Shown here in pieces: positions 1-64,000 of a stretch of DNA of 64,000 nt. This DNA comes from Marinobacter sp. (lineage in GTDB: Bacteria; Pseudomonadota; Gammaproteobacteria; Pseudomonadales; Oleiphilaceae). Each line of letters starts with the position of its first letter. Position 1 is the stretch's first letter. The DNA lies in assembly GCA_022565395.1 (NCBI GenBank), contig JAIUMV010000001.1:62001-126000 (forward strand), in the 5' to 3' direction. The notes under the pieces were generated by a model, which was not told the origin of the DNA, made no database searches, and saw nothing but the letters and a program-made list of their open reading frames with translations. The translations under genes were made by a program, and so were the position numbers.

Positions 1-14
1 ACCGGGAACTGGCG

Positions 15-1226
15 ATGGCACTGGATCAACTGCAGCTGCTGCAACGCCAGCAGGTGCTGGCACGGGTAGCTGAGGTCATCACCGAGGGCAAGGGAGAACT
101 ACTGAGAGTGCTACTGGATATCAAAGGCCAGTCGCTGACCACCCTGCTGGAGCAATCAGCCTTGCAGGGTACCCGCCTGACACCCGATACCTGGATTAAA
201 GTCATGCGCAGCGGCAACGAGCTGCGCCTGCTGGAGCTACTGGGCACGGCGCCCCAGGCGCGCCTTCCTCAGGCCCTTGCAGAGCACCTGCCCTGGCAAC
301 ACCGGCTGGATTCGGGGCTGGCTCCGCTACTGACAGCTCTTGCCACAGGCGCCCGTAATCCCAGCGGACCTGGCACCCTGCCACTGCCCGCGGCGGCTCA
401 GCAGGTGCTGCGCGAGCTGCTGACTCATCTGCCGGGACAACCGCCCGCTGGCACCGCCAGCGAACCGCTGCCAACGCCACAGGTCAGGCAGTGGCTGAGC
501 TTTGCCGGCGCCTTCTCAGAAGCCACCCTGACTCGCCAGGGCAACGCGGAGAATCCGGACCTGAAGCTGATGCTGGGCAGACTGGCGCAGGTGCTGCTCA
601 CCAGCCAGGGGGAATCCGACGAGAGCTTTAACCGCTACCGCCCTCTCACCAGCAATGAGCTGCTGAGCAGTGGCTTGCAGTATCCCCTGCCCCTGTCGCC
701 CCCTCTGTCACGCAGTGAGCCACCCAGTGTCGGCCAGATGCTGCGCCTGATTGCCGGCATGCTCAACCGGATTGCGGTTAATCAGTTACACAGCCTGCTA
801 CTGAGTGCTCGGGCCAGCACTGAGGCTGTCGCGCCGCAAAGCTGGGTGATCGATCTGCCCTGGCTGAACGCTCATGATCACCCCCGGGTAGCCCAGCTAA
901 GACTGGATTACACCCCTGCCGACGACCGCGAACAGGGTAGCGAAGAACGCAAACCCCGCATCGCCCAGTGGGTACTGAATCTGTCGCTGGAGCTGGATGA
1001 CGCCGGGCCGCTGCATTTTGAGGTCAAACTGGCCGCCGGGCAGCTGGCCACACGCATCTGGGCGGAGCAGGCGACCACCCTGCAACGGGTCCGCGCCGGC
1101 GCTGAGGGCTTGCGGGCGCGCCTGCAGGCACTGGGACTGGAAGTGACCAGCCTGGATTGCCTGCAGGGCGCCCCGAAACCACAACCGACACGGCTTGAGC
1201 AACGACTGGTGGATATCAAGGCATGA
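15..1226 (+). CDS. FliK-like flagellar hook-length control family protein
   Basis: A 403-residue protein with a long low-complexity Leu/Pro/Ala N-terminal part and a compact C-terminal region (about residues 315-395) resembling the FliK C-terminal domain: a beta-strand-rich HFEVKLAAGQLATRIWAE stretch followed by a helix and LEVTSLDCLQG. FliK measures hook length and switches the export apparatus through FlhB. A canonical fliK is also present at 24487-25590, so this is a second FliK-like protein. It overlaps the FhlB-like gene by 4 bp, so the two are probably translationally coupled; a FliK-like protein paired with a free FlhB-type C-terminal domain suggests both act at the export gate. The start ATG at 15 has only a modest upstream GGGAA. 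Sequence before base 15 is too short to exclude an upstream start. Confidence 0.72.
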   Translation: MALDQLQLLQRQQVLARVAEVITEGKGELLRVLLDIKGQSLTTLLEQSALQGTRLTPDTWIKVMRSGNELRLLELLGTAPQARLPQALAEHLPWQHRLDSGLAPLLTALATGARNPSGPGTLPLPAAAQQVLRELLTHLPGQPPAGTASEPLPTPQVRQWLSFAGAFSEATLTRQGNAENPDLKLMLGRLAQVLLTSQGESDESFNRYRPLTSNELLSSGLQYPLPLSPPLSRSEPPSVGQMLRLIAGMLNRIAVNQLHSLLLSARASTEAVAPQSWVIDLPWLNAHDHPRVAQLRLDYTPADDREQGSEERKPRIAQWVLNLSLELDDAGPLHFEVKLAAGQLATRIWAEQATTLQRVRAGAEGLRARLQALGLEVTSLDCLQGAPKPQPTRLEQRLVDIKA

Positions 1227-1519
1227 AAACCAACACGACACAGGATACTGCCGTTGCCCTGGTGTATGACGGCAAACGGGCGCCCACGGTTGCTGCCAGC
1301 GGTACCGATGCCCTGGCCCGGGAGATTATTCGTATTGCCCGTGAAGCGGGGGTGCCGCTGTATGAGAATGCGGAGCTGGCGGGCATACTTGCCCGCCTGG
1401 ATCTGAGCGAGGAAATCCCGGACACCTTGTACCGGGTGGTAGCGGAAATATTGGCTTTCGCCTTCAATCTGCAGGGGCGTACCCCCGAAGACGTCAGGCC
1501 ACCGCCTGCCGACGCTTGA
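1223..1519 (+). CDS. FhlB-like protein (free FlhB C-terminal domain homologue)
   Basis: A 98-residue cytoplasmic protein that aligns with the part of FlhB just after its autocleavage site. TAVALVYDGKRAPTVAASG matches the FlhB segment FAVALKYDQAAMGAPRVVAKG-type region, followed by the EIIRIAREAGVPLYEN helix and a VAEILAFAFNLQ helix. It lacks the transmembrane half and the NPTH cleavage motif. Such FhlB/YlqH proteins occur beside flagellar genes and can partly substitute for the cleaved FlhB domain in export specificity; its role here is inferred. It overlaps the upstream FliK-like gene by 4 bp and overlaps the convergent DUF2802 gene by 26 bp. Confidence 0.82.
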   Translation: MKTNTTQDTAVALVYDGKRAPTVAASGTDALAREIIRIAREAGVPLYENAELAGILARLDLSEEIPDTLYRVVAEILAFAFNLQGRTPEDVRPPPADA

Positions 1520-1886
1520 GGGCGGATACCAACTCGGCCTCAGGGCGGGAGATGCCGCAGGTATTCATGAGGTCTTCAATATCTGCGCCGAGATCCACAA
1601 GCCGCGACGCTTCATCGTAGGAGACGCGCAGCGGGTCATTCTGACGCATTTCTTCCACGGTGGTACGCAACTCATGCAGCTGCCGCTCACAACCGATAAG
1701 GCGCTGGCCCATACCGATAGTGCCACTGCTGGCACTGTGCATTTCCCGACCAAGGGTTTCGCAGCGCTCCCGCAGTTGCGCCTCCAGACGTTTGATAGCA
1801 CGCCGGGACGAGAGTTGCCCGGCCACCATCACAAAGGTAACAACCGTCAATGCCAGCCAAGGCGCGATATTGAGCCATTCCATCAT
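1494..1886 (-). CDS. DUF2802 membrane-anchored coiled-coil protein
   Basis: A 130-residue protein starting with a single N-terminal transmembrane helix (about residues 6-24, WLNIAPWLALTVVTFVMVA), then a charged helical segment (RAIKRLEAQLRERCETLGREM) likely to form a coiled coil. Its C-terminal SYDEASRLVDLGADIEDLMNTCGISRPEAELVSALKR segment is typical of DUF2802. The family is found just downstream of cheW at the end of polar flagellar/chemotaxis loci; its function is not established. The start was set at the ATG doublet at 1886, which follows a GGAG-type RBS and begins directly before the membrane helix; the longer frame to 1955 would put a polar tail in front of it. It is convergent with, and overlaps, the FhlB-like gene. 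Confidence 0.7.
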   Translation of the reverse strand: MMEWLNIAPWLALTVVTFVMVAGQLSSRRAIKRLEAQLRERCETLGREMHSASSGTIGMGQRLIGCERQLHELRTTVEEMRQNDPLRVSYDEASRLVDLGADIEDLMNTCGISRPEAELVSALKRRQAVA

Positions 1887-1930
1887 CACTGTTTTCTCCA
1901 GACTACCCACCCGGCTGGCCTGTTCCAGGC

Positions 1931-2419
1931 CTAGAGGGCGGAGATTTCTGCCCACTCCTGGTCTGTCAACATCTTGTCGAACTCCACCAGGATGATTAGT
2001 TCACCATCTTTATTGCAGACACCCTGTATGAACTTGGCGCTTTCATCATTGCCAACATTGGGCGCTGTCTCAATCTCGCTGGCCTTGAGGTAAACAACCT
2101 CAGCCACAGAATCCACCAGAATACCCATCACCTGATTGGCGGACTCCAGCACCACGATGCGGGTAGCGTCTGTCACGTCCGCATCCGGCAGGCCAAAACG
2201 ACGACGGGTATCAATAACCGTCACCACATTGCCGCGCAGGTTAATGATACCCAGCACGTAATCAGGGGACCCGGGAACCGGCGCTATCTCGGAGTAGCGC
2301 AGTACTTCCTGGATCTGCATCACATCAATGCCGTAGGTTTCGTTATCCAGACGAAAGGTCACGTACTGCAGTACCTTGTCGTCCTGGGCCTGATTTTGTT
2401 GTCCGCTGTGGGAAGCCAT
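1931..2419 (-). CDS. cheW: Chemotaxis coupling protein CheW
   Basis: A 162-residue single CheW domain (about residues 18-155) that couples methyl-accepting receptors to CheA in the polar array. Typical features are LQYVTFRLDNETYGIDVMQI near the N-terminus, the conserved NLRGNVVTVIDTRRRFGL segment and a GILVDSVAEVVYL strand region. The start was set at the ATG at 2419; the longer reading to 2437 begins with TTG and has no ribosome-binding site. It lies downstream of parP and upstream of the DUF2802 gene. A sigma54-type promoter and a near-perfect palindrome lie in the 120 bp before it, so it may be expressed separately from the cheY-parP transcript. Confidence 0.95.
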   Translation of the reverse strand: MASHSGQQNQAQDDKVLQYVTFRLDNETYGIDVMQIQEVLRYSEIAPVPGSPDYVLGIINLRGNVVTVIDTRRRFGLPDADVTDATRIVVLESANQVMGILVDSVAEVVYLKASEIETAPNVGNDESAKFIQGVCNKDGELIILVEFDKMLTDQEWAEISAL

Positions 2420-2451
2420 AGGTTTATCTCTCGTCAAAAAAACAACATTCA

Positions 2452-2477
2452 GTGCCCTTTACTATAGTAAAAGGCAC
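2452..2477. promoter_or_regulatory. 26-bp near-perfect palindrome in the cheW leader
   Basis: Two 13-base arms meet without a loop, GTGCC-c-TTTACTA / TAGTAAA-a-GGCAC, with one mismatched pair. The palindrome covers the -12 end of the sigma54-type promoter and the expected transcription start. In RNA it would form a 5'-end hairpin, and on the minus strand a run of seven T follows about nine bases further on, so it could also act as a weak terminator or attenuator for transcripts arriving from parP. Whether it works as DNA operator or as RNA structure cannot be told from sequence. Confidence 0.5.
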
Positions 2478-2489
2478 ATTCCGTGCCAG
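2472..2489 (-). promoter_or_regulatory. Sigma54-type promoter for cheW
   Basis: Read on the minus strand the site is TGGCACGGAATGTGCC, with the required GG-N10-GC spacing and a full TGGCACG -24 element. The -12 GC is about 55 bp before the cheW start codon. This agrees with sigma54/FleQ control of polar flagellar genes. Confidence 0.6.
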
Positions 2490-2541
2490 CCCTTGCACAC
2501 AATAATTTACGCGCCCGCCTTTACACCTGCGAACCACCAAC

Positions 2542-3360
2542 CTATCCCATGTCCAGGCGATGCTCCCGCTCAGCCCGACCCAGGAGCGCCGCCATGCTCC
2601 CGACATCCAGCAAAGCGCACATATGCTGAACCACGGTACCCGCCAGCCAGGGCCGTTTGCTGCGGGCCGTGCGCCAGCGGACATCGTCCGGACTCAAGCG
2701 GAACGACTGCGCCACCTCGTCACAAGCCAGCCCCCAGTCACTGTCATCCAAACGAATGACAAAGCGGTAGCCTTGCCGGGCATCCGGCGGCACTCGCCCG
2801 GCCATGACCCACTCAGCGGTATCCACCACTTTCAGATTCTGCTTGCCAACCGGCATCATACCCATGTACCAGCGGGGCCGGCCAGGAATCGGTGTGATAT
2901 CGGTATCCATACGATGGATAGCCCCCAGTAGAACCAACGGCACCGCCAGTTGTAATCCTCCTACTCGGAACAACAAACATTCAAAATCCTGGTTGCCCCA
3001 CCCCGGGCGCCCTTCTGGTGGCGCAGGTTCAGGCGGCACCACTTCGGCTGGCTCAGGTGTCGGTGTGGCCACGGCAACCGGCGCGGTTGCCACGGGAGTC
3101 TGCACCGGTTTAGCCTTGATGGCCTGCTGGCGGGCCTGGGCCTGCGCTTTGATTCTCGCCAACTGCTCCAATCGGGCCTGCTTGCGCGCCAGCTCAGCAG
3201 CAGGATCAGGCTGAGGGGCAGGTGCAGGCACCGGCGTTACCTCAGGCGCGACCACAACCTCTTGCTGTGCGGCCTGGGTTGCCGTCTGCAGGAGCTCATC
3301 CAGATAACTGGCAAGGGCGACTTCCGGCGTCGCCAGGTCGGTTGGTTTGGGCCTACTCAT
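2542..3360 (-). CDS. parP: ParP, CheW-like polar chemotaxis array organiser
   Basis: A 272-residue protein with an N-terminal segment (VALASYLDELLQTA), a long Pro/Ala/Gln-rich linker (about residues 35-130) and a C-terminal CheW-like domain (about 140-260, starting FECLLFRVGGLQLAVPLVLLG). This layout and its place directly after a ParA-type ATPase gene match ParP, which tethers CheA to ParC and holds chemotaxis arrays at the cell pole in vibrios and pseudomonads. The start at 3360 follows a strong GGAGGGTGGT site; an upstream in-frame start at 3396 has none. The interaction with CheA is family knowledge; in this genome the partner site may be the repeated motifs in the CheA linker. Confidence 0.85.
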   Translation of the reverse strand: MSRPKPTDLATPEVALASYLDELLQTATQAAQQEVVVAPEVTPVPAPAPQPDPAAELARKQARLEQLARIKAQAQARQQAIKAKPVQTPVATAPVAVATPTPEPAEVVPPEPAPPEGRPGWGNQDFECLLFRVGGLQLAVPLVLLGAIHRMDTDITPIPGRPRWYMGMMPVGKQNLKVVDTAEWVMAGRVPPDARQGYRFVIRLDDSDWGLACDEVAQSFRLSPDDVRWRTARSKRPWLAGTVVQHMCALLDVGSMAALLGRAEREHRLDMG

Positions 3361-3413
3361 ACCACCCTCCTGCCAAAGCGACAGGTTGCCTGTCAAAAAT
3401 ACGACAGTTCACC

Positions 3414-4208
3414 TCACTGCGCCTCTGCTTTGACTTGCATGGTTTCCGCCAGCAAATCGTCAAGTAATCGACGATAGGCTCTTACACCATGAGTGTCACG
3501 GTCATAGGCGCTGGGCACAACCCCCGCCTGACTGGCATCGCGAAACTTGGTATCGACAGGGACAGCAAACCGCCAGAGGTGGTCCGGATAAGTTTTGCGC
3601 AGGGTATTCAAGCTCTGTACCGACGCCTGGGTGCGGCGATCGAACATGGTGGCAACAACGGTGTAGGGAATGGCCTTGCGCTGGGAGCGCATGATCATGG
3701 CAAGCGTGTTAAGCATACGATCCAGGCCCTTGAGCGCCAGGAATTCCGTTTGTACTGGCAGAATCAGGTGCTGGGCCGCCGCCAGGGCGTTAACCATCAG
3801 CACACCCAGGGTCGGCGTGTTATCCAGCAGGGCGTAGTCGTAATCATCCCAGACCTGGGCCAGCCCGCGGGAGACAATCAGCCCCATGCCCTCGACACCG
3901 ATCATTTTACGCTCAAGGGTAGCCAGCGCCGCACTGGCTGGCAGCAGGTCAACACCGGCACAACTGGTGGGCTGTATCAGGCTTCGGGTCAGCCCGGCGG
4001 GCACCTGTCCCTGATGCTGAAAAAGGTCAAAGGCGCTTTTCTGCACGTGATCCGGGTCCAGCCCGAACCAGCTGGTAAGAGAGCCATGAGGATCAAGATC
4101 AACCACCAGTACCCGCTTGCCCTTTTCGGCCAACAGGCCCGCCAAAGCCGCCACACTGGTGGTCTTGCCTACACCACCCTTCTGGTTGGCCACAGCCCAT
4201 ATTCGCAC
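3414..4208 (-). CDS. parC: ParC, ParA-family ATPase for polar chemotaxis arrays
   Basis: A 264-residue ParA/MinD-type ATPase. The deviant Walker A motif is at the very N-terminus (NQKGGVGKTT, residues 8-17); VLVVDLDPHGSL follows as the switch I region and DYALLDNTPTLGVL as Walker B. There is no DNA-binding N-terminal extension, unlike plasmid ParA. It lies between motD and parP in the chemotaxis operon, where the ParC homologue that positions chemotaxis arrays is found in polarly flagellated gammaproteobacteria. Chromosome-partition ParA is less likely because no parB neighbour is present. The 53 bp gap to parP and shared strand suggest one transcript. Confidence 0.86.
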   Translation of the reverse strand: MRIWAVANQKGGVGKTTSVAALAGLLAEKGKRVLVVDLDPHGSLTSWFGLDPDHVQKSAFDLFQHQGQVPAGLTRSLIQPTSCAGVDLLPASAALATLERKMIGVEGMGLIVSRGLAQVWDDYDYALLDNTPTLGVLMVNALAAAQHLILPVQTEFLALKGLDRMLNTLAMIMRSQRKAIPYTVVATMFDRRTQASVQSLNTLRKTYPDHLWRFAVPVDTKFRDASQAGVVPSAYDRDTHGVRAYRRLLDDLLAETMQVKAEAQ

Positions 4209-4335
4209 AGTGCTTCACTCCCCTGCCACAACCCACGCGCCTTGCCGGGCAAAGCGGCAACTTATTGCCAGCCCGCCGGTAAATCCGCCTATGAAACAAA
4301 GACTATTCAGGATTCATGCCAGAGATAGCGGGTCT

Positions 4336-5118
4336 TTACCGGATCGCGCTGCGGATACCGGGATCGCGGGCAATGACCAACACCACCCGGCGATTACGGT
4401 TGCGCCCTTCCAGCGTGTCATTGCGGGCCACCGGTTGAAACTCACCATAGCCTATGGCGGCCATCCGTGCCGGGTCAACACCGTTGATGGCCAGCATACG
4501 CACAACCGCAGCCGCCCGGGCTGACGACAGCTCCCAATTGGATGGAAAGCGCGGCGTGTTGATGGGCAGGTCATCGGTAAAACCCTCAACCCGGATAGGA
4601 TTGTCGCGATCCTTCAGGACAACGGACAGGCGCTCGATGATGTCAAAGGCGTCGTAGTGAGGCTCGGCATCACCGCCACCAAACAGTAGGCTGTTGCGCA
4701 GGCTGATTTCTATCCAGCGCTCCTCTCTGGCAACCGTCACCACCCCACGGTAGATCAAATCATCGAAGGCTTCTTCAAGCTGGATGGCAATATCATGCAT
4801 GATCTCACCCCGATCCATCACCACACCTTCCCGCTGGCCGGGTGCCTGCATCACGGGATCAGGGAAGATCTGGTCAACGGGATAATCCAGTGGCATGACC
4901 GGTTGCTCGCCAATAGGCACCGGCTGCAATGAACGTTGCGGCACGTTGAACACGCCACTGAGAGTCTCTGACAGGACCTTGTACTTGCCTTCATTCACGG
5001 AGGAGATGGCGTACATCACCACAAAAAAACCAAACAACAGCGTGATGAAATCCGCGTAGGAGATCAGCCACCGTTCCCGGTTGTGGAGATCATCTTCCTG
5101 CCTCTGTCGCCGCCTCAT
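4336..5118 (-). CDS. motD: Flagellar stator protein MotD (MotB family)
   Basis: A 260-residue MotB-type stator subunit. It has a short basic cytoplasmic N-terminus, one transmembrane helix carrying the essential Asp (D23 in WLISYADFITLLFGFFVVMYA), a periplasmic plug-like segment and a C-terminal OmpA-type peptidoglycan-binding domain (about residues 130-255, with VEGFTDDLPI and ELSSARAAAVVRML). It forms ion-conducting stator units with MotC. It sits 20 bp downstream of motC. MotCD is the second stator pair of pseudomonads; only this pair is in the window, so MotAB may be elsewhere or absent. Confidence 0.93.
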   Translation of the reverse strand: MRRRQRQEDDLHNRERWLISYADFITLLFGFFVVMYAISSVNEGKYKVLSETLSGVFNVPQRSLQPVPIGEQPVMPLDYPVDQIFPDPVMQAPGQREGVVMDRGEIMHDIAIQLEEAFDDLIYRGVVTVAREERWIEISLRNSLLFGGGDAEPHYDAFDIIERLSVVLKDRDNPIRVEGFTDDLPINTPRFPSNWELSSARAAAVVRMLAINGVDPARMAAIGYGEFQPVARNDTLEGRNRNRRVVLVIARDPGIRSAIR

Positions 5119-5138
5119 ATCACCAACCCCCTGTCGGG

Positions 5139-5879
5139 TTACTGCACGAAGCCGCGCAGCCGAAGCTCAATGGAACGGGGGTTCTCACCTTCGGCGATGG
5201 CAATGATGCCGTCGATCATCATGTCCTCGTAGCGGGTGCGCTCACGCACAATGGCCCTCAGCTTATTGGCAATGGGGAAAAACAACAGGTTGGCGAGGGC
5301 AACACCGTAGATGGTCGCCACAAAAGCAACGGCAATGCCCCGACCCAATGAGCCGGGATCCTCCAGGTTGGTCATCACCTGAATCAACCCCATCACGGCG
5401 CCGATAATGCCAATGGTCGGGGCGTAGCCCCCCATGGCTTCATAGACTTTGGCTGCTTCCAGGTCACGCTGCTCGCGGGCGTCCAGTTCGACTTCCATAA
5501 TGCTGCGGATAGACTCTGTTTCCGTGCCGTCCACCAACAACTGCAAGCCTTTGCGAGCGAAGCGCTCAGGCTCACGTTCCGCCAGCCCTTCCAGCCCCAG
5601 CAGGCCCTGTTTGCGGGCCCGAACACTCCAACCAACCACTTTGTCAATGCCATCCTCCAGGCCCACATAAGGTGGCACAAACACCCAGCGCAGGATACTG
5701 GCGGCACGCTTCAGCAATGGCCAGGAGGTCTGCAGAATGGTCGCCGCCAGCGTACCGCCCACCACAATCAGGCCCGCCGGGCCGTTGATGAGGGACGCAA
5801 CCTCGCCGCCTTCCAGCAGGTTCCCCCCCAGCAGGGCAACAAACGCCAGGATAATCCCCAGTAAGCTGAGAATATCCAT
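5139..5879 (-). CDS. motC: Flagellar stator protein MotC (MotA family)
   Basis: A 246-residue MotA/TolQ/ExbB-family protein with four predicted membrane helices: two near the N-terminus (LGIILAFVALLGGNLL and GPAGLIVVGGTLAATIL), then a large cytoplasmic loop with charged torque-generating residues (LAEREPERFARKGLQLLVDG), then TIGIIGAVMGLIQVM and GIAVAFVATIYGVALANLLF. With MotD it forms the proton- or sodium-driven stator. Its start codon overlaps the cheB stop codon by one base, so translation is likely coupled to CheB. Confidence 0.94.
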   Translation of the reverse strand: MDILSLLGIILAFVALLGGNLLEGGEVASLINGPAGLIVVGGTLAATILQTSWPLLKRAASILRWVFVPPYVGLEDGIDKVVGWSVRARKQGLLGLEGLAEREPERFARKGLQLLVDGTETESIRSIMEVELDAREQRDLEAAKVYEAMGGYAPTIGIIGAVMGLIQVMTNLEDPGSLGRGIAVAFVATIYGVALANLLFFPIANKLRAIVRERTRYEDMMIDGIIAIAEGENPRSIELRLRGFVQ

Positions 5880-7042
5880 CAGCTGACGCCTTCCACCAGG
5901 CGCGGGCAGAATTCATCAAGGGGCAGGATTTCGTCCGACAAGCCCGCTTTGGCCACGGCCATGGGCATGCCGTAAATGACGGACGTGCGCTCGTCCTGCG
6001 ACCAGACGACGGAGCCGGTTTGTTTCATCAACCGACAACCTTCACGGCCATCAGCCCCCATGCCCGTCAGAATCACCCCCAGGGTTTTTCCCGGGAAGCT
6101 GCGGGCCAGAGAGCCGAAAGTCAGATCTACACTGGGACGGTAGTTGAGGCGCTCATCCCCATCCAGCACCTTGACCCGGGCCTGACCGCTGCGATTTTCA
6201 ATCATCATTTGTTTGCCACCCGGGGCCAGCAATGCCAGCCCAGAGCGCAACACATCACCATCTTCCGCCTGACGCACCTCAATTCTGCAGAGCTTGTTGA
6301 GGCGGTCGGCAAACGCGGGGGTAAAAGATGCCGGCATGTGCTGTACCAGTACGATGGGTGCCGGGAAGTTGGCTGGTAATCCGGTCAGTACCCGCTGCAA
6401 GGCAATGGGACCGCCCGTGGAGGTACCAATGGCCACCACGCTGTACTGACGAGCAGGCGTTCGCTTACCCGGGCGAGCAGGAGGCTCGGTTGCTATGGCG
6501 GGCGCAGCAGCGGGGCGGGCAACCGGATCAGGACGCTCCGGACGCGGCCGGGCCGCAGGTTGCCGGGCAGCCGGGGTGGTGCGCGCCGCAGGGGCCGCCG
6601 GCGCGGCGGGCGCAGGCGCAGCTGGCGCCGAGCGGGCACCAATACGGCTGCGAGACACGTCAATAATGCGATCGCACAGCAGCCGCTGAAGCTGGCTGCT
6701 GTCACGGGCTATCTCTTCAAAGTTCTTGGGGAGGAAGTCAACCGCACCGGCATCCAGCGCATCCAGGGTGACACGGGCGCCCTCATAGGTAAGGGAAGAG
6801 AACATGAGCACCGGTGTGGGCCTGCGCTTCATGATCTCCCGGACCGCAGTGATGCCATCCATGACCGGCATCTCATAGTCCATGGTAATAACATCCGGCT
6901 TGAGGCGCTCTGCCAGCTCAACGCCTTCCCTGCCGTTGGTAGCGGTACCTACCACTTTGATATTGCCGGAGGCATTGAGGATTTCGGTCAGTCGCTTGCG
7001 GAAAAAACCAGAATCATCAACGACCAGGACGGAAACCGTCAT
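5879..7042 (-). CDS. cheB: Chemotaxis protein-glutamate methylesterase CheB
   Basis: A 387-residue protein with an N-terminal receiver domain (phospho-acceptor D55 in VITMDYEMPVMDG), an unusually Ala/Pro/Arg-rich linker (about residues 133-195) and a C-terminal methylesterase domain. The catalytic triad is visible as S208 (AIGTSTGGP), H235 (QHMPASF) and D331 (GMGADGREG). It removes methyl groups from receptors after phosphorylation by CheA. The partner methyltransferase CheR is not in this window. It lies 17 bp downstream of cheA and overlaps motC by one base. Confidence 0.96.
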   Translation of the reverse strand: MTVSVLVVDDSGFFRKRLTEILNASGNIKVVGTATNGREGVELAERLKPDVITMDYEMPVMDGITAVREIMKRRPTPVLMFSSLTYEGARVTLDALDAGAVDFLPKNFEEIARDSSQLQRLLCDRIIDVSRSRIGARSAPAAPAPAAPAAPAARTTPAARQPAARPRPERPDPVARPAAAPAIATEPPARPGKRTPARQYSVVAIGTSTGGPIALQRVLTGLPANFPAPIVLVQHMPASFTPAFADRLNKLCRIEVRQAEDGDVLRSGLALLAPGGKQMMIENRSGQARVKVLDGDERLNYRPSVDLTFGSLARSFPGKTLGVILTGMGADGREGCRLMKQTGSVVWSQDERTSVIYGMPMAVAKAGLSDEILPLDEFCPRLVEGVS

Positions 7043-7059
7043 GCATTCCTCTCCATCAT

Positions 7060-9225
7060 TCAGGCGTAGTGCTGCAGTAAGCTGGGCACATCAATTATCA
7101 GGGCGATACGGCCGTCACCGGTAATGGTGGCACCGGCCATACCGGGCGTACCCAGCAGCATGCGGCCCAGAGGTTTGATAACCACCTCTTCCTGCCCGAT
7201 CAGCTGATCAACCACAAAGCCCACCCGCTTGGTGCCCATGGCCACAATAACCACATGACCTGTCTCCGGCTCAGGCTCGCCCGCCGCACCCTGTACCAGC
7301 CAGCGTTTGATATGGAACAGGGGGAACACCTTATCCCGCACCACAATACACTCGCGGCCATCCACGATATTTTTCTTGGTGAGATCAAGATGGAAAATTT
7401 CCACCACATTCACCAGCGGCAGCGCAAAGGACTGGTTGCCCAGCATGATCATCAGTGTAGGCATGATCGCCAATGTCAGGGGCACCTTGATGACGATGCG
7501 AGAGCCTTTGCCCAGCTCAGATTCCACGCTCAGCTGACCGTTCAGCTGACCAATCTTGGTTTTCACCACATCCATACCCACACCGCGGCCGGACACGTCG
7601 GAGATTTCCTCCTTGGTGGAGAAGCCCGCGGCAAAAATCAGGTTAAAGCATTCGGTGTTGGTCAGACGGTCAGCAGCATCCTGGTCATACAGTCCCTTTT
7701 CAACGGCTTTGCGACGGAGCTTATCAGGGTCCATGCCAGCACCGTCATCTTCGATCACCAGCAGGATATGATCACCTTCCTGCTCTGCCGACAGGGTCAC
7801 TCTACCGACCCGGGGCTTGCCAGCTGCCTCCCGCACATCCGGCGCCTCGATGCCATGGTCTACCGAGTTACGCACCAGATGCACCAGCGGGTCAGACAAG
7901 GCTTCAACCAGGTTCTTGTCGAGATCCGTGTCTTCACCGTGCATGACCAGATTGATTTCTTTCTTGAGATTACGGGCCAGGTCACGTACCACACGGGGGA
8001 AGCGGCCGAACACTTTCTTGATGGGCTGCATGCGGGTTTGCATGACCGCCGCCTGCAAGTCTGTGGTCACCACGTCCAGGTTGGACACGGCCTTCTGCAT
8101 ATGTTCGTCTTCACTTTCTGATCCCAGCCGCTGCAATCGATTGCGCACCAGCACCAGCTCGCCCACCATATTCATGATGTCGTCAAGGCGACGGGTATCC
8201 ACCCTGACAGTGGTTTCCCCAGCAGGCGCTGTGTCACGGGCAGCCGCAGGGGCCGGGGCCGGAGCGGCTGCAGAGGCCGGTTTGTCTTCACTGGCCTTGG
8301 GCTGGGGTGCCGCTTTTTCAGGTTGTGACTTCTTGGCCGGGGCAGCCGCTTTGGGCGGCGCTGCCTTGGCAGGCGGTTCAGGTTCAGGCTCTTCTGGCTG
8401 GCCGACAACGGCGTCCGCTTTGAAGGCGCCTTTGCCATGCAGCTGATCCAGCAAGGCCTCAAACTCGTCGTCGGTGATTTCGTCGCCAGATTCCGCGCTG
8501 CCACCCTCTGCAGCCGTGGCTGCAGGTGCCTCAGCCGCAGCAGCCGTCTCGTCCGCCGCAATAGCACCGGCGTGTTTGCCTTTACCGTGCAACTGATCCA
8601 GCAAGGCCTCAAACTCATCGTCGGTGATTTCGTCGTCACCACCGCCAGCGCTATCGCCGGTTGCTTCTACCGGCATCTCTTCCGCAGATTCATCTCCGGT
8701 CAGAGCGTCCAGTAGCTGCTCAAATTCGTCATCAGTGATATCCCCCTGTTCTGCAGCGTCGCTTGCCGCAGCCGCAGGCTCACTCTCGGTTTCAGGCTCG
8801 GGTTGCGGCGCAGCGGCGGCCTTCTCATCCGCAGACTCAGGCTCAGCAAGGCGATCGAGCGCATCAATCAGGCTTTGCGGCGCCGGGGTGGGCTCCTCCA
8901 TGTTACGAACCTGTTCGAACATGGCATTGACGTTGTCCAACGCCTGCAACACCACATCCATAAGGTCCGAGGTGACCCGCCGCTTGCGGTTACGCAGGGT
9001 GTCAAAGACGTTTTCTGCGGAGTGGCAACAGCTTACCAGGGCGTCCAGTTGCAGGAAGCCCGCACCGCCCTTGACGGTATGAAAACCACGGAAGATGGCA
9101 TTGAGCAGATCACCGTCATCAGGGTTCTGTTCCAGGTCCACCAACTGCTCGGACAGTTTTTCCAGAATCTCGCCGGCTTCTACCAGGAAGTCCTGCAGGA
9201 TTTCTTCATCTGCATCAAATGCCAT
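7060..9225 (-). CDS. cheA: Chemotaxis histidine kinase CheA
   Basis: A 721-residue CheA. The P1 Hpt domain spans about 1-110, with phospho-acceptor H49 in FHTVKGG. P3 dimerisation starts near 340, followed by the P4 kinase domain (N-box VRNSVDHGIEAP, then DDGAGMD and SGRGVGMDVV) and a C-terminal CheW-like P5 domain. No clear P2 CheY-binding domain is seen. The 220-residue P1-P3 linker instead carries three copies of an acidic amphipathic motif (ITDDEFEALLDQLHG type) at about 162-177, 199-216 and 249-266. CheA phosphorylates CheY and CheB. The operon context with parC and parP suggests that the linker motifs bind ParP or recruit CheA to the pole (inference). Confidence 0.97.
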   Translation of the reverse strand: MAFDADEEILQDFLVEAGEILEKLSEQLVDLEQNPDDGDLLNAIFRGFHTVKGGAGFLQLDALVSCCHSAENVFDTLRNRKRRVTSDLMDVVLQALDNVNAMFEQVRNMEEPTPAPQSLIDALDRLAEPESADEKAAAAPQPEPETESEPAAAASDAAEQGDITDDEFEQLLDALTGDESAEEMPVEATGDSAGGGDDEITDDEFEALLDQLHGKGKHAGAIAADETAAAAEAPAATAAEGGSAESGDEITDDEFEALLDQLHGKGAFKADAVVGQPEEPEPEPPAKAAPPKAAAPAKKSQPEKAAPQPKASEDKPASAAAPAPAPAAARDTAPAGETTVRVDTRRLDDIMNMVGELVLVRNRLQRLGSESEDEHMQKAVSNLDVVTTDLQAAVMQTRMQPIKKVFGRFPRVVRDLARNLKKEINLVMHGEDTDLDKNLVEALSDPLVHLVRNSVDHGIEAPDVREAAGKPRVGRVTLSAEQEGDHILLVIEDDGAGMDPDKLRRKAVEKGLYDQDAADRLTNTECFNLIFAAGFSTKEEISDVSGRGVGMDVVKTKIGQLNGQLSVESELGKGSRIVIKVPLTLAIMPTLMIMLGNQSFALPLVNVVEIFHLDLTKKNIVDGRECIVVRDKVFPLFHIKRWLVQGAAGEPEPETGHVVIVAMGTKRVGFVVDQLIGQEEVVIKPLGRMLLGTPGMAGATITGDGRIALIIDVPSLLQHYA
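8428..8634 (-). repeat. Direct repeats encoding the CheA linker motif
   Basis: Two 57-base units, 8428-8484 and 8578-8634, lie 150 bases apart and match at 53 of 57 positions. All four differences are silent, since both encode the same ITDDEFEALLDQLHGKG peptide. A third, more divergent copy is encoded at about 8697-8743. Identical peptides with only silent DNA changes suggest selection on the peptide after duplication, though a recent duplication would also look similar. Confidence 0.8.
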
Positions 9226-9238
9226 GTAGCGCCCTCAT

Positions 9239-10033
9239 CTAGAAACCAAGACTGGATAACAGGTCGTCCACATCATCCTGATTAGACACAACGTCTACTC
9301 TACCTTCAGTGTTCACCTGCGGTCCGACACCCTTGGTGGGATCTTCGGGCTCTCGCTCACTTTCATCGAACTCGTGAGTGGTGCCGGTAATCTTGTCAAC
9401 ATTCGACGCCATTACCACCAGACTCAGCAGGTTATCTTCAACCTCTTTGACCAGAGTGGTGACTTTCTGGATAACCTGTCCGGTCAGATCCTGAAAGTCC
9501 TGCGCGAGCAGAATTTCAGACAGGCTGCCGTACATTTCCTCGGCTTCGTCGGATATGGATACAAAAAATCCATCGATACGCTCATAGAGCGCGCGAAACT
9601 CCGCAGGCTTCATTTCGCGCCTGCGCAGGCGCAGCCAATCGTCGCGCAGTGACGTAGCCTGCTCCCGAATGGCATTGGCCTTGGGCATGGCCTCTTCCAC
9701 CAGATCCAATGTCCGATTGGCCGCCTTGCTAGTCATTTCAACAACGTAAGACAGACGGTCGGAGGCATCCGTCATCTTTGACAGCGCCTCCGCCTGCTCG
9801 GCGTTCTGGGGGGCAATCTGGAAATTGCGCATGGATTCATGCAGGCTGCGGGTCAGCCGGCCCACTTCCCGGTACAGACTTTGATCCCGCATCTCGTTCA
9901 GCTCAGTGATGAGCTTCATGGCACCGGCATAGTCCCCACTGTCAACGGCAGCCTTGAGTTCATCCGACTGTTCGCGCAAGCGGGCAGTAACCTCCGGGTC
10001 AAGCGCCGCTTTTTTCTTGTCTAGATTACCCAT
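9239..10033 (-). CDS. cheZ: CheY-phosphate phosphatase CheZ
   Basis: A 264-residue helical protein with the CheZ signature. The catalytic helix contains LAQDFQDLTGQVIQKV, in which the Gln of the QD-QDLTGQ motif activates water for CheY-P hydrolysis. The extreme C-terminus (DDVDDLLSSLGF) is the CheY-docking peptide, separated from the core by an acidic, flexible stretch. It ends swimming signals by dephosphorylating CheY. It lies between cheY and cheA. The start ATG at 10033 has only a weak ribosome-binding site. Confidence 0.95.
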   Translation of the reverse strand: MGNLDKKKAALDPEVTARLREQSDELKAAVDSGDYAGAMKLITELNEMRDQSLYREVGRLTRSLHESMRNFQIAPQNAEQAEALSKMTDASDRLSYVVEMTSKAANRTLDLVEEAMPKANAIREQATSLRDDWLRLRRREMKPAEFRALYERIDGFFVSISDEAEEMYGSLSEILLAQDFQDLTGQVIQKVTTLVKEVEDNLLSLVVMASNVDKITGTTHEFDESEREPEDPTKGVGPQVNTEGRVDVVSNQDDVDDLLSSLGF

Positions 10034-10059
10034 GAAACGAGCCCATGTCCGCGTATGGT

Positions 10060-10443
10060 TTACTGGATACGTTCAAAGATCTTTTCGATCTTCTCCTTCA
10101 GTACGGCAGCGGTGAAGGGCTTCACCACGTATCCGTTAACGCCGGCCTGAGCCGCCGCCACAATCTGATCACGCTTGGCTTCTGCCGTTACCATCAGCAC
10201 CGGCAAGTTTTTCAGATTAGCGTCTGCCCGCACTTCCTTGAGCAAGTCGATTCCAGTCATGCCAGGCATGTTCCAATCTGTGACGAGGAAGTCGTATTTG
10301 CCCGTTCTGAGCATGGGCAGCGCTGTATTTCCGTCATCCGCCTCATCAGTATTGGTAAAACCAAGATCTCTCAGCAGATTCTTGATGATCCGTCGCATTG
10401 TGGAGAAATCATCCACAACTAGGATTTTCATGTTCTTGTCCAA
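10060..10443 (-). CDS. cheY: Chemotaxis response regulator CheY
   Basis: A 127-residue single receiver domain: acidic pocket VVDDFS, phospho-acceptor D56 ([14 protein letters not shown]), the switch residue in VMVTAEA and the conserved Lys in YVVKPF. The sequence [25 protein letters not shown] is nearly invariant in gammaproteobacterial CheY. The start is a TTG at 10443, preceded by GGAGG at good distance; the ATG four codons later is too far from that site. This unusual start may lower translation. CheY-P binds FliM/FliN to change motor rotation. It is the first of the cheY-cheZ-cheA-cheB-motC-motD-parC-parP run. Confidence 0.96.
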
Positions 10444-10486
10444 TGGGACCTCCAGAATATAACGCCCGGATTTGTACTGTTTTTTT

Positions 10487-10515
10487 GCCCCTGCTGAACT
10501 CAGTTTAGCAGGTGC
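10487..10515. promoter_or_regulatory. Inverted repeat between fliA and cheY
   Basis: Arms CCTGCT and AGCAGG, with an inner ACT/AGT pair, form a hairpin in the 101-bp fliA-cheY gap. On the minus strand it is followed by GGC and a run of A rather than T, so it is not a standard intrinsic terminator for fliA. It may be an RNA-processing or protein-binding site, or chance. Confidence 0.3.
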
Positions 10516-10544
10516 CTGTAAGTTCGCTGGCGGATTTTAGCACC

Positions 10545-11279
10545 TTATTCCTGCCACTCGGTCAGTCTTGCCCGCAATCTCATGGCAGCCTGGCTATGAA
10601 TCTGGCTGACCCGGCTCTCACTGACCCCCAGCACTGCCCCGATTTCCTTAAGGTTCAGCTCCTCCTGATAGTAAAGGCTGAGGACCAGTTTTTCCCGCTC
10701 AGGCAGCTCATCGATGGCACCGGCCAGGTTACGCCGGAAGTTCTCTTCCGCCAGCTCATGAAGCGGGCTCTGATCACTCATGTCTTCCGGGCTTATCGGC
10801 AACTCACCGGATTCATTGAGCTCTTCCAGGCTAAACAGACGACCGCTGCTGGCATCACTGACACAGGCGTAGTATTCATCCAGCGGCATATCCAGCTCGT
10901 TGGCGACTTCGTGATCCTGGGCTTCGCGGCCGGTACGCCCTTCCACCGCACGAATGGCTTCAGACACTCGCCGGGCGTTTCGGTGCACGGAGCGGGGCAC
11001 CCAGTCACCCTTGCGGATCTCATCCACAATCGCGCCGCGAATCCGGATACCTGCGTAGGTTTCAAAGGAAGCGCCTTTGGTGGCATCGTATTTTCGCGCC
11101 GCCTCAAGCAAACCGATCATGCCCGCCTGAATCAGATCATCCAACAGGACAGAATCAGGCAGCCGGGCCATCAGGTGAAGCGCAATTCGCTTGACCAGCG
11201 GAGCCTGTTGCTCCACTAGCTGCTGCAAACCCTGCTCTTGGTTTTTGCTGTAGATTCCCAGGCCTTTCGCCAACGTCAT
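10545..11279 (-). CDS. fliA: Flagellar sigma factor FliA (sigma28)
   Basis: A 244-residue sigma70-family protein with the flagellar sigma layout. Region 2 includes DLIQAGMIGLLEAARKYD and the YAGIRIRGAIVDEIRKGDWVPRS stretch; region 3 and region 4 follow, with the helix-turn-helix LKEIGAVLGVSESRVSQIHSQA near the C-terminus. It directs transcription of late flagellar and chemotaxis genes and is inhibited by FlgM, which is not in this window. It is transcribed after flhA-flhF-fleN, with an 11-bp gap after fleN, as in pseudomonads. Confidence 0.97.
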   Translation of the reverse strand: MTLAKGLGIYSKNQEQGLQQLVEQQAPLVKRIALHLMARLPDSVLLDDLIQAGMIGLLEAARKYDATKGASFETYAGIRIRGAIVDEIRKGDWVPRSVHRNARRVSEAIRAVEGRTGREAQDHEVANELDMPLDEYYACVSDASSGRLFSLEELNESGELPISPEDMSDQSPLHELAEENFRRNLAGAIDELPEREKLVLSLYYQEELNLKEIGAVLGVSESRVSQIHSQAAMRLRARLTEWQE

Positions 11280-11290
11280 GGGGATGTTAC

Positions 11291-12103
11291 CTAAGCCTGC
11301 ACCAGGCGCTCCACGAAGAATTCAAGATGTCCCCGGGGTGAAGAGGGCACCGGCCAACTGTCAACTTTCTGAGCCAGGGCCTTGATGGCCAGCGCAGCCT
11401 TGGATCGGGGGTAGGCCTCAATCACGGCGCGTTGCCGCTGCACCGCCTTGCGGACGGCCTCGTCATAGGGGACGCACCCTACATATTGTAGTGCAACATC
11501 CAGAAAACGCTCGGTTACACGGGTCAGTTTGCTGAACAGATGGCGACCCTCCTGCTCGGAGCGCACCTGATTGGCGAGGATACGAAAACGATCAACACCG
11601 TAGTCACGGTTCATCAGTTTGATCAGGGCGTAGGCGTCGGTGATGGAGGTGGGCTCATCGCACACTACCAGCAACAGTTCCTGAGCTGCGCGCAGAAAAC
11701 TGACCACGCTCTCTGAGATACCTGCCGCGGTATCCACAATGAGCACGTCGGTCTGGTCACCCAGTTCACTGAAGGCATTGATCAGCCCGGCATGCTCAAG
11801 GCTGGACAGCTGTGTCATACGCTGGGTGCCGGATGATGCGGGCACAATCTTGATACCACCGGGGCCTTCCACCAACACATCTTTGAGGTCACAGTCGCCG
11901 GACAGTACATCCGCCAGATTGCGCTGGGAGGTGATGCCGAGCAATACGTCAATGTTGGCCAACCCCAGGTCGGCATCCAGAACCACAACGCGCCGCCCCA
12001 TGCCGGCCAGCGCAATGGCCAGATTTACGGATATGTTGCTCTTGCCGACGCCGCCCTTGCCGCCAGACACTGCTATGACCTGAACCGGGTGTGGTTTGCT
12101 CAT
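11291..12103 (-). CDS. fleN: Flagellar number regulator FleN (FlhG), MinD-like ATPase
   Basis: A 270-residue MinD/ParA-type ATPase with the deviant Walker A AVSGGKGGVGKSNISVNLA near the N-terminus, VVVLDADLGLANIDVLLG as the next conserved block, DVLIVDTAAGISESV as Walker B, and a C-terminal amphipathic region. FleN/FlhG limits flagella to one at the pole and restrains FleQ activity. It lies 59 bp downstream of flhF, its GTPase partner. The amino-terminal extension seen in some FlhG proteins, which stimulates FlhF, is very short here. Confidence 0.95.
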   Translation of the reverse strand: MSKPHPVQVIAVSGGKGGVGKSNISVNLAIALAGMGRRVVVLDADLGLANIDVLLGITSQRNLADVLSGDCDLKDVLVEGPGGIKIVPASSGTQRMTQLSSLEHAGLINAFSELGDQTDVLIVDTAAGISESVVSFLRAAQELLLVVCDEPTSITDAYALIKLMNRDYGVDRFRILANQVRSEQEGRHLFSKLTRVTERFLDVALQYVGCVPYDEAVRKAVQRQRAVIEAYPRSKAALAIKALAQKVDSWPVPSSPRGHLEFFVERLVQA

Positions 12104-12162
12104 GCCGGGTACTGTCTCTTACTTCAAGTTATTGTCGGGATTATCGGACAGCGCAGCACCTG

Positions 12163-13437
12163 TCAGGTGCCGGTTGCCGATACCGGGGCGTCCTGCCATT
12201 GTTTCATGCGTTCAATGCCCAACTTGACCAACTGGGCGGCTTTGGCCGGGTGCAGGTCCTGCGGGATTTTCTGCCCGTCTGTATAATAGGCGACAGGCAG
12301 GCCCGTCTCCACTGCAAATCCGATTACCTCGCCCAGGGTCATGGCTTCATCCAGCTTGGTCAGGATACAGCCGGCCAGACCCGCCATCTTATAGCAATGC
12401 CAGGTGGATTTCATAATTCGCGGCTGGCTGGTGGCAGCGACCACCAGATACGGCTTGATGTCGTGGTAGCTGTTGGCCAGCTCTTCCAGCTGTTGCTGGC
12501 AGCCTTTGTCAGCAGGTGTCAGCCCCGCCGTGTCTATCAGCACCAGTCGCTTATCGGACAGTTCATCCAGAATACTGTCCAGGCTGTGTGACTCGTCCAC
12601 AACCCGCACCGGCACATTGAGGATACGACCGAAAACAAAAAGTTGTTCATGAGCCGCCACCCGGAAGCGATCCGTGGTCACCAGCGCCAGGGAGTCGGCA
12701 CCGTGCCGCAACACATAGCGCGCCGCCAGTTTGCCGATGGTGGTGGTCTTGCCCGCGCCGGTGGGACCGGCAAGGGCATAGATGCCGCCAACGTCCATCC
12801 ACTCATCAGCGCGGGTACGCAGGCCCGCCGCTAGCGCTTTCAGTGATTGCTTCCAGCCTTCTTCCAGGCGCCCATGCTGATGGTTGGATGCCAGTGCCAC
12901 GGCCAGCGAACCACTGACACCGTAGCTCTCCAGACGCTCAGCAAGGCGTTGCTGCACGGCCCCTGTAGCGGGCTTGGCAACGACCGGTTCCGCCGCAACC
13001 GCCTGCTCACGGGTGCTAACCAGATCCCGCAGGCTGTTGATCTCCGCCCGCATTTCCTCCAGTGCCGCCTGGGTCAGGCTATCGTTGGCCACCACGGCTT
13101 TCAGCTCCGGCTCCCGGGTCTGCCAGACCACTTCACCCTCTGCAGCCCGTTGTTCGCGAATTTGCCGGATACGGTCACGGGAGCGGCCAAGTTCGTCCTC
13201 CAGGCGGCAATGCTGGTCAGCCTGCAATTCTGCCAGTCGAGCGGCATTGGTGGCTTCCACAGCGGCATCACCAAGGCGTTGACGAGCCACATTCTCGTCA
13301 TAATTCTGGGCCGTCACGATTTCGACACCGCCCTCTACGCGACGATTGGAAAGGATGACTGCATCCGGGCCCATCTCGCTGCGTACGGTTTTCAGTGCCT
13401 CACCCATGGTGGGTGCGAAGAAACGTTTTACTTTCAT
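12163..13437 (-). CDS. flhF: Flagellar biosynthesis GTPase FlhF
   Basis: A 424-residue SRP-type GTPase. The basic N-terminal B domain begins MKVKRFFAPTMGEALK, a variable linker follows, and the NG domain carries the G1 motif GPTGAGKTTTIGKLAARYVL, SLALVTTDRFRVAAHEQL, LIDTAGLTP and TKLDEAMTLGEV. FlhF marks the pole for flagellar assembly and recruits FliF. The start was set at the ATG at 13437, which follows GGAGG; the longer frame begins with a GTG that sits too close to that site. It is the second gene of the flhA-flhF-fleN-fliA run. Confidence 0.95.
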   Translation of the reverse strand: MKVKRFFAPTMGEALKTVRSEMGPDAVILSNRRVEGGVEIVTAQNYDENVARQRLGDAAVEATNAARLAELQADQHCRLEDELGRSRDRIRQIREQRAAEGEVVWQTREPELKAVVANDSLTQAALEEMRAEINSLRDLVSTREQAVAAEPVVAKPATGAVQQRLAERLESYGVSGSLAVALASNHQHGRLEEGWKQSLKALAAGLRTRADEWMDVGGIYALAGPTGAGKTTTIGKLAARYVLRHGADSLALVTTDRFRVAAHEQLFVFGRILNVPVRVVDESHSLDSILDELSDKRLVLIDTAGLTPADKGCQQQLEELANSYHDIKPYLVVAATSQPRIMKSTWHCYKMAGLAGCILTKLDEAMTLGEVIGFAVETGLPVAYYTDGQKIPQDLHPAKAAQLVKLGIERMKQWQDAPVSATGT

Positions 13438-13493
13438 GATGACCACTCCTCCGGAAGGCTGTATTGCCTTCCCGCCTTACTGTCAGTAATCCG

Positions 13494-15665
13494 TCACTGG
13501 CCTACCGACGCCACTATCGTGACCTGTTTGTTGTCCGGTACTTCCTGGTAGGACAGTACATGGAGCCGTTCAATACCGTAGCTGGCAAATCTGGCCATGG
13601 CGGGTCGCAGTTGGGCGGAGACCAGCAGGATGGCAGGCTTGCCAAGCATTTCCTGCCGTTGCGCGCTCTCCTGTAATGAGCGCTGCAGCTTCTCTACCAT
13701 GCCAGGTTCCAGCACTAGGCCAATATCATCCTGGCCGCCGGTTTGTTGACTCTGTTGCATAGACTTCAGCAATAACTGTTCCAACTCTGGATCCAGGGTG
13801 ATAACGGGGATTTCGGGATCGTTGCCGCAAATGCTTTGTATGATCATGCGACGCAGCGCCTGGCGGGCGGCTGCCGTCAGCTGGCGAGGATCCTGACTCT
13901 TGGGATGCAGGTTGACCATGGCTTCGGCAATGGAGCGCATATCACGGATTGGGACTTCTTCCCGCAACAGGTTCTGCAATACCCGCAGCAGGACGCTGAT
14001 GGAGACAGTGCTGGGCACCAGCTCCTCCGAGAGTTTGGGAGAGATCTTCTCCAGCTGGTCGAGCCACTTCTGCACTTCCTCGTGCCCCAGCAGCTCGTGG
14101 GCATGCTTCTGCAACACTTGATTGAGGTGGGTGGCCACCACGGTACTGGCGTCCACCACGGTGTAACCGAGGGTTTGCGCCTGATCTTTCTTCTCCGGCT
14201 CAATCCAGCAAGCGTCCAGCCCGAACGCCGGATCTTTGGCGTCAATGCCATCAATCTTGCCAAACACCTGACCCGGATCAATGGCCAGCTCACGATCCGG
14301 GTGGATATCCGCCTCAGCGACCGCCACACCCATCAACGTAATGCGGTAGACATTGGGCATCAGGTCCAGATTGTCCCGAATGTGCACGGATGGCATCAGA
14401 AAGCCCAGATCCTGCGACAGCTTCTTACGCACCCCCTTGATACGACTAAGCAGCTGCCCTCCTTGTGACTTATCCACCAGCGGTATCAGACGGTAGCCAA
14501 CTTCCAGGCCAATGATGTCAACGGTCGCCACGTCATCCCAGCTCAATTCCCTCGGCTCAGAGGCAGGGGCAGGCAAAGGCGCCCCACCCTCACCACCGGG
14601 CCGCGGGCCACCAGGGCCCGGTGCAGGCCGGGCGCCACGCCCCAGCGCCGGGAACAGGCCATCATCCTCCTCCACCTGCTGATGCTGGCGCTTCCAGATC
14701 CAGTAGGCACCCCCGGCCGACAGAGCCGACAGGCCCAGGAAAGCCACATGGGGCATACCCGGAATCGCACCCAGGATAAACAACACACCCGCCGCAATGG
14801 CCAGGGCCTTGGGGGCAGAAAACATCTGATTCAGAATCTGGCCGCCCATATCGGCACTGGCCGTTACCCGGGTCACCATGATCGCTGCGGAGGTAGACAG
14901 TAACAGTGACGGAATTTGTGCCACCAGACCGTCACCAATAGTCAGCAGGGCGTAGTTCCGCATGGCATCGCCAAATGCGAGGTCGTGCTGCAACATGCCG
15001 ATGGCCACGCCGCCAATAATATTGATGGCGAGAATCAACAGCCCCGCGACAGCGTCACCTTTGACGAACTTGCTGGCACCGTCCATGGAACCGTAGAAGT
15101 CCGCCTCCTGGGCGACTTCACTACGCCGTGCCTTGGCCTCATCCTGATCAATGATGCCGGCGTTGAGATCGGCATCAATGGCCATCTGCTTGCCTGGCAT
15201 GGCGTCCAGAGTAAAACGGGCGCTAACTTCTGACACCCGGCCGGCACCCTTGGTGACAACCAGAAAGTTGATAATCATCAGGATGGCAAAAACAATCAGA
15301 CCGACAGCGTAGTTACCGCCGATCAACACCTCACCAAAAGACTCGATAACCTTACCGGCGGCGTCACCACCCTCATGGCCGTTGAGCAGCACGATACGGG
15401 TAGAGGCAACATTCAGCGCCAGCCGCAACAGGGTGGCCACCAGCAACACGGTGGGGAAGGTGGCGAAGTCCATGGGGCGCATCGCGTACACACACACCAG
15501 CAGAATCACGATGGACAAGGTGATGTTAAAGGTAAACAGCACGTCCAGCATGAAGGTGGGCATGGGCAGAATCATCATGCCCAACAAGGCCATCAACAGG
15601 ATGGGAACGCCCAAACTTCCTCGTGTCAGAACTTTGACGTTACTGAGTACCGCAGCACGATCCAT
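13494..15665 (-). CDS. flhA: Flagellar export apparatus protein FlhA
   Basis: A 723-residue type III export gate protein. The N-terminal half has about eight membrane helices (from LGVPILLMALLGMMILPMP onward) with the conserved FHIPEP-type loop represented by RFTLDAMPGKQMAIDADLNAG. The C-terminal half is the large cytoplasmic domain that docks chaperone-substrate complexes (for example VLQNLLREEVPIRDMRSI). The start was placed at the ATG at 15665, which follows a GGGGAGAG ribosome-binding site; the upstream frame to 15698 adds eleven residues without family support. A possible sigma54 promoter lies just upstream. The plus-strand upp block separates it from flhB. Confidence 0.97.
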   Translation of the reverse strand: MDRAAVLSNVKVLTRGSLGVPILLMALLGMMILPMPTFMLDVLFTFNITLSIVILLVCVYAMRPMDFATFPTVLLVATLLRLALNVASTRIVLLNGHEGGDAAGKVIESFGEVLIGGNYAVGLIVFAILMIINFLVVTKGAGRVSEVSARFTLDAMPGKQMAIDADLNAGIIDQDEAKARRSEVAQEADFYGSMDGASKFVKGDAVAGLLILAINIIGGVAIGMLQHDLAFGDAMRNYALLTIGDGLVAQIPSLLLSTSAAIMVTRVTASADMGGQILNQMFSAPKALAIAAGVLFILGAIPGMPHVAFLGLSALSAGGAYWIWKRQHQQVEEDDGLFPALGRGARPAPGPGGPRPGGEGGAPLPAPASEPRELSWDDVATVDIIGLEVGYRLIPLVDKSQGGQLLSRIKGVRKKLSQDLGFLMPSVHIRDNLDLMPNVYRITLMGVAVAEADIHPDRELAIDPGQVFGKIDGIDAKDPAFGLDACWIEPEKKDQAQTLGYTVVDASTVVATHLNQVLQKHAHELLGHEEVQKWLDQLEKISPKLSEELVPSTVSISVLLRVLQNLLREEVPIRDMRSIAEAMVNLHPKSQDPRQLTAAARQALRRMIIQSICGNDPEIPVITLDPELEQLLLKSMQQSQQTGGQDDIGLVLEPGMVEKLQRSLQESAQRQEMLGKPAILLVSAQLRPAMARFASYGIERLHVLSYQEVPDNKQVTIVASVGQ

Positions 15666-15688
15666 GGATGTCTTCTCTCTCCCCTGGC

Positions 15689-15703
15689 GCCAGAGCATCG
15701 CCA
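15689..15703 (-). promoter_or_regulatory. Possible sigma54 promoter for flhA
   Basis: On the minus strand TGGCGATGCTCTGGC keeps GG-N10-GC spacing but deviates from consensus at both halves (TGGCGA and TGGC instead of TGGCAC and TTGC). It is only about 24 bp before the flhA start codon, which is close. Position and family habit favour it; the sequence alone is weak. Confidence 0.3.
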
Positions 15704-15864
15704 GGCACAGTCGGATTTCTGTCAGTTATCGATGTGTTACAGGTTGCACTGCAGGTTTCATACCAGCTTGTGTACTTCGGAAATTCCCACCCTGACGCCG
15801 CGCCAGCGATGGGTTATCCTCTACCGAATTTGTCCAGCCATTTCCAACGCAACAGGTGAAACCC

Positions 15865-16503
15865 ATGCCGGTCCATGAAGTCAGACACCCCCTTATCCGC
15901 CACAAACTCGGCCTTATGCGCCGGGCCGACATCAGCACCAAGAACTTTCGTGAACTGGCACAGGAAATCACCGCCCTGCTGACCTATGAAGCAACCAAAG
16001 ACTTCAATCTCAAGGAAGAAACCATTACCGGCTGGGCGGGCCCGGTGACGGTGGAAGCCATCAGCGGCAAAAAGGTCACGGTGGTTCCCATACTGCGGGC
16101 GGGGCTCGGTATGCTGGACGGGGTGCTGGACATGATCCCGGTAGCCCGCGTCAGCGTCGTGGGTCAGGTCCGCAATGAGGAGACGCTGGAGGCCAGCACC
16201 TACCTGGAAAAGCTGGTTGGCGAACTGGACCAGCGACTGGCCATGATCATCGACCCGATGCTGGCTACCGGCGGCTCCCTGATTTCCACCATTGACCTGC
16301 TAAAGAAGGCCGGTTGCACTGAGATCCGCGCTCTGGTGCTGGTGGCCGCGCCGGAAGGCATCGAGAAGGTGCTGGCAGCCCACCCGGACGTTGCCATTTT
16401 CACCGCCTCCATTGACCAGCGTCTTAACGAGAAAGGCTATATCCTGCCCGGCCTTGGGGATGCCGGTGACAAGATCTTCGGCACCAAACAGAAGGACGCC
16501 TGA
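15865..16503 (+). CDS. upp: Uracil phosphoribosyltransferase
   Basis: A 212-residue type I PRTase that makes UMP from uracil and PRPP. The N-terminus [20 protein letters not shown] is highly typical, and the PRPP-binding loop appears as [18 protein letters not shown]. The C-terminal [17 protein letters not shown] is the uracil-binding end. The start was set at the ATG at 15865, after an AGGTGA site; the frame could begin with GTG at 15856. It is divergent from flhA and is followed after 2 bp by the uracil permease gene, forming a uracil salvage pair inserted between flagellar genes. Confidence 0.97.
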
Positions 16504-16505
16504 AC

Positions 16506-17789
16506 ATGAACAACGCCATCCCAGACCATAGCAACGACCCCACCTGGAAACAGGCGCTGTCTGGCGCACAGATGCTGCTGGTAGCCTTCGGCGCGCTGGT
16601 GCTCATGCCGCTGATTACCGGGCTGGATCCCAATGTTGCACTGTTTACAGCCGGCATTGGTACCGTTATTTTCTACATCCTGACGGGCGGCCAGATTCCC
16701 ATCTTCCTGGCTTCCTCCTTTGCCTTTATCGCCCCTATTACCGTCTCCAACAACCAGTTCGGCCTGGAACAGACCCTCGGGGGTCTGGTGGCCGCGGGCT
16801 TGTTCTATATCGTCCTCAGCGCTGTTGTAAAACTGCGGGGCACCGGCTTTATCAATCGTCTGTTGCCGCCTGTGGTCATCGGCCCGGTCATCATGGTTAT
16901 TGGCCTGGCCCTGGCGCCGGTGGCTGTCAACATGGCGATGGGCAAGAGCGGTGACGGCGCCATTGAACTGGTGCCCTACACCACGGCAGTGCTGATTGCC
17001 ATGCTGTCGCTGGTGGTCACGGTCATTGTGTCGGTAATGGGCCGCGGTATCTTCCGCCTGCTGCCGATTCTGTTCGGTGTTGTGGTGGGCTACGTGGTGT
17101 CGGTATTTGCCGGTATCGTGGATTTCAGCGGAGTACGTGAAGCCGCCTGGCTGGCGGTACCCAACTTCACCACACCGAGCTTCAGCTGGGCCGCCATCCT
17201 GTTCATGCTGCCAGTAGCCATTGCGCCAGCCATTGAGCACATCGGGGATGTACTGGCCATTGGTAACGTCACCCGCAAAAACTACCTGAAAAAGCCCGGC
17301 CTGCACAAAACCCTGCTGGGGGACGGCGTTGCCACCAGTGCCGCCGGCCTGCTGGGCGGGCCCCCCAATACCACCTATTCTGAGGTGACCGGTGCCGTAT
17401 TGCTGACCCGCAACTTCAACCCCCGCATCATGCTGTGGGCAGCGGGCACGGCCATTTTGCTGGCCTTTGTCGGCAAGTTTGGCGCTATCCTGCAGAGTAT
17501 TCCGACGCCGGTGATGGGGGGCATTCTCTGCCTGCTGTTCGGCTCCATTGCGGTGGTTGGCCTGAATACCCTAATCCGCCACAGCGTGGACCTGTCAGAA
17601 TCCCGTAACCTGGTTATTGTTGCCGTCACCCTGGTGTTCGGTATCGGTGGCATGGCGCTGGGACTGGTGGCGGGTATTGCCCTGTCAGCCATTACCGCGA
17701 TCCTGCTGAATGTGGTGCTGCCAGGCACCCATGACCACTGGGACGAGCTGGAAGAGGCTGAGGCCGAGGCAGAATCCCAGGGCGTTTAA
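16506..17789 (+). CDS. uraA: Uracil permease (NCS2 family)
   Basis: A 427-residue membrane transporter with about 14 predicted helices. NCS2 features include IPIFLASSFAFIAPI, the conserved Glu region VAIAPAIEHIGDVLAIG, and the following GLHKTLLGDGVATSAAGLLGGPPNTTYSEV segment that lines the substrate site. It imports uracil for the Upp enzyme encoded immediately upstream (2-bp gap). The C-terminus ends in a Glu-rich tail (ELEEAEAEAESQ). Specificity for uracil rather than xanthine or uric acid is supported mainly by the upp neighbour and the overall match to UraA. Confidence 0.94.
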   Translation: MNNAIPDHSNDPTWKQALSGAQMLLVAFGALVLMPLITGLDPNVALFTAGIGTVIFYILTGGQIPIFLASSFAFIAPITVSNNQFGLEQTLGGLVAAGLFYIVLSAVVKLRGTGFINRLLPPVVIGPVIMVIGLALAPVAVNMAMGKSGDGAIELVPYTTAVLIAMLSLVVTVIVSVMGRGIFRLLPILFGVVVGYVVSVFAGIVDFSGVREAAWLAVPNFTTPSFSWAAILFMLPVAIAPAIEHIGDVLAIGNVTRKNYLKKPGLHKTLLGDGVATSAAGLLGGPPNTTYSEVTGAVLLTRNFNPRIMLWAAGTAILLAFVGKFGAILQSIPTPVMGGILCLLFGSIAVVGLNTLIRHSVDLSESRNLVIVAVTLVFGIGGMALGLVAGIALSAITAILLNVVLPGTHDHWDELEEAEAEAESQGV

Positions 17790-17805
17790 AACCTGAGGAG
17801 CCTTT

Positions 17806-18663
17806 ATGCCTGACACGACGCCGGACAGCTCCGGCATTAGCTTCACCGCGCTCTATACCGGCGCGGTGTGGCAGCATAACCAACTGTCCGACCCCAGACT
17901 GGCAACCCCTCGGGGCGAACTGCTGTATCGACTGATGGCGCCCTTTGACGGCGCCAGCCGCCTCGTTGCCGGTGGTAACCTGCGCAACTACCTGTTGCAG
18001 CGTCACCTGATTATTGATGCCTTGATTGCCAGGGCAGTGGAGGAGGCGGGCGTCACCCATGTGGTGGAGATTGCCTGTGGCCTGTCTCCCCGTGGCCTGA
18101 GGCTACGGCAACGCTATCCACAACTGACAGTGATTGAAGCCGACCTGCCAGCCATGGCGGCCCGCAAGGCCGCGGCGCTGGCTACTGCTGGCATAGATCC
18201 GCAACAACACAGGGTCTGCCCTGTCGATATCCTGGCACAGGAGGGTGAGCACAGCCTGGACGCTCTGCTGGCCGCCCAATGCCCCGCCGGTGAACCCGTT
18301 GTGGTGATTACCGAGGGTCTCATCAACTATTTCACCCTGCCGGTGATCAGTGGATTCTGGCAACGGCTGGCGGCGCTGCTGGCGCAAAGGCCCGGCTCCC
18401 GCTATCTGTTTGACAGTTTCTCACTACCCGCCAACCCGCTGGCACGCAGCGGCATCCTGACCCTGAAAAACCTGCTGGGAGGCCTGACCCGCAGCCGGGT
18501 AAGCCTGCACTTTGATTCAGACCTGGCGGCGATCCGTCATCTGGGCGACTGCGGCTTTGGCCAGGTGTTCAGCCACAACCCGGAGCAGTACTACCGGGTG
18601 CTGCCGATCCCCCAGAGCCGGGGCAACCCGCTGGTTCGGATCATTGAGGCTCGGCAGGGGTGA
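17806..18663 (+). CDS. Class I SAM-dependent methyltransferase, leucine carboxyl methyltransferase-like
   Basis: A 285-residue protein with a Rossmann methyltransferase core. The SAM-binding motif I region is VVEIACGLSPRGLRLRQRYP, followed by the acidic end of strand 2 (TVIEADLPAM). VVVITEGLINYF matches the LCM/PPM family motif normally written EGLLMYL. Members methylate carboxylates of proteins or small molecules; the substrate here is unknown. An RBS (GAGGAG) sits 16 bp after the uraA stop, so it is likely the third gene of the upp-uraA transcript, though a role in pyrimidine salvage is not evident. Its 3' end abuts the composite inverted repeat. Confidence 0.75.
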   Translation: MPDTTPDSSGISFTALYTGAVWQHNQLSDPRLATPRGELLYRLMAPFDGASRLVAGGNLRNYLLQRHLIIDALIARAVEEAGVTHVVEIACGLSPRGLRLRQRYPQLTVIEADLPAMAARKAAALATAGIDPQQHRVCPVDILAQEGEHSLDALLAAQCPAGEPVVVITEGLINYFTLPVISGFWQRLAALLAQRPGSRYLFDSFSLPANPLARSGILTLKNLLGGLTRSRVSLHFDSDLAAIRHLGDCGFGQVFSHNPEQYYRVLPIPQSRGNPLVRIIEARQG

Positions 18664-18670
18664 TTTTTTT

Positions 18671-18856
18671 GCCGCGGAATCCGCGGAAGGACGCGGAAGT
18701 AGAAAACACCTTTAAAGACTTTGGCCACGGACGACACGGACTCACACGGACAACTACTTTTAAAACTTATTAAGTCTTTTGTCCGTGCTTGTCCGTGTCG
18801 TCCGTGGCTAATCAGTCTCTTGTCTTTTTTCCGCGTTCTTCCGCGGATTCCGCGGC
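18671..18856. repeat. Composite inverted repeat of CACGGA/CGCGGA-type modules
   Basis: Two different modules each occur twice as inverted copies. Outer module A is GCCGCGGAATCCGCGGAAG-type, 18671-18698 against 18829-18856 (26 of 28 match). Inner module B is GCCACGGACGACACGGAC-type, 18724-18753 against 18779-18808. Each module is built of a GGA-ending unit repeated every 9-12 bases. An 11-base TTAAAGACTTT precedes left module B, and its reverse complement follows right module A, so the parts are partly shuffled. The element fills the gap between two converging genes and could form a large hairpin. A related single copy lies at 34224-34249. Confidence 0.85.
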
Positions 18857-18864
18857 TAAAGTCT

Positions 18865-20001
18865 TTAACCATCACGCCGCATGTCTTTGGGAATGGGGAA
18901 CTCGGGCATGGACGGTTTGGCGCCGCGGCCTTTGCGGAACTGGCGTAGCTGGAAGACATACGCCAGCACCTGGGCGACGGCCATGTAGAGGCCTTCGGGG
19001 ATTTCCTGGCCCAGTTCGGTGTTGTAGTAAACCGCGCGGGTCAGGGGTGGCGTGCGTACGATCTCCACCTTGTGCTCCCGTGCCACTTCCATGATCTTGA
19101 AGGCAATCTCATCGGCCCCTTTGGCCACAACCCGGGGTGCTCCCATGGCGGCCTGATCATACTTCAAGGCAACGGCAAAGTGGGTGGGGTTGGTGATCAC
19201 CACATCGGCAGTAGGTACATCCTGCATCATGCGGCGCTGGGCCATCTGCCGCTGCAACTGCCGTATACGGCCCTTCACTTCCGGCTTACCTTCGGTGTCC
19301 TTGTACTCGTCCTTGACCTCCTGCTTGGTCATGCGCAGTTTTTTATTGTGGTCGTAGATCTGATAGGGAACATCAATCAAGGCAATGATTATGGTTGCAC
19401 AGGCCAGCGCAAAGAAGCTCCAGCCCAGTGTCCAGACCACGTGGGCCATAGCAGGCTTAGGAGGCTCGTTGCCAATACTGAGCAGGTCCTCAGTACGCAG
19501 GTTCAGAATCAGGATAGCCACCGCCAACACCAGCCCCACCTTGAGGATGGCCTTCACCAGCTCTACCAGCGCACGCAGGGAAAACATCCGCTTGAGGCCT
19601 TTGAGGAGGCTGATGCGCTCGAGCTTCGGGGTAATGGCCTTGGCGCTGAACAGCATCCCACCGATACCGATGGGACCGGCAATGGCTGCGATCAGCAGCA
19701 CCACAAACAGAGGCATCAGGGCCCAGGCCGCCTCGTTGGCGGCTTCCAGCAGAAACAGTCCCATGTAGTGGCTGTCATAGGCCACGGCGCGGTCAAACTG
19801 AAAGCTTTGCCGCATGACGTTCTCAAGACCGGCCCCCAGCCGCGCGCCAAAAACCAGCAGCCCCCCTGCCCCGGCCAGCAGCACCGCCATGGTGGCCAGT
19901 TCTTTGGAGCGGGCGGTTTGCCCATCCTCCTTCGCCTTTTCGAGGCGTCGGGGGGTGGGTTCTTCGGTTTTTTCCTGACTGTTGTCGTTCTCTTCTGCCA
20001 T
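18865..20001 (-). CDS. flhB: Flagellar export switch protein FlhB
   Basis: A 378-residue export apparatus protein. The N-terminus carries the typical EKTEEPTPRRLEKAKEDGQ motif, followed by four membrane helices up to about residue 212 and a cytoplasmic domain with the autocleavage motif N271-P-T-H274 in ADVVITNPTHFAVALKYD. Cleavage between Asn and Pro changes export from rod/hook to filament substrates under FliK control. It is the last gene of the fliL-to-flhB run, 22 bp after fliR. In pseudomonads flhA lies a short distance beyond flhB on the same strand; here an opposite-strand block intervenes. Confidence 0.97.
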   Translation of the reverse strand: MAEENDNSQEKTEEPTPRRLEKAKEDGQTARSKELATMAVLLAGAGGLLVFGARLGAGLENVMRQSFQFDRAVAYDSHYMGLFLLEAANEAAWALMPLFVVLLIAAIAGPIGIGGMLFSAKAITPKLERISLLKGLKRMFSLRALVELVKAILKVGLVLAVAILILNLRTEDLLSIGNEPPKPAMAHVVWTLGWSFFALACATIIIALIDVPYQIYDHNKKLRMTKQEVKDEYKDTEGKPEVKGRIRQLQRQMAQRRMMQDVPTADVVITNPTHFAVALKYDQAAMGAPRVVAKGADEIAFKIMEVAREHKVEIVRTPPLTRAVYYNTELGQEIPEGLYMAVAQVLAYVFQLRQFRKGRGAKPSMPEFPIPKDMRRDG

Positions 20002-20023
20002 GGTTCGCTCCTAATGGCCCTGT

Positions 20024-20806
20024 TCAGGGCTCGCCCTGCAGGGCGCGCATAAAGGCGAAGGTTTCTTCCGTGTAGTACATGAAGTGCGGCAGGAAGTTGG
20101 CCTGTAACACCCAAATGGCAAACAGACCAAAAATAAGACCGATCGGGAAACCCAGCGCAAAGATGTTCATTTGCGGGGCCGCCCGGGTCATGACACCGAA
20201 GGAAATATTGACGATAAAAACAGCGGTTACCGCAGGCAGTGCCAGCAGCATCGCCGCGGCAAACATCCAACTGATGCGGTGAGCCAGTGCCCACCAGCCA
20301 TCCGGCCCCAGTGCCCCCATACCGATGGGCAGGGTCCGGAAACTTTCCAGGAAAACTTCAAAGGCCACCAGGTGCCCGTTCACTGCCAGGTACAGCAGTG
20401 TCACGGTTATGGTGTAAATCTGCGACAGTACGGGCACGTTGACGCCGTGGGCAGGGTCCATCATGGAGGCAAAGCCGAGGCCCATCTGCATGGCAATCAT
20501 CTGCCCGGCGATAACAAAGAGCTGGAACAGGGCCGTGAGTGCGAAACCCAGCCCTACCCCAATCAGAATCTGTTCAAGCGTGATCACAATGGCTTCAGCG
20601 CTGAGGCCGTCCACCGCAGGCACATCATCCAGCAGCGGTGCAATCAGTACGGTGATGAGCAGGGCCAGCCCCAGCCGCACCCGCATGGGTACCAGCTGAG
20701 TCCCGACAAAGGGAATCACCATCATGAAGGACGCAATACGAAACAGTGGCCACAGGTGCTGCCCCACCCATTGACCAATCAGTTCGGCACTGACTTCGAT
20801 TGGCAT
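20024..20806 (-). CDS. fliR: Flagellar export apparatus protein FliR
   Basis: A 260-residue membrane protein with about six helices that belongs to the FliP5-Q4-R1 export gate core. Family features are LFRIASFMMVIPFVGTQLVPMRVRLGLALLITVLIAP near the N-terminus and the GLGFASMMDPAHGVNVPVLSQIYTITVTLLYLAVNGH segment. The C-terminal helix ends near the FlhB start, 22 bp upstream, consistent with the close FliR-FlhB association in the complex. Confidence 0.95.
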   Translation of the reverse strand: MPIEVSAELIGQWVGQHLWPLFRIASFMMVIPFVGTQLVPMRVRLGLALLITVLIAPLLDDVPAVDGLSAEAIVITLEQILIGVGLGFALTALFQLFVIAGQMIAMQMGLGFASMMDPAHGVNVPVLSQIYTITVTLLYLAVNGHLVAFEVFLESFRTLPIGMGALGPDGWWALAHRISWMFAAAMLLALPAVTAVFIVNISFGVMTRAAPQMNIFALGFPIGLIFGLFAIWVLQANFLPHFMYYTEETFAFMRALQGEP

Positions 20807-20811
20807 CAGGC

Positions 20812-21081
20812 TTACCCGATCAGGAAGGGGATGCTGGTGATCAGGCGATTAGCGTGGTCCAGCAACCTCCCCAGCATCCAGGGTCCCAAAACAATGATCA
20901 CCATCAGGGTGACCAGTAAGCGGGGCAGGAAACTGAGGGTCTGTTCATTGATCTGGGTCGCCGCCTGGAAGGTGCTCACCACCAGACCAACCACCAACCC
21001 CGGGCCGATGATCATGGCAGACAGGAGCACGATCATCCATAAGGCTTCACGCATGATGTCGATGACGGTTTCAGGTGTCAT
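20812..21081 (-). CDS. fliQ: Flagellar export apparatus protein FliQ
   Basis: An 89-residue protein with two hydrophobic helices, MREALWMIVLLSAMIIGPGLVVGLVVS and FLPRLLVTLMVIIVLGPWMLG, joined by the conserved QAATQINEQTLSFLP turn. Length, hairpin layout and place between fliP and fliR are all typical of FliQ, a subunit of the export gate in the basal body. Confidence 0.96.
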   Translation of the reverse strand: MTPETVIDIMREALWMIVLLSAMIIGPGLVVGLVVSTFQAATQINEQTLSFLPRLLVTLMVIIVLGPWMLGRLLDHANRLITSIPFLIG

Positions 21082-21102
21082 GGTCTTGCTCCCCGGCCTT
21101 GC

Positions 21103-21852
21103 CTATATGCCAAAACTGGCGGCGAGGGTTCCCATAATCAGGGCCCAACCATCCACCAGCACAAACAGCATGATCTTGAATGGCAGGGAAATGATGATGG
21201 GCGACAGCATCATCATACCCATGGCCATCAGTACGCTGGCCACGACCATGTCGATAATCAGGAACGGTATAAACAGGATAAAGCCAATCTGGAAGGCGGT
21301 TTTCAGCTCGCTGGTAACAAACGCTGGCATCAATACCCAGAAGGACACATCGTCTGGTGTTTCATACTGCACATCAGCAATCCGCATGAACAACGCCAGG
21401 TCATCCTCGCGGGTCTGCGCCAGCATAAACTGCCGGAACGGCTCGCTGGCTCGTTCCACCGCTTCCAGCGAGGTAATCTCTTCTGCCAGGTAGGGCTGCA
21501 AGCCCACCCGGTTGGCTTCCTGGAACACCGGTTGCATGATGAAAATGGTCAGAAACAGCGCCAGTCCCAGCAATATCTGATTGGAGGGTGTGGCCTGTAA
21601 GCCCAGGGCCTGACGAAGGATAGAAAACACGATGATGATGCGGGTGAAGGAGGTCATCATCATCAACAAGGCGGGTAGAAACGTGAGCGCTGTCATCAGC
21701 GCCAGGATTTGCAAGGTGACAGAGTATTCCTGGCTACCTTCAACCGCACCCGGCACCACGGTTACCGCCGGGATACCCGGCAGATCGGCCATTGCCAGGC
21801 CGGGCAACAACCCCAGACCGAAAGGCAACAGGTAACGCAGCAGTCTTGTCAT
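21103..21852 (-). CDS. fliP: Flagellar export apparatus protein FliP
   Basis: A 249-residue protein with an N-terminal cleavable signal peptide ([15 protein letters not shown], cleavage likely near residue 22), followed by four membrane helices. Diagnostic stretches are [38 protein letters not shown] and the later [23 protein letters not shown]. Five copies of FliP form the core of the export gate. The start codon overlaps the fliO stop by 4 bp, indicating coupled translation. Confidence 0.97.
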
Positions 21853-22286
21853 GAATCCCCCCCGCTTGCCGGTTTCTGTTGGGCCCGTGTCAGCAGACCT
21901 TGCAAGCGCCGGGCAAACTCACTGCTCCCCGCCTCACCGGGGCTGACCACCGGCTCATCAAAAACGTGCAGTGTACGAATGGTGGTGGGGGTAATGCCAA
22001 CCAGAATCTGGGTCCCGGCGACGTCTATCAGGGCGATGCGCTCCCGGGCACCCAGCGCCATGACGGACACCACTTTCATGGCCTGGCTGTTAACACCCGT
22101 CAGACCACTCATGCGCTTGACCAGCCAGGCACAGCCAAAGATGAGCGCAATAACCGCCAGCAGGCCGAGCCCCAGGCTCACCATGGATACCAGGGTATCC
22201 GGCCCTCGGCTGGCGGTACGGGCAGGCTCTTCCGCCATCACCGTGAGGGGCAGAAATGGAAACACCAGGCACATCAGCGTCCGCAA
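21849..22286 (-). CDS. fliO: Flagellar assembly protein FliO
   Basis: A 145-residue protein with a possible signal/anchor at the N-terminus ([13 protein letters not shown]), one transmembrane helix (about residues 37-57, [23 protein letters not shown]) and a C-terminal cytoplasmic SH3-like region ([25 protein letters not shown]). FliO helps FliP assemble. The frame starts with TTG at 22286, preceded by GGGAG at a suitable distance; an ATG four codons later is too far from that site. It sits between fliN and fliP, overlapping fliP by 4 bp. Confidence 0.92.
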
Positions 22287-22307
22287 GCGACAATCTCCCG
22301 TCTCAGC

Positions 22308-22832
22308 TTATTTGGTAGACAGGCGCTTGATGCGCTCTGTCGGGCTGATAACGTCCGTCAGCCGGATACCGAACTTTTCGTTCACCATGACCACCTCGCC
22401 GTGGGCGATCAGGGTGCCGTTAACCAGTACATCCAGGGGCTCGCCCGCCAGCCGGTCCAGCTCGATAACCGAGCCCTGGTTTAGCTGTAACAGGTTGCGA
22501 ATGGGGATCTGGGTGTTACCCACTTCCATGGAAATGGTCACGGGAATATCCAGAATCACATCAAGATCCGGCGCCGGGCCACCCGTCATGGGGCCTGCAT
22601 CCTCGTCGAACTCTTCCATCGCAGGGGTCCTCACCGCACTGGCTGGGGTTTTCTCCTGCTCGGCTGCCTCGGCTTCCTGCATGGCGGCGGCCCATTCATC
22701 CTCAACGTCGCCGGCCTCTGCCTCTGCCTCATCTTCGCCTTCACCGGCTTCGCCCATGGCGGCTTCCCACTCGGCAGCGAGCTTTTCGTCTTCGCTCAGC
22801 TCCTGGTCGTCTTTTTTGTCGTCGTCAGCCAT
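22308..22832 (-). CDS. fliN: Flagellar motor switch protein FliN
   Basis: A 174-residue protein with a long acidic N-terminal extension (about residues 1-85, rich in Glu, Ala and Asp) and a C-terminal SpoA domain (LDVILDIPVTISMEVGNTQIPIRNLLQLNQGSVIELDRLAGEPLDVLVNG). It forms the C-ring base and binds CheY-P and the FliH export complex. The acidic extension is longer than in enteric FliN (about 137 residues). It overlaps the end of fliM by 8 bp. Confidence 0.97.
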   Translation of the reverse strand: MADDDKKDDQELSEDEKLAAEWEAAMGEAGEGEDEAEAEAGDVEDEWAAAMQEAEAAEQEKTPASAVRTPAMEEFDEDAGPMTGGPAPDLDVILDIPVTISMEVGNTQIPIRNLLQLNQGSVIELDRLAGEPLDVLVNGTLIAHGEVVMVNEKFGIRLTDVISPTERIKRLSTK

Positions 22833-23823
22833 TTCTCGTCACCTTTAATTGCTTTTTCAGTTCAGGCCGCTTGATCTTGTCTTTAACTTTCAGCGCCAGC
22901 TTGCCATCCCGTGTCCCCAGCGTGGCGGTGTAGACGGGGATCCCGTTAGCCTTGACCACCAGTGCATCCGGCATCTCCACTGGCAGTATGTCGCCAGCCT
23001 TGAGTTTGGCCACGTCTCGCAGAGAGAGTCGCCGCTTGCAGATAGTGGTGTTAATGGGAACCTGGACGTCCTTGATATCTTCCTGCAGCGCGGTGATCCA
23101 GCGCTCATCCACATCATCCACGTCGCTCTGAACACCCGCATCCAGCACATCCCGGATGGGTTCGATCATGGAATAGGGCAAGGCCATGTGCAGTTCACCG
23201 CCACCACCGTCCAGTTCGATCTGGTACGTACTGACCACCACCACCTCAGAGGGGCTGACGATATTGGCCATGGCCGGATTGACTTCGGAGTTGATGTACT
23301 CGAAATCCACATTGAGGACGGCGTGCCAGGCCTCTTTCATGTCATGAAAAACCTGGTTGAGTACCATCTGCACAATGCGGGTTTCCGTGGGGGTAAATTC
23401 ACGCCCCTCGATTTTGGCATGACGGCCCTCACCACCAAAGAAGTTATCCACCAGCTTGAAAACCAGCTTGGCATCCAGAATGAACAGGGCGGTGCCCCGC
23501 AGCGGCCTTACTTTGACCAGGTTAAGGCTGGTGGGTACGTAGAGAGTGTGAATGTATTCGCCAAACTTCATGATCTGTACGCCACCGGTAGACACATCGG
23601 CGTTGCGGCGCAGCAGATTGAAAAGGCTGATGCGGGTGTAACGGGCAAAACGCTCGTTGATCATTTCCAGGGTGGGCATGCGCCCACGGACGATGCGGTC
23701 CTGGCTGGCCAGGTCATAGGATTTGACATCCCCTTCATCCGCTTCGTCGTAGGTGTCTATGTCACCGTCGTCGACTCCGTGGAGAAGCGCATCAATTTCG
23801 TCCTGTGATAATAGATCCTGCAT
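22825..23823 (-). CDS. fliM: Flagellar motor switch protein FliM
   Basis: A 332-residue C-ring protein. The N-terminal CheY-P-binding peptide is LLSQDEIDALLHGV (residues 3-16). The middle CheC-like domain includes PTLEMINERFARYTRISLFNLLRR and the C-terminal SpoA domain follows (VPINTTICKRRLSLRDVAKLKAGDILPVEMP). It transmits CheY-P binding to FliG to switch rotation. It overlaps fliN by 8 bp and lies 36 bp after fliL. Confidence 0.98.
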   Translation of the reverse strand: MQDLLSQDEIDALLHGVDDGDIDTYDEADEGDVKSYDLASQDRIVRGRMPTLEMINERFARYTRISLFNLLRRNADVSTGGVQIMKFGEYIHTLYVPTSLNLVKVRPLRGTALFILDAKLVFKLVDNFFGGEGRHAKIEGREFTPTETRIVQMVLNQVFHDMKEAWHAVLNVDFEYINSEVNPAMANIVSPSEVVVVSTYQIELDGGGGELHMALPYSMIEPIRDVLDAGVQSDVDDVDERWITALQEDIKDVQVPINTTICKRRLSLRDVAKLKAGDILPVEMPDALVVKANGIPVYTATLGTRDGKLALKVKDKIKRPELKKQLKVTRNG

Positions 23824-23859
23824 GGGCGTTACCTGCTACTACCGGCAAATGTTTTCCGG

Positions 23860-24357
23860 TTACTGCAAAACCAGATTAGTGAAAAGAACCCGCTCAACCG
23901 CCAGCCCGCTTTCAGCCTCCAAAACTTCGTTCACCACCACCAGCATGTCATCCGCGAGCTGCAGACGACCTTCTACCGTTTGCAGTCGCATGAATTCCTG
24001 GTCTGCCAGCATGGATTGCAGGCGGCTGCGCAGCAGTGGCAAATGGGTACTCGTCGCATCCAAAGGCGCTTGTTCCCTGGCCTGAACCGCAATGAAGACT
24101 TGAATGTACCGCTGCCGGCCCTCGGCCCGGATAGTGGTAATAAACGGGCGTTCAAAGGCATAGTACATGGCAGGCTGGAAAGCCGGCTCCGCCGGTTGCC
24201 GCGCCGAGGCGCCATTATCACCGTCACCACCACTGGTCAGGAAGAACAGTGTGCCTGCCACCGACAGACCAACCGCCAAAATCACCACCACCACCAGCAG
24301 GATGATGGTTTTCAGTTTGCCTTTCTTCGGTGCTGCCTGATTATCTTGTTCTGCCAT
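23860..24357 (-). CDS. fliL: Flagellar basal body-associated protein FliL
   Basis: A 165-residue protein with a short cytoplasmic N-terminus, one membrane helix (about residues 17-40, TIILLVVVVILAVGLSVAGTLFFL) and a periplasmic stomatin/SPFH-like domain containing YYAFERPFITTIRAEGRQRYIQVFIAVQAR and a C-terminal VERVLFTNLVLQ. FliL surrounds stators and supports motility. It is first in the fliL-M-N-O-P-Q-R-flhB run. A weak terminator-like hairpin lies between fliK and fliL; no clear separate promoter was found. Confidence 0.93.
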   Translation of the reverse strand: MAEQDNQAAPKKGKLKTIILLVVVVILAVGLSVAGTLFFLTSGGDGDNGASARQPAEPAFQPAMYYAFERPFITTIRAEGRQRYIQVFIAVQAREQAPLDATSTHLPLLRSRLQSMLADQEFMRLQTVEGRLQLADDMLVVVNEVLEAESGLAVERVLFTNLVLQ

Positions 24358-24436
24358 GTCTATCTCTTTAGCTCGAGGTGACCCTTCATGCCGGTGAAGG
24401 TTAGCGTAAAGCGCCCTTAAGAGCTACGTAAGCACT

Positions 24437-24463
24437 CAAAAACGTCGTTCACCGCCAACGACA
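24437..24463 (-). terminator. Weak intrinsic terminator after fliK
   Basis: On the minus strand a six-pair stem GTCGTT/AACGAC with a seven-base loop is followed by GTTTTT. The stem is short and AT-containing, so partial termination is more likely than a full stop. This would lower fliL-flhB expression relative to fliK. Confidence 0.4.
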
Positions 24464-24486
24464 TACCCGGTGTCAGACAGGCCATG

Positions 24487-25590
24487 TCAGGCGTAGACAT
24501 CCAACTCGCCTTTCCAGCTCAGATCCAGTTCACCGTGCTCACCCGCCAGTATCTCGTTGCCCTCGTCATCGCCCTTTAAAGCACTGACGGCAACACCACT
24601 GGCATCGTCATCCCGCTGCGACTGCTGGCCGGCCTGATCAGACACATCAAACTGTTCCAGATTAAGGCCGCTGTCAGCCAGCATGTCCCGCAACCGCTGG
24701 CTCTGCTGCTCAAGCAGCTCGCGCACCCCCGGGTTGGCGGCATGAATGGTGACACTGGTTTGCTCATTCTGAACCTGTACACGGACTTCCAGCGGCCCCA
24801 GGTCAGGGGGTGTGATATGGATCTCAGCAACGGAGAGGTTCTGGTTGGCCAGCCAGGCCAGCTTGCCCATAATCTTGTCGCCCCAGTCAGCCTGGCCTAC
24901 CGGTGTTTCCACGCTGGTGGCATAGCCGCGCAAGGGCACCAGCTCCGCCTCTTTGGCCTGGGCTTGCTGAGCAAGTTCAAACATACCCGCAAATCGCTGG
25001 CTATTGGCGCTACCGGCAATATCCACCAGTTTCGCCGCTTCCCCCCCAAGGTTGCCCATCAGACTATCGCCCTGGGCGCCAAGTAACTCTGCCACCCGCA
25101 GACCCGCTGCTGCGCTATTTTCCCCCAGCACGCCACCGGACAACGGCGCCCCGGTGGTGCCAACAGGCTCCATCAGGCCCGCCTGCAGAGGTTTAAAGGG
25201 AGCCGTACTGACCATATCCGGGTCAAGGTCTTGCAGTTCACCCGCAGCAAGCGCCGGATCAGCCGCCAACAGGCCGGACAGTTCACCAGAAGCCAGTGGT
25301 TCCAGCGTGTTGACAGTGGGGGCTTCGCTAACTAAAGGGTCATCGCTTTCTGCGCCTGACGTGGTCCTGTCGGCTGCTGTGCGCTCCGCCTCCCGGCGGG
25401 GCGCGGCGTCCGGACGCTTGTCATTCGACGCATGACTGGTAGCGCTGGTGGACCGATCATGGGCCTGCCGGGCGACCTGCTCATAGGCCTCGCCATTGCT
25501 GGTGCGGGCAGCGCCGGGATCCGGCCGGCTGGTAGCAGTGCCGGTAGGTAACTCCAACGACAGACTGATAGGTAGTGCAGTTGCTGACAT
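24487..25590 (-). CDS. fliK: Flagellar hook-length control protein FliK
   Basis: A 367-residue protein with a disordered, Ala/Ser/Glu-rich N-terminal ruler region and a folded C-terminal domain (about residues 225-310: LSVAEIHITPPDLGPLEVRVQVQNEQTSVTIHAANPGVRELLEQQSQRLRD), which is the FliK C-terminal signature that contacts FlhB. It controls hook length and substrate switching. It is placed between the hptB-like gene and fliL, as in pseudomonads, and has its own excellent sigma54 promoter 50 bp upstream. A more distant FliK-like gene occurs at 15-1226. Confidence 0.93.
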   Translation of the reverse strand: MSATALPISLSLELPTGTATSRPDPGAARTSNGEAYEQVARQAHDRSTSATSHASNDKRPDAAPRREAERTAADRTTSGAESDDPLVSEAPTVNTLEPLASGELSGLLAADPALAAGELQDLDPDMVSTAPFKPLQAGLMEPVGTTGAPLSGGVLGENSAAAGLRVAELLGAQGDSLMGNLGGEAAKLVDIAGSANSQRFAGMFELAQQAQAKEAELVPLRGYATSVETPVGQADWGDKIMGKLAWLANQNLSVAEIHITPPDLGPLEVRVQVQNEQTSVTIHAANPGVRELLEQQSQRLRDMLADSGLNLEQFDVSDQAGQQSQRDDDASGVAVSALKGDDEGNEILAGEHGELDLSWKGELDVYA

Positions 25591-25637
25591 GGCAACCTCT
25601 TGCCGCTTTCAGTTGATAGGGTCTGTTTCCCTGACTG

Positions 25638-25655
25638 CAGCAATATCAGTGCCAG
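25638..25655 (-). promoter_or_regulatory. Sigma54 promoter for fliK
   Basis: The minus strand reads TGGCACTGATATTGCT, an exact TGGCAC-N5-TTGCT consensus with GG-N10-GC spacing. The -12 element is about 50 bp before the fliK ATG. It probably drives fliK and, through the weak hairpin, fliL to flhB under FleQ. Confidence 0.75.
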
Positions 25656-25690
25656 CTATACATCGCGGAGGAGTGGTCGGGTTGAACAGC

Positions 25691-26032
25691 CTATGACATG
25701 GCTTCCAGCAGATGGCGAACCTGGGCAAATTCTTCGGTAATATCCGCAATCACCGACTCTACGCCCGTCAGGTCACCCTGACGACCTGCAGTTTCAACTT
25801 TCAGGCATAAGTGGCCAAGCTGGGTCGCGCCAATGTTCATGCTGCTACCCTTGAAGCTATGTGCGGCTTTGCCCAGAGCGTCAGCATCCTCACTGTGCAA
25901 GGCGCTGTGCAAGGCATTGATACGCTGGGCGGAGTCATTGATGAAGGTTTCCAGCAATACGTTGAACTCCTCCCCCATCACCTCGCGCAATTCCGAGAGT
26001 GCATCCATATCAAGATGGGTATTTTCGTTCAT
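25691..26032 (-). CDS. hptB: HptB-type histidine phosphotransfer protein
   Basis: A 113-residue four-helix Hpt domain with phospho-acceptor H58 in GKAAHSFKGSSMNIGA. In Pseudomonas aeruginosa HptB receives phosphate from hybrid kinases and passes it to HsbR, whose encoded homologue lies 63 bp upstream here. That pathway controls HsbA, which links to the FlgM anti-sigma factor and to c-di-GMP synthesis, and so switches between swimming and biofilm. The symbol rests on the intact hsbA-hsbR-hptB order. Confidence 0.85.
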   Translation of the reverse strand: MNENTHLDMDALSELREVMGEEFNVLLETFINDSAQRINALHSALHSEDADALGKAAHSFKGSSMNIGATQLGHLCLKVETAGRQGDLTGVESVIADITEEFAQVRHLLEAMS

Positions 26033-26095
26033 GGCAATTCCCTGGTCTCAAGTGCGTACAGACGGTACCTCCTAAGAAGTCTCCGGGGCTGACTT

Positions 26096-27808
26096 TCATG
26101 ACATCCGCCAATGATAAACTACTTCAGCCCGCTTGCCTCCCTCGCTATAACAAACAGAGCCGCACAATTGCCGGATAAGGGACAAACCTCGCCCGGCATA
26201 GCCCTCATTACCCATTTGTGACTGGCTGATGGCCTCGTGATCGAAGCCCCCACCGGAATCCTCGCAGCAGATAAGCAGCCTGCCGCCATCTTCTGTTTTC
26301 TGGTGACACAGTTCAAACCTGATCTGATGGCCCTCCAGATCACCCGCAAGACGATGCTCCCGCTCCCGGTAATAGCGGGCAAAACCGTCCGGGGAGTCTT
26401 TCCACTCCGAGGGCAGGCCGAGGATGCCATGCTCCAGCGCATTGGTATAAAGCTCCGCCAGAATGGTGTACACCTCACCACTGCGTCTGCGCAGCCCTGG
26501 CAATTCATCACAAATGTGCAGCATCAGCGGCACCGGATTAAACGTTGCCAGAGTGCGCCCCTGCACAGCGTAGTGGCAGTTCCAATCCTGCGGGCCGGTG
26601 GCGGCAAACCGGTTAGGCTGGGTTGGCAAGGGTACCAAGGGGGCCTCTTTGACCATATCGAGGGTAACCAGGGTCAGATCATCATCAAAGGCCTGGTTCT
26701 CCATAAACCCCCGCAAACGGGTCATCACCCGCTCGAAAGGGGCGGTACCGTCTGCCTGATCAAGGGCCGCCGCCAGCCGCTGCTCACCAAACATATCGCC
26801 GTCCTGACCGACGGCCTCCAGCACGCCGTCCGTCATCATCACCAGGGTGTCCCCCTCCTGCGTCCGGAAGTACAGGGTGTCACCATTGAAACGATCCGCA
26901 GCCAACACCCCCAGAGGCAAGTGGCTCGAAGGGATCACTTCACGCTCACCCGTGCGCCTGATGAGGTGCGCATCCGGCAGACCGCCATTCCAGACTCGCA
27001 AGATCCGGCGATGAAAATCAGCATCCACCAGCATGGCGCAACAAAACATGCCAGTAGGGAGAATGCGTTTAAGCTTATGATTGATTTCCCGCAGGATATC
27101 CGAGCCGCTGAACCCTTTGGCGGTCATGCCATAGAAGACTTCTGCCACGGGCATGGCGCCGATGGCCGCCGGCAGGCCGTGACCGGTAAAGTCACCCACC
27201 AGTACATGCATCCCCCCCGACGGCTTGGGGGACGCAAACAGGATGTCGCCATTGAAAATCGACATGGGCGAAACCTGATAGCGAATAGTGGGCGCATCCA
27301 GGCAACCTGCGTGCGCCACATTGTCAAAAACCTGGCGGGCAACCTCCTGCTCCTGCAGCAGCTGTTGATTGCTGGCCTGGATGTGATCCCGCTGGCGGCT
27401 GAGGGTGTCGTGCATCAGTCGCATGCGATTGAAGGCCTTGATCTTGGCTTCAATGATGACGCGATTGTAGGGTTTGGAGAGAAAGTCATCGCCACCGGCT
27501 TCCAGGCAGCGCGCCAGCGCATCAGCATCTGAGAGGGAGGTGAGAAAAATCAGCGGCACCATGACTTCGCCCGCCAACTGCTTGATCTTGGCGGCTGCCT
27601 GCATGCCATCCATACGGGGCATCATGACATCCAGCAAAACCAGATCCGGACGGTGCTTGCGGTAGTGCTCTACTGCCTCAACGCCATCCCGCGCCTCAAT
27701 GACTTCATGGCCCTGGCGGCGCACCATGGCCTTCAGGATCAGTCGATCACTGTCGCTGTCATCAGCAATGAGGATTTTAAGTTGGTCGTTCTCCGCCTTG
27801 TCGTACAC
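26096..27808 (-). CDS. hsbR: HsbR-like response regulator with PP2C phosphatase and kinase domains
   Basis: A 570-residue protein with three domains: an N-terminal receiver (KILIADDSDSDR, phospho-acceptor Asp in LVLLDVMMPRMDG), a SpoIIE/PP2C phosphatase domain (GDFTGHGLPAAIGAMP and MMTDGVLEAV with metal-binding Asp) and a C-terminal HATPase_c anti-sigma-type kinase domain (LAELYTNALEHGI). It should phosphorylate or dephosphorylate HsbA depending on its own phosphorylation by HptB. The start was set at a GTG at 27808, just after AGGGGG and giving close to the usual HsbR length; a longer frame reaches 27877 without a ribosome-binding site. It lies between the hsbA- and hptB-like genes. Confidence 0.85.
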   Translation of the reverse strand: MYDKAENDQLKILIADDSDSDRLILKAMVRRQGHEVIEARDGVEAVEHYRKHRPDLVLLDVMMPRMDGMQAAAKIKQLAGEVMVPLIFLTSLSDADALARCLEAGGDDFLSKPYNRVIIEAKIKAFNRMRLMHDTLSRQRDHIQASNQQLLQEQEVARQVFDNVAHAGCLDAPTIRYQVSPMSIFNGDILFASPKPSGGMHVLVGDFTGHGLPAAIGAMPVAEVFYGMTAKGFSGSDILREINHKLKRILPTGMFCCAMLVDADFHRRILRVWNGGLPDAHLIRRTGEREVIPSSHLPLGVLAADRFNGDTLYFRTQEGDTLVMMTDGVLEAVGQDGDMFGEQRLAAALDQADGTAPFERVMTRLRGFMENQAFDDDLTLVTLDMVKEAPLVPLPTQPNRFAATGPQDWNCHYAVQGRTLATFNPVPLMLHICDELPGLRRRSGEVYTILAELYTNALEHGILGLPSEWKDSPDGFARYYREREHRLAGDLEGHQIRFELCHQKTEDGGRLLICCEDSGGGFDHEAISQSQMGNEGYAGRGLSLIRQLCGSVCYSEGGKRAEVVYHWRMS

Positions 27809-27889
27809 GCTTACCCCCTGGGGTCCTACGGGCAGCAGTGTTGGCAGGCCGTTTGGGCTTGGCATTGGCGATGCCACCAGGCCGGCGGG

Positions 27890-28195
27890 TCAGTGGATGG
27901 CAAACAGCTGCTCGAAGTTGGAGATGGTCAGGATACGTCTGACGTCGTTGTTACAGTTTTCGATACGCACCTGAGCGGAGTCCCCGCCCGCATAGTCGCG
28001 CAGCAACAGCAACATGCCCAGCGCCGAGCTGTCGATATAGGTCGTATCAGACATGTCCACCACGTACTCACTAACATTCTGGTCGCCATGCTCGTAGGCG
28101 TCCCGAAACATCTGATGAGTGCTGAAGTCAAACCGGCCCTCGATCCTGATGGTCAGTTTGCTGCCATCATCACTGCGACTGGTGTGGATTGCCAT
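27890..28195 (-). CDS. hsbA: HsbA-like anti-sigma factor antagonist (STAS domain)
   Basis: A 101-residue single STAS domain. The phosphorylation loop is YIDSSALGMLLLL, with the candidate Ser at 56/57, as in SpoIIAA-type antagonists. In P. aeruginosa the unphosphorylated form binds FlgM to free FliA, while the phosphorylated form activates a diguanylate cyclase. It has a strong GGAGG site before the ATG at 28195. It follows fliJ after a 94-bp gap and precedes hsbR, so it may be read with the fliE operon. Confidence 0.85.
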   Translation of the reverse strand: MAIHTSRSDDGSKLTIRIEGRFDFSTHQMFRDAYEHGDQNVSEYVVDMSDTTYIDSSALGMLLLLRDYAGGDSAQVRIENCNNDVRRILTISNFEQLFAIH

Positions 28196-28289
28196 TCGAC
28201 CTCCTCCGCTGGTTGTTCAACCTAGAGGATAGCCGAACCAATATTTTTTGCATGGGATTTTTTTCACCGACGGGCGTAAGCAACCCCTT

Positions 28290-28733
28290 TCAGCGCCTGC
28301 GACCATGCTGCCGGGCAGACGCCTCATCCATCTGTTTCTGCTCAGCCAGGTCCCTAGCACGCTGCTCCTGCTGTTTGCAGGTTTCGATAAAACGCTCCAT
28401 GCCACGGCGGCGTTCGTAGGCTTGCTGCCAGGCCAGGCGGGCGGATTCCAGTTGTTCGCTGGCAGTCTGAACCAGCTGACGCTGCTGCTGGATGGCCTGT
28501 TCCAGTTGGGCAATAAAGGCCTGCCAACCCTGCAGGCTGCGCACATCCACCGTGCCCTGCTGCCCCTGTCGCACCTGACTGCGGTAATCAGCCTGATACT
28601 GCTCCAGCTCATCCAGTCGCTGCTGTTGCCGTTGCAGACTGCCACGTCGCTGGGTCAGACGCTCCTGCGCTTCCTGTTCCCGGCGCTGCTCAAGCTGCAG
28701 GACCACCCGCAGTCGCTCTGAACGCAAGGCCAT
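28290..28733 (-). CDS. fliJ: Flagellar export chaperone FliJ
   Basis: A 147-residue, almost wholly helical and Gln/Arg-rich protein predicted to form an antiparallel coiled coil, starting LRSERLRVVLQLEQRREQEAQERL. FliJ sits in the centre of the FliI hexamer and cycles export chaperones. Sequence is weakly conserved, but length, composition and position directly after fliI (one-base overlap of stop and start) make the call safe. Confidence 0.9.
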   Translation of the reverse strand: MALRSERLRVVLQLEQRREQEAQERLTQRRGSLQRQQQRLDELEQYQADYRSQVRQGQQGTVDVRSLQGWQAFIAQLEQAIQQQRQLVQTASEQLESARLAWQQAYERRRGMERFIETCKQQEQRARDLAEQKQMDEASARQHGRRR

Positions 28734-30082
28734 TACTCGTTACCTGCAGCGGTGTTGTCAGGCAGCACCTCAAACAACCCGGCCACCGTCTCCTGCAACG
28801 GGGCACCCTCTGTCAGGCTCTGTTGCAGGAACGTCTTCATAGCATCAATGTTTGCGATGGCGAAATCCGTGTCCGGATCGCTACCCTTCACATAGGCACC
28901 GACACTGATCAAGTCCCGGGCCTGCTGATAGCGAGCGTAAACCTGTTTGAATTTCTGCGCCTTGGCAAAATGAGCCGGACTGGCCACCTGAGGCATGACC
29001 CGACTGACGGAGGCTTCAACATCAATGGCAGGGTAATGGCCTTCCTCCGCCAGGCGACGAGACAGCACAATATGCCCATCCAGAATAGCGCGAGCAGCGT
29101 CGGCAATCGGGTCCTGCTGGTCGTCACCTTCTGTCAGCACGGTATAGAACGCGGTGATGGAACCTCCACCCGGCATGCCATTACCCGTGCGCTCAACCAA
29201 CTGCGGTAGCTTTGCAAACACGGACGGTGGATAACCTTTGGTGGCGGGCGGCTCCCCCACTGCCAGGGCGATCTCACGCTGGGCCTGGGCGTAGCGAGTC
29301 AACGAGTCCATCAGCAGCAGCACCCGCTTGCCCTGATCACGGAAATACTCCGCGATCCGGGTGGTCAGCATGGCAGCCCGCAGCCGCATCAGGGGGGAGT
29401 CATCCGCCGGGGCCGCAACCACCACGGAGCGGGCCAGACCTTCCTCACCCAGTATGTCTTCAATGAACTCTTTGACCTCACGCCCCCGCTCGCCGATCAG
29501 CCCCACAACCGTAACATCTGCGTTGGTGAAGCGGGTCATCATGCCAAGCAGCATACTCTTACCCACGCCACTACCTGCAAACAACCCCAGCCGCTGCCCC
29601 TGCCCAACCGTCAGCAGAGCGTTAATGGCACGAATACCCACGTCCAGGGACTGCCGCACCGGGGCCCGGTGCAGGGGGTTGATGATCTCGCCGGCGAGGG
29701 AGGCCTGCGCCTCGGCAAACAGCGGGCCGCGGCCGTCCAGCGGTTGTCCGGAGCCATTGATAACCCGCCCTAGCAGTTGCGGACCGACAGGTACCCGGCT
29801 GGCTGCAGACAGAGGCACCACGCGGGCGCCGGGTCGCAAGCCTTCAATAACGGTCAGGGGCATCAGGTAGACGCGATCGTCCTCAAAGCCCACCACTTCC
29901 GCCTCCACGGTGGAACCGTGGTGGCCGTGAATGACACAGCGGTCTCCCACCACCATGGGACAACCGATGCACTCCAGGGTCAGCCCCACCATGCGGGTCA
30001 GGCGGCCAGACAGCTCAGGTTCAATCTGGGGGGGGATATAGCCGCTCAGGCGTTGCAGACGCTCACTCAGGGTGCTTTTCAT
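28733..30082 (-). CDS. fliI: Flagellum-specific ATPase FliI
   Basis: A 449-residue F1-beta-like ATPase. Walker A is [17 protein letters not shown]; the [48 protein letters not shown] region holds Walker B and the type III ATPase signature. It energises early steps of export with FliH and FliJ. The start was set at the ATG at 30082, overlapping fliH by 20 bp; the frame extends to 30133 but those residues ([12 protein letters not shown]) do not match the family. Confidence 0.97.
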
Positions 30083-30935
30083 GATCATCATCACCCGGGT
30101 CGGTGTTGCTGGCGTCAGACTCCAGTACATCACGATGGAAATCCGTCAGATCACCCATCATGGCGTCCAGTTCCACGGCATCACCGGGCTCATCACTGGT
30201 GAGCTGTTTGTCGAGCATACTCTGCACGGCTTTCTGAAACCGTTTTTCCACGGTGAAATCAACCAGGCTATGGCGGGTCTCCACCTTGCAGCCACCCGCC
30301 AGAATATCGGGGTCTTCAAGCACCACAGTTTCCGCCTCAAGCCGGCTGGCAACATCCTGCACCATAGGCACATCGGCGGGGTTCACATGAATACGGACAT
30401 TGTCCTGAGTTGCCGGCAGCAATGCCAGGGCCTGGCGAACCACCCCCTGAATCTGGGAGGAATCCATGCGCAGCTCCCGATACACCACAGCGCGAGCCAG
30501 GGTTGTGGTGAGATTCACCAGTGCAGTTTCCAGTTCATCGTCATGGCGATGGATGGGGTCAACCAGTTCAGCCATCAGGGCTTCCAGCCGCTCCAGGGAT
30601 GCATCCACCTGACTGCGGGTTTGCTCAGCGGCGAGTTGCTCTCCCTGACGGCGGCCTTGTTCTTCGCCGGCCTGATAGCCTACCTCATAGCCCTGTTTCT
30701 GCCCCTCTTCCTGCCCTTGCGCGAAGCCTGCCTGGTAGCCTTCTTCGCGGCCTTCCTGTACGGCGGCGTCACGAATCGCCTCAAGCTCGGCGGCCGTAAG
30801 GGGCTTGACTTCCGCTTCCTCCGGCATCTGAGGAATCTCATTTCCCTGCCCATCCAACAGAGGCAGTTCCCAGCGCTCCCAGGCAGTTAACGGTTTGTCC
30901 TGCCCGGTGGGCTTGGTTTTGCGATCATCCGCCAT
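30063..30935 (-). CDS. fliH: Flagellar export ATPase regulator FliH
   Basis: A 290-residue protein with an acidic N-terminal region ending in the FliN-binding WERWELPLL-type segment (about 19-27), a striking glycine-repeat helix at residues 62-98, and a C-terminal V-type ATPase E-subunit-like domain (from about 130). Glycine occurs exactly every fourth residue ten times (G62, 66, 70 up to 98). GxxxG repeats are a known feature of FliH and mediate helix packing in the dimer stalk. It regulates FliI and docks it at the C-ring. It overlaps fliI by 20 bp and fliG by one base. Confidence 0.95.
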
Positions 30936-31981
30936 TACATCATTTCTTCGCCAGCGCCGCCGAGGCTGATTTCACCGGCTTCCGCCATACGGCGCGCAAT
31001 GGTAATAATGTCTTTCTGGGCCGCCTCAACTTCACTGACTTTGACCGGGCCTTTGGCCTCAAGGTCGTCCTGCAGCAATTCAGCAGCGCGCTTGGACATG
31101 TTCTTGAAGATTTTTTCCTTGACGGCCTCATCGGAACCTTTCAGTGCGACCACCAGAACGTCGGAAGAAACCTCGCGCAGCAACGCCTGGATACCCCGGT
31201 CGTCCACATCTTTGAGGTTGTCAAAGACAAACATCAGGTCTTCGATGGTGCTGGCCAGATCCGGGTCCATATCCTTGATGGAGTCCATCAGGCGGCCCTC
31301 GATGCTGCGGTCCATGAAGTTCATAATGTCCGCAGCGCGCTTGACGCCGCCGATGCGACTGGCCTGACCAGTCGCACCGCCGGAAAACTGACGTTCGAGA
31401 ATATCGTTCAATTCCTGCAGAGCCTGAGGCTGAATGGTTTCCAGTGAGGCGATACGCATCATCACATCCAGCCGGACTTTTTCATCGAGGGTTGCCAAAA
31501 TTTCGGCGGACTGATCCGGGTCCAGATAGGACACAACGATGGCTTGAATCTGCGGGTGCTCATAACGAATCATATCAGCCACTGCGCGAGGTTCCATCCA
31601 CTTAAGAGTGTCAAGGCCTGTCGTGTTGCCACCCACCAGAATTCGGTCGATCAGGCTGGCGGCTTTCTCATCGCCAAGTGCCTGAGTCAGCATGGCACGA
31701 ATATACTCGTCGTTGCCAATGCCCAAACCGGTTTGTCCGCCTACCGCTTCAACAAACTCGCCCATGACATAGGTCACATCATCTTTGCTGACATCCCGCA
31801 TCTGTGCCATGGCTACGCCAACACGCTGAACCTCTTTCGGGCCCATATGTTTGAGAATCTGCGCGGCATCCGACTCACCCAGGGACATCAGCAGGATAGC
31901 GGCCTGCTCCACTCTGGGAATCTTGCGCTGGACCTTGTTTTTGGCCTCAGGCGGTTTGGCTGCTGGTTGTTCGTCACTCAT
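30935..31981 (-). CDS. fliG: Flagellar motor switch protein FliG
   Basis: A 348-residue rotor protein. The N-terminal domain (from about 20, VEQAAILLMSLGESDAAQILKHMGPKEVQRVG) binds FliF; the middle domain contains the EHPQ motif (RYEHPQIQAIVVSYL) for FliM; the C-terminal domain carries the charged torque helix (LMFVFDNLKDVDDRGIQALLREV) that meets MotC. It overlaps fliF by 8 bp upstream and fliH by one base downstream. Confidence 0.98.
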   Translation of the reverse strand: MSDEQPAAKPPEAKNKVQRKIPRVEQAAILLMSLGESDAAQILKHMGPKEVQRVGVAMAQMRDVSKDDVTYVMGEFVEAVGGQTGLGIGNDEYIRAMLTQALGDEKAASLIDRILVGGNTTGLDTLKWMEPRAVADMIRYEHPQIQAIVVSYLDPDQSAEILATLDEKVRLDVMMRIASLETIQPQALQELNDILERQFSGGATGQASRIGGVKRAADIMNFMDRSIEGRLMDSIKDMDPDLASTIEDLMFVFDNLKDVDDRGIQALLREVSSDVLVVALKGSDEAVKEKIFKNMSKRAAELLQDDLEAKGPVKVSEVEAAQKDIITIARRMAEAGEISLGGAGEEMM

Positions 31982-33677
31982 CCGCGTTCACCCACTGACG
32001 CACCAGGTTGGCAACCCTGGCGGGATCTTCAGCGATCAGTCCGCGCAGGGCATTCAATTGTCTATCATAGCTGTCGGAGCCACCGGGCAAAAGCAGTTCG
32101 TCGCCACCAAGTGCAGCCCCCAGATCAGCAAAGCCATCCGGCCCGGGCAATGCCACCGCGCCACCATCACCGGCTCCGGCGAGCAGCTCATCACCGTCCT
32201 GCCGATTGGCACCAGAAATGTTTTTCAGCGCCGGACGCACCAGGGCAAACACCAGAATCAGAATCACAATACCCGCCAGCACCTGCTTCATCAGGTCCCA
32301 GAACCAGGGCTGCTGCCAGAAACCGGGCTCCGTAAAGTCAAAAGCCTCCACCGGCGCAAAAGCCGTGTTCATGACCGTGACACTGTCACCCCGGGCAGCG
32401 GAAAAGCCAACCGCATCCCGGATCAACAGGGTAACCCGCTGTAACTCTGCTTCCGTCCAGGGCTCAAATCTGACAGCACCGGTCTCAGGATTGACAACAC
32501 GCTTGTCATCCAGAGCCACAGCCACTGTCAGGCGCTGAACACGCCCCTGTTGCTGCCGGATAAAACTGATGGTGCGATCCATTTCGAAATTACGGGTGGA
32601 TTCGCTGCGCACATCCATGGCCGGACCCGCGCCATTGGCGTCGCCCTGGCCCGCAACTTCAGGCGCGGTAGCTTGTCCTGGAGGCTGATTGGTCAGTGCA
32701 CCTGGGATGCCACCGGTGGTGCCAGCCCGGCGCTGCTCGTTCAGCTCCCGCTCACTGCGCACCGCGCGCTGATCCGGATTGAACAGTTCTTCAGCCTGCT
32801 CGACCGAGGAGAAGTCAAGGTCTGCCGATACCTCTGCCCGGAAACGCCCACCGCCTACCAGCGGTTCCACGATGGCGGCAACCCGGCGGGTCATGCGCTC
32901 TTCCATACGTGCGGTGTATTCGTACTGATCCTGCATCTGCCGGCGATGACTGGTATCTTCACGGCCCGTCAGCAGGTTACCTGCCTGATCCACCACGGTG
33001 ACATGTTCTTTCTGAAGTTCAGGGATACTGCCAGCCACCAGATTGACGATGGCCGCAATCTGCTCTTCCGACAACCGGCGCCCCGCAAGCACATCAAGAA
33101 ATACCGAGGCGGTCGGCGAACGGGCATCGCGGATAAAAACCGAACGCTGGGGAATAGCCAGGTGCACTCGCGCGGACCGCACGTTGCGCATGCTGGTGAT
33201 GGTACGTGCCAGTTCACCTTCAAGACCACGGCGGTAGCTGATGGTTTCCATAAACTGGGAGGTACCCAGACCGCGATCCTGATCAAGCAGCTCGAAGCCA
33301 ATCATACGGCTGTCGGTAACGCCAGCAGATGCCAGACGCAGGCGAGCGTTGTAGACATCGCCTGCCGCTACCAGCAAAGCGCCACTGCGAGGGTCCATGC
33401 GGTATTTGATGTTGGCCTGATCCAGAACTTCGGTGACATCCTGAGGGTTGTAGCTGGACAAATCCCCCAGAATCGGCTGGTAGGCAGGCTCCTGAGCCCA
33501 GAGTACAACCGATATGCCAAGGGCAACACTGGCTGCCAGCCCCACCATCAGGGCAATCTGCCGGATCAGACTCAAGCGCTCGAAGCCGAACAACAGGTTC
33601 GGCGTTACGCCCTTTGCTTCTTTCTCGTCCACCGTGGTTGCGGGGACCTTTGCGGTTTCAGCTGGTAGGCTGGCCAT
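31974..33677 (-). CDS. fliF: Flagellar MS-ring protein FliF
   Basis: A 567-residue protein with two membrane helices, about residues 37-60 (QIALMVGLAASVALGISVVLWA) and 452-472 (DLMKQVLAGIVILILVFALV), enclosing the periplasmic ring-building motifs (starting with YQPILGDLSSYNPQDVTEVLDQANIKYRM). A long Gly/Ala-rich insert near 320-370 is typical. The C-terminal cytoplasmic tail binds FliG. It is the platform on which the basal body and export gate assemble. Confidence 0.98.
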   Translation of the reverse strand: MASLPAETAKVPATTVDEKEAKGVTPNLLFGFERLSLIRQIALMVGLAASVALGISVVLWAQEPAYQPILGDLSSYNPQDVTEVLDQANIKYRMDPRSGALLVAAGDVYNARLRLASAGVTDSRMIGFELLDQDRGLGTSQFMETISYRRGLEGELARTITSMRNVRSARVHLAIPQRSVFIRDARSPTASVFLDVLAGRRLSEEQIAAIVNLVAGSIPELQKEHVTVVDQAGNLLTGREDTSHRRQMQDQYEYTARMEERMTRRVAAIVEPLVGGGRFRAEVSADLDFSSVEQAEELFNPDQRAVRSERELNEQRRAGTTGGIPGALTNQPPGQATAPEVAGQGDANGAGPAMDVRSESTRNFEMDRTISFIRQQQGRVQRLTVAVALDDKRVVNPETGAVRFEPWTEAELQRVTLLIRDAVGFSAARGDSVTVMNTAFAPVEAFDFTEPGFWQQPWFWDLMKQVLAGIVILILVFALVRPALKNISGANRQDGDELLAGAGDGGAVALPGPDGFADLGAALGGDELLLPGGSDSYDRQLNALRGLIAEDPARVANLVRQWVNADE

Positions 33678-33689
33678 GATGATCTCCCG

Positions 33690-34058
33690 TTACACCGGCA
33701 TGTTCATGATGTCTTCATAGGCTTTGACAACCCGGTTACGCACCTGCACCAGAGCATCAAAGGACACACTGGCCTTTTGCGAGGCAACCATAACCCGGGT
33801 TATATCCACGGTAGGGTCACCCATTTCATAGCCCGTGCGAAGTGTGTTGGCCGTTTGCTGCATTTCGTTCACCGAACCTACCGCCTGCCGAAGCATGTCA
33901 TTGAAGCCAGGGGTTGCACGAGGCTCCTGGACACCACCCGGGCGTTCGATCTTGCCGGTAATGTTTTGACCTTGCTCAACACGCTGATTCTGCATCATCT
34001 GGGCCCGCAGCGAGCGCATCTCGGAAAGCACACTGTTTATGTCAGCACGTTCAACCAT
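33690..34058 (-). CDS. fliE: Flagellar hook-basal body protein FliE
   Basis: A 122-residue small protein joining the MS ring to the proximal rod. The conserved C-terminal half is visible: TPGFNDMLRQAVGSVNEMQ, then GDPTVDITRVMVASQKASVSFDALVQVRNRVVKAYEDIMNMPV. It is the first gene of fliEFGHIJ, with a sigma54-type promoter 32 bp upstream of its start codon. Confidence 0.96.
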   Translation of the reverse strand: MVERADINSVLSEMRSLRAQMMQNQRVEQGQNITGKIERPGGVQEPRATPGFNDMLRQAVGSVNEMQQTANTLRTGYEMGDPTVDITRVMVASQKASVSFDALVQVRNRVVKAYEDIMNMPV

Positions 34059-34089
34059 GACTCAACCTCCAACACTATGCTGAGGCTTA

Positions 34090-34106
34090 AGCATTTTTTT
34101 TGCCAA
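34090..34106 (-). promoter_or_regulatory. Sigma54-type promoter for fliE
   Basis: The minus strand reads TTGGCAAAAAAAATGCTT with exact GG-N10-GC spacing. The -24 half is good, while the spacer is a run of A and the -12 reads TGC. Its location just before fliEFGHIJ matches FleR/sigma54 control in pseudomonads. Confidence 0.6.
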
Positions 34107-34126
34107 CTCTTAACTTTCCCTTAATA

Positions 34127-34140
34127 AACAATTAATTGTT
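34127..34140. promoter_or_regulatory. Possible FleQ-type binding palindrome before fliE
   Basis: AACAATTAATTGTT is a perfect 14-bp palindrome lying about 22 bp upstream of the sigma54 -24 element. It matches 9 of 14 positions of the published FleQ consensus GTCAATAAATTGAC. A short AT-rich palindrome could arise by chance, so this is only suggestive. Confidence 0.3.
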
Positions 34141-34223
34141 AGCATGAATGATAAAGGAGCGTGAGGCTGCGCCAAGATTATGGCGCGTGATAGGGAGGGG
34201 CTAGCGGAGTTTTGTTTCTTTTT

Positions 34224-34249
34224 GCCACGGAACAACACGGAAGACAAAA
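34224..34249. repeat. Single copy of the CACGGA-type module
   Basis: GCCACGGAACAACACGGAAG followed by ACAAAA resembles module B of the composite repeat at 18671-18856 and is likewise preceded by a T-rich run. It lies in the 360-bp fliE-fleR gap. A second occurrence 15 kb away shows that this is a dispersed family rather than a local duplication. Confidence 0.65.
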
Positions 34250-34283
34250 TTTGGTGAGTCATAGGCGCGAGCGTTGGACTGGT

Positions 34284-34388
34284 GCCGTTGGTGGGGCGGC
34301 TTTCGGAGCAGCGCCAGGGATGGCGCGGTGCAAGGTCGGTACAGGACGTGCCGTGAATTGCAGCGGAGAAAGCCGCCCCACCAGCGGC
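34284..34388. repeat. 105-bp inverted-repeat element with two inner hairpins
   Basis: The 21-base arms at 34284-34304 and 34368-34388 match at 20 positions (core GGTGGGGCGGCTTTC / GAAAGCCGCCCCACC). The interior contains a GCGCC-agggat-GGCGC hairpin at 34311-34326 and a CGGTAC-aggac-GTGCCG hairpin just after, so the whole can fold as a three-way junction. It fills the fliE-fleR gap and ends 31 bp from the fleR stop codon. No T-run follows, so it is not a standard terminator; it resembles a REP/MITE-like intergenic repeat. The rest of the gap holds the fliE promoter and a GCGCCA-agatta-TGGCGC hairpin at 34169-34186. Confidence 0.8.
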
Positions 34389-34418
34389 CTCGCTACCAAG
34401 TATCAAACCGGTTCACCC

Positions 34419-35843
34419 TCAAGCCAGCTCAGCTTCCAGATCAATACCGTGCTCACGCATCTGGGCTAGTTTGTAACGCAAGGTTCGAGGGCTAATGCCG
34501 AGTTTTTCCGCAGCCCGGTTACGGCGGCCACGTTCTACCCGCAGGGTCTCGATAATGATACGGAACTCCCGTTGCCGCACCTCATCCCCGAGGGAGCCGC
34601 CGCTATCCGCTACGAAGTTTGCCATCGGACTGACCTCCATGGTCTCGGGCATATTTAGCACCGGTGTCGCAGCAACCGCTGGCGATGGCGCCGTAACAAC
34701 GGGCCGCAGCATCATGCCAGCCTCCAGACAAAGATCGTCAGCCATGATGGTATTGCCCTGATGCAGCACCAATGCGCGCTGGATAGCATTGTCCAACTCC
34801 CGCACATTGCCCGGCCAGCTGTACTGCACCAGCGCTTGCCGCGCATCGCTACTGAAGTTGATACCCGTCAGTTTCATTTTCCGGCAATGCTGACGCAACA
34901 GGTGGTTGGCCAGGGGCATGATGTCGCCCGGGCGTTCACGCAGGGGCATCCATTGCATGGGGAACACACTGAGGCGATAGTACAAGTCTTCACGGAAGTT
35001 GCCCTCCCGCACGTAATCCGCCAGGCTTCGATTGGTAGTCGCTATTACCCTGACGTCGAGAGAGATCGTCTTACGCCCCCCCACACGCTCAACCTCACGC
35101 TCCTGCAATACCCGCAATAGCTTCGACTGCAGGCCGATATCCATCTCGGAGATTTCATCCAGCAAAATAGTACCGCCGTTTGCCTGCTCGAACTTACCCG
35201 GTGATGAAGCCACAGCGCCTGTGAAAGCGCCCTTTTCGTGGCCGAACAGGATAGCTTCCAGCATGTTCTCGGGTATCGCGGCACAGTTGATGGCGACAAA
35301 GGGCTGGCTGGCTCGCGGGGAGTGACGATGAATATAGCGGGCCAGCACCTCTTTACCAGTACCGCTCTCACCCGAAATCATCACCGTGGAATCACTGCCC
35401 GCCACTTTACGGGCCAACTGGAACACCCGCTGGCTTTGGGGATCTTCAGCCACCGGCTCATCATTGCGCCCGGGGCTCACCACCCCAATGACCCGGTGAA
35501 CGGCCTCAACCAGCACCTGTGGTTCAAAGGGCTTGACCAGATAGTCCACCGCACCACCTTGCATGGCAGCAACCGCGTGACTGATCTGCCCATAGGCGGT
35601 TATCAACATCATCGGCAAGCCGGGATATTTGCGCTGTACCTCTGCCAACAAGCCGTGCCCTGACATGCCCGGCATATTGACGTCGCTGACCACCAGGTCT
35701 ACCGGCGCCTGGGCAAGCGCAGCCAGGGCCGCTTCGGCAGACTCCGCTTCCCGGACGCGAAACTTGGCAAGCTCCAGCGTGGTTACCAGCGCTTCCCGCA
35801 GCTCACTATCATCCTCGACGATCAGTATTGTTGCCTTGGCCAT
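34419..35843 (-). CDS. fleR: Flagellar two-component response regulator FleR
   Basis: A 474-residue NtrC-type activator: receiver domain with phospho-acceptor D54 (VVSDVNMPGMSG), AAA+ domain with Walker A ([15 protein letters not shown]) and the sigma54-contact loop GAFTGA, and a C-terminal Fis-type helix-turn-helix (RNRAAEKLGISPRTLRYKLAQM). Phosphorylated by FleS, it activates sigma54 promoters of mid-class flagellar genes. It follows fleS after 22 bp. About 360 bp without genes separate it from fliE. Confidence 0.96.
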   Translation of the reverse strand: MAKATILIVEDDSELREALVTTLELAKFRVREAESAEAALAALAQAPVDLVVSDVNMPGMSGHGLLAEVQRKYPGLPMMLITAYGQISHAVAAMQGGAVDYLVKPFEPQVLVEAVHRVIGVVSPGRNDEPVAEDPQSQRVFQLARKVAGSDSTVMISGESGTGKEVLARYIHRHSPRASQPFVAINCAAIPENMLEAILFGHEKGAFTGAVASSPGKFEQANGGTILLDEISEMDIGLQSKLLRVLQEREVERVGGRKTISLDVRVIATTNRSLADYVREGNFREDLYYRLSVFPMQWMPLRERPGDIMPLANHLLRQHCRKMKLTGINFSSDARQALVQYSWPGNVRELDNAIQRALVLHQGNTIMADDLCLEAGMMLRPVVTAPSPAVAATPVLNMPETMEVSPMANFVADSGGSLGDEVRQREFRIIIETLRVERGRRNRAAEKLGISPRTLRYKLAQMREHGIDLEAELA

Positions 35844-35865
35844 GATTGCCTCCGCTGTGTCTCAA

Positions 35866-37128
35866 TTATTTTGTATCAGCGCCAGCATCCGTCCGTGCCA
35901 TCGGCAGAACGATGCGGGCCTCTGCGCCGCCACTGGGTGCTGCGGTAAGTTCAAATTCTCCACCGTGGGCTTTCACCACTGCCTGCACAACCGCCAGCCC
36001 CAACCCTGTCCCATGAGACTTGGTGGTGTAAAAGGCTTCCATTAACTGGTGTGCCTGACGCTGGTCAAAACCCGGGCCATTGTCTTTTACCTGCAACACC
36101 AGTTGCCCGGCCTCAACCGCCAGGCTGACAATCACTTTGCTGGCACCAGCATCCACACTGTTGCTGACGAGATTCATGCAAGCACCCACAAGGGCATCCC
36201 GATTACATAGCAATTCGCCCGTCAACTGACTGACTCGCAAGCTGATATCCCAGTTACTCGCCACAGGTAGCGCCTCGATAGCACTGTGCAAACCCTGCAC
36301 CAGCGATTGCACAGGCAACCGTTCCGCCAGTCGGGTTTCACCCCGGGCGAATATCAACATGTCTCGCACCTGTTGCTCTAGATGAGTCAGTCTCGCCATC
36401 AGTTTGGTGGCACAGCGCTGACGCAACTCGGTGTCCAGCTCCGGCTCGCAGAGATGACCACCATAAAGAATGGCCGCAGACAGTGGTGTGCGTATCTGGT
36501 GTGCCAATGAAGCGACCATGCGCCCCATGGACGTCAGGCGCTGAGCATGAGCCAGTTGGGACTGCAACTGACGGGTTTCGGTAAGATCCGTGAGCAGAAT
36601 AAGTTGCCCGGGCTCGTTTTCCATGGAGCGGATTTCAATGCTGACGCGGCGCCCGTCCCGCAGGGATACTTCGTGCCCGTCATCACGCCGGGGTGCAAAT
36701 GAGCGGGTAATAATGTCGAGCCAGCGCTGGCCTTCAAGGGGCTCGCCAAGCAGGTTGATGGCTGCCGGATTCGCCTGCGTCACCACACCCTGGCTATCGA
36801 GCAGAACGACCCCTGCAGGTAGTACTGAAAGCAAAGTGGATAGTCGATCCGCCAGGCGTTCCTTTTCTTCCAGCTCACGCTGGCGGCGCTCCGACTCGGC
36901 GGACAAGCGCCCGGAGAGCTGATTTACGCGGGACTCAAGGGTACGGTAGGAATCGGTGATCTGGCGGGACATCTGGTTGAACAGCTCAAGTGCGCTGTCC
37001 ACTTCCTCTGCGCCGGACGCTGTGCCCGGACGCGGGAACAAGGCAGTCACCTTCTCATTGGCGTCTGCCGCCGCATTACGGGCAGAAAACGCCTTATCCA
37101 TCTCGGCTGAGAAATGTAACTGATTCAT
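35866..37128 (-). CDS. fleS: Flagellar sensor histidine kinase FleS
   Basis: A 420-residue kinase without membrane helices. A helical N-terminal region (SRQITDSYRTLESRVNQLSGRLSAE) leads into a PAS domain (LLSVLPAGVVLLDSQGVVTQANPAAINLLG), then the H-box SLAHQIRTPLSAAILYG with the phospho-acceptor His, and the ATPase domain (NLVSNSVDAGA, DNGPGFD, GTGLGLAVV). It phosphorylates FleR. The start is the ATG at 37128 preceded by AGGGGG; a frame starting at 37164 lacks a ribosome-binding site. A sigma54 promoter lies 70 bp upstream, consistent with FleQ-driven fleSR. Confidence 0.96.
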   Translation of the reverse strand: MNQLHFSAEMDKAFSARNAAADANEKVTALFPRPGTASGAEEVDSALELFNQMSRQITDSYRTLESRVNQLSGRLSAESERRQRELEEKERLADRLSTLLSVLPAGVVLLDSQGVVTQANPAAINLLGEPLEGQRWLDIITRSFAPRRDDGHEVSLRDGRRVSIEIRSMENEPGQLILLTDLTETRQLQSQLAHAQRLTSMGRMVASLAHQIRTPLSAAILYGGHLCEPELDTELRQRCATKLMARLTHLEQQVRDMLIFARGETRLAERLPVQSLVQGLHSAIEALPVASNWDISLRVSQLTGELLCNRDALVGACMNLVSNSVDAGASKVIVSLAVEAGQLVLQVKDNGPGFDQRQAHQLMEAFYTTKSHGTGLGLAVVQAVVKAHGGEFELTAAPSGGAEARIVLPMARTDAGADTK

Positions 37129-37196
37129 GCATACCCCCTGAAACTCTTCATCTGCCCGCGACAAAAAACGGACTGCCTGGTGCTTCAGAGGGGATT

Positions 37197-37214
37197 AAGC
37201 GATTACCGTGCCAA
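37197..37214 (-). promoter_or_regulatory. Sigma54 promoter for fleSR
   Basis: The minus strand reads TTGGCACGGTAATCGCTT: full TGGCACG -24 box and GG-N10-GC spacing, with TCGC instead of TTGC at -12. In pseudomonads fleSR is a direct FleQ/sigma54 target, and fleQ is the adjacent upstream gene. Confidence 0.68.
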
Positions 37215-37262
37215 AAACAAATTAACTATATTTTTCAAACAACTAAATAACCAAAGCCATCA

Positions 37263-37284
37263 GGGTGACAGATTTCCGTCACCC
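37263..37284 (-). other. Hairpin overlapping the fleQ stop codon
   Basis: GGGTGAC and GTCACCC form a seven-pair GC-rich stem with an eight-base loop, and the fleQ stop codon lies inside it. No T-run follows directly, so it is at most a weak terminator; it might stabilise the 3' end of the fleQ message. Confidence 0.4.
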
Positions 37285-38739
37285 TTCCATATCTTCTGCC
37301 TGATCGTCTCGCAGGCCATACTTGCGAACTTTCTCCACCAGAGTGGTCCTGCGAATTCGCAGCTTCTCTGCCGCTCGGGCGACAACACCGCCGGCTTCAT
37401 CCAGCGCCTGCTGAATAAGCTGCTTCTCAAGATTACCCAGATAATCCTTCAGATCGATACCGTTGACGGGCAGCAGAGCAGGCGCATCCAGACCAATCAG
37501 CCCTGGTATCCCGGACGGCATACCGGGGTTGTCATCCATCGGCCGGTTTTCATCAATGTCATCCACGTAGCGGAATTTTTTCGGCAGTTCCTGCACGCCG
37601 ATAACGCCGTAAGGAAACATGATGGCCAAACGCTCAATCAGATTCGCCAGCTCCCGTACGTTTCCGGGCCAGTCGTGGCGACAGAGACTCATGATGGTAG
37701 CGGAGTTCAGCCGGATAGAGCCCCGCTTCTCTTTTTCCATCCGGGCAATCAGTTCGTTGATCAGCAGCGGAATATCTTCAACCCGCTCCCGCAAGGCCGG
37801 CATTTCTATCGGGAATACATTGAGGCGGTAGTAGAGATCCTCGCGGAACTCATTGGACTCAATCATCGCTTCCAGATTCTTGTGGGTTGCCGCAATCACC
37901 CGTACATCCGCGGTCAGGGTTTTGCTGCCACCGACCCGCTCATAGGTGCGTTCCTGCAGCACCCTCAGGAGCTTGACCTGCATATTGAGGGGCATATCAC
38001 CGATTTCGTCCAGAAACAGGGTGCCGCCTTCCGCCATCTCGAAGCGGCCGGTACGCGCGGTAATCGCGCCGGTAAAGGCCCCTTTTTCGTGGCCAAACAA
38101 CTCACTTTCCAGCAACTCAGCGGGGATCGCGCCACAGTTCACCGGCACGAAAGGCTTGTCACGGCGGTTGGAGTGATAATGCAGGTTACGGGCGACCACC
38201 TCCTTGCCGGTGCCGGACTCGCCGGTAATAAGCACGCTGACATCTTTGTCCGCCACCTGCTCCATCAACTGCCGCACCTGCTGCACACTGCGACTCGTGC
38301 CTACCAGGCTACGGAACAGTTGCACACCCCGCTGCTGGCCGCGGCCGCGACTGTAGGCATACTGGTCGCGGTAGACCTGAGCCCGGTACAGCGAGTCCAC
38401 AAACTTGGTGTAGTTCATGGGCCAATCCAGCCGGGCAATCACGCTGCTGCGGGCGGCCTCGGGCAATCCGGAAAGGTCCGGGTCACCCACCGCCAATACA
38501 GGGATGCCGGCATCCGCTTTGGCCAACCGGGCAAGAGCAGCACCGGGATCAGCATCCTCGCCATTCAGAATAACCACCGCCACATCAGTCAGTGACTCAG
38601 GGACAGCGTCGTTCAGCAAAGCCTCGGCAGCTTCGCCACACAGTATATGCTCCTCACCGATAAATCCGAGGATGGTTTCCAGATCCCGTCGGCGATCCGG
38701 GTCCTGGCTCACCACCAGGATTTTGTTGTTCTTTGACAT
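37279..38739 (-). CDS. fleQ: Master flagellar regulator FleQ
   Basis: A 486-residue sigma54-dependent activator. The N-terminal receiver-like domain lacks the usual acidic pocket and phospho-acceptor ([12 protein letters not shown]), as in FleQ. The AAA+ domain has Walker A ([18 protein letters not shown]), GAFTGA and the arginine-finger region, and the C-terminus carries a Fis-type HTH ([20 protein letters not shown]). In Pseudomonas FleQ starts the flagellar cascade, is restrained by FleN and binds c-di-GMP through its AAA+ domain; the last two points are family knowledge. A sigma70-type promoter lies upstream. Confidence 0.96.
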
Positions 38740-38799
38740 GAAAAGACGTCTCTCAGGCGCTTCTGCGGGGAAACCATACGGCTTGGTATCTCTGTGCGC

Positions 38800-38829
38800 T
38801 ATTTAAGACGCTCACGGGCGCAGAGTCAA
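38800..38829 (-). promoter_or_regulatory. Sigma70-type promoter for fleQ
   Basis: The minus strand has TTGACT, an 18-base spacer and TAAATA, about 60 bp before the fleQ start codon. Expression of fleQ from a housekeeping promoter is what the known cascade requires. The 18-base spacer is slightly long. Confidence 0.5.
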
Positions 38830-38919
38830 TTTTATGACACAAAAGAAGAGAAGGTTGTGTGGCTGAACCGACTCCGACAACCTCGGCCAGCCACTCAGAG
38901 GATAACCACACTCGCCAGA

Positions 38920-39240
38920 CTAGCGTGATCGACGATCTGAAACATCCTGATAAGAGCGGGCGGCTTTGCGATTCTTCTGCATACCTTCAAGGGCCTGACG
39001 GGCGCTGTCCCGTGCGGTTTCTGCCTGGCCCTGAGCCTGATCGCAAAACGCCTGAAAAGCCTCTAGCCGGTCGCGCACTGCGGCCTCGCTTAGCCGACCC
39101 GCCTCAAACTCAGCCAGCATGCCTTCCAGCAGGGGGCGCACGCGGTCGTTACCAGCCGCGAGGGCATCCCAGGCCTGATCTGTCAGCGCTGACTGAAGTT
39201 CAGCCAATAGCGCATCCAGTTGTGCAAGCACCTCAGCCAT
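38920..39240 (-). CDS. Small FliT-like helical protein
   Basis: A 106-residue, all-helical protein (MAEVLAQLDALLAELQSALTDQAWDALAAGNDRV, then a second helical hairpin and a basic tail RKAARSYQDV). Length, heptad pattern and location directly upstream of fleQ fit FliT-type chaperones, which in Pseudomonas sit between fliS and fleQ. FliT escorts the cap protein FliD. Here fliC, fliD and fliS are missing beside it, and a DUF1329 gene lies upstream instead. The match is on pattern rather than strong sequence identity, so an unrelated helical protein remains possible. Confidence 0.5.
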   Translation of the reverse strand: MAEVLAQLDALLAELQSALTDQAWDALAAGNDRVRPLLEGMLAEFEAGRLSEAAVRDRLEAFQAFCDQAQGQAETARDSARQALEGMQKNRKAARSYQDVSDRRSR

Positions 39241-39264
39241 AGTTCCCTACCCCCTCTGAAGCCC

Positions 39265-40620
39265 TTACCGGCCCGCTGCGCGACGGGCAGCCGCTGCGGT
39301 AAATTCATTGCGACGGAAATTGGGCTCGAAGTCGAAGGGCGCCTGCCCTTCCATCAAGCCGTCCACATAATAGCGCTCGGCGCGCAAATCATAGGTGGTT
39401 TCAAGGGTCGTCCAGAACACCGGCACGCTGTAGAACGAAATATTGTGAGCTTCAGAAACCCGCCACAGTTCGCCATTCTGATCATATTCCTCAGACGCCA
39501 GAATCTGCCAGCTATCCTCATCAATATAGAAGACCCGGCGACTGTAGATATGGCGAATGCCCGTTCTCAACGTCGCCTCAACCACCCAAACCCGGTGCAG
39601 CTCATAGCGGGTCCGCTCCTGGTTAATATGGCGGGCACGCACAATCTCATTGTTGGGGATATTGCCATGCAAGCGGTAGGCATTATAGGGCACATAGATC
39701 TCGCGGCGGCCTTTCAGCTCCCATTCATACTGATTGGGTGCGCCGTTATACATGTCCTTCTGGTCAACCGTACGGAAACCCGAACTGTTCGGCAGATCAG
39801 TGTCATAGGCCAGGTTTGGTGAACGACGCAGACGGCGCTCCCCCGCTTCATAACGCCATGCCAGACGGGGAGAACGAATCTGGTCAAGGGTTTCGTGTAC
39901 CAGATTAATAGTACCGGCGAGGGTTGCTGGCGCCAGAATGCGGGTTCTCAGATAGAAGATCTTGTTATCAATATCTTCCAGCGAGACACCCTGTTCGCTG
40001 TATGCCATGTAGTAATCATACTCGGTAACCACGGGGTTGAACGAGCCATCCCGCGTGGGTGTCGCAAAGGCCGAGCGGAAAGAAACCTCTTCACCCCGGA
40101 ACCGCAGAATATGGTTCCAGATAGCTTCCAGGCCATTCTTGGGAATCGGGAAGGGGCTGGTGGCAATGGTGTCCGTCACGCCATTTCCGTTTTCAAGCAG
40201 CTGCGCATTGGCGGCGTTATAGCGTAAAGCGTCGTATACGCGCTCAGGATAGGCTGCCGTGCGCCGGCTCTGGAACACGGGCATGAAAAAGGTATCACCG
40301 TACTGACGGAGCAGCGCCTTGTGCCCTTCCGTCAGTTTGTCAGCGTACTGTTCCATATTCTCCGGCGTGATGGAGAACAGGGGGCGATCTTCAGGAAAAG
40401 GATCTATTTCGTGCTGACCAGGTTGCCAGCCTGCAGGCGGAGTGGCCAGACCACCGGTCCAGGGCGGAATGGTTCCTTCTGCATTACCGGCGCGAATGGC
40501 ACCGGTAGGGGTCAGCTCGCTATCCAGGCGGGCGACATCCGACTCACTCGCCACCACGCTGGCCGGTAAACCGACTACCAGCGGTGCTGCCAAGATAAGT
40601 CCGAGCAATTGCTTACGCAT
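39265..40620 (-). CDS. DUF1329 exported protein
   Basis: A 451-residue protein with an N-terminal signal peptide (LLGLILAAPLVVGLPASVVA, cleavage near residue 25) and the DUF1329 pattern: LTPTGAIRAGNAEGTIPPWTGG near the N-terminus, EYDYYMAYSEQ in the middle and RIYVPYNAYRLH-like RREIYVPYNAYRL toward the C-terminus. The family has a LolB-like fold, is periplasmic or outer-membrane associated, and is often encoded with DUF1302 porin-like proteins and hydrophobic-substrate catabolism genes; its function is unproven. No DUF1302 gene is adjacent here. Only 24 bp separate it from the FliT-like gene downstream, yet a shared role with flagella is not implied. Confidence 0.88.
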   Translation of the reverse strand: MRKQLLGLILAAPLVVGLPASVVASESDVARLDSELTPTGAIRAGNAEGTIPPWTGGLATPPAGWQPGQHEIDPFPEDRPLFSITPENMEQYADKLTEGHKALLRQYGDTFFMPVFQSRRTAAYPERVYDALRYNAANAQLLENGNGVTDTIATSPFPIPKNGLEAIWNHILRFRGEEVSFRSAFATPTRDGSFNPVVTEYDYYMAYSEQGVSLEDIDNKIFYLRTRILAPATLAGTINLVHETLDQIRSPRLAWRYEAGERRLRRSPNLAYDTDLPNSSGFRTVDQKDMYNGAPNQYEWELKGRREIYVPYNAYRLHGNIPNNEIVRARHINQERTRYELHRVWVVEATLRTGIRHIYSRRVFYIDEDSWQILASEEYDQNGELWRVSEAHNISFYSVPVFWTTLETTYDLRAERYYVDGLMEGQAPFDFEPNFRRNEFTAAAARRAAGR

Positions 40621-40985
40621 CAGTGCACTCCTTCAATAAACCACCTGCCAGTGACGGCGCTGGAGCTAAGGGTAACCTGAACAAGACTAGCCAAGATTCT
40701 GCCAATACGCTCGCAAGCTGATTGCAACTGAATCCACGCTACCTGCCAAAGGTAATGGCTCCACGTCCGCCTCTAAGTCCCGGTATGGGTGTCGGGTATT
40801 GCTGTTGTGGGTGCATATGTTCCGCAATAGGCCTTAAAAGACAAGCTAAAAATTGTAGTTTTATTAAACGAAAGCTTCCTGGCGGTTACTCGGGACACGT
40901 TAGATAAAACCCCAGACCCGTGTACTGCTGGCCACGCTGCGGCTCTGGGGAGACTTCAGGAGGGGCAGAAATCTGATCACGAGTT
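40621..40985. other. Intergenic region upstream of DUF1329
   Basis: About 365 bp between two divergent genes. The left side presumably holds the DUF1329 promoter, but no convincing -35/-10 pair could be assigned. A short plus-strand frame (40722-40907) has no ribosome-binding site and unnatural composition. The AT-rich stretch around 40835-40870 stands out in base composition but carries no recognisable motif. Confidence 0.5.
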
Positions 40986-40994
40986 TGGTATAAT
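40986..40994 (+). promoter_or_regulatory. Extended -10 promoter for the 41026 gene
   Basis: TGGTATAAT provides TGn plus a perfect TATAAT, 32 bp before the start codon. No good -35 is present at the usual distance, as is common for extended -10 promoters. Confidence 0.6.
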
Positions 40995-41025
40995 AGCCAC
41001 CTTGATGTGGTGAAGGCAGCGGTAT

Positions 41026-41499
41026 ATGGCCCCCGAGTGGTTCTCATTGGTGTCCCAGAAGCTATTTCTTGCCGAGCAGCTGATTGACCGTTGTGAACAC
41101 ACGGCCCAGCCCCTGCAGGAAGCCCAATTACAGGGCTCCATTGAATTGATTGCCCGTGCACGCCAGACCTTACTGAGCCTGGTTGCACAGCTTTATCAAC
41201 ATCGCCAGGTGCAACCGGAAAACCTGCCGGAACTGCTGGCGTGGCTGGAGCCAGCCGTACCCGAATATCACGAATTGACGGAACTGAGTCAGGCGTTGGA
41301 TGGCTGGTGGCTGCAACTGGACGCACTGATCCAACATCAGCAGCGCCCGCCACAGAAAAAAAAGCAGGTTTCGGACGAGAACATTATTGCCATCAGTGTT
41401 CAAACCGGCCCGGATCGCACCAAATCGGCCTTACTGGCGATAATCAGTGCCATGAAAAGCTACGTGAAAACGCTGGAGGCACGCCACGCCGAGTGGTAA
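41026..41499 (+). CDS. Conserved helical protein, DUF6586-like
   Basis: A 157-residue, soluble, largely helical protein (VSQKLFLAEQLIDRCE, then ELIARARQTLLSLVAQLYQHR) with no catalytic motif that can be seen. Its place beside another small gene and lexA-sulA mirrors Pseudomonas aeruginosa, where two small conserved genes lie between sulA and topA. I did not recognise a function. The start ATG at 41026 has a modest GAAGG upstream and follows a strong extended -10 element. A basic Lys-rich segment (PPQKKKQVSDENI) precedes the last helix. Confidence 0.75.
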   Translation: MAPEWFSLVSQKLFLAEQLIDRCEHTAQPLQEAQLQGSIELIARARQTLLSLVAQLYQHRQVQPENLPELLAWLEPAVPEYHELTELSQALDGWWLQLDALIQHQQRPPQKKKQVSDENIIAISVQTGPDRTKSALLAIISAMKSYVKTLEARHAEW

Positions 41500-41572
41500 T
41501 GGATAGCGCCGGCTGCCAGTACAACACGACGATGCCCAGGCATCAGTCAGTCACAGAACAAAGGTTATTTTA

Positions 41573-41836
41573 ATGCCCACAACGCTGTACGAAATTGTCG
41601 AACTGCCCAATGGTGATTACGCTCTCTGCCGGGTCGATGACAGTGACAAGCCACTGGTACGCATCTCTTTTTCTGATGAGGCACGGGACTTGATGGATGA
41701 CCGCGACGTCAGCGTTGCAAAAGCCATGATCGCTGCCGGCATAGAAGCGGTAAGCAATTTGGCCCACGACGTGAGTTTTGACGACGACGAGGATTTCGAG
41801 CTGTCAACGGCTACCGGCGCTCACACCCTGCATTGA
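41573..41836 (+). CDS. Small conserved acidic protein near lexA-sulA
   Basis: An 87-residue acidic protein (LYEIVELPNGDYALCRVDDSDKPLVRISFSDEARDLM, ending in an Asp/Glu cluster DDDEDFEL). It has the look of a short beta-strand fold followed by a helix (VAKAMIAAGIEAVSNL). A similar small gene neighbours sulA in pseudomonads. Function unknown. AAAGG lies 8 bases before the ATG. It is co-directional with the preceding gene (73-bp gap) and convergent with sulA. Confidence 0.72.
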   Translation: MPTTLYEIVELPNGDYALCRVDDSDKPLVRISFSDEARDLMDDRDVSVAKAMIAAGIEAVSNLAHDVSFDDDEDFELSTATGAHTLH

Positions 41837-41862
41837 AGCGAGGCACAGCTGGCGTCATGTGT

Positions 41863-41886
41863 GCGGCGCCACCCCTGTGGCGCACA
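41863..41886. terminator. Hairpin between convergent genes
   Basis: GCGCCAC and GTGGCGC form a seven-pair GC stem with a CCCT loop, extended by further pairs with one bulge. It sits centrally between the ends of the 41573 gene and sulA. No T-run is present on either strand, so it is a possible bidirectional barrier rather than a classical terminator. Confidence 0.4.
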
Positions 41887-41895
41887 TCAATCCGC

Positions 41896-42297
41896 CTAGC
41901 GCTGCCGTAATACAACCCCGTGGCTCTGCCCACGCGCGGATGCCTGCTGCAACTGGGCCAGACTGGCCGCTTTAAGCTTCTCACTCCAGATCACAACCGC
42001 ATGACAGGTGCCAGCCGCCAGGGCGCGCTCAGCCAGTTCCAGCGCAGAGTGCTGCTCCGACGAGCGTAACACCAGAATCTCGCCAGCCTTGATACCATGC
42101 ATGCCCTGCCATTTAGTCACCAGGGCGGCTGGCGGATCAATCCAGGCCAGCCAGCGTCGGTCCTGATTAAGCTGGGTAAGCATGGGTAGCAGCAGTTGAA
42201 AATTCTCAACCTGCCCGGCAGGCAGAATAATCTCCGTCACATTGCCCACCGGCTCTACCGGGTTGAAATCCTGGTTAAAGCTGAGCTGCTCCATCAT
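41896..42297 (-). CDS. sulA: SOS cell division inhibitor SulA
   Basis: A 133-residue RecA-fold-like protein of the SulA family: EIILPAGQVENFQLLLPMLTQLNQDRRWLAWIDPP, then LRSSEQHSALELAERALAAGTCHAVVIWSEKL, ending ASLAQLQQASARGQSHGVVLRQR. It blocks FtsZ polymerisation after DNA damage. The start was set at the ATG at 42297 after a GAGGG site; the frame extends to 42387 without support. It lies 106 bp downstream of lexA on the same strand and has no LexA box of its own, so it is probably expressed from the lexA promoter, as in pseudomonads. Confidence 0.88.
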   Translation of the reverse strand: MMEQLSFNQDFNPVEPVGNVTEIILPAGQVENFQLLLPMLTQLNQDRRWLAWIDPPAALVTKWQGMHGIKAGEILVLRSSEQHSALELAERALAAGTCHAVVIWSEKLKAASLAQLQQASARGQSHGVVLRQR

Positions 42298-42403
42298 GGC
42301 ACCCTCACTAAGGCCCTGTTGGCAACTCCCGTTGAGTTGCCGAGAAAGTAACTTATAAACTGAATGTCGTCCTGACGGTGCAGGCAACGCCCGCCTTAAC
42401 TCC

Positions 42404-43012
42404 CTAGTGCATATCTGAACGACGTATAACGCCTACACCAAGCCCTTCAATAAACAGTTCCTGCTCACGCAGGTCTACTTCTATAGGCTCAAAGTCACCA
42501 TTTTCCGGTAACAGCCATACCCGGTTGCCTTCCTTGCGGAAGCGCTTGACCGTCACCTCTTCGCCAATACGAGCCACAACAATCTGACCGTTATGCACGG
42601 TCTGCGTGCTGTGTACCGCCAGCAAATCGCCATCCAGAATACCGATATCCTTCATGCTCATGCCTCGCACCCTCAGCAGGTAATCCGCTGCCGGGTAGAA
42701 AAAGTCCGGTGTAAGGGCGCAGTGATCTTCTATATGCGCCTCGGCGAGTATGGGGTTACCCGCTGCAACCTGACCGATAATAGGCAAACCAAGATCCGGC
42801 TCAGCATCGGGCAAGCGAATACCACGACTGGCCCCAGGCACCATTTCAATGGCCCCTTTTCGGGCCAGAGCCCGCAAGTGCTCTTCCGCGGCATTGGCTG
42901 ACTTAAAGCCAAGCTCGGCGGCAATTTCAGCGCGGGTTGGTGGATAGCCGGTTTCATCAAGGTAGCGCTTGATGATGTCCAGTACCTGACTCTGTCTGGC
43001 GGTGAGTTTCAT
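42404..43012 (-). CDS. lexA: SOS repressor LexA
   Basis: A 202-residue LexA, the same length as the E. coli protein. The winged-helix N-terminus starts [36 protein letters not shown]. The cleavage site is Ala-Gly in QVAAGNPI, the catalytic Ser lies in [10 protein letters not shown] and the Lys in [10 protein letters not shown]. RecA filaments trigger self-cleavage, opening SOS genes. The start was chosen at the ATG at 43012, the conserved LexA N-terminus. A LexA box lies 9 bp upstream, so it is autoregulated. Confidence 0.98.
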
Positions 43013-43020
43013 AATGACCT

Positions 43021-43040
43021 GCCTGTTTTTATATACAGTA
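43021..43040 (-). promoter_or_regulatory. LexA box upstream of lexA
   Basis: On the minus strand TACTGTATATAAAAACAGGC contains CTG-N10-CAG and matches the TACTGTATATATATACAGTA consensus closely. It overlaps the likely -10 element (TATATA). Confidence 0.88.
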
Positions 43041-43045
43041 CGCAA

Positions 43046-43057
43046 ACTGTATACAGT
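43046..43057. promoter_or_regulatory. Compressed LexA-like palindrome
   Basis: ACTGTATACAGT is a perfect 12-bp palindrome in which the two LexA half-sites (CTGT/ACAG) are separated by only four bases rather than ten. It lies 8 bp upstream of the full LexA box. LexA would not be expected to bind both halves; each half may help binding, or it may be a site for another protein. Confidence 0.35.
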
Positions 43058-43160
43058 ATCTTATCCAGTGTAAAGCCCTCTGCGATAAATATTCGGCCAG
43101 GTCACCCTCAGGTTGCACATGACCCGCAGCAGACTGCAGAATGAGGAAAAGGAGAACCTT

Positions 43161-44189
43161 ATGCCTGAATCCGAACGTTGCCTGTTACCCGCCCAACGCA
43201 CCACTGAAGAAGGGGCCGAGCGCCGGGTTGGCGTTGAAGTTGAACTGTCCGGGTTATCCTTCGAGGCGCTGGTTGAGCGCTGCGCGCAGTTGCTGGAGGG
43301 TAAGGCCGAAGAGGTATCCCGCTATGTACACAGGATTGACACCCAGCTCGGGGCGTTTACGGTTGAGCTGGACTCTGATCCCATTAAGGAGCTGGACCTG
43401 GATGACGAGCGGCTGCCGGACACCTTGCGCGAGCTGGGCAGCCACGCCCGGGATTTAATCGATTTTGCTGCTGAGCGGATTGTGCCACTGGAAATTGTCA
43501 GCCCGCCCATTCCCATGAGCGAACTGGAAACCATGGAAGTGCTATGTGACCACCTGCGTGAGGCGGGCGCACTGGGCAGCCGCAATGCGCTGCATTATGC
43601 CTTCGGCCTGCAGTTGAATCCTGAGCTGCCAGACCTTCAGCCAGCCACCCTGGTTCGTTACTTCCGCGCCTTTGCCTGCCTCTATGACTGGCTCAAAAGC
43701 CGCCACCAACTGGATGTCAGCCGCAAATTTACGTTGTACATTGAACCCTGGGACAGTGACTATCTCGATATCCTGCTGGCACCGGACTACACACCGGCTC
43801 TGCGCCAGCTGATGACGGACTACCTGCACCATAACCCGACTCGCAACCGGGCGCTGGACCTGCTGCCGCTGTTCGCCCACCTGGATGAAACACTGGTCGC
43901 CCGCTATGTGGATGACCCCCGTATCAAGGCACGCCCCACCCTGCACTACCGGCTACCGGACTGCGACATTGACAATCCCCAGTGGCACTTCTCCACTGTC
44001 TGGAATGACTGGATAGTAGTTGAGCGGCTGGTAGAGCATCCCGCATTACTTGACGAGCTGACGGCTCTGTTCAAAGAGAGTCGCAGCCTCAGCCTTCGTA
44101 ACCTGACCAGTAGCTGGAAGGACCGTTGTGACCAATGGCTGAAACAGCATCATTCCCCCCTGTTGACGGGCATCCACGGGTCGTCATAG
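43161..44189 (+). CDS. Amidoligase-family enzyme of unknown product
   Basis: A 342-residue protein of the amidoligase family related to gamma-glutamylcysteine/glutamine-synthetase-type ligases. The acidic metal-binding motif RRVGVEVELSGL is near the N-terminus and FTVELDSDPIKEL and VPLEIVSPPIPM provide further conserved acidic strands. Such enzymes join an amine to a carboxylate using ATP. The start was set at 43161 after GGAGAAC; an earlier in-frame ATG at 43113 lacks a site. Its last 55 bp overlap a class I amidotransferase gene, a pairing described for this family in comparative-genomic work. Product and substrates are unknown. Confidence 0.78.
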   Translation: MPESERCLLPAQRTTEEGAERRVGVEVELSGLSFEALVERCAQLLEGKAEEVSRYVHRIDTQLGAFTVELDSDPIKELDLDDERLPDTLRELGSHARDLIDFAAERIVPLEIVSPPIPMSELETMEVLCDHLREAGALGSRNALHYAFGLQLNPELPDLQPATLVRYFRAFACLYDWLKSRHQLDVSRKFTLYIEPWDSDYLDILLAPDYTPALRQLMTDYLHHNPTRNRALDLLPLFAHLDETLVARYVDDPRIKARPTLHYRLPDCDIDNPQWHFSTVWNDWIVVERLVEHPALLDELTALFKESRSLSLRNLTSSWKDRCDQWLKQHHSPLLTGIHGSS

Positions 44190-44866
44190 GTATCAGCGGG
44201 CCCGCCAGGCGCAGCATAACCCATCGGCTGATTCAGCTGGGGCTGCACCTGTGCGGTGCTGACACCCGTTACATCCGGCCCGGCAGTACCGTTGAACCCT
44301 GGCAGCTGGACGGCCTGGTGTTGTCCGGCGGCACCCATATTCACCCTGACCGCTACGGGCAACAGCCCGAAGTTATTGCCCGTTACGATCAACAGCGGGA
44401 TGAGACAGACTGGGAGCTGATGGAACTGGCCCATCGAACCAGCCTGCCAGTATTGGGCATCTGCCGGGGCGCCCAGTTCATCAATATTTACCGCGCAGGC
44501 ACCTTGTGCCAGGACGTGACACCCCTGCGGGTGCATACTCGTCACCGCCCCCTGCTGCTGCCGATGCAAACCGTCAGGGTGGTACGGGGAAGCCGGCTGG
44601 CGACGGCGCTGGGAGCGCATAATCTGGGGGCCAACCGCATCCACAGCCAGGCCATCAAGCGGCTGGGGCGACAGCTGCAAGCTGTAGCACTGGATAACGA
44701 CGGTTTTGTGCAGGGTATTGAGCATAGGGGACAACACTGGTTGCTGGGGGTGCAATGGCACCCCGAATATCTGCTATATCATCCCCTGCACCGGCGGCTG
44801 TTCCGCCAACTGGTTGCCGCTGCCCAGACCTTTCGGAATGAGCGGACTCAGAAATCCCGGGTGTAG
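44135..44866 (+). CDS. Class I glutamine amidotransferase-like hydrolase (peptidase C26 type)
   Basis: A 243-residue protein with the class I amidotransferase triad: C110 in LPVLGICRGAQFIN and His-Glu in LGVQWHPEYLLY. An N-terminal DGLVLSGGTHIHPDRYG segment matches gamma-glutamyl-gamma-aminobutyrate hydrolases (PuuD type). It may supply ammonia to, or hydrolyse the gamma-glutamyl product of, the overlapping amidoligase. The 55-bp overlap in a different frame implies coupled translation. No putrescine genes are nearby, so PuuD itself is unlikely. Its 3' end overlaps the convergent tamB by 19 bp. Confidence 0.82.
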   Translation: MAETASFPPVDGHPRVVIGISGPARRSITHRLIQLGLHLCGADTRYIRPGSTVEPWQLDGLVLSGGTHIHPDRYGQQPEVIARYDQQRDETDWELMELAHRTSLPVLGICRGAQFINIYRAGTLCQDVTPLRVHTRHRPLLLPMQTVRVVRGSRLATALGAHNLGANRIHSQAIKRLGRQLQAVALDNDGFVQGIEHRGQHWLLGVQWHPEYLLYHPLHRRLFRQLVAAAQTFRNERTQKSRV

Positions 44867-47800
44867 AAAAGATCCAGGGACGCGGCCAGGCCGCTGGCGG
44901 CCTCCAGATAGAAGTAGCGCCCCAAGTCGTAACGCAGAGCAATGGTGGTCACTGGCTGGAACACACCCACCCCATAACGCAGGCTCAGATCACGGGTTAT
45001 GTAACCGCTGGCCACGACAGCCGTGTCCTCACCACTACCTTCTGCTTCCAGGCGCAGATCCCGGATACCCACTTCTTCACCCAGCTCTCGGGTGACGGTG
45101 CTGGCCTGCGCCAGCCCCAGTGCCAGGGCAGCCTCACCCATTTGCCCCTGTTCACCAGCGGTACGCAGGGGGCGGCCCAGAATCAGATAGGCCAGAGCGT
45201 CGGAGTCCGGCATCACAGGCTCGGAGAAGATGGCCGTTTCGGGTGCCGAGGCAGGCCCGGTGATCCGGATACCGGCGGTCACCGTGTCCACTCGCCTTAT
45301 GGCCTCAATATCCAGGTAGGGTTCAGCTACCGGCCCGACAAAAACCAGCCGTGCCCGGCGCAACTCCAACTCCTGGCCATAGGCCCGGTAACTGCCATTC
45401 ACCAGTTGCAGTGCGCCACGGGCATCCATTTCATTACCCAGACGCAAGGTACCTTCGAGATCACCACTGACACCAAATCCACGGAAGGTCACCCGCTCAT
45501 CGCCGACAACCACCGTCAGGTCCATATTGAGCGCAGTGACCACCGGGTCACCAACCTCAGCCCCCACAATGACCTCATCATCAGACACAGAAACAGCTTG
45601 TTCCGGGAGCTGGCGTACCTCGATACTGCCTCGCGGCACTTCTGCCCGGCCGCTGATATCGAGGACACCCTCGCGGAACCGGATCGTCACATTGGGCCTG
45701 ACCTCAAGCTGGGCGAACGGCTCATAGGCGACCGGTAAACGCTCACCTGATACATTCAGGGCGATATCGATCCCATCCTGCCAGGACAGCTCACCCTGCA
45801 AACGACCGCGACCATGGGTGTTGCTGACCCAATCACCCTCAAGCTCCGCCCTGTAACCCAGCAGAGATAAGGTCAGCTGCAGATCCGAGAGCGGCACAGG
45901 AATGGTAGGATCGAGAATCTTGGCATCCCTCAGGCTGATTTCCCCCAACACTTCGGGACGCATCAACGGCCCCTGTAACCGACCCTGCCCCAACAGCTCG
46001 CCTTCAATCTCCCGCAGATCGACAAAGCGCCCAACCACGGCCAGGTCCAGGCCGTCCAGCAAAAAGGCACCGGCAATGGGTAATTGCTCGTCATTGGGGT
46101 CTATGGCCAGGTCCAGCTGCAGGTCACCCAGCATTTCACTAACAAACCGCAACCCCAACCGTGCTTCGGAAGGCGCAAGCTGCAAGGCCAGCGACAGCCC
46201 TTCATAGCTGAAGGTCTGCCACTCCTCCAGTGCCACCATCCTTAACTCGCCCACGCTGGTACCCAGCAGAATCTGACCCACCGGGCCTTGCTCGGTGATA
46301 TCCAGTGCCAGCTCACCGTCAATCATTGCATCCCAGGCCACCTCTTCAGGCATGAAAGCGGCGAAAACCGCAACCGGAAACTGCTTCAGGGAATAGCGTA
46401 TACGGGGTTCCGGCAGGAACTGCTGGTCCGCGGCACACAGGCTGCTATCCTGCCAGCGCCAGCAATGAGCCGATAGTGTCAGGTGCTGCGGCTCCGGGCG
46501 GAATTCCAGTGTGGCCGCGCGATCCAGCAGCCATTGCTGCCCCTCTGCAACCACTTCTCCCTGGAATAACTCACCCAGCCACCCATCCTCCCAGCCACCA
46601 CGCAACCCCAGGTCAAGGTTAACCTGATCATTGCTGAGGGCGAGAAACACTTGATGAGACGCCAGGTTGCCATCGAGGGTTACCGCCATCTGGCCCAGGG
46701 CCTGTTCGGCCACGGAGGCGCCACTAAGGGTCAGGCTGCTACTCAGATTCAGAGCTTCCCGCAGGTTGGCACGCAGGCGCAGCACGTGCACACTGGCGAG
46801 TTCCTGCCATGCGAGTTCGTCACCATCCAGTTCCAGTGTGCCCACAGGCGCATCCAGCGAGCCGCTCAGCACCAAGCTGCCAGACAGGCGTCCGGTCAGT
46901 TCAGGCAGCAGCTGTTCAGGGGCGGGGACATCAAAAGCCAGTGCCGCCTCCACGCCGCCAGCCAGTTTGCCGTGCCCCTGGATCCGGTTATCCCCAAGCC
47001 GCACCAGCAGTGGCTCGATCAACCACTGGCCATCGGCACCGTCCAGCCGCCCCTGGGTCTCCAGTGGCAGCTCCCGCCACAGGCCACGCAGGTGCCAGTC
47101 TGCCACCAGTTCAGGCTCGCCCCCTTGTGGCAGGCGACCACGGGTGGAGAAGGCTCCGCTCAAACTTGAGTCCAGCCCTGCCAACCAGAAACCGGCATTC
47201 AGCGCCGCCAGTTGCAGGCGCGCGTCCCACTGCAGGTCATCGCCAAAGGCCAGCTCAGCGTCACCCGTCAATCCTCCGGCACCGGTCTCCAATCGCAAAC
47301 TGCTGAGAGATACGCCCTGCAGATCACCTGCCAGGGCCGTGTCCAGGCGACTCTCGCCCAGCGGCCCCGCCAGCGCCACAAATAGCTGCGCCCGGTAATC
47401 GCCGTTACGATACTCACCGTCCAGGTCAAGGGTCTCAATGGTTACGGGCAGCTCCGGAAGCTCGGGCACCAGGTGGTACCAGGGGAAACTCACCATCTGG
47501 ATTTCGGCATCCGCAGCCAGGCCCTCCTGCCAATCCACCGCGCCGGCAAAGTGAAAGCGCGCGTCAGGGTCGTGATAGGGTGCCCGCAGCGTAAGGTCCA
47601 CTCCCTGCAAACCTGCGGTGGTCAGCAAGCCGCTCAAAGTGAGAGGCATGCGGCCCTGCGCAGTTGGCAAATCAGCGCCCCCTTGCAGGGTCAGCCCCTG
47701 CTCCAGGGAGCCCACAAGGCTGACGTCAAGATCAAGAAAATGAACCGGCTCGGGTAATTCACTGGAGGGTCTGAAGCCATCAGACGTCAGACGCAAGCTC

Positions 47801-48531
47801 AGCGGCAGCGCCGGCACCAGCGGCTGCAGGGTACCGTGCAGGTGTGCGTCCAGATAGCCTTCACTGTCACCCCGCAGGCGCAAGTCTCTGACACTGCCCC
47901 GCAGCGCAAGCCCAAGTAGCCAGCGATCACCTTCCGGCGGTGGTAAACTGACATCAACATCCAGCACCAATGGCCAGTCTCGACGCATCTCAACGTGACC
48001 ATGGGCAGTCACCTGCAGTTCATCCAGCAGGTAGTGAAGCCGCTCAACTGTAATCTGGCTCTCACGGGCCGTTGTCGCCAGCTGCAATTCATCCCAGACG
48101 GGCGTGCCATCCAGTGTAAAGGGGCCCAGATTCACGTCTCTGATAATCAGGGTAACGGGTAGCCGGATAGAGGGCAGGCTGATCGCTGTGGGTTCTGCGG
48201 GCGCTGGCGTTTCCTGCGGCTCAAGGCGCAGGTCTGTGCGGGCAACGTGCAACTGTTCAAGGCAAAAGCTCAGTCTCAACAGGCAGGTCGGTGACCAATC
48301 CAATTGCAATTGCGCCATATCCAGCCAGACCCCGTAACCCTGCCAGCGCACCTGATCTGCCTGCCACTGCCCCAGCAAGCTGCCGGAGCCCTGCTCCACA
48401 GTCAGGCCTGGCACCTGCTCTAGTACCCAGGCGGTGCCTTTGTCGGAGCGCAGCAGGGTATAGCCTGCCACCAGCACCAGCACCAGCAACCAGGCCACCA
48501 AGAGCAACGGATAGAGCAGCCAGCGCATCAT
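44848..48531 (-). CDS. tamB: Translocation and assembly module protein TamB
   Basis: A 1227-residue inner-membrane-anchored protein with one N-terminal helix (LYPLLLVAWLLVLVLVAGYTLL), a long stretch of repeated beta-strands forming the lipid-conducting groove, and the C-terminal DUF490/TamB domain (SVSDDEVIVGAEVGDPVVTALNMDLTVVVGD, then EPYLDIEAIRRV). It ends in a typical terminal aromatic (YTRDF). With TamA it supports outer-membrane assembly and phospholipid transport. The start overlaps the tamA stop by 4 bp. Confidence 0.94.
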   Translation of the reverse strand: MMRWLLYPLLLVAWLLVLVLVAGYTLLRSDKGTAWVLEQVPGLTVEQGSGSLLGQWQADQVRWQGYGVWLDMAQLQLDWSPTCLLRLSFCLEQLHVARTDLRLEPQETPAPAEPTAISLPSIRLPVTLIIRDVNLGPFTLDGTPVWDELQLATTARESQITVERLHYLLDELQVTAHGHVEMRRDWPLVLDVDVSLPPPEGDRWLLGLALRGSVRDLRLRGDSEGYLDAHLHGTLQPLVPALPLSLRLTSDGFRPSSELPEPVHFLDLDVSLVGSLEQGLTLQGGADLPTAQGRMPLTLSGLLTTAGLQGVDLTLRAPYHDPDARFHFAGAVDWQEGLAADAEIQMVSFPWYHLVPELPELPVTIETLDLDGEYRNGDYRAQLFVALAGPLGESRLDTALAGDLQGVSLSSLRLETGAGGLTGDAELAFGDDLQWDARLQLAALNAGFWLAGLDSSLSGAFSTRGRLPQGGEPELVADWHLRGLWRELPLETQGRLDGADGQWLIEPLLVRLGDNRIQGHGKLAGGVEAALAFDVPAPEQLLPELTGRLSGSLVLSGSLDAPVGTLELDGDELAWQELASVHVLRLRANLREALNLSSSLTLSGASVAEQALGQMAVTLDGNLASHQVFLALSNDQVNLDLGLRGGWEDGWLGELFQGEVVAEGQQWLLDRAATLEFRPEPQHLTLSAHCWRWQDSSLCAADQQFLPEPRIRYSLKQFPVAVFAAFMPEEVAWDAMIDGELALDITEQGPVGQILLGTSVGELRMVALEEWQTFSYEGLSLALQLAPSEARLGLRFVSEMLGDLQLDLAIDPNDEQLPIAGAFLLDGLDLAVVGRFVDLREIEGELLGQGRLQGPLMRPEVLGEISLRDAKILDPTIPVPLSDLQLTLSLLGYRAELEGDWVSNTHGRGRLQGELSWQDGIDIALNVSGERLPVAYEPFAQLEVRPNVTIRFREGVLDISGRAEVPRGSIEVRQLPEQAVSVSDDEVIVGAEVGDPVVTALNMDLTVVVGDERVTFRGFGVSGDLEGTLRLGNEMDARGALQLVNGSYRAYGQELELRRARLVFVGPVAEPYLDIEAIRRVDTVTAGIRITGPASAPETAIFSEPVMPDSDALAYLILGRPLRTAGEQGQMGEAALALGLAQASTVTRELGEEVGIRDLRLEAEGSGEDTAVVASGYITRDLSLRYGVGVFQPVTTIALRYDLGRYFYLEAASGLAASLDLFYTRDF

Positions 48532-50261
48532 AGCTCCGGCCCCATGGAAAAGTGCAGCCGCCAGCCACCACCGAACTGGTCATCCAGGCCCTTGGCGATA
48601 TCCAGACGCAACGGGCCCACCGGGCTTACCCAACGAATGCCGCCGCCTACGCCTGTCGCCAGGGGATCAAGGGGGTCATTAACAGCATTGCCATGATCAA
48701 CAAATGCCGCCAGTCGCCAGCTCCGACTAAAGGAATACTGGTACTCTGCGCTACTGGCCAAAAGGAAGCGCCCCCCCACCGATGCGCCATCCTCACGGGG
48801 AGAGAGGGTCTCGTAACCGTACCCCCTGACACTCTGGTCACCACCGGCAAAGAATCGGAGAGATGGAGGCACTTTGCTGAAACGGTTGGTGGCAATGCCA
48901 CCCACCTGGGCCCGGGCCAGAAAACGGTGCCGGTCTGCCAGGGTGTAGAGTCCACGGGCAACCCCCACCACCTGCAGGATATCTGCCTCCGACAGCGCCG
49001 CCCGGTGACCGCCCACAACGTCCAGCTGGAGCCGGAAACCGCGACTGGGATCCATGGGGGAGTCAGCCTGCAACTTTGAGAAACCGATACCCGGCAAGAG
49101 CAGACTCGACTTCTGTGAAGGCTGGTCACCGATCCGGAAACGTTCACCTTCCCAGCGCATGGACAATACCCGCATCCAGCCACTGTCCATCTGGTGGCGC
49201 CACTGCTGACCCAGCGTAAGACGCTCGGACTCCACGTCTTCGATCTGCTCACGCTGATAGCCAGAGGTCAGTCGCAGGGCGTCCGTCATGGGCGGATCAA
49301 GTGGCAACTCATACCAACCACTCAGGCTCTGACGTGGCTCTGATAATTCGGTTTCCAAGCCACGACGGTGGCCGCGTTCATTAATCCAGTGTTCAGTCCA
49401 GGACGTCCGCAGCCTTGGCCCGACATCCGTTGAAAAACCGATACCCATAGCCACCGAGCGCGGATCACGCTGGCGCAACTCCACCCTGACGGGCACCACC
49501 CGGTCCACAGCATCGGTATGAGGCGCATCAATGATGACCTGCGAGAAATAGCCGCTGTTGGAGAGGTCACTGTTGAGGCGGGCTACGTGGTCAGCATGAT
49601 AGGGCACGCCAGCTTCAAAACGGACAAATCGTTCCAGCAATTGCAGCTCAAAGCCATGCCCTTCCTCAAACGTCACCTCCCCAAGGAAGTAACGCTCGCC
49701 ACTCTCGTACACCAGTTCGATGTCTGCCACCCCTTCATTCGGGTCAACAGTGAGGCGTCGGGCCAGGAAGCGGCCATCAAAGTAACCCAGCCGCAGAGCC
49801 CGGTTCTGGATACTCTGGCGGGCACTGTCATAATAACCGTGATTCAACACACTGCCCGGGGCAATACGGCGGGTATCAATGGGCAGAAAATCCCGATCAC
49901 TGGCTGCGGGTCCCTCTACCCGCACATCCAGATTGCGAATGCGAACAGGATCACCGGGGTCAATGATCAACACCAACAAGGCAGGATCGCCCTCTTCCAC
50001 CCGCCAGCGAATATCCGGCCGGTAGTAGCCCAACGCCCGCAGAGCTTCTTCAGTTCGCTTTACCGCCGTTCTGGCATAGCGGCGAAGGTTATCCGCTGAG
50101 CGGCCCTCAACCGTCCCGATAAACGCCATGGCGTTATCCCTAAGCTCAGGAAAACGCCCCTCAAATTCCAGCTGTACCTGCTGCGCAGCCAACAAGCCTG
50201 GCAGTAAAAGCAGCAACAGGGGCCAAAATCCGTGGCGTTTGAGGATTACCTTAGGGGTCAT
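48528..50261 (-). CDS. tamA: Translocation and assembly module outer membrane protein TamA
   Basis: A 577-residue Omp85 protein: signal peptide (about residues 1-25, FWPLLLLLLPGLLAAQQ), three POTRA domains (to about 260) and a 16-strand barrel with the conserved RGYGYETLSP (VRGY) motif and a C-terminal strand ending LHFSMGPEL. The start was set at 50261 after a GGAGATCGG site; the frame extends 12 residues further without a signal-peptide-like start. It is cotranscribed with tamB and is divergent from the acyl-CoA dehydrogenase genes across about 210 bp in which no convincing promoter motif could be assigned. Confidence 0.94.
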   Translation of the reverse strand: MTPKVILKRHGFWPLLLLLLPGLLAAQQVQLEFEGRFPELRDNAMAFIGTVEGRSADNLRRYARTAVKRTEEALRALGYYRPDIRWRVEEGDPALLVLIIDPGDPVRIRNLDVRVEGPAASDRDFLPIDTRRIAPGSVLNHGYYDSARQSIQNRALRLGYFDGRFLARRLTVDPNEGVADIELVYESGERYFLGEVTFEEGHGFELQLLERFVRFEAGVPYHADHVARLNSDLSNSGYFSQVIIDAPHTDAVDRVVPVRVELRQRDPRSVAMGIGFSTDVGPRLRTSWTEHWINERGHRRGLETELSEPRQSLSGWYELPLDPPMTDALRLTSGYQREQIEDVESERLTLGQQWRHQMDSGWMRVLSMRWEGERFRIGDQPSQKSSLLLPGIGFSKLQADSPMDPSRGFRLQLDVVGGHRAALSEADILQVVGVARGLYTLADRHRFLARAQVGGIATNRFSKVPPSLRFFAGGDQSVRGYGYETLSPREDGASVGGRFLLASSAEYQYSFSRSWRLAAFVDHGNAVNDPLDPLATGVGGGIRWVSPVGPLRLDIAKGLDDQFGGGWRLHFSMGPEL

Positions 50262-50472
50262 TAAGAAACCGATCTCCGGGTACGACGAGCCCGCCAATAG
50301 TGAGCAAGACCACCAAGTTTAACGAGTCACCCGCTGCCTTAGCCAGCATGGCTTGACCTCATTGCCCTTTGTTAATGCGCTTTATGCCAATGGCGAAGCT
50401 CCCGCCGAGCCACAAGATCAAAGCACGTCATAAGCAATCATAGAAACCGCAACAATTACAGGAGCTACTGCA

Positions 50473-51780
50473 ATGACCAGAGATCCTATCGGTCTCGCTC
50501 TGTCTGCCATGAACCGCCTGGCCGGGGCACCCTGGCTGGATCGCTTCGGCTTGAGGAATACAGTTGAGCGCGCGGCCTACCATGGCACTCGATCAGGTTT
50601 CAAAACCCTGTCCGTCGCCAACCGCGAGTTCAAGCGGGTGAAGGATCTGCTACCCAGGCAGAAACTCCCCAATCGCGCACCCAAAGACCTGTTCGATCTC
50701 AATCTGGATGAAGATCAGCAACTGATCGTTGACAGCCTCAAACGCCTCGCCATGGATGCACTGCGACCGGCCGCGGCGAAAGCGGATGAAGAAGGCGTGA
50801 TGCCGGAAGATGTGCGCGCAGCAGCCGCTGAACTGGGTCTGGCCCTCTATGCCGTCCCCGAAGCCTTTGGCGGCGTGGCCGAGCATCTTTCGCCGGTAAC
50901 CAGCGTCTTGATTGCCGAGCAACTGGCCTGGGGTGACATGGGACTGGCCACAGCGCTACTGGCCCCCTTCAGTGTTGCTCAGGCCATCACCCAGTGGGGC
51001 ACGGCCGAGCAGCAGAACCGTTACCTGCCGGCCTTCTGCGAAGAGCAGCCACCAGTGGCTACCATCGCCATTGATGAGCCACACCCGCTGTTTGACCCGG
51101 ACAAACTGCAAACAACAGCCACCCGTACCGAGCATGGCTATACCCTGAGCGGCGCCAAAAACGGTGTGGTGCTTGCAGCAGAAGCGGACCTGTTCCTGAT
51201 CGCAGCCAACTTGCGCGGCGAAGGCCCCCGCATCTTTATTGTCGAACGCGGTACGGCGGGTCTTTCCTGCGGCGCCGAGCCCACCATGGGATTGCGGCCT
51301 GCACAGCTGGCCCGTCTGCAACTGGACAATGTCCATGTGGGTGCTGATGCCTTGCTGGGTGGTGATGACTTTGATTACCAGAGCTTTATCGACCGCGGTG
51401 CCTTGCTGCGCTGTGGCCTGGCCCTGGGCAGTGCACAAGCGGTACTGGATTATGTCATTCCCTACTGCAATGACCGGGAAGCCTTTGGCGAACCCATCAG
51501 CCACCGACAATCCGTGGCGTTCATGATTAGCAATATGGCGATCGAAATCGATGCCATGCGAATGCTGACCTGGCGCGCTGCCAGTCGTGCCGAAGCCGGG
51601 TTGAGCTTCCACCGGGAAGCCTGCCTCGCCAAGTTGCTGTGCAACGAGAAGGCTGCGGAGGTTGGCACCAACGGTGTGCAGTTGCTCGGCGGGCATGGTT
51701 TTGTGAAAGAGCATCCTGTTGAGCGTTGGTACCGCGACCTGCGCTCCGTTGCCACCCAGTTTGGCGGCACCCACGCCTGA
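50473..51780 (+). CDS. Acyl-CoA dehydrogenase-like protein, probably non-catalytic partner
   Basis: A 435-residue acyl-CoA dehydrogenase-fold protein with an unusual N-terminal extension of about 75 residues (MNRLAGAPWLDRFGL). N-terminal helices follow from LNLDEDQQLIVDSLKRLAMDALRP, then the middle beta domain and a C-terminal four-helix region (EVGTNGVQLLGGHGFVKEHPVERWYRDLRSVA). The protein ends TQFGGTHA where catalytic family members have IYEGTSQI, so the usual base Glu is replaced by Gly and the final helix is missing. It is encoded 27 bp before an intact homologue; a heteromeric enzyme like the two-subunit steroid dehydrogenases is plausible. Confidence 0.8.
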   Translation: MTRDPIGLALSAMNRLAGAPWLDRFGLRNTVERAAYHGTRSGFKTLSVANREFKRVKDLLPRQKLPNRAPKDLFDLNLDEDQQLIVDSLKRLAMDALRPAAAKADEEGVMPEDVRAAAAELGLALYAVPEAFGGVAEHLSPVTSVLIAEQLAWGDMGLATALLAPFSVAQAITQWGTAEQQNRYLPAFCEEQPPVATIAIDEPHPLFDPDKLQTTATRTEHGYTLSGAKNGVVLAAEADLFLIAANLRGEGPRIFIVERGTAGLSCGAEPTMGLRPAQLARLQLDNVHVGADALLGGDDFDYQSFIDRGALLRCGLALGSAQAVLDYVIPYCNDREAFGEPISHRQSVAFMISNMAIEIDAMRMLTWRAASRAEAGLSFHREACLAKLLCNEKAAEVGTNGVQLLGGHGFVKEHPVERWYRDLRSVATQFGGTHA

Positions 51781-51807
51781 TCAGCTGCCCTGTAGAGGAC
51801 AATGACA

Positions 51808-53016
51808 ATGTATCTGGAAATCCCGAAAAAACTGAAGCCGGTCATTCACCAGGCCAAACAGGTGGCCAATGAGGTATTCCGCCCCATCTCGCGCAAGTAT
51901 GACCGCGCTGAGCACAGCTATCCCAAAGAACTGGATATGTTCGCCTCCATCATGGATGGCATGAATGACGGCTCAGACGAGGGTGCAGGCGCTGGCAAGC
52001 TGGCACGCGCCGCCAATGGCGAAGAGGGCTCCGGTAACCGCAATGGCACCAACATGCGTACCGTATTGGGGCTGACCGAGCTGTGCTGGGGTGATGTCGG
52101 GCTGGCCCTGTCCATTCCACGCCAGGGGCTGGGTAACTCCGCCATCGCCGCAGTCGCTAACGAAGAGCAACTGGCACGCTTCGGCAATACCTGGGCGGCC
52201 ATGGCCATTACCGAGCCCGGCGCTGGCTCCGACAGTGGCGCCATTCGCACCACAGCCACTCTGGACGGCGACCACTATGTACTGAACGGAGAAAAAATCT
52301 ACGTCACAGCGGGCGACCGGGCGGACGCTGTGGTGGTCTGGGCCACCCTGGACCGCAATCTGGGTAAAGCGGCTATCAAGTCCTTCGTGGTGGAAAAAGG
52401 CACCCCCGGCATGACGCTGGAACGACTGGAGAAAAAGTTGGGTATCCGTGCCTCTGACACCGCCGCCTTCCGCTTTGAGAACTGTCGTGTACCGAAGGAG
52501 AATCTGCTGGGTGACCCGGAAGTCAGCGTTGACAAGGGCTTTGCCGGCGCTATGCAGACCTTCGACAACACCCGTCCGGTCGTCGCCGGCATGGCTATTG
52601 GTGTGGCCAGTGCTGCGCTGGAAAAAACCCGGGAGCTGCTGAAACGGGCTGGCGTGGACCTGGGTTATCAGCTGCAAACCTGGAGCCAGTCTGCAGTGGC
52701 CCGAGAGCTTCAGCTGCTTGAAGCCGAACTGGAGGCCGCCCGGCTGCTGACCCTGAAAGCCGCCTGGATGGCAGACAACGGCCAGCCCAACTCCAAAGAA
52801 GCGTCTATCGCCAAAGCCAAAGCTGGACGCGTGGGCAACCAGATCACCCTGCGCTGCGTGGAGCTCTGCAGCAGTCTGGGCTTCAGCGAAATGGAGTTGT
52901 TGGAGAAGTGGGCCAGGGACTCGAAAATCCTTGATATTTTCGAGGGAACCCAGCAAATTCAGCTTTTGATCATCGCCCGCCGGTTGCTGGGCAAATCATC
53001 CGCTGAATTGAAATAA
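51808..53016 (+). CDS. Acyl-CoA dehydrogenase
   Basis: A 402-residue flavin enzyme that introduces a 2,3-double bond into acyl-CoA. FAD/substrate motifs include WAAMAITEPGAGSDSGAIRTTA and YVLNGEKIYVTAGDRAD; the C-terminus has VELCSSLGFSEMELLEKWARDSKILDIFEGTQQIQLLIIARRLLG, with the catalytic-type Glu in FEGTQQI. An Asn/Gly-rich insertion (GMNDGSDEGAGAGKLARAANGEEGSGN) near residue 50 is uncommon. Two ATGs are possible (51802 and 51808); the second is better spaced from GAGG. It follows a homologue that lacks the Glu, so the two likely work together; substrate unknown. Confidence 0.9.
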   Translation: MYLEIPKKLKPVIHQAKQVANEVFRPISRKYDRAEHSYPKELDMFASIMDGMNDGSDEGAGAGKLARAANGEEGSGNRNGTNMRTVLGLTELCWGDVGLALSIPRQGLGNSAIAAVANEEQLARFGNTWAAMAITEPGAGSDSGAIRTTATLDGDHYVLNGEKIYVTAGDRADAVVVWATLDRNLGKAAIKSFVVEKGTPGMTLERLEKKLGIRASDTAAFRFENCRVPKENLLGDPEVSVDKGFAGAMQTFDNTRPVVAGMAIGVASAALEKTRELLKRAGVDLGYQLQTWSQSAVARELQLLEAELEAARLLTLKAAWMADNGQPNSKEASIAKAKAGRVGNQITLRCVELCSSLGFSEMELLEKWARDSKILDIFEGTQQIQLLIIARRLLGKSSAELK

Positions 53017-53023
53017 GGGCCTG

Positions 53024-54025
53024 ATGTTTACCATCAACCGCGAGAACCTGCGCAAGAGCCACCAGCAGGTCTGGCTCATCATCGACTTCATGATGCTGGG
53101 CCTGCTGGCGCTCAATCTGACGCTGATCATTTTCGATTCCGTGTATGGCTTCGCGGCCATTCAGGCTTTCTTTGCTGAACGCGCGCCCGACTTTGCGGCC
53201 TTTTATCAGCCTGTACACGACAACTTCATTTTCTACGACCTGATTTTCGTCGCCATCTTTCTGACGGAATTTGCCATCCGCTGGGTCTACGCAATCACCA
53301 CACGCCAGTATGCCCGCTGGTATTTCTACCCGTTCATCCACTGGTACGATCTGGTGGGCTGCATACCCATTGGCACCCTGCGTTTCCTGCGGATACTACG
53401 GGTGGTCAGCATTGCCTATCGGTTGCACAAGTACGGCATTATCGACTTTACCCAGACCCGGCTATTCCAGTTCCTCAAATTCTACTATGAGGCCTTCCTG
53501 GAGGAGCTCTCCGACCGCATCGTGATCAAGGTACTGTCCGGTGTACAGGAAGAGGTTGCCCACGGCTCACCTCTGGTGGAGCGCATTCGCCACGACATAT
53601 TGCTGCCGCGACGAAAAATGATCACAGACTGGGTGTCCGGGCGCGTGGCGGAAGCCGCTGCGGAGGGTTATGTGCCCAACCGGGGGGCCTTGCGGGTTTA
53701 CCTGGAACAACGAGTGGATCGCGCCTTGCGTCAGAATGTGGAGCTCAGCCGCCTGAAATTTCTGCCCATCGTCGGCCCCACCATACAGGACACACTGGAA
53801 AGCGCCGTGGGAGATATAGTCGCAGAAGTTATCCACCAGATCCTTGATGATCTGGCCTCAGCGCGCAACCACGACTTTATCGAAGATATCGTCAACGTCT
53901 TCATAAAAGACGAGTTCATAGAAGAACACGAGGCCGGCAACCAGGAGCTGATACAACTTATTATCGAAGTACTCGATGCCGTCAAAGCCCAGGTCAGTGT
54001 GAAGCGCTGGCGTCAGGCGCTATAG
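53024..54025 (+). CDS. Voltage-sensor-like membrane protein without pore domain
   Basis: A 333-residue protein whose first 138 residues resemble the S1-S4 module of ion channels: S1 about 16-38, S2 about 68-92 with E82 and R86 (FLTEFAIRWVYA), S3 about 100-117 with D109, and S4 with Arg at 120, 123, 126 and 133 (RFLRILRVVSIAYRL). No S5-pore-S6 follows. Instead about 195 soluble, charged helical residues extend to the C-terminus. The start is 7 bp after the acyl-CoA dehydrogenase stop, so cotranscription is likely. Function is not known; voltage sensing is an inference from the S4 pattern. Confidence 0.65.
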   Translation: MFTINRENLRKSHQQVWLIIDFMMLGLLALNLTLIIFDSVYGFAAIQAFFAERAPDFAAFYQPVHDNFIFYDLIFVAIFLTEFAIRWVYAITTRQYARWYFYPFIHWYDLVGCIPIGTLRFLRILRVVSIAYRLHKYGIIDFTQTRLFQFLKFYYEAFLEELSDRIVIKVLSGVQEEVAHGSPLVERIRHDILLPRRKMITDWVSGRVAEAAAEGYVPNRGALRVYLEQRVDRALRQNVELSRLKFLPIVGPTIQDTLESAVGDIVAEVIHQILDDLASARNHDFIEDIVNVFIKDEFIEEHEAGNQELIQLIIEVLDAVKAQVSVKRWRQAL

Positions 54026-54080
54026 GCAAAAATTTCGTTTATCCCCTGCCGCAGGGGAGCATTGATAACAAGGCGGTACC

Positions 54081-55571
54081 ATGACAACAACACTCGACAT
54101 GCCACTGCATTACCGTTCCGCAGGCGACCTGCTGAACGCACTGGCAACACTGCAGCTCTCCAGCGAGACGCTGATGGAAGCTACCCTGGCCCGACTCGAA
54201 GAGGTCAACAGCAAGGTCAACGCCGTCGTCAGCTATGATCGCGAGCAAGCGCTGGCTGCAGCCCGTGCTGCCGATGAGCAACGAGAGCGCGGCGATACCC
54301 TTGGCCCACTGCACGGCCTGCCACTGACCCTTAAAGACACCTGGGAGGCGCCGGGCTTCCCTTGTACCGCTGGCGCTCCGGCACTCAAAGAATACCGCCC
54401 CGAACAACCCGCCGATGTGGTCCAACGGTTGACCGAGGCTGGCGCTATTATCATCGGTAAAACTAATGTCCCCCTTTATGCCAGCGATATTCAGACCTAT
54501 AACAAACTCTTCGGCTACACCCGTAACCCGTATAACCCAGAGCGGACGTCCGGCGGGTCCTCAGGCGGTGCAGCGGCAGCCCTGGCGGCGGGTATTACCA
54601 GCCTGGAGGTAGGGAGTGATTTGGCCGGGTCCATCCGCACGCCGGCGCACTTTTGCGGCGTGTTTGGTCACAAGCCCAGCCGCGACCTGATTTCACTACG
54701 GGGCCATATTCCCGGACCGCCTGGTAGCATGACCCAACCCGATCTGGCAGAAGCCGGCCCCATGGCCCGCAGCACCGCTGACCTGATCATGCTTTTGGGG
54801 GTGATCGCCGGGCCACGCCGGCAGGACGAACGAAGCTGGGCGCTCAGTCTGGCACCCACCAGCCTCAACAGCCTGCGGCAGGCGCGGGTCGGTCTCTGGC
54901 TGGAAGACCGGCACTGTCCCATCGATGACGAGCTTTTTCACGCCTACCGGCACTTTGGCGACACCCTTGCTGCACAAGGCGCCGCAGTGCACGACGCCAA
55001 CCACCCATTACTGGACCTCGACAGGATTATGCCGGCCTACTTCAACCTGCTGGGCACGCTGCTGAGCACCGGTATGAAGCCTGCCCAGCGCCGCCAGATG
55101 CGGTGGGTAGGTCGCCTGGAGCCATGGCTGAAACACCTCACTACCATGACTGTCGGCACCGGCGACTACGCCCGCGGGGTCAATCAGAGCGTTCATGAGC
55201 TGGCGCAATGGCACGAACAGCGGGAAAAGATGCGCTGGCAGATCGAGGAGCTGTTTCAGGACATTGACGTGTTGCTGTGCCCGGTCACACCAACAACGGC
55301 TATTCCCCACGACCATTCGCACCCCTTCTTCAACCGCAAAATCAAGGTCAATGGCCAGCCTCGGCCCTATATGGATCAGTTCTGCTGGATCGCCCTGGCC
55401 ACCCTGCTTGGACTGCCCGCAACCTCGGTACCCATCGGCCGCACCAAAGAAGGCCTGCCCTATAACATTCAGGTGATTGGCGCTCCCGGCATGGATTTAA
55501 CCACACTGAAGTTTTCAAGGTTACTGGAGGAGAAAGGACTGGCCGGGTTCAAGGCCCCAGAGGGTTTCTGA
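54081..55571 (+). CDS. Amidase (amidase signature family)
   Basis: A 496-residue amidase with the Ser-cisSer-Lys triad: K85 (PLTLKDTWE), S160 (TSGGSSGGAAAA) and S184 (GSDLAGSIRTPAHFCGVFGHKPS). It hydrolyses amide bonds of small molecules; GatA is unlikely because gatB/gatC are not adjacent and the C-terminal half differs. The region MPAYFNLLGTLLSTGMKPAQRRQM and the C-terminus match stand-alone hydrolases (fatty-acid amide or aryl amidase type). It is 55 bp after the voltage-sensor-like gene and on the same strand as the acyl-CoA dehydrogenases. Confidence 0.9.
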   Translation: MTTTLDMPLHYRSAGDLLNALATLQLSSETLMEATLARLEEVNSKVNAVVSYDREQALAAARAADEQRERGDTLGPLHGLPLTLKDTWEAPGFPCTAGAPALKEYRPEQPADVVQRLTEAGAIIIGKTNVPLYASDIQTYNKLFGYTRNPYNPERTSGGSSGGAAAALAAGITSLEVGSDLAGSIRTPAHFCGVFGHKPSRDLISLRGHIPGPPGSMTQPDLAEAGPMARSTADLIMLLGVIAGPRRQDERSWALSLAPTSLNSLRQARVGLWLEDRHCPIDDELFHAYRHFGDTLAAQGAAVHDANHPLLDLDRIMPAYFNLLGTLLSTGMKPAQRRQMRWVGRLEPWLKHLTTMTVGTGDYARGVNQSVHELAQWHEQREKMRWQIEELFQDIDVLLCPVTPTTAIPHDHSHPFFNRKIKVNGQPRPYMDQFCWIALATLLGLPATSVPIGRTKEGLPYNIQVIGAPGMDLTTLKFSRLLEEKGLAGFKAPEGF

Positions 55572-55647
55572 GCCTCTCAGGCTAAGAAACCCAAGTCAAA
55601 GCCCAAAATGCCTGCAGGGGTCTTGGTGGACGCTGAGGGATGGCGAA

Positions 55648-56121
55648 TCAATGATAAATACGGTCCCACCGCCCGAGCATGTCAGGCGGTGTGGGGAAAA
55701 AGGGCCAGTTGAGGTAATCCTCAAAAAAATCCTGTTGCCGGGAGGTGTCCAGCAACACCTCCATGCACTCACTGATGCCGCAGCTCCCTTGCACACCAGC
55801 CATACAGAGCTCGTCCGGCAGCAGCGCATCCAGCGCCTGGTAAACAATCTGCTCAGCACAAGCAGGATCACCAAATGCCGTCAGAGCGTTGGTGACATAA
55901 ATAGCCGCCAGCGTAAGCTCGATGTGCATACAACGCTCGTTGCGCGCACGGGCCAGACAGGCCAGCTCAAACGCGCAGCCTGAAAGGGAAACCACCGCCC
56001 GCCAGTCTTGCTGACGGTACTGCATCTGGGCACACTCCATCCAGACCAGCCAGAGTTCCCGCTGCTGATCCAGAGACATATCCGCAAACTGGCGCCTGTG
56101 CGCTGAGCATAAGAATTCCAT
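55648..56121 (-). CDS. Cys-rich protein of unknown function, probable Fur target
   Basis: A 157-residue soluble protein with nine cysteines (positions 5, 30, 49, 55, 64, 88, 106, 114 and 119) and many Trp/Tyr residues. It shows helical segments (ELWLVWMECAQMQYRQQDW, LTLAAIYVTNALTAF) and a C-terminal proline/aromatic stretch (YLNWPFFPTPPDMLG). I do not recognise the family. A GGAGG lies before the ATG at 56121, and a well-formed promoter with a 14-of-19 Fur box just downstream of its -10 lies further upstream. The Fur box suggests induction when iron is scarce; Cys residues could bind iron or an Fe-S cluster (inference). Confidence 0.75.
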   Translation of the reverse strand: MEFLCSAHRRQFADMSLDQQRELWLVWMECAQMQYRQQDWRAVVSLSGCAFELACLARARNERCMHIELTLAAIYVTNALTAFGDPACAEQIVYQALDALLPDELCMAGVQGSCGISECMEVLLDTSRQQDFFEDYLNWPFFPTPPDMLGRWDRIYH

Positions 56122-56146
56122 AAGAAGCCTCCTGCCACTCTCAAAT

Positions 56147-56165
56147 AGTAACGATTATCATTTGC
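56147..56165 (-). promoter_or_regulatory. Fur box in the 55648-56121 gene promoter
   Basis: The minus strand reads GCAAATGATAATCGTTACT and agrees with the Fur consensus GATAATGATAATCATTATC at 14 of 19 positions, including the whole central AATGATAATC. It starts one base after the -10 hexamer, covering the transcription start. Confidence 0.65.
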
Positions 56166-56166
56166 G

Positions 56167-56194
56167 ATACTAGCAGGAAAAGTCTGGCCGTCAA
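56167..56194 (-). promoter_or_regulatory. Sigma70 promoter for the Cys-rich gene
   Basis: TTGACG, a 16-base spacer and TAGTAT on the minus strand, about 50 bp before the start codon and directly followed by the Fur box. Confidence 0.6.
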
Positions 56195-56215
56195 GCCCTG
56201 ATTGATCACCAAAAA

Positions 56216-56259
56216 TTTAATCAATAATCATTTGCATTTGTGTGGCGTGGCGCTATTTT
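56216..56259 (+). promoter_or_regulatory. Promoter with weak Fur-like site for the 46-residue gene
   Basis: TTGCAT at 56232-56237, a 16-base spacer and TATTTT at 56254-56259 form a moderate promoter. An ATAATCATT segment overlapping the -35 matches the right part of a Fur box (about 11 of 19 over the full site). Confidence 0.4.
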
Positions 56260-56350
56260 AAATAATCAAAGGCAGGGTCGCAGTAAAGATGCGTGAATGC
56301 ATAGGCTACACCCCTTTCTTGTTCAGGCTTGTGTCAGGGAGAATCAGATC

Positions 56351-56491
56351 ATGAGCAGCAATGTCACTCAATTGGCTGGCAACGCACAACACCTGCTGGA
56401 CGCCTGGCGTCGGCTCAGCAGTCAAAGCAAACAGAGCAACTATAAAAAGTCTCGAAAAATCAAAGGACCAGAGAGCCTTCGCGAAGACTAA
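56351..56491 (+). CDS. Small basic protein of 46 residues
   Basis: A short gene starting MSSNVTQLAGNAQHLLDAWR and ending KKSRKIKGPESLRED. The N-terminal half can form an amphipathic helix and the C-terminal half is strongly basic before an acidic end. GGGAG lies nine bases before the ATG, and the gene is divergent from the Cys-rich gene across a shared promoter region with Fur-like sites. No family recognised. It could be a small regulator or an iron-stress protein, but evidence beyond the good start signal is limited. Confidence 0.5.
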   Translation: MSSNVTQLAGNAQHLLDAWRRLSSQSKQSNYKKSRKIKGPESLRED

Positions 56492-56515
56492 GGTACCTGA
56501 AGCACCAAACGGGGT

Positions 56516-58252
56516 TCACCGGGGTTGCAAGTTTGATCGCAAGGCAAGTTCGTGATCAGGCGCAGGGGTCGGCCGGGTAACCTGGTCATGGGTGCGCGCT
56601 GACGCCGGCCGGGTCAACTGTTCCGCCAACCGAGCGAAGTGGGTCTGGAAAGCAGCCAGGGTCCATTGGCCGTAGATGGTATGTCCACCTTCATAAGCCT
56701 GCTGTTGATACTCCTCGTAAGTCGTCACGTAGCCCATGTAGTCGTTACAGTAAGTGCAGATCAATACCTGCTCAATACCTGAAGCCTGAAGTCGCGCCCG
56801 TACCGTATCACGCACCCGTCGCCCCGCGATGGTGGTGAATTCCCCAGGACAGCACAGAATTGCAAGCTTACCCAGCGTGACAATCTGCAACGGCAACACC
56901 GTCGGTACCATGGCACTTTGCCGCACCGCACCGGCACGCACCTGGCGTTTAAGCTCACCGACCAGTTGGTCAGCAAAGCCAGGCAGGGGTAGCTTGTCAA
57001 AAGGCCGACCCAGTATGTATTTGCGCCCGCTCTCCATGAGAATGTCCTTGGCGCCCTGAGCGGCGTACAGTCGCTCAATGTATTCACGCCTGGACTGACT
57101 GTAACCATGCAAGCGGCCCATACGCCGAGACTTCACCCTACGGGCGATCTGCTTTGCCCCGGCCACCAACAGACCCGGCATGCCGGGACCGTCAACCGGC
57201 GTACCTGCAAAAAAAGCCACACCGTGGCAGGGTTCGCTGGTAAAGGCCTCGTGCTCACCATTGGCGTAGGCGGGATCTGCCCTCACGTTAGCGAAGTCAA
57301 CGTAGGTCAGTATCGCATCCGTACGACCATGCAGACTCATCACCGGTGGCAAATCCAACAGCCCCAACGCGAAACGGCTCTGCCGCTCCCCGTTCTCGCG
57401 GGCATAACGGTATTCCGCCTCACCTTTCAGCGCCATGCGTCGGCCGTAAGCACCCGGGCCCTGCTCATGAGGTGATACGTCCCCCGCCGTTGCCTGAGCA
57501 AAAATGGCAACCGGATGCTCATTACCTGCATTGACCAACGCAGTTTCAGCGTGACGGGCAGCATAGCCTTTGTTGTCACCGTCATGACGGTGCAACCGGC
57601 TACTGAGACAGGTGGCATGTACGCCAAACAGGGACAATAGCGCATTTGCCTGACCACCCTGACGCACCGCCAGTACCGACATCGTACGATCCAGCGCCCG
57701 CTGTGTCTGGGTGGGTGGCTGGGGAATAACATCCGGATTACGATTGTAAGCGGCAAGGGAGCGATTCCAGGCGACCGGTATCTCCTCACCCAAAACCCCT
57801 TGATGCAAATCCAGGTCAGCCGGCACCGCTGTCGTCTGGGCTACCCGCAATGCTGCGCAGGCCGCCACCACAACGCGAGCCAGGTGCTCAGGCTGAAATC
57901 CCGGCGTGACCAGATTATACAACACATCATGGGAGCAACCGCCGGGGCCTGAATGGGTGTGGGTACAGGTCAGCACCAGTCGCGCTTCATCAAACCCGTC
58001 CCCCGCCTGCACCCGCAACTGCGCGCAGACGCCCTCCCGCATGGCATGGGTGACATATCCCAGATCCAGGCAGCAGAACCAGAGTGCTTTACCTTCCGTA
58101 TCTTCGATGTAGAGCGCTCGAGCATGCAGGGGTGTCTGCTGCGCTGAACCTTGATGTGCGGGCTGGCCGTAGCCATGCATGGCGAAGCCCCGCGGCGGAA
58201 TATCGATCTCATGGAGCCCCCACCCAATCTTATATGCAGTTCCACCCCTCAT
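56516..58252 (-). CDS. Neutral/alkaline ceramidase-like hydrolase, no signal peptide
   Basis: A 578-residue protein matching the catalytic domain of neutral ceramidases: YKIGWGLHEIDIPP start, Zn-ligand motif LTCTHTHSGPGG (H98, H100), nucleophile S260 in QATAGDVSPH, and the C-terminal PGEFTTIAGRRVRDTV and YEGGHTIYGQWTLAAF. Ceramidases cleave the amide of ceramide. The start at 58252 fits the family N-terminus and follows an AGGATGAGG; the frame reaches 58537 but would overlap the divergent Hpt-HD-GYP gene. There is no signal peptide and the Ig-like C-terminal domain of secreted ceramidases is missing, so it may be cytoplasmic and act on other N-acyl compounds. Confidence 0.85.
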   Translation of the reverse strand: MRGGTAYKIGWGLHEIDIPPRGFAMHGYGQPAHQGSAQQTPLHARALYIEDTEGKALWFCCLDLGYVTHAMREGVCAQLRVQAGDGFDEARLVLTCTHTHSGPGGCSHDVLYNLVTPGFQPEHLARVVVAACAALRVAQTTAVPADLDLHQGVLGEEIPVAWNRSLAAYNRNPDVIPQPPTQTQRALDRTMSVLAVRQGGQANALLSLFGVHATCLSSRLHRHDGDNKGYAARHAETALVNAGNEHPVAIFAQATAGDVSPHEQGPGAYGRRMALKGEAEYRYARENGERQSRFALGLLDLPPVMSLHGRTDAILTYVDFANVRADPAYANGEHEAFTSEPCHGVAFFAGTPVDGPGMPGLLVAGAKQIARRVKSRRMGRLHGYSQSRREYIERLYAAQGAKDILMESGRKYILGRPFDKLPLPGFADQLVGELKRQVRAGAVRQSAMVPTVLPLQIVTLGKLAILCCPGEFTTIAGRRVRDTVRARLQASGIEQVLICTYCNDYMGYVTTYEEYQQQAYEGGHTIYGQWTLAAFQTHFARLAEQLTRPASARTHDQVTRPTPAPDHELALRSNLQPR

Positions 58253-58451
58253 CACATGCGCCTCATCCTGACACTTCACAAAATCATTGTGGTTATGGAT
58301 ACTACGTCGCCAAGCACTTCGAAACAATGTGTCATGTTCTGTTGGTTGCCGTGCTCGGTGAACCGGCAATAATGCGAGCACCGGGAAATATTCCGGCAAA
58401 GCGTCTAACCTTTGAAAACACGATCGACTACGCGTACCTGAGCGACTGAGC

Positions 58452-59537
58452 ATGAGTGAGAAGCTGACCTGCGATACCTTCTCCGAACTGGATATGGAGA
58501 CACTGGGCGATTTTATGGATGCCTGCCGCGAGGCCATGGAGGAGGCAGAGGCAACACTTGGCCGCCTGATGAGTGATCAAAACGATGGGCAGCTGATTAA
58601 TCAGCTGTTCCGCGCCATGCACTCATTGAAGGGCAACTGCCGCATGGTGTTCCTGACGCCCATGGTAGACCTCTATCACGAGCTTGAGGAGATCGTCGAC
58701 GACTTGCGAAAGGGCCAACCCTATTCCATTGAACTGGGTGATTTCTTTCTCGCCTGCCTTGAGCGCGCCCAAAGCCTTATCCAGAACCTGATCAGTCAGG
58801 GGCAGGCCGATGGTGTTGAATACACATACCTTCTGGAACGAATCCGGAGGGTATACAGCGAGCAGCCCGCCAAACGCCAGGCCCTGTGCAGTCGCCTGTT
58901 GACAGAATTGGCAGGCGAAGTGGAACAGACCTCAGAAGCCGCAGAGGTGCTGCCGCCCTTAGCAAATGACCTGGAACTGATGACACAATTGGCCCGCCAG
59001 CTGGACGGACGCTCCCTTTACCGGGAGGGGCGCACCACCAGTCAATGGGAGCTTTGCCAACTGATGAATCAACTGCTGCCGGAACCTGTGGACCCTGACC
59101 AGCTCAAAGCGGCGGTACTGATGCATGATTTTGGCATGTGCCTGGTACCACCCAAAATTCTCAGCAAGGACGGGGCGCTCGATAAGGAAGAGCGACGCCA
59201 CATCCAGCAACATGTCCATACCGGCACCCAACTGCTGCAGCGCATGGGTTGGGAGGAAGCCGCAAGGATGGTCTATCAGCATCACGAGATGTTTAACGGT
59301 GAGGGTTACCCCGCCCGTAGTCAGGGTGATGCCATTCACCCAGGCGCCCAGATCATCGCTATTGCAGATACGTTCTTTTCACTGACCAATGAGCGCTCTG
59401 ACAGGAGCTACAAAAAGACACTGTTTGGCGCCGTAAAGGAGATCAATGCCAACAGCGGAACCCAGTTCGACCCCGAGCTCGTTGAGCTTTTTAACCAAGT
59501 CATCCGGGACTATTACCTGAAGCCGAAGGCTGGGTAA
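58452..59537 (+). CDS. Hpt-HD-GYP domain signalling protein
   Basis: A 361-residue protein joining an N-terminal Hpt domain (about 1-115, phospho-acceptor H57 in FRAMHSLKGNCRM) to a C-terminal HD-GYP domain (about 175-355: HD in AAVLMHDFGM, then HHEMFNGEGYPA and IIAIADTFFSLT). HD-GYP enzymes hydrolyse cyclic di-GMP. A His-phosphotransfer domain as input suggests control by a phosphorelay rather than by a receiver domain. A short gap of about 200 bp separates it from the divergent ceramidase-like gene; no clear promoter was identified there. Confidence 0.85.
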   Translation: MSEKLTCDTFSELDMETLGDFMDACREAMEEAEATLGRLMSDQNDGQLINQLFRAMHSLKGNCRMVFLTPMVDLYHELEEIVDDLRKGQPYSIELGDFFLACLERAQSLIQNLISQGQADGVEYTYLLERIRRVYSEQPAKRQALCSRLLTELAGEVEQTSEAAEVLPPLANDLELMTQLARQLDGRSLYREGRTTSQWELCQLMNQLLPEPVDPDQLKAAVLMHDFGMCLVPPKILSKDGALDKEERRHIQQHVHTGTQLLQRMGWEEAARMVYQHHEMFNGEGYPARSQGDAIHPGAQIIAIADTFFSLTNERSDRSYKKTLFGAVKEINANSGTQFDPELVELFNQVIRDYYLKPKAG

Positions 59538-59567
59538 AAAGGTCACGTCCCTGCTGGGGGCGTGACC
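59536..59567 (-). terminator. Intrinsic terminator for the lipoprotein gene
   Basis: On the minus strand a GGTCACGCCC/GGACGTGACC stem (seven firm pairs plus more) with a CCAGCA-type loop is followed by TTTTT. It lies 46 bp after the stop of the 59613 gene and overlaps the end of the Hpt-HD-GYP gene. Confidence 0.75.
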
Positions 59568-59612
59568 TCAACCAACGAGAAGGTCAATTTGACTCCGTCC
59601 GTAATACCAAGA

Positions 59613-61421
59613 CTACATCTGCAACACAGTCTCGACCAAGCGAAGGTCTATTAGCTCACCGTCTTCTACTTCAATTACTGGTTTAGTGACCCTATCCGTC
59701 AGGTAACCGGATGTGTCGGTATATGAATCAGCAAAAACCTCCAGCTCATCTTCCACAACATAGTTATCCGGCAAAGGCACTGTGACAATGATATTGGCGG
59801 GAAGTCCCTCATTAACGTAAACATCACTCCACCAGCCTGTCTGAGACGACATGATGCTTATACGAACGAAGCAAGCAACATACCCTTCTACAGGCAGCGG
59901 TTGATAACTCCCATCTACCGAATCATCCGAATACACCACTCCGTCGCAACGGATGCGCAATGCCTGAGCAGCATCGCCTAACAAGGTACTACTGAGACCA
60001 ATCACCACATCTTCGTTTGAACCACTGTTCGCCGCCCCCTCATAGCGCACCCGTTGACCTGCGGAGCCTACCATGGGCGTTTTGGCTGCCCATGATAGAT
60101 TTGTAACATCCCACATAGTCTGCACCGTAGCGCCGTCTGCTGGAATCTGTAACATTAATTCCTCTAGGTCACCATTGACCGTGGCGCTCAACGTAACCTC
60201 ACAAGCTATGGGCGCACCTAGTTCGGTCAGGCATCGAACGAAATTGGATGTTTTGGGATTTTCAATCTCAATTTCAACATAAGGTTCAATGCCGGATGTG
60301 CGTTCACCGATCATTCCAGTTGCCGTAGTAGCGTACCAATGAATAGTAGCTTGGTTCGGCATATTGATGATCTGTGTGCCCTCAGCAGCCAAATAACCGG
60401 TATTGCCGCCGAAGGGAGTCACCTTAGAGCCGTCTGGCAGAGTGACGTCAACAACAACTGAGCAAGCGACCCCATGGCCAAGCCCGTCCACACAACGCAC
60501 ATTCAACGTGCTTCCACCAGACCATTTAAAATCCCAGTTCCAAGTGGAGAAGTGGCTGACCGTAGCAAGTACTGCCAGCCCCGTTGGAGAAGCAGGAGAC
60601 TCAACCACCTCCCCCACACCATCCTCAACCCACAACCCCAGGTCAGGATCAAAGCTCCACATGGGGATCTCCGTACCCACCTCCATCGCTTGGCCATCAA
60701 TGCTGACGATCGGCAAATCCATCTGGATATCCGCCGTTTTGCCCTCTGCCAGTTGAAGCGGTTGGCCAGCGTCGTTAAAGAAATTGACCGTCATCATACC
60801 CGCGCTGATCAGTAGTGTGCGGTCACCATCGGCAGCAATGGCTTGACCACCGCCTGGCATGGCCAAAAGATCAACATCCTGTATATTCCAGGGCGTCAGC
60901 TCAACCCGGGCCTTGCCTGTTGCCAGCGTAGAGGTGCCAGCCAGCACAAAGCTGTTTTCAGCAAAACTGACACTGGCGTTAAGAGAGGCGGCTGCCACTG
61001 TCTGGGCCGTGCTGATATCCTGCAACGCGATGCTTTTCTCTACCGGCTGCAACACCAACTGCACCGTATCCAGCCCTGCCACTGGCACCCGTAGGCTCTG
61101 GGGCACATGGCCTTCCAGCTCAGCTTTGACGACAACCTCTTCCGCATTGGCGGGAATTTCGCCACTCAAATTCGCACGGCCATCACGGCCTGTAGTGCCG
61201 CTATCACCCGGCATGGAAAGCAGGGCACCGGCCAACAAACCACCACTGACACCCCGAACCGTGCCCGTCAGATCCAGAGATACCGTTTCAACAGGCGTGG
61301 GATCATCGATTGGGCCACCGGGGCCATCAGTCGAGGCATCATCCGAGGAGCCGCAAGCAACCAGAGATATAATGAGGACACCCAGGCCGAAGCTGCGGCC
61401 CAGAGAGGAAGTTCTTTTCAT
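59613..61421 (-). CDS. Large lipoprotein with carboxypeptidase-regulatory-like/FAM171-like regions
   Basis: A 602-residue lipoprotein: signal peptide with lipobox LVAC (Cys23) and an acidic, Gly/Ser/Pro linker. A beta-sandwich domain (SLDLTGTVRGVSGGLLAGALLSMPGDSGTTGRDGRANL, about 48-85) looks like a carboxypeptidase regulatory-like repeat. A central region with VGTEIPMWSFDPDLGLWVEDGVGEV resembles a motif found in CILP and FAM171 proteins. Later repeats each contain two Cys (RCVDGLGHGVAC, RCLTELGAPIAC), suggesting three related beta domains with disulfides. Probably outer-membrane or periplasmic; function unknown. A terminator follows it. Confidence 0.75.
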   Translation of the reverse strand: MKRTSSLGRSFGLGVLIISLVACGSSDDASTDGPGGPIDDPTPVETVSLDLTGTVRGVSGGLLAGALLSMPGDSGTTGRDGRANLSGEIPANAEEVVVKAELEGHVPQSLRVPVAGLDTVQLVLQPVEKSIALQDISTAQTVAAASLNASVSFAENSFVLAGTSTLATGKARVELTPWNIQDVDLLAMPGGGQAIAADGDRTLLISAGMMTVNFFNDAGQPLQLAEGKTADIQMDLPIVSIDGQAMEVGTEIPMWSFDPDLGLWVEDGVGEVVESPASPTGLAVLATVSHFSTWNWDFKWSGGSTLNVRCVDGLGHGVACSVVVDVTLPDGSKVTPFGGNTGYLAAEGTQIINMPNQATIHWYATTATGMIGERTSGIEPYVEIEIENPKTSNFVRCLTELGAPIACEVTLSATVNGDLEELMLQIPADGATVQTMWDVTNLSWAAKTPMVGSAGQRVRYEGAANSGSNEDVVIGLSSTLLGDAAQALRIRCDGVVYSDDSVDGSYQPLPVEGYVACFVRISIMSSQTGWWSDVYVNEGLPANIIVTVPLPDNYVVEDELEVFADSYTDTSGYLTDRVTKPVIEVEDGELIDLRLVETVLQM

Positions 61422-61714
61422 GGGAGAGCCATCCTTGTTTGATCACATTCATGTGAATCGTCAGTGTTCTGACTGTCACTACCTTGTTGTCCTGAGAGGC
61501 AGATCCAAAGCGGTCTACAGCAACAGCACGAACTTTGCGCTGAACCACCAACGATCGTCCGCAGCATTCTATAGCAGCCCCACGCAGCCTCCAACAGGCA
61601 TTCATGAGCAATGCAAACAAGTGTGCAAAATACAAAGCCAATCGCTGCCGGATAGCCACACAACCTTTCACACATACACCGCCCTGCTAAATCAGAGCGG
61701 TGTATGTTGATGTC
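61422..61714. other. Intergenic region between lipoprotein gene and crotonase terminator
   Basis: About 290 bp that must hold the lipoprotein promoter. An inverted repeat ATACACCGC / GCGGTGTAT (61673-61681 and 61696-61704) forms a hairpin without a following T-run on either strand. No other motif was found. Confidence 0.5.
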
Positions 61715-61734
61715 GAAAAAGCCCGACTTTCAGG
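61715..61734 (-). terminator. Intrinsic terminator for the crotonase gene
   Basis: On the minus strand GCCTG-AAAGT-CGGGC is followed by TTTTTC, starting 7 bases after the stop codon. The stem has five pairs including one G-T pair. Confidence 0.6.
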
Positions 61735-61740
61735 CATTAC

Positions 61741-62595
61741 TCAGCTGGAGAACAAACCCTTCACGGGAAACAGGTCTTCGTAGACGGGCGCCTGTTTCTG
61801 GGCCTTTGCCTGGAAGGATTTCATCATATCAACGGGGCGGAACATACCGGACTGCCAGGTAGCCATATAGCGCAGGCTATCTTCCACGCTGTGGTCACGG
61901 CTGAAGTTAATCATTTCCTTGCAGCCGGTCACCGCCAGGGGTGAATTAGCAGCGATCTGCGCGGCAATCGCCATCACGCCATCCAGCATGGCTTCCTGCG
62001 TCTCGAAAACCCTATTCACAAAACCAAGACGATAAGCCTCCTCAGCACCGAACTTGCGGCCGGTATAGGCCAGCTCCCTCACCACGCCTTCCGGCATGAG
62101 CTTCGGCAGGCGCTGCAGGGTACCCACATCGGCGGTCATACCCAGTTCGGTTTCTTTGATCGTAAAGTACGCATCAGCCGTGCAGTAACGGCTATCAGCC
62201 GCACACACCAGGTCCAGAGCGCCACCAATACAACCACCATGAACCGCTGCCAACACCGGCAGGCGAACGCGCTCCAGGGAGGTGAGCGTATCTTGCAGTT
62301 GCAGCACTACCCGGCGCAGGTTCTCCGCCATTCGGCCCGGGTCACCGCTCATGGGCACGGATTTGGGATCAGAAAACACGCCCAGATCCATACCAGCAGA
62401 AAAGTGCTTGCCGGTCGAAGAAACCACAATTACCCGAGCATCGGTATTGGCCTCGATATCCTGCACACAGCGGGGTAATTCCAACCAGAAGGCCTTGTTC
62501 ATAGTGTTCAGCGCTTCCGGTCGGCTGAACTGAACATGGGCGATATGATCTTTAACTTCAATGTTGAAGCATTCGTAGCTGGCGAGTTCAGACAA
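61741..62595 (-). CDS. Enoyl-CoA hydratase/isomerase, dienoyl-CoA isomerase-like
   Basis: A 284-residue crotonase with oxyanion-hole segments KHFSAGMDLGVF and AAVHGGCIGGALDLVCAAD. The stretch FTIKETELGMTADVGTLQRLPKLMPEG carries the Glu and Asp pattern of delta3,5-delta2,4-dienoyl-CoA isomerase (ECH1 type) rather than the two Glu of a plain hydratase. It would help degrade unsaturated fatty acids with double bonds at odd positions. It ends in a terminator and lies 60 bp downstream of an AraC regulator gene on the same strand. Confidence 0.88.
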   Translation of the reverse strand: MSELASYECFNIEVKDHIAHVQFSRPEALNTMNKAFWLELPRCVQDIEANTDARVIVVSSTGKHFSAGMDLGVFSDPKSVPMSGDPGRMAENLRRVVLQLQDTLTSLERVRLPVLAAVHGGCIGGALDLVCAADSRYCTADAYFTIKETELGMTADVGTLQRLPKLMPEGVVRELAYTGRKFGAEEAYRLGFVNRVFETQEAMLDGVMAIAAQIAANSPLAVTGCKEMINFSRDHSVEDSLRYMATWQSGMFRPVDMMKSFQAKAQKQAPVYEDLFPVKGLFSS

Positions 62596-62655
62596 TGTGT
62601 TACTCCTCTGGCTATTTAGTGTTGGCGACGTTGCAGTACAGCAGCGCGCGCCAGG

Positions 62656-63669
62656 TTATGGCACGGATTTCCGGTATTCCCCCGGTGAGCAGTTCATCCA
62701 ACGACGAAAGGCCCGGGTAAAGCTGGCGGTGTCTGTATAGCCCAGATGAAAGGCCAACTCATCCAGCTTCATCGGGCTATTCGCCAAAAGCTGCTGGGCC
62801 AGCTGGCGGCGCTCTTCTTCAAGCAACTGGCGGAAGCTGGTGCCTTCCAGATCCAGCTTCCGCCGCAAACTGCGGGGCGACATCGCCAGTGCACCCGCCA
62901 CTTCATCCAGCGACGCCACCAGTCCCAATGGGCCCAGTAATTGCTGGCGCACTTTTCCGGCAACGCCACCTGTCTGCCGTTGCTTAAGCTGTTGACGGCA
63001 ACGGTGATCCAATACCTGAACCAAATGGGCGTCGTAGGTTGGCAAGGGCCGGTCAGCATCTTCCCTGCGGACCACCAACGCATTACGCGGTTGATTGAAG
63101 TTCAACCGCACACTGCTGATCCTCTCCAGGTCAGTACTGTAGGGCAACGGATCACCTTTCAGCTCGACCGCCTCCACATCAAACCCTGCCAGACTCAGTT
63201 CCTTGAACAGATTCAACCCGGTCGCCAGATCCCGCTCCAGCAGAAACTGGCGCAAGTGCCGGGGGATGTCGTCAGGGTCAAAAGAGACGCCAAAATAAGC
63301 ACCCTCGACAAACGTATGCATCTTGCAGTAGGCCGTGCTGAGGGGAAGATAGCGAAGGGCCAGTGCGGTGGCATCCCGCAGGGTCCGGCTGGTGCGCAAG
63401 GCAAATCCCCAGATACCAAAGGTTGCCACGCTGTATTGCAGCCCCATCTGAAAACCCAGCGCGGGCATATCCGGCAGCGCGAGAATCAGGTTCTCGATCA
63501 GTCGCATTTCCTGGGCGCGGGTAATCAGGCCGTCGCCAGTCTGCAAATCATCTTCGGCAATACCTGTGCCTAACAGACAGGCCTCACGATCCACACCCTG
63601 CTTGATGGCAAAGTTGATCATGACCTGACTGATGGTAACTGGATGAAGAAGGGTTTCGGTGTTGGACAT
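62656..63669 (-). CDS. AraC-family transcriptional regulator
   Basis: A 337-residue regulator with an AraC arabinose-binding-like N-terminal domain of the OruR/ArgR-like type (GLITRAQEMRLIENLILALPDMPALGFQMGLQYSVATFGIWGFAL) and a C-terminal pair of helix-turn-helix motifs (LDEVAGALAMSPRSLRRKLDLEGTSFRQLLEEER and KLDELAFHLGYTDTASFTRAFRRW). Such proteins often control lipid, alkane or sterol catabolism. It precedes the crotonase gene and is divergent from the partial membrane-protein gene; it may control either. Confidence 0.92.
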   Translation of the reverse strand: MSNTETLLHPVTISQVMINFAIKQGVDREACLLGTGIAEDDLQTGDGLITRAQEMRLIENLILALPDMPALGFQMGLQYSVATFGIWGFALRTSRTLRDATALALRYLPLSTAYCKMHTFVEGAYFGVSFDPDDIPRHLRQFLLERDLATGLNLFKELSLAGFDVEAVELKGDPLPYSTDLERISSVRLNFNQPRNALVVRREDADRPLPTYDAHLVQVLDHRCRQQLKQRQTGGVAGKVRQQLLGPLGLVASLDEVAGALAMSPRSLRRKLDLEGTSFRQLLEEERRQLAQQLLANSPMKLDELAFHLGYTDTASFTRAFRRWMNCSPGEYRKSVP

Positions 63670-63831
63670 AGCACACGAGTATGACCCGCCCGCGCAGGCC
63701 GGACAAGTGCCTGGCTAACCAAGGCCGTTTATGTCAGTTAGATGGCCAAAGCTGCCCTGTCTGCTGCTGCGACTCGCCCGTAGAGTGATAGAGAACACGC
63801 AAGCCACTAGCAGAACAACCCGGAGTAGCTG

Positions 63832-64000
63832 ATGTCTGATGACCTGACGGCCCTGAACAAGCAAGCCATTGCTGCCGCCAAAACCCACATGGGTATCGTA
63901 GCCTGGCCCACCGTAGCCCTGACCTTCGCCACGCTGACCGGCTTCATACTGACTCTGGCGCTGTTCGCCACCGGCCTGCTGCCGGTCTGGACTGCCACCC
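63832..64000 (+). CDS. Membrane protein, N-terminal fragment cut by window end
   Basis: An open frame starting MSDDLTALNKQAIAAAKTHM after a CGGAG site, running off the window. A first membrane helix is clear (WPTVALTFATLTGFILTLALF). It resembles the start of fatty acid desaturase/hydroxylase family proteins, but the His-box motifs that would confirm this lie beyond base 64000. It is divergent from the AraC regulator gene (162-bp gap). Confidence 0.6.
   Translation, partial: MSDDLTALNKQAIAAAKTHMGIVAWPTVALTFATLTGFILTLALFATGLLPVWTAT

Follow-up and report, generated by a model that had tools for sequence, protein, structure and literature searches.

Does a bacterial gene that appears to encode a voltage-sensor module without a pore really encode a homologue of channel voltage sensors, and what might such a protein do? 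This question was raised by an ORF in a 64,000-nucleotide stretch of Marinobacter sp. DNA (the window, meaning the whole stretch analyzed), in which an earlier note had recognized S1-S4 features followed by a soluble helical part instead of S5-pore-S6. The ORF of 333 aa lies on the forward strand exactly where the note had placed it, and Pfam matches bore out the acyl-CoA dehydrogenase and amidase genes said to flank it (Table 1). The sensor gene starts 7 bp after the end of the acyl-CoA dehydrogenase gene, with a putative ribosome-binding site 4 nt 5' of its ATG that overlaps the stop codon of the dehydrogenase gene, and the amidase gene follows after 55 bp. The acyl-CoA dehydrogenase and sensor genes are likely co-transcribed in the window, a pairing that is not kept across genera. 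Elsewhere in the window, positions 56516-58537 (-) encode a homologue of neutral/alkaline ceramidases (PF04734, E 5e-88), here in a marine gammaproteobacterium. In single-sequence searches, the window protein gave no above-threshold Pfam match and no NCBIfam match, and a search of PDB sequences yielded nothing useful; when the family profile was searched against the PDB, helical matches at chance level were all that was obtained, and no relative of known structure was found.

Table 1 Positions in the window of the sensor gene, its predicted segments and its neighbours
Feature	Position	Strand	Residues	Basis
Acyl-CoA dehydrogenase gene	51802..53016	+		Pfam
AAGGG, possible ribosome-binding site	53015..53019	+		Read from sequence (putative)
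Poreless voltage-sensor-domain protein gene	53024..54025	+	333 aa plus stop	Conserved family
S1	53066..53146	+	15-41	AF2 helix 15-41; conserved D21, N31, D38
S2	53225..53302	+	68-93	AF2 helix 68-93
S3	53330..53371	+	103-116	AF2 helix 103-112
S4	53372..53431	+	117-136	AF2 helix 117-136; R120, R123, R126, R133
Juxtamembrane helix	53459..53560	+	146-179	AF2 helix 146-179; conservation
Remaining soluble helical domain	53561..54022	+	180-333	No Pfam or NCBIfam family
Amidase gene, 3' of sensor gene	54081..55571	+		Pfam

To describe the sensor part, residues were tallied in an alignment of 35 diverse members with 29-70% identity to the window protein (alignment A1). The residues that had been named from the window alone, E82, D109 and the arginines R120, R123 and R126 at every third position, are indeed present, and conservation among the 35 members is strongest in the columns diagnostic of a voltage sensor. 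In S2, D72 (35/35) and W87 are invariant, position 79 is F or Y (35/35) and position 82 is E or D (35/35); in S3, W107-Y108-D109, G112 and P115 are invariant (D109 and P115 35/35 each); and in S4, R120 is kept in 34/35 members and R123, R126 and R133 in 35/35 each. The charge-transfer residues, F/Y79, E/D82 and D109, are each kept in all 35 members. Conservation peaks in S3 (0.85), followed by S4 (0.70) and the juxtamembrane helix (0.69), and drops to 0.4-0.6 further out. Columns conserved in at least 34 of the 35 homologues make up 31 of the 333 and include all five residues named in the earlier note (hypergeometric p 5e-6, or 1e-4 with the draw limited to charged columns); because the five positions all fall within these 31 columns, the S1-S4 observation is not due to chance. 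The spacing of D72-F79-E82 in S2 equals that of E226-F233-E236 in Kv1.2, and the S1 pair N31-D38 resembles N25-E32 in NavAb. The S3-S4 segment is very short, with 11 residues from D109 to R120, and the gating charge may therefore be small.

Homology to channel voltage sensors was examined by profile-profile comparison, independently of the sensor residues picked by eye. When 398 genomes of the phylum were scanned with the family profile, pore-bearing K+ channels were matched as well (E 9e-6 to 3.5e-5) across about positions 61-149, that is, S2 to S4, and these channels carry TVGYGD and PF00520 (5e-22). With hhalign, the full family aligned with 11 K+ channels at a probability of 96.8% (E 2.3e-10), and the S1-S4 part alone as query reached 97.1% (E 6e-11, S2-S4), scores that are favoured by the retrieval of this channel set with the family's own profiles or proteins. 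Against sodium-channel-like relatives, a comparison set chosen by PF00520 alone, the full family reached 88.7% (E 2.6e-6) in 106 columns over S1-S4, and the S1-S4 part alone 86.9% (E 4e-6, S1-S4). Column-shuffled controls, 20 per comparison, gave at most 2.2%, and DUF445, taken as an unrelated control, 1.3%. These data indicate that, as judged from sequence profiles, S1-S4 is homologous to the voltage-sensor domains of K+ and Na+ channels.

The predicted structure points the same way at lower strength. An AlphaFold (AF2) model of residues 1-180, built from a narrow alignment of 67 sequences, mostly from Marinobacter and Alteromonas, placed helices at residues 15-41, 68-93, 103-112, 117-136 and 146-179 with moderate confidence (pLDDT 75, pTM 0.59). 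Foldseek returned 13 PDB matches for this model, none of them significant at a threshold of E 0.001 (best E 3.5), of which 11 are voltage-sensor proteins, namely KCNQ1, NavAb (six entries), CatSper, the KvAP sensor, SLC9C1 and TPC1. The fold proposed earlier is thus partly upheld, in the helices at S1-S4 and the mostly voltage-sensor matches, and partly left weak by the moderate confidence and by E values that all exceed 1; taken together, AF2 and Foldseek are suggestive of a four-helix sensor bundle. The distribution of charges suggests that both termini are cytosolic and that the S1-S2 loop lies outside. The full-length model is weaker (pLDDT 66, pTM 0.38), with NavAb entries again at the top of the Foldseek list, and therefore neither the coupling of S4 to the tail nor the fold of the tail can be read from it.

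Following S4, the soluble part of about 195 residues described earlier is present as residues 139-333, which contain no hydrophobic window of membrane length; the best 19-residue mean hydropathy after residue 137 is 1.22, at residue 308. The AF2 model predicts this part to be helical. The homologues carry no pore either: intact members, whose open frames are mostly about 330-390 aa with K321, V324 and W329 conserved near the end, stop at about 330 aa without S5-S6. Ion_trans_2 was absent from the listed matches of intact members, and PF00520 gave no match to the window protein and weak matches below the curated cut-off in 8/35 members (best E 0.007). We are highly confident that the anatomy is that of a poreless voltage-sensor homologue. 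Within the tail, conservation is concentrated in the juxtamembrane helix, where the motif EE-x-SDR has invariant E160, E161 and D164 and near-invariant R165 in the 35 members, and in a few distal residues (P248, G251 and W329 invariant, K321 near-invariant). The analysis turned up neither a catalytic motif nor an enzyme family, and the Pfam/NCBIfam matches of the window protein and those listed for the 35 members included no PTEN-like phosphatase or C2 domain. A conservation profile that is highest in S3, S4 and the juxtamembrane helix and falls beyond them would fit a sensor coupled to a variable bundle for protein binding more readily than it would an enzyme. DUF445 (PF04286) was considered as the identity of the tail and rejected at its hhalign probability of 1.3%.

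Voltage-sensor-only proteins had been supposed to be rare in bacteria, and this did not hold, as the gene is near-universal in the window's own family and occurs in many other gammaproteobacteria. A search with the single protein finds no relatives, whereas a search with the alignment does. Among genomes of the same family, 150 of 163 in the full sample and 135 of the 142 of good quality carry the sensor gene, and of 98 related genomes 58 encode a relative (about 30-71% identity), which in one of them, G093, is a tail-only copy. At the order level, 69/295 genomes gave matches, a few of which are channels, and at the class level about 8 to 9 of 369 genomes remained after removal of chance and fragmentary matches. 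Matches in two class genomes (L059, L060), to acyltransferase/acyl-CoA synthetase-like fusions, were set aside as chance similarity. By the tblastn criterion at least 549 stretches encode a relative, a count that may include some channels, and viral contigs contain no family members. Genera with the family include Marinobacter, Tamilnaduibacter, Vreelandella, Halovibrio, Alteromonas and Acinetobacter. The orthologue of Acinetobacter (L174:4854-5900 (+), WP_001181648 of A. baumannii; L175:3854-4900 (+)) is labelled hypothetical protein or SecA, and the "preprotein translocase subunit SecA" of one record is unsupported by the sequence and apparently wrong. The poreless sensor family is widespread across gammaproteobacteria and un-named, with hundreds of related bacteria carrying it unrecognized.

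A second, shorter subfamily of poreless sensors, of about 262 aa, extends this range to Actinobacteria, being encoded in one gammaproteobacterial genome (L170:1387-2172 (-)), in Tsukamurella (L176:3944-4756 (+)) and in Nocardia (L177:about 3992-4852 (+)); its members are either unannotated or labelled hypothetical protein. Over 202 columns the subfamily can be aligned with the main family (E 2.7e-17), and its S4 keeps R-x2-R-x2-R-x6-R, the counterparts of R120, R123, R126 and R133. Compared in parts, the sensor alone scored 98.3%, whereas the tail alone reached 30.6% (E 5e-4; at most 2.2% in the shuffled controls); the tail, too, is therefore likely common to both, with a weaker likeness than the sensor. 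Genome G093 encodes a C-terminal-domain-only homologue of about 180 aa without a sensor (L050:5989-6588 (-)), which may be either a domain that became separate or the remnant of a decayed copy.

Gene neighbourhoods were compared across genera. In Marinobacter, including the window, tamB-tamA and sometimes acyl-CoA dehydrogenase genes precede the sensor gene, which is often followed by an amidase gene; in Alteromonas, the neighbours are genes for a hydroxyacylglutathione hydrolase and a LysM lytic transglycosylase, and cysS (cysteinyl-tRNA synthetase). In Acinetobacter, the order is an acyltransferase gene, the sensor gene and minCDE, and in another genus an acyltransferase gene lies two genes upstream. 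No widely common neighbour emerged as a candidate partner from this comparison; because the neighbours vary between genera, no partner is indicated, and the acyl-lipid genes that recur near the sensor gene form a weak theme only. Two further families were seen at these loci. One, of about 172-186 aa, is encoded directly upstream of the sensor (or tail-only) gene in three lineages (L041:5298-5813 (+), L046:7103-7660 (-), L050:6592-7146 (-)) and the two members compared with Pfam gave no match; the gene upstream of the tail-only copy in L050 is related to those upstream of the sensor in L041 and L046. The other, a conserved protein (about 291 aa) that bears the motif HW(K/E)NRKDIPQDIAAVPRAGW (L039:7000-7872 (-), L064:5065-5943 (+), L069:6996-7868 (-)) and has no Pfam match, has its gene immediately 5' of the sensor gene and beside an acyltransferase gene.

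What, then, might the protein do? At roughly even confidence, we propose as its most likely role that of a membrane-potential-responsive adaptor or regulator, for which we infer voltage sensing, partner and output. After S1-S4, a predicted cytosolic, all-helical domain takes the place of the channel pore; S4 would shift with membrane potential, the shift would pass via the juxtamembrane helix (EE-x-SDR) to the cytosolic helical bundle, and the bundle would then change its assembly state or bind or release a partner. In its logic the protein would resemble voltage-sensing phosphatases or TMEM266, except that its output would be non-enzymatic and consist in protein binding. With a little less confidence than this, we consider that the members may form a prokaryotic family of voltage-controlled effectors in which a channel-type sensor acts on a cytosolic domain, with an ancestry from Gammaproteobacteria to Actinobacteria. 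The earlier note had offered three options, of which the proton channel is disfavoured by the lack of the S4 tryptophan, while the voltage-controlled effector and the structural relative with a new role were not separated computationally.

In the main rival reading, the sensor fold has been retained as a fixed anchor, that is, a structural membrane anchor or dimerization module that does not respond to voltage within the cell's range and whose tail is a membrane-localized scaffold. The large channel superfamily also includes sensor-like domains that are barely voltage-sensitive, and the short S3-S4 hairpin, the presence of only three regularly spaced arginines in S4 and the lack of a significant Foldseek match would be compatible with such a role, as would the tail-only version in G093 (L050), from which the tail may act without the sensor. 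However, the 35 diverse members keep the charge-transfer residues and the S4 arginines without exception or nearly so, and the distant subfamily has counterparts of R120, R123, R126 and R133. Such conservation would be unnecessary in a passive anchor, and we regard this alternative as rather unlikely.

It is less likely still that the sensor itself is the permeation path, as in an Hv1-type proton (or cation) conductor with a dimerizing tail. Like the eukaryotic Hv1/VSOP, the family combines a poreless four-segment sensor and three S4 arginines at regular spacing with a helix predicted to follow shortly after S4. However, mid-S1 carries a conserved Asn, N31 (34/35), at what would be the position of the mid-S1 selectivity Asp of Hv1, and the conserved helical tail of about 195 aa is more than a coiled coil needs. 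Moreover, the S4 tryptophan (R-x-W-R), which is totally conserved in eukaryotic Hv1 (PMC10377628), is absent, position 122 before R123 being L or F in 35/35 members. The missing tryptophan, and perhaps the Asn in mid-S1, make a proton channel improbable. It is very improbable that the protein is an auxiliary or silent subunit, assembling with a canonical channel of the same cell and modulating it: the window's genome does encode a sodium-channel-like protein (L192, G000:C10) and PF00520 channels are present in most relatives, but G006 (70% complete) has the sensor gene and no PF00520 match, the PF00520 match of G001 is below the curated cut-off and covers the pore part only, and no channel gene adjoins the sensor gene at any locus inspected.

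The proposed adaptor or regulator can be set beside known systems. Bacterial six-transmembrane K+ channels (PF00520 with PF07885; for example L171-L173) share the homologous S2-S4, D-x5-P in S3 and spaced S4 arginines, but run on into S5, the TVGYGD filter and S6, where the poreless family has its soluble helical domain. Bacterial sodium-channel-like proteins (NaChBac/NavAb type; for example L192, encoded in the window's genome) are alike in S1-S4, with NavAb prominent in the Foldseek lists, but they carry a pore, and in the poreless family the S1-S2 loop is longer and the S3-S4 turn much shorter than theirs. In Ci-VSP/TPTE and TMEM266 of eukaryotes, the sensor is likewise coupled to a cytosolic portion rather than to a pore, but the bacterial tail has no phosphatase, PTEN or C2 match, and no PDB sequence match to Ci-VSP/TPTE or TMEM266 was obtained. 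Hv1, voltage-sensing phosphatases and TMEM266 are described as sensors without a classical pore, TMEM266 being a sensor that apparently does not form a channel and whose function is unknown (PMC13095418).

According to a 2023 review, all known prokaryotic voltage sensors are accompanied by S5-S6, as verified by database searches, and Hv channels are absent from bacteria and archaea (PMC10377628). Our search of open-licence papers found no description of a bacterial poreless sensor; the domain is known, and its poreless architecture in bacteria appears to be undescribed. The family contradicts the review's generalization with a gene that is nearly universal in one marine family and also present in Acinetobacter baumannii. 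Bacterial electrical signalling is otherwise explained via channels and proton motive force. Small sensors with soluble tails may also be of use for biophysics and engineered voltage indicators. If functional, the poreless sensors would link membrane potential directly, at the molecular level, to a response in the bacterial cytosol.
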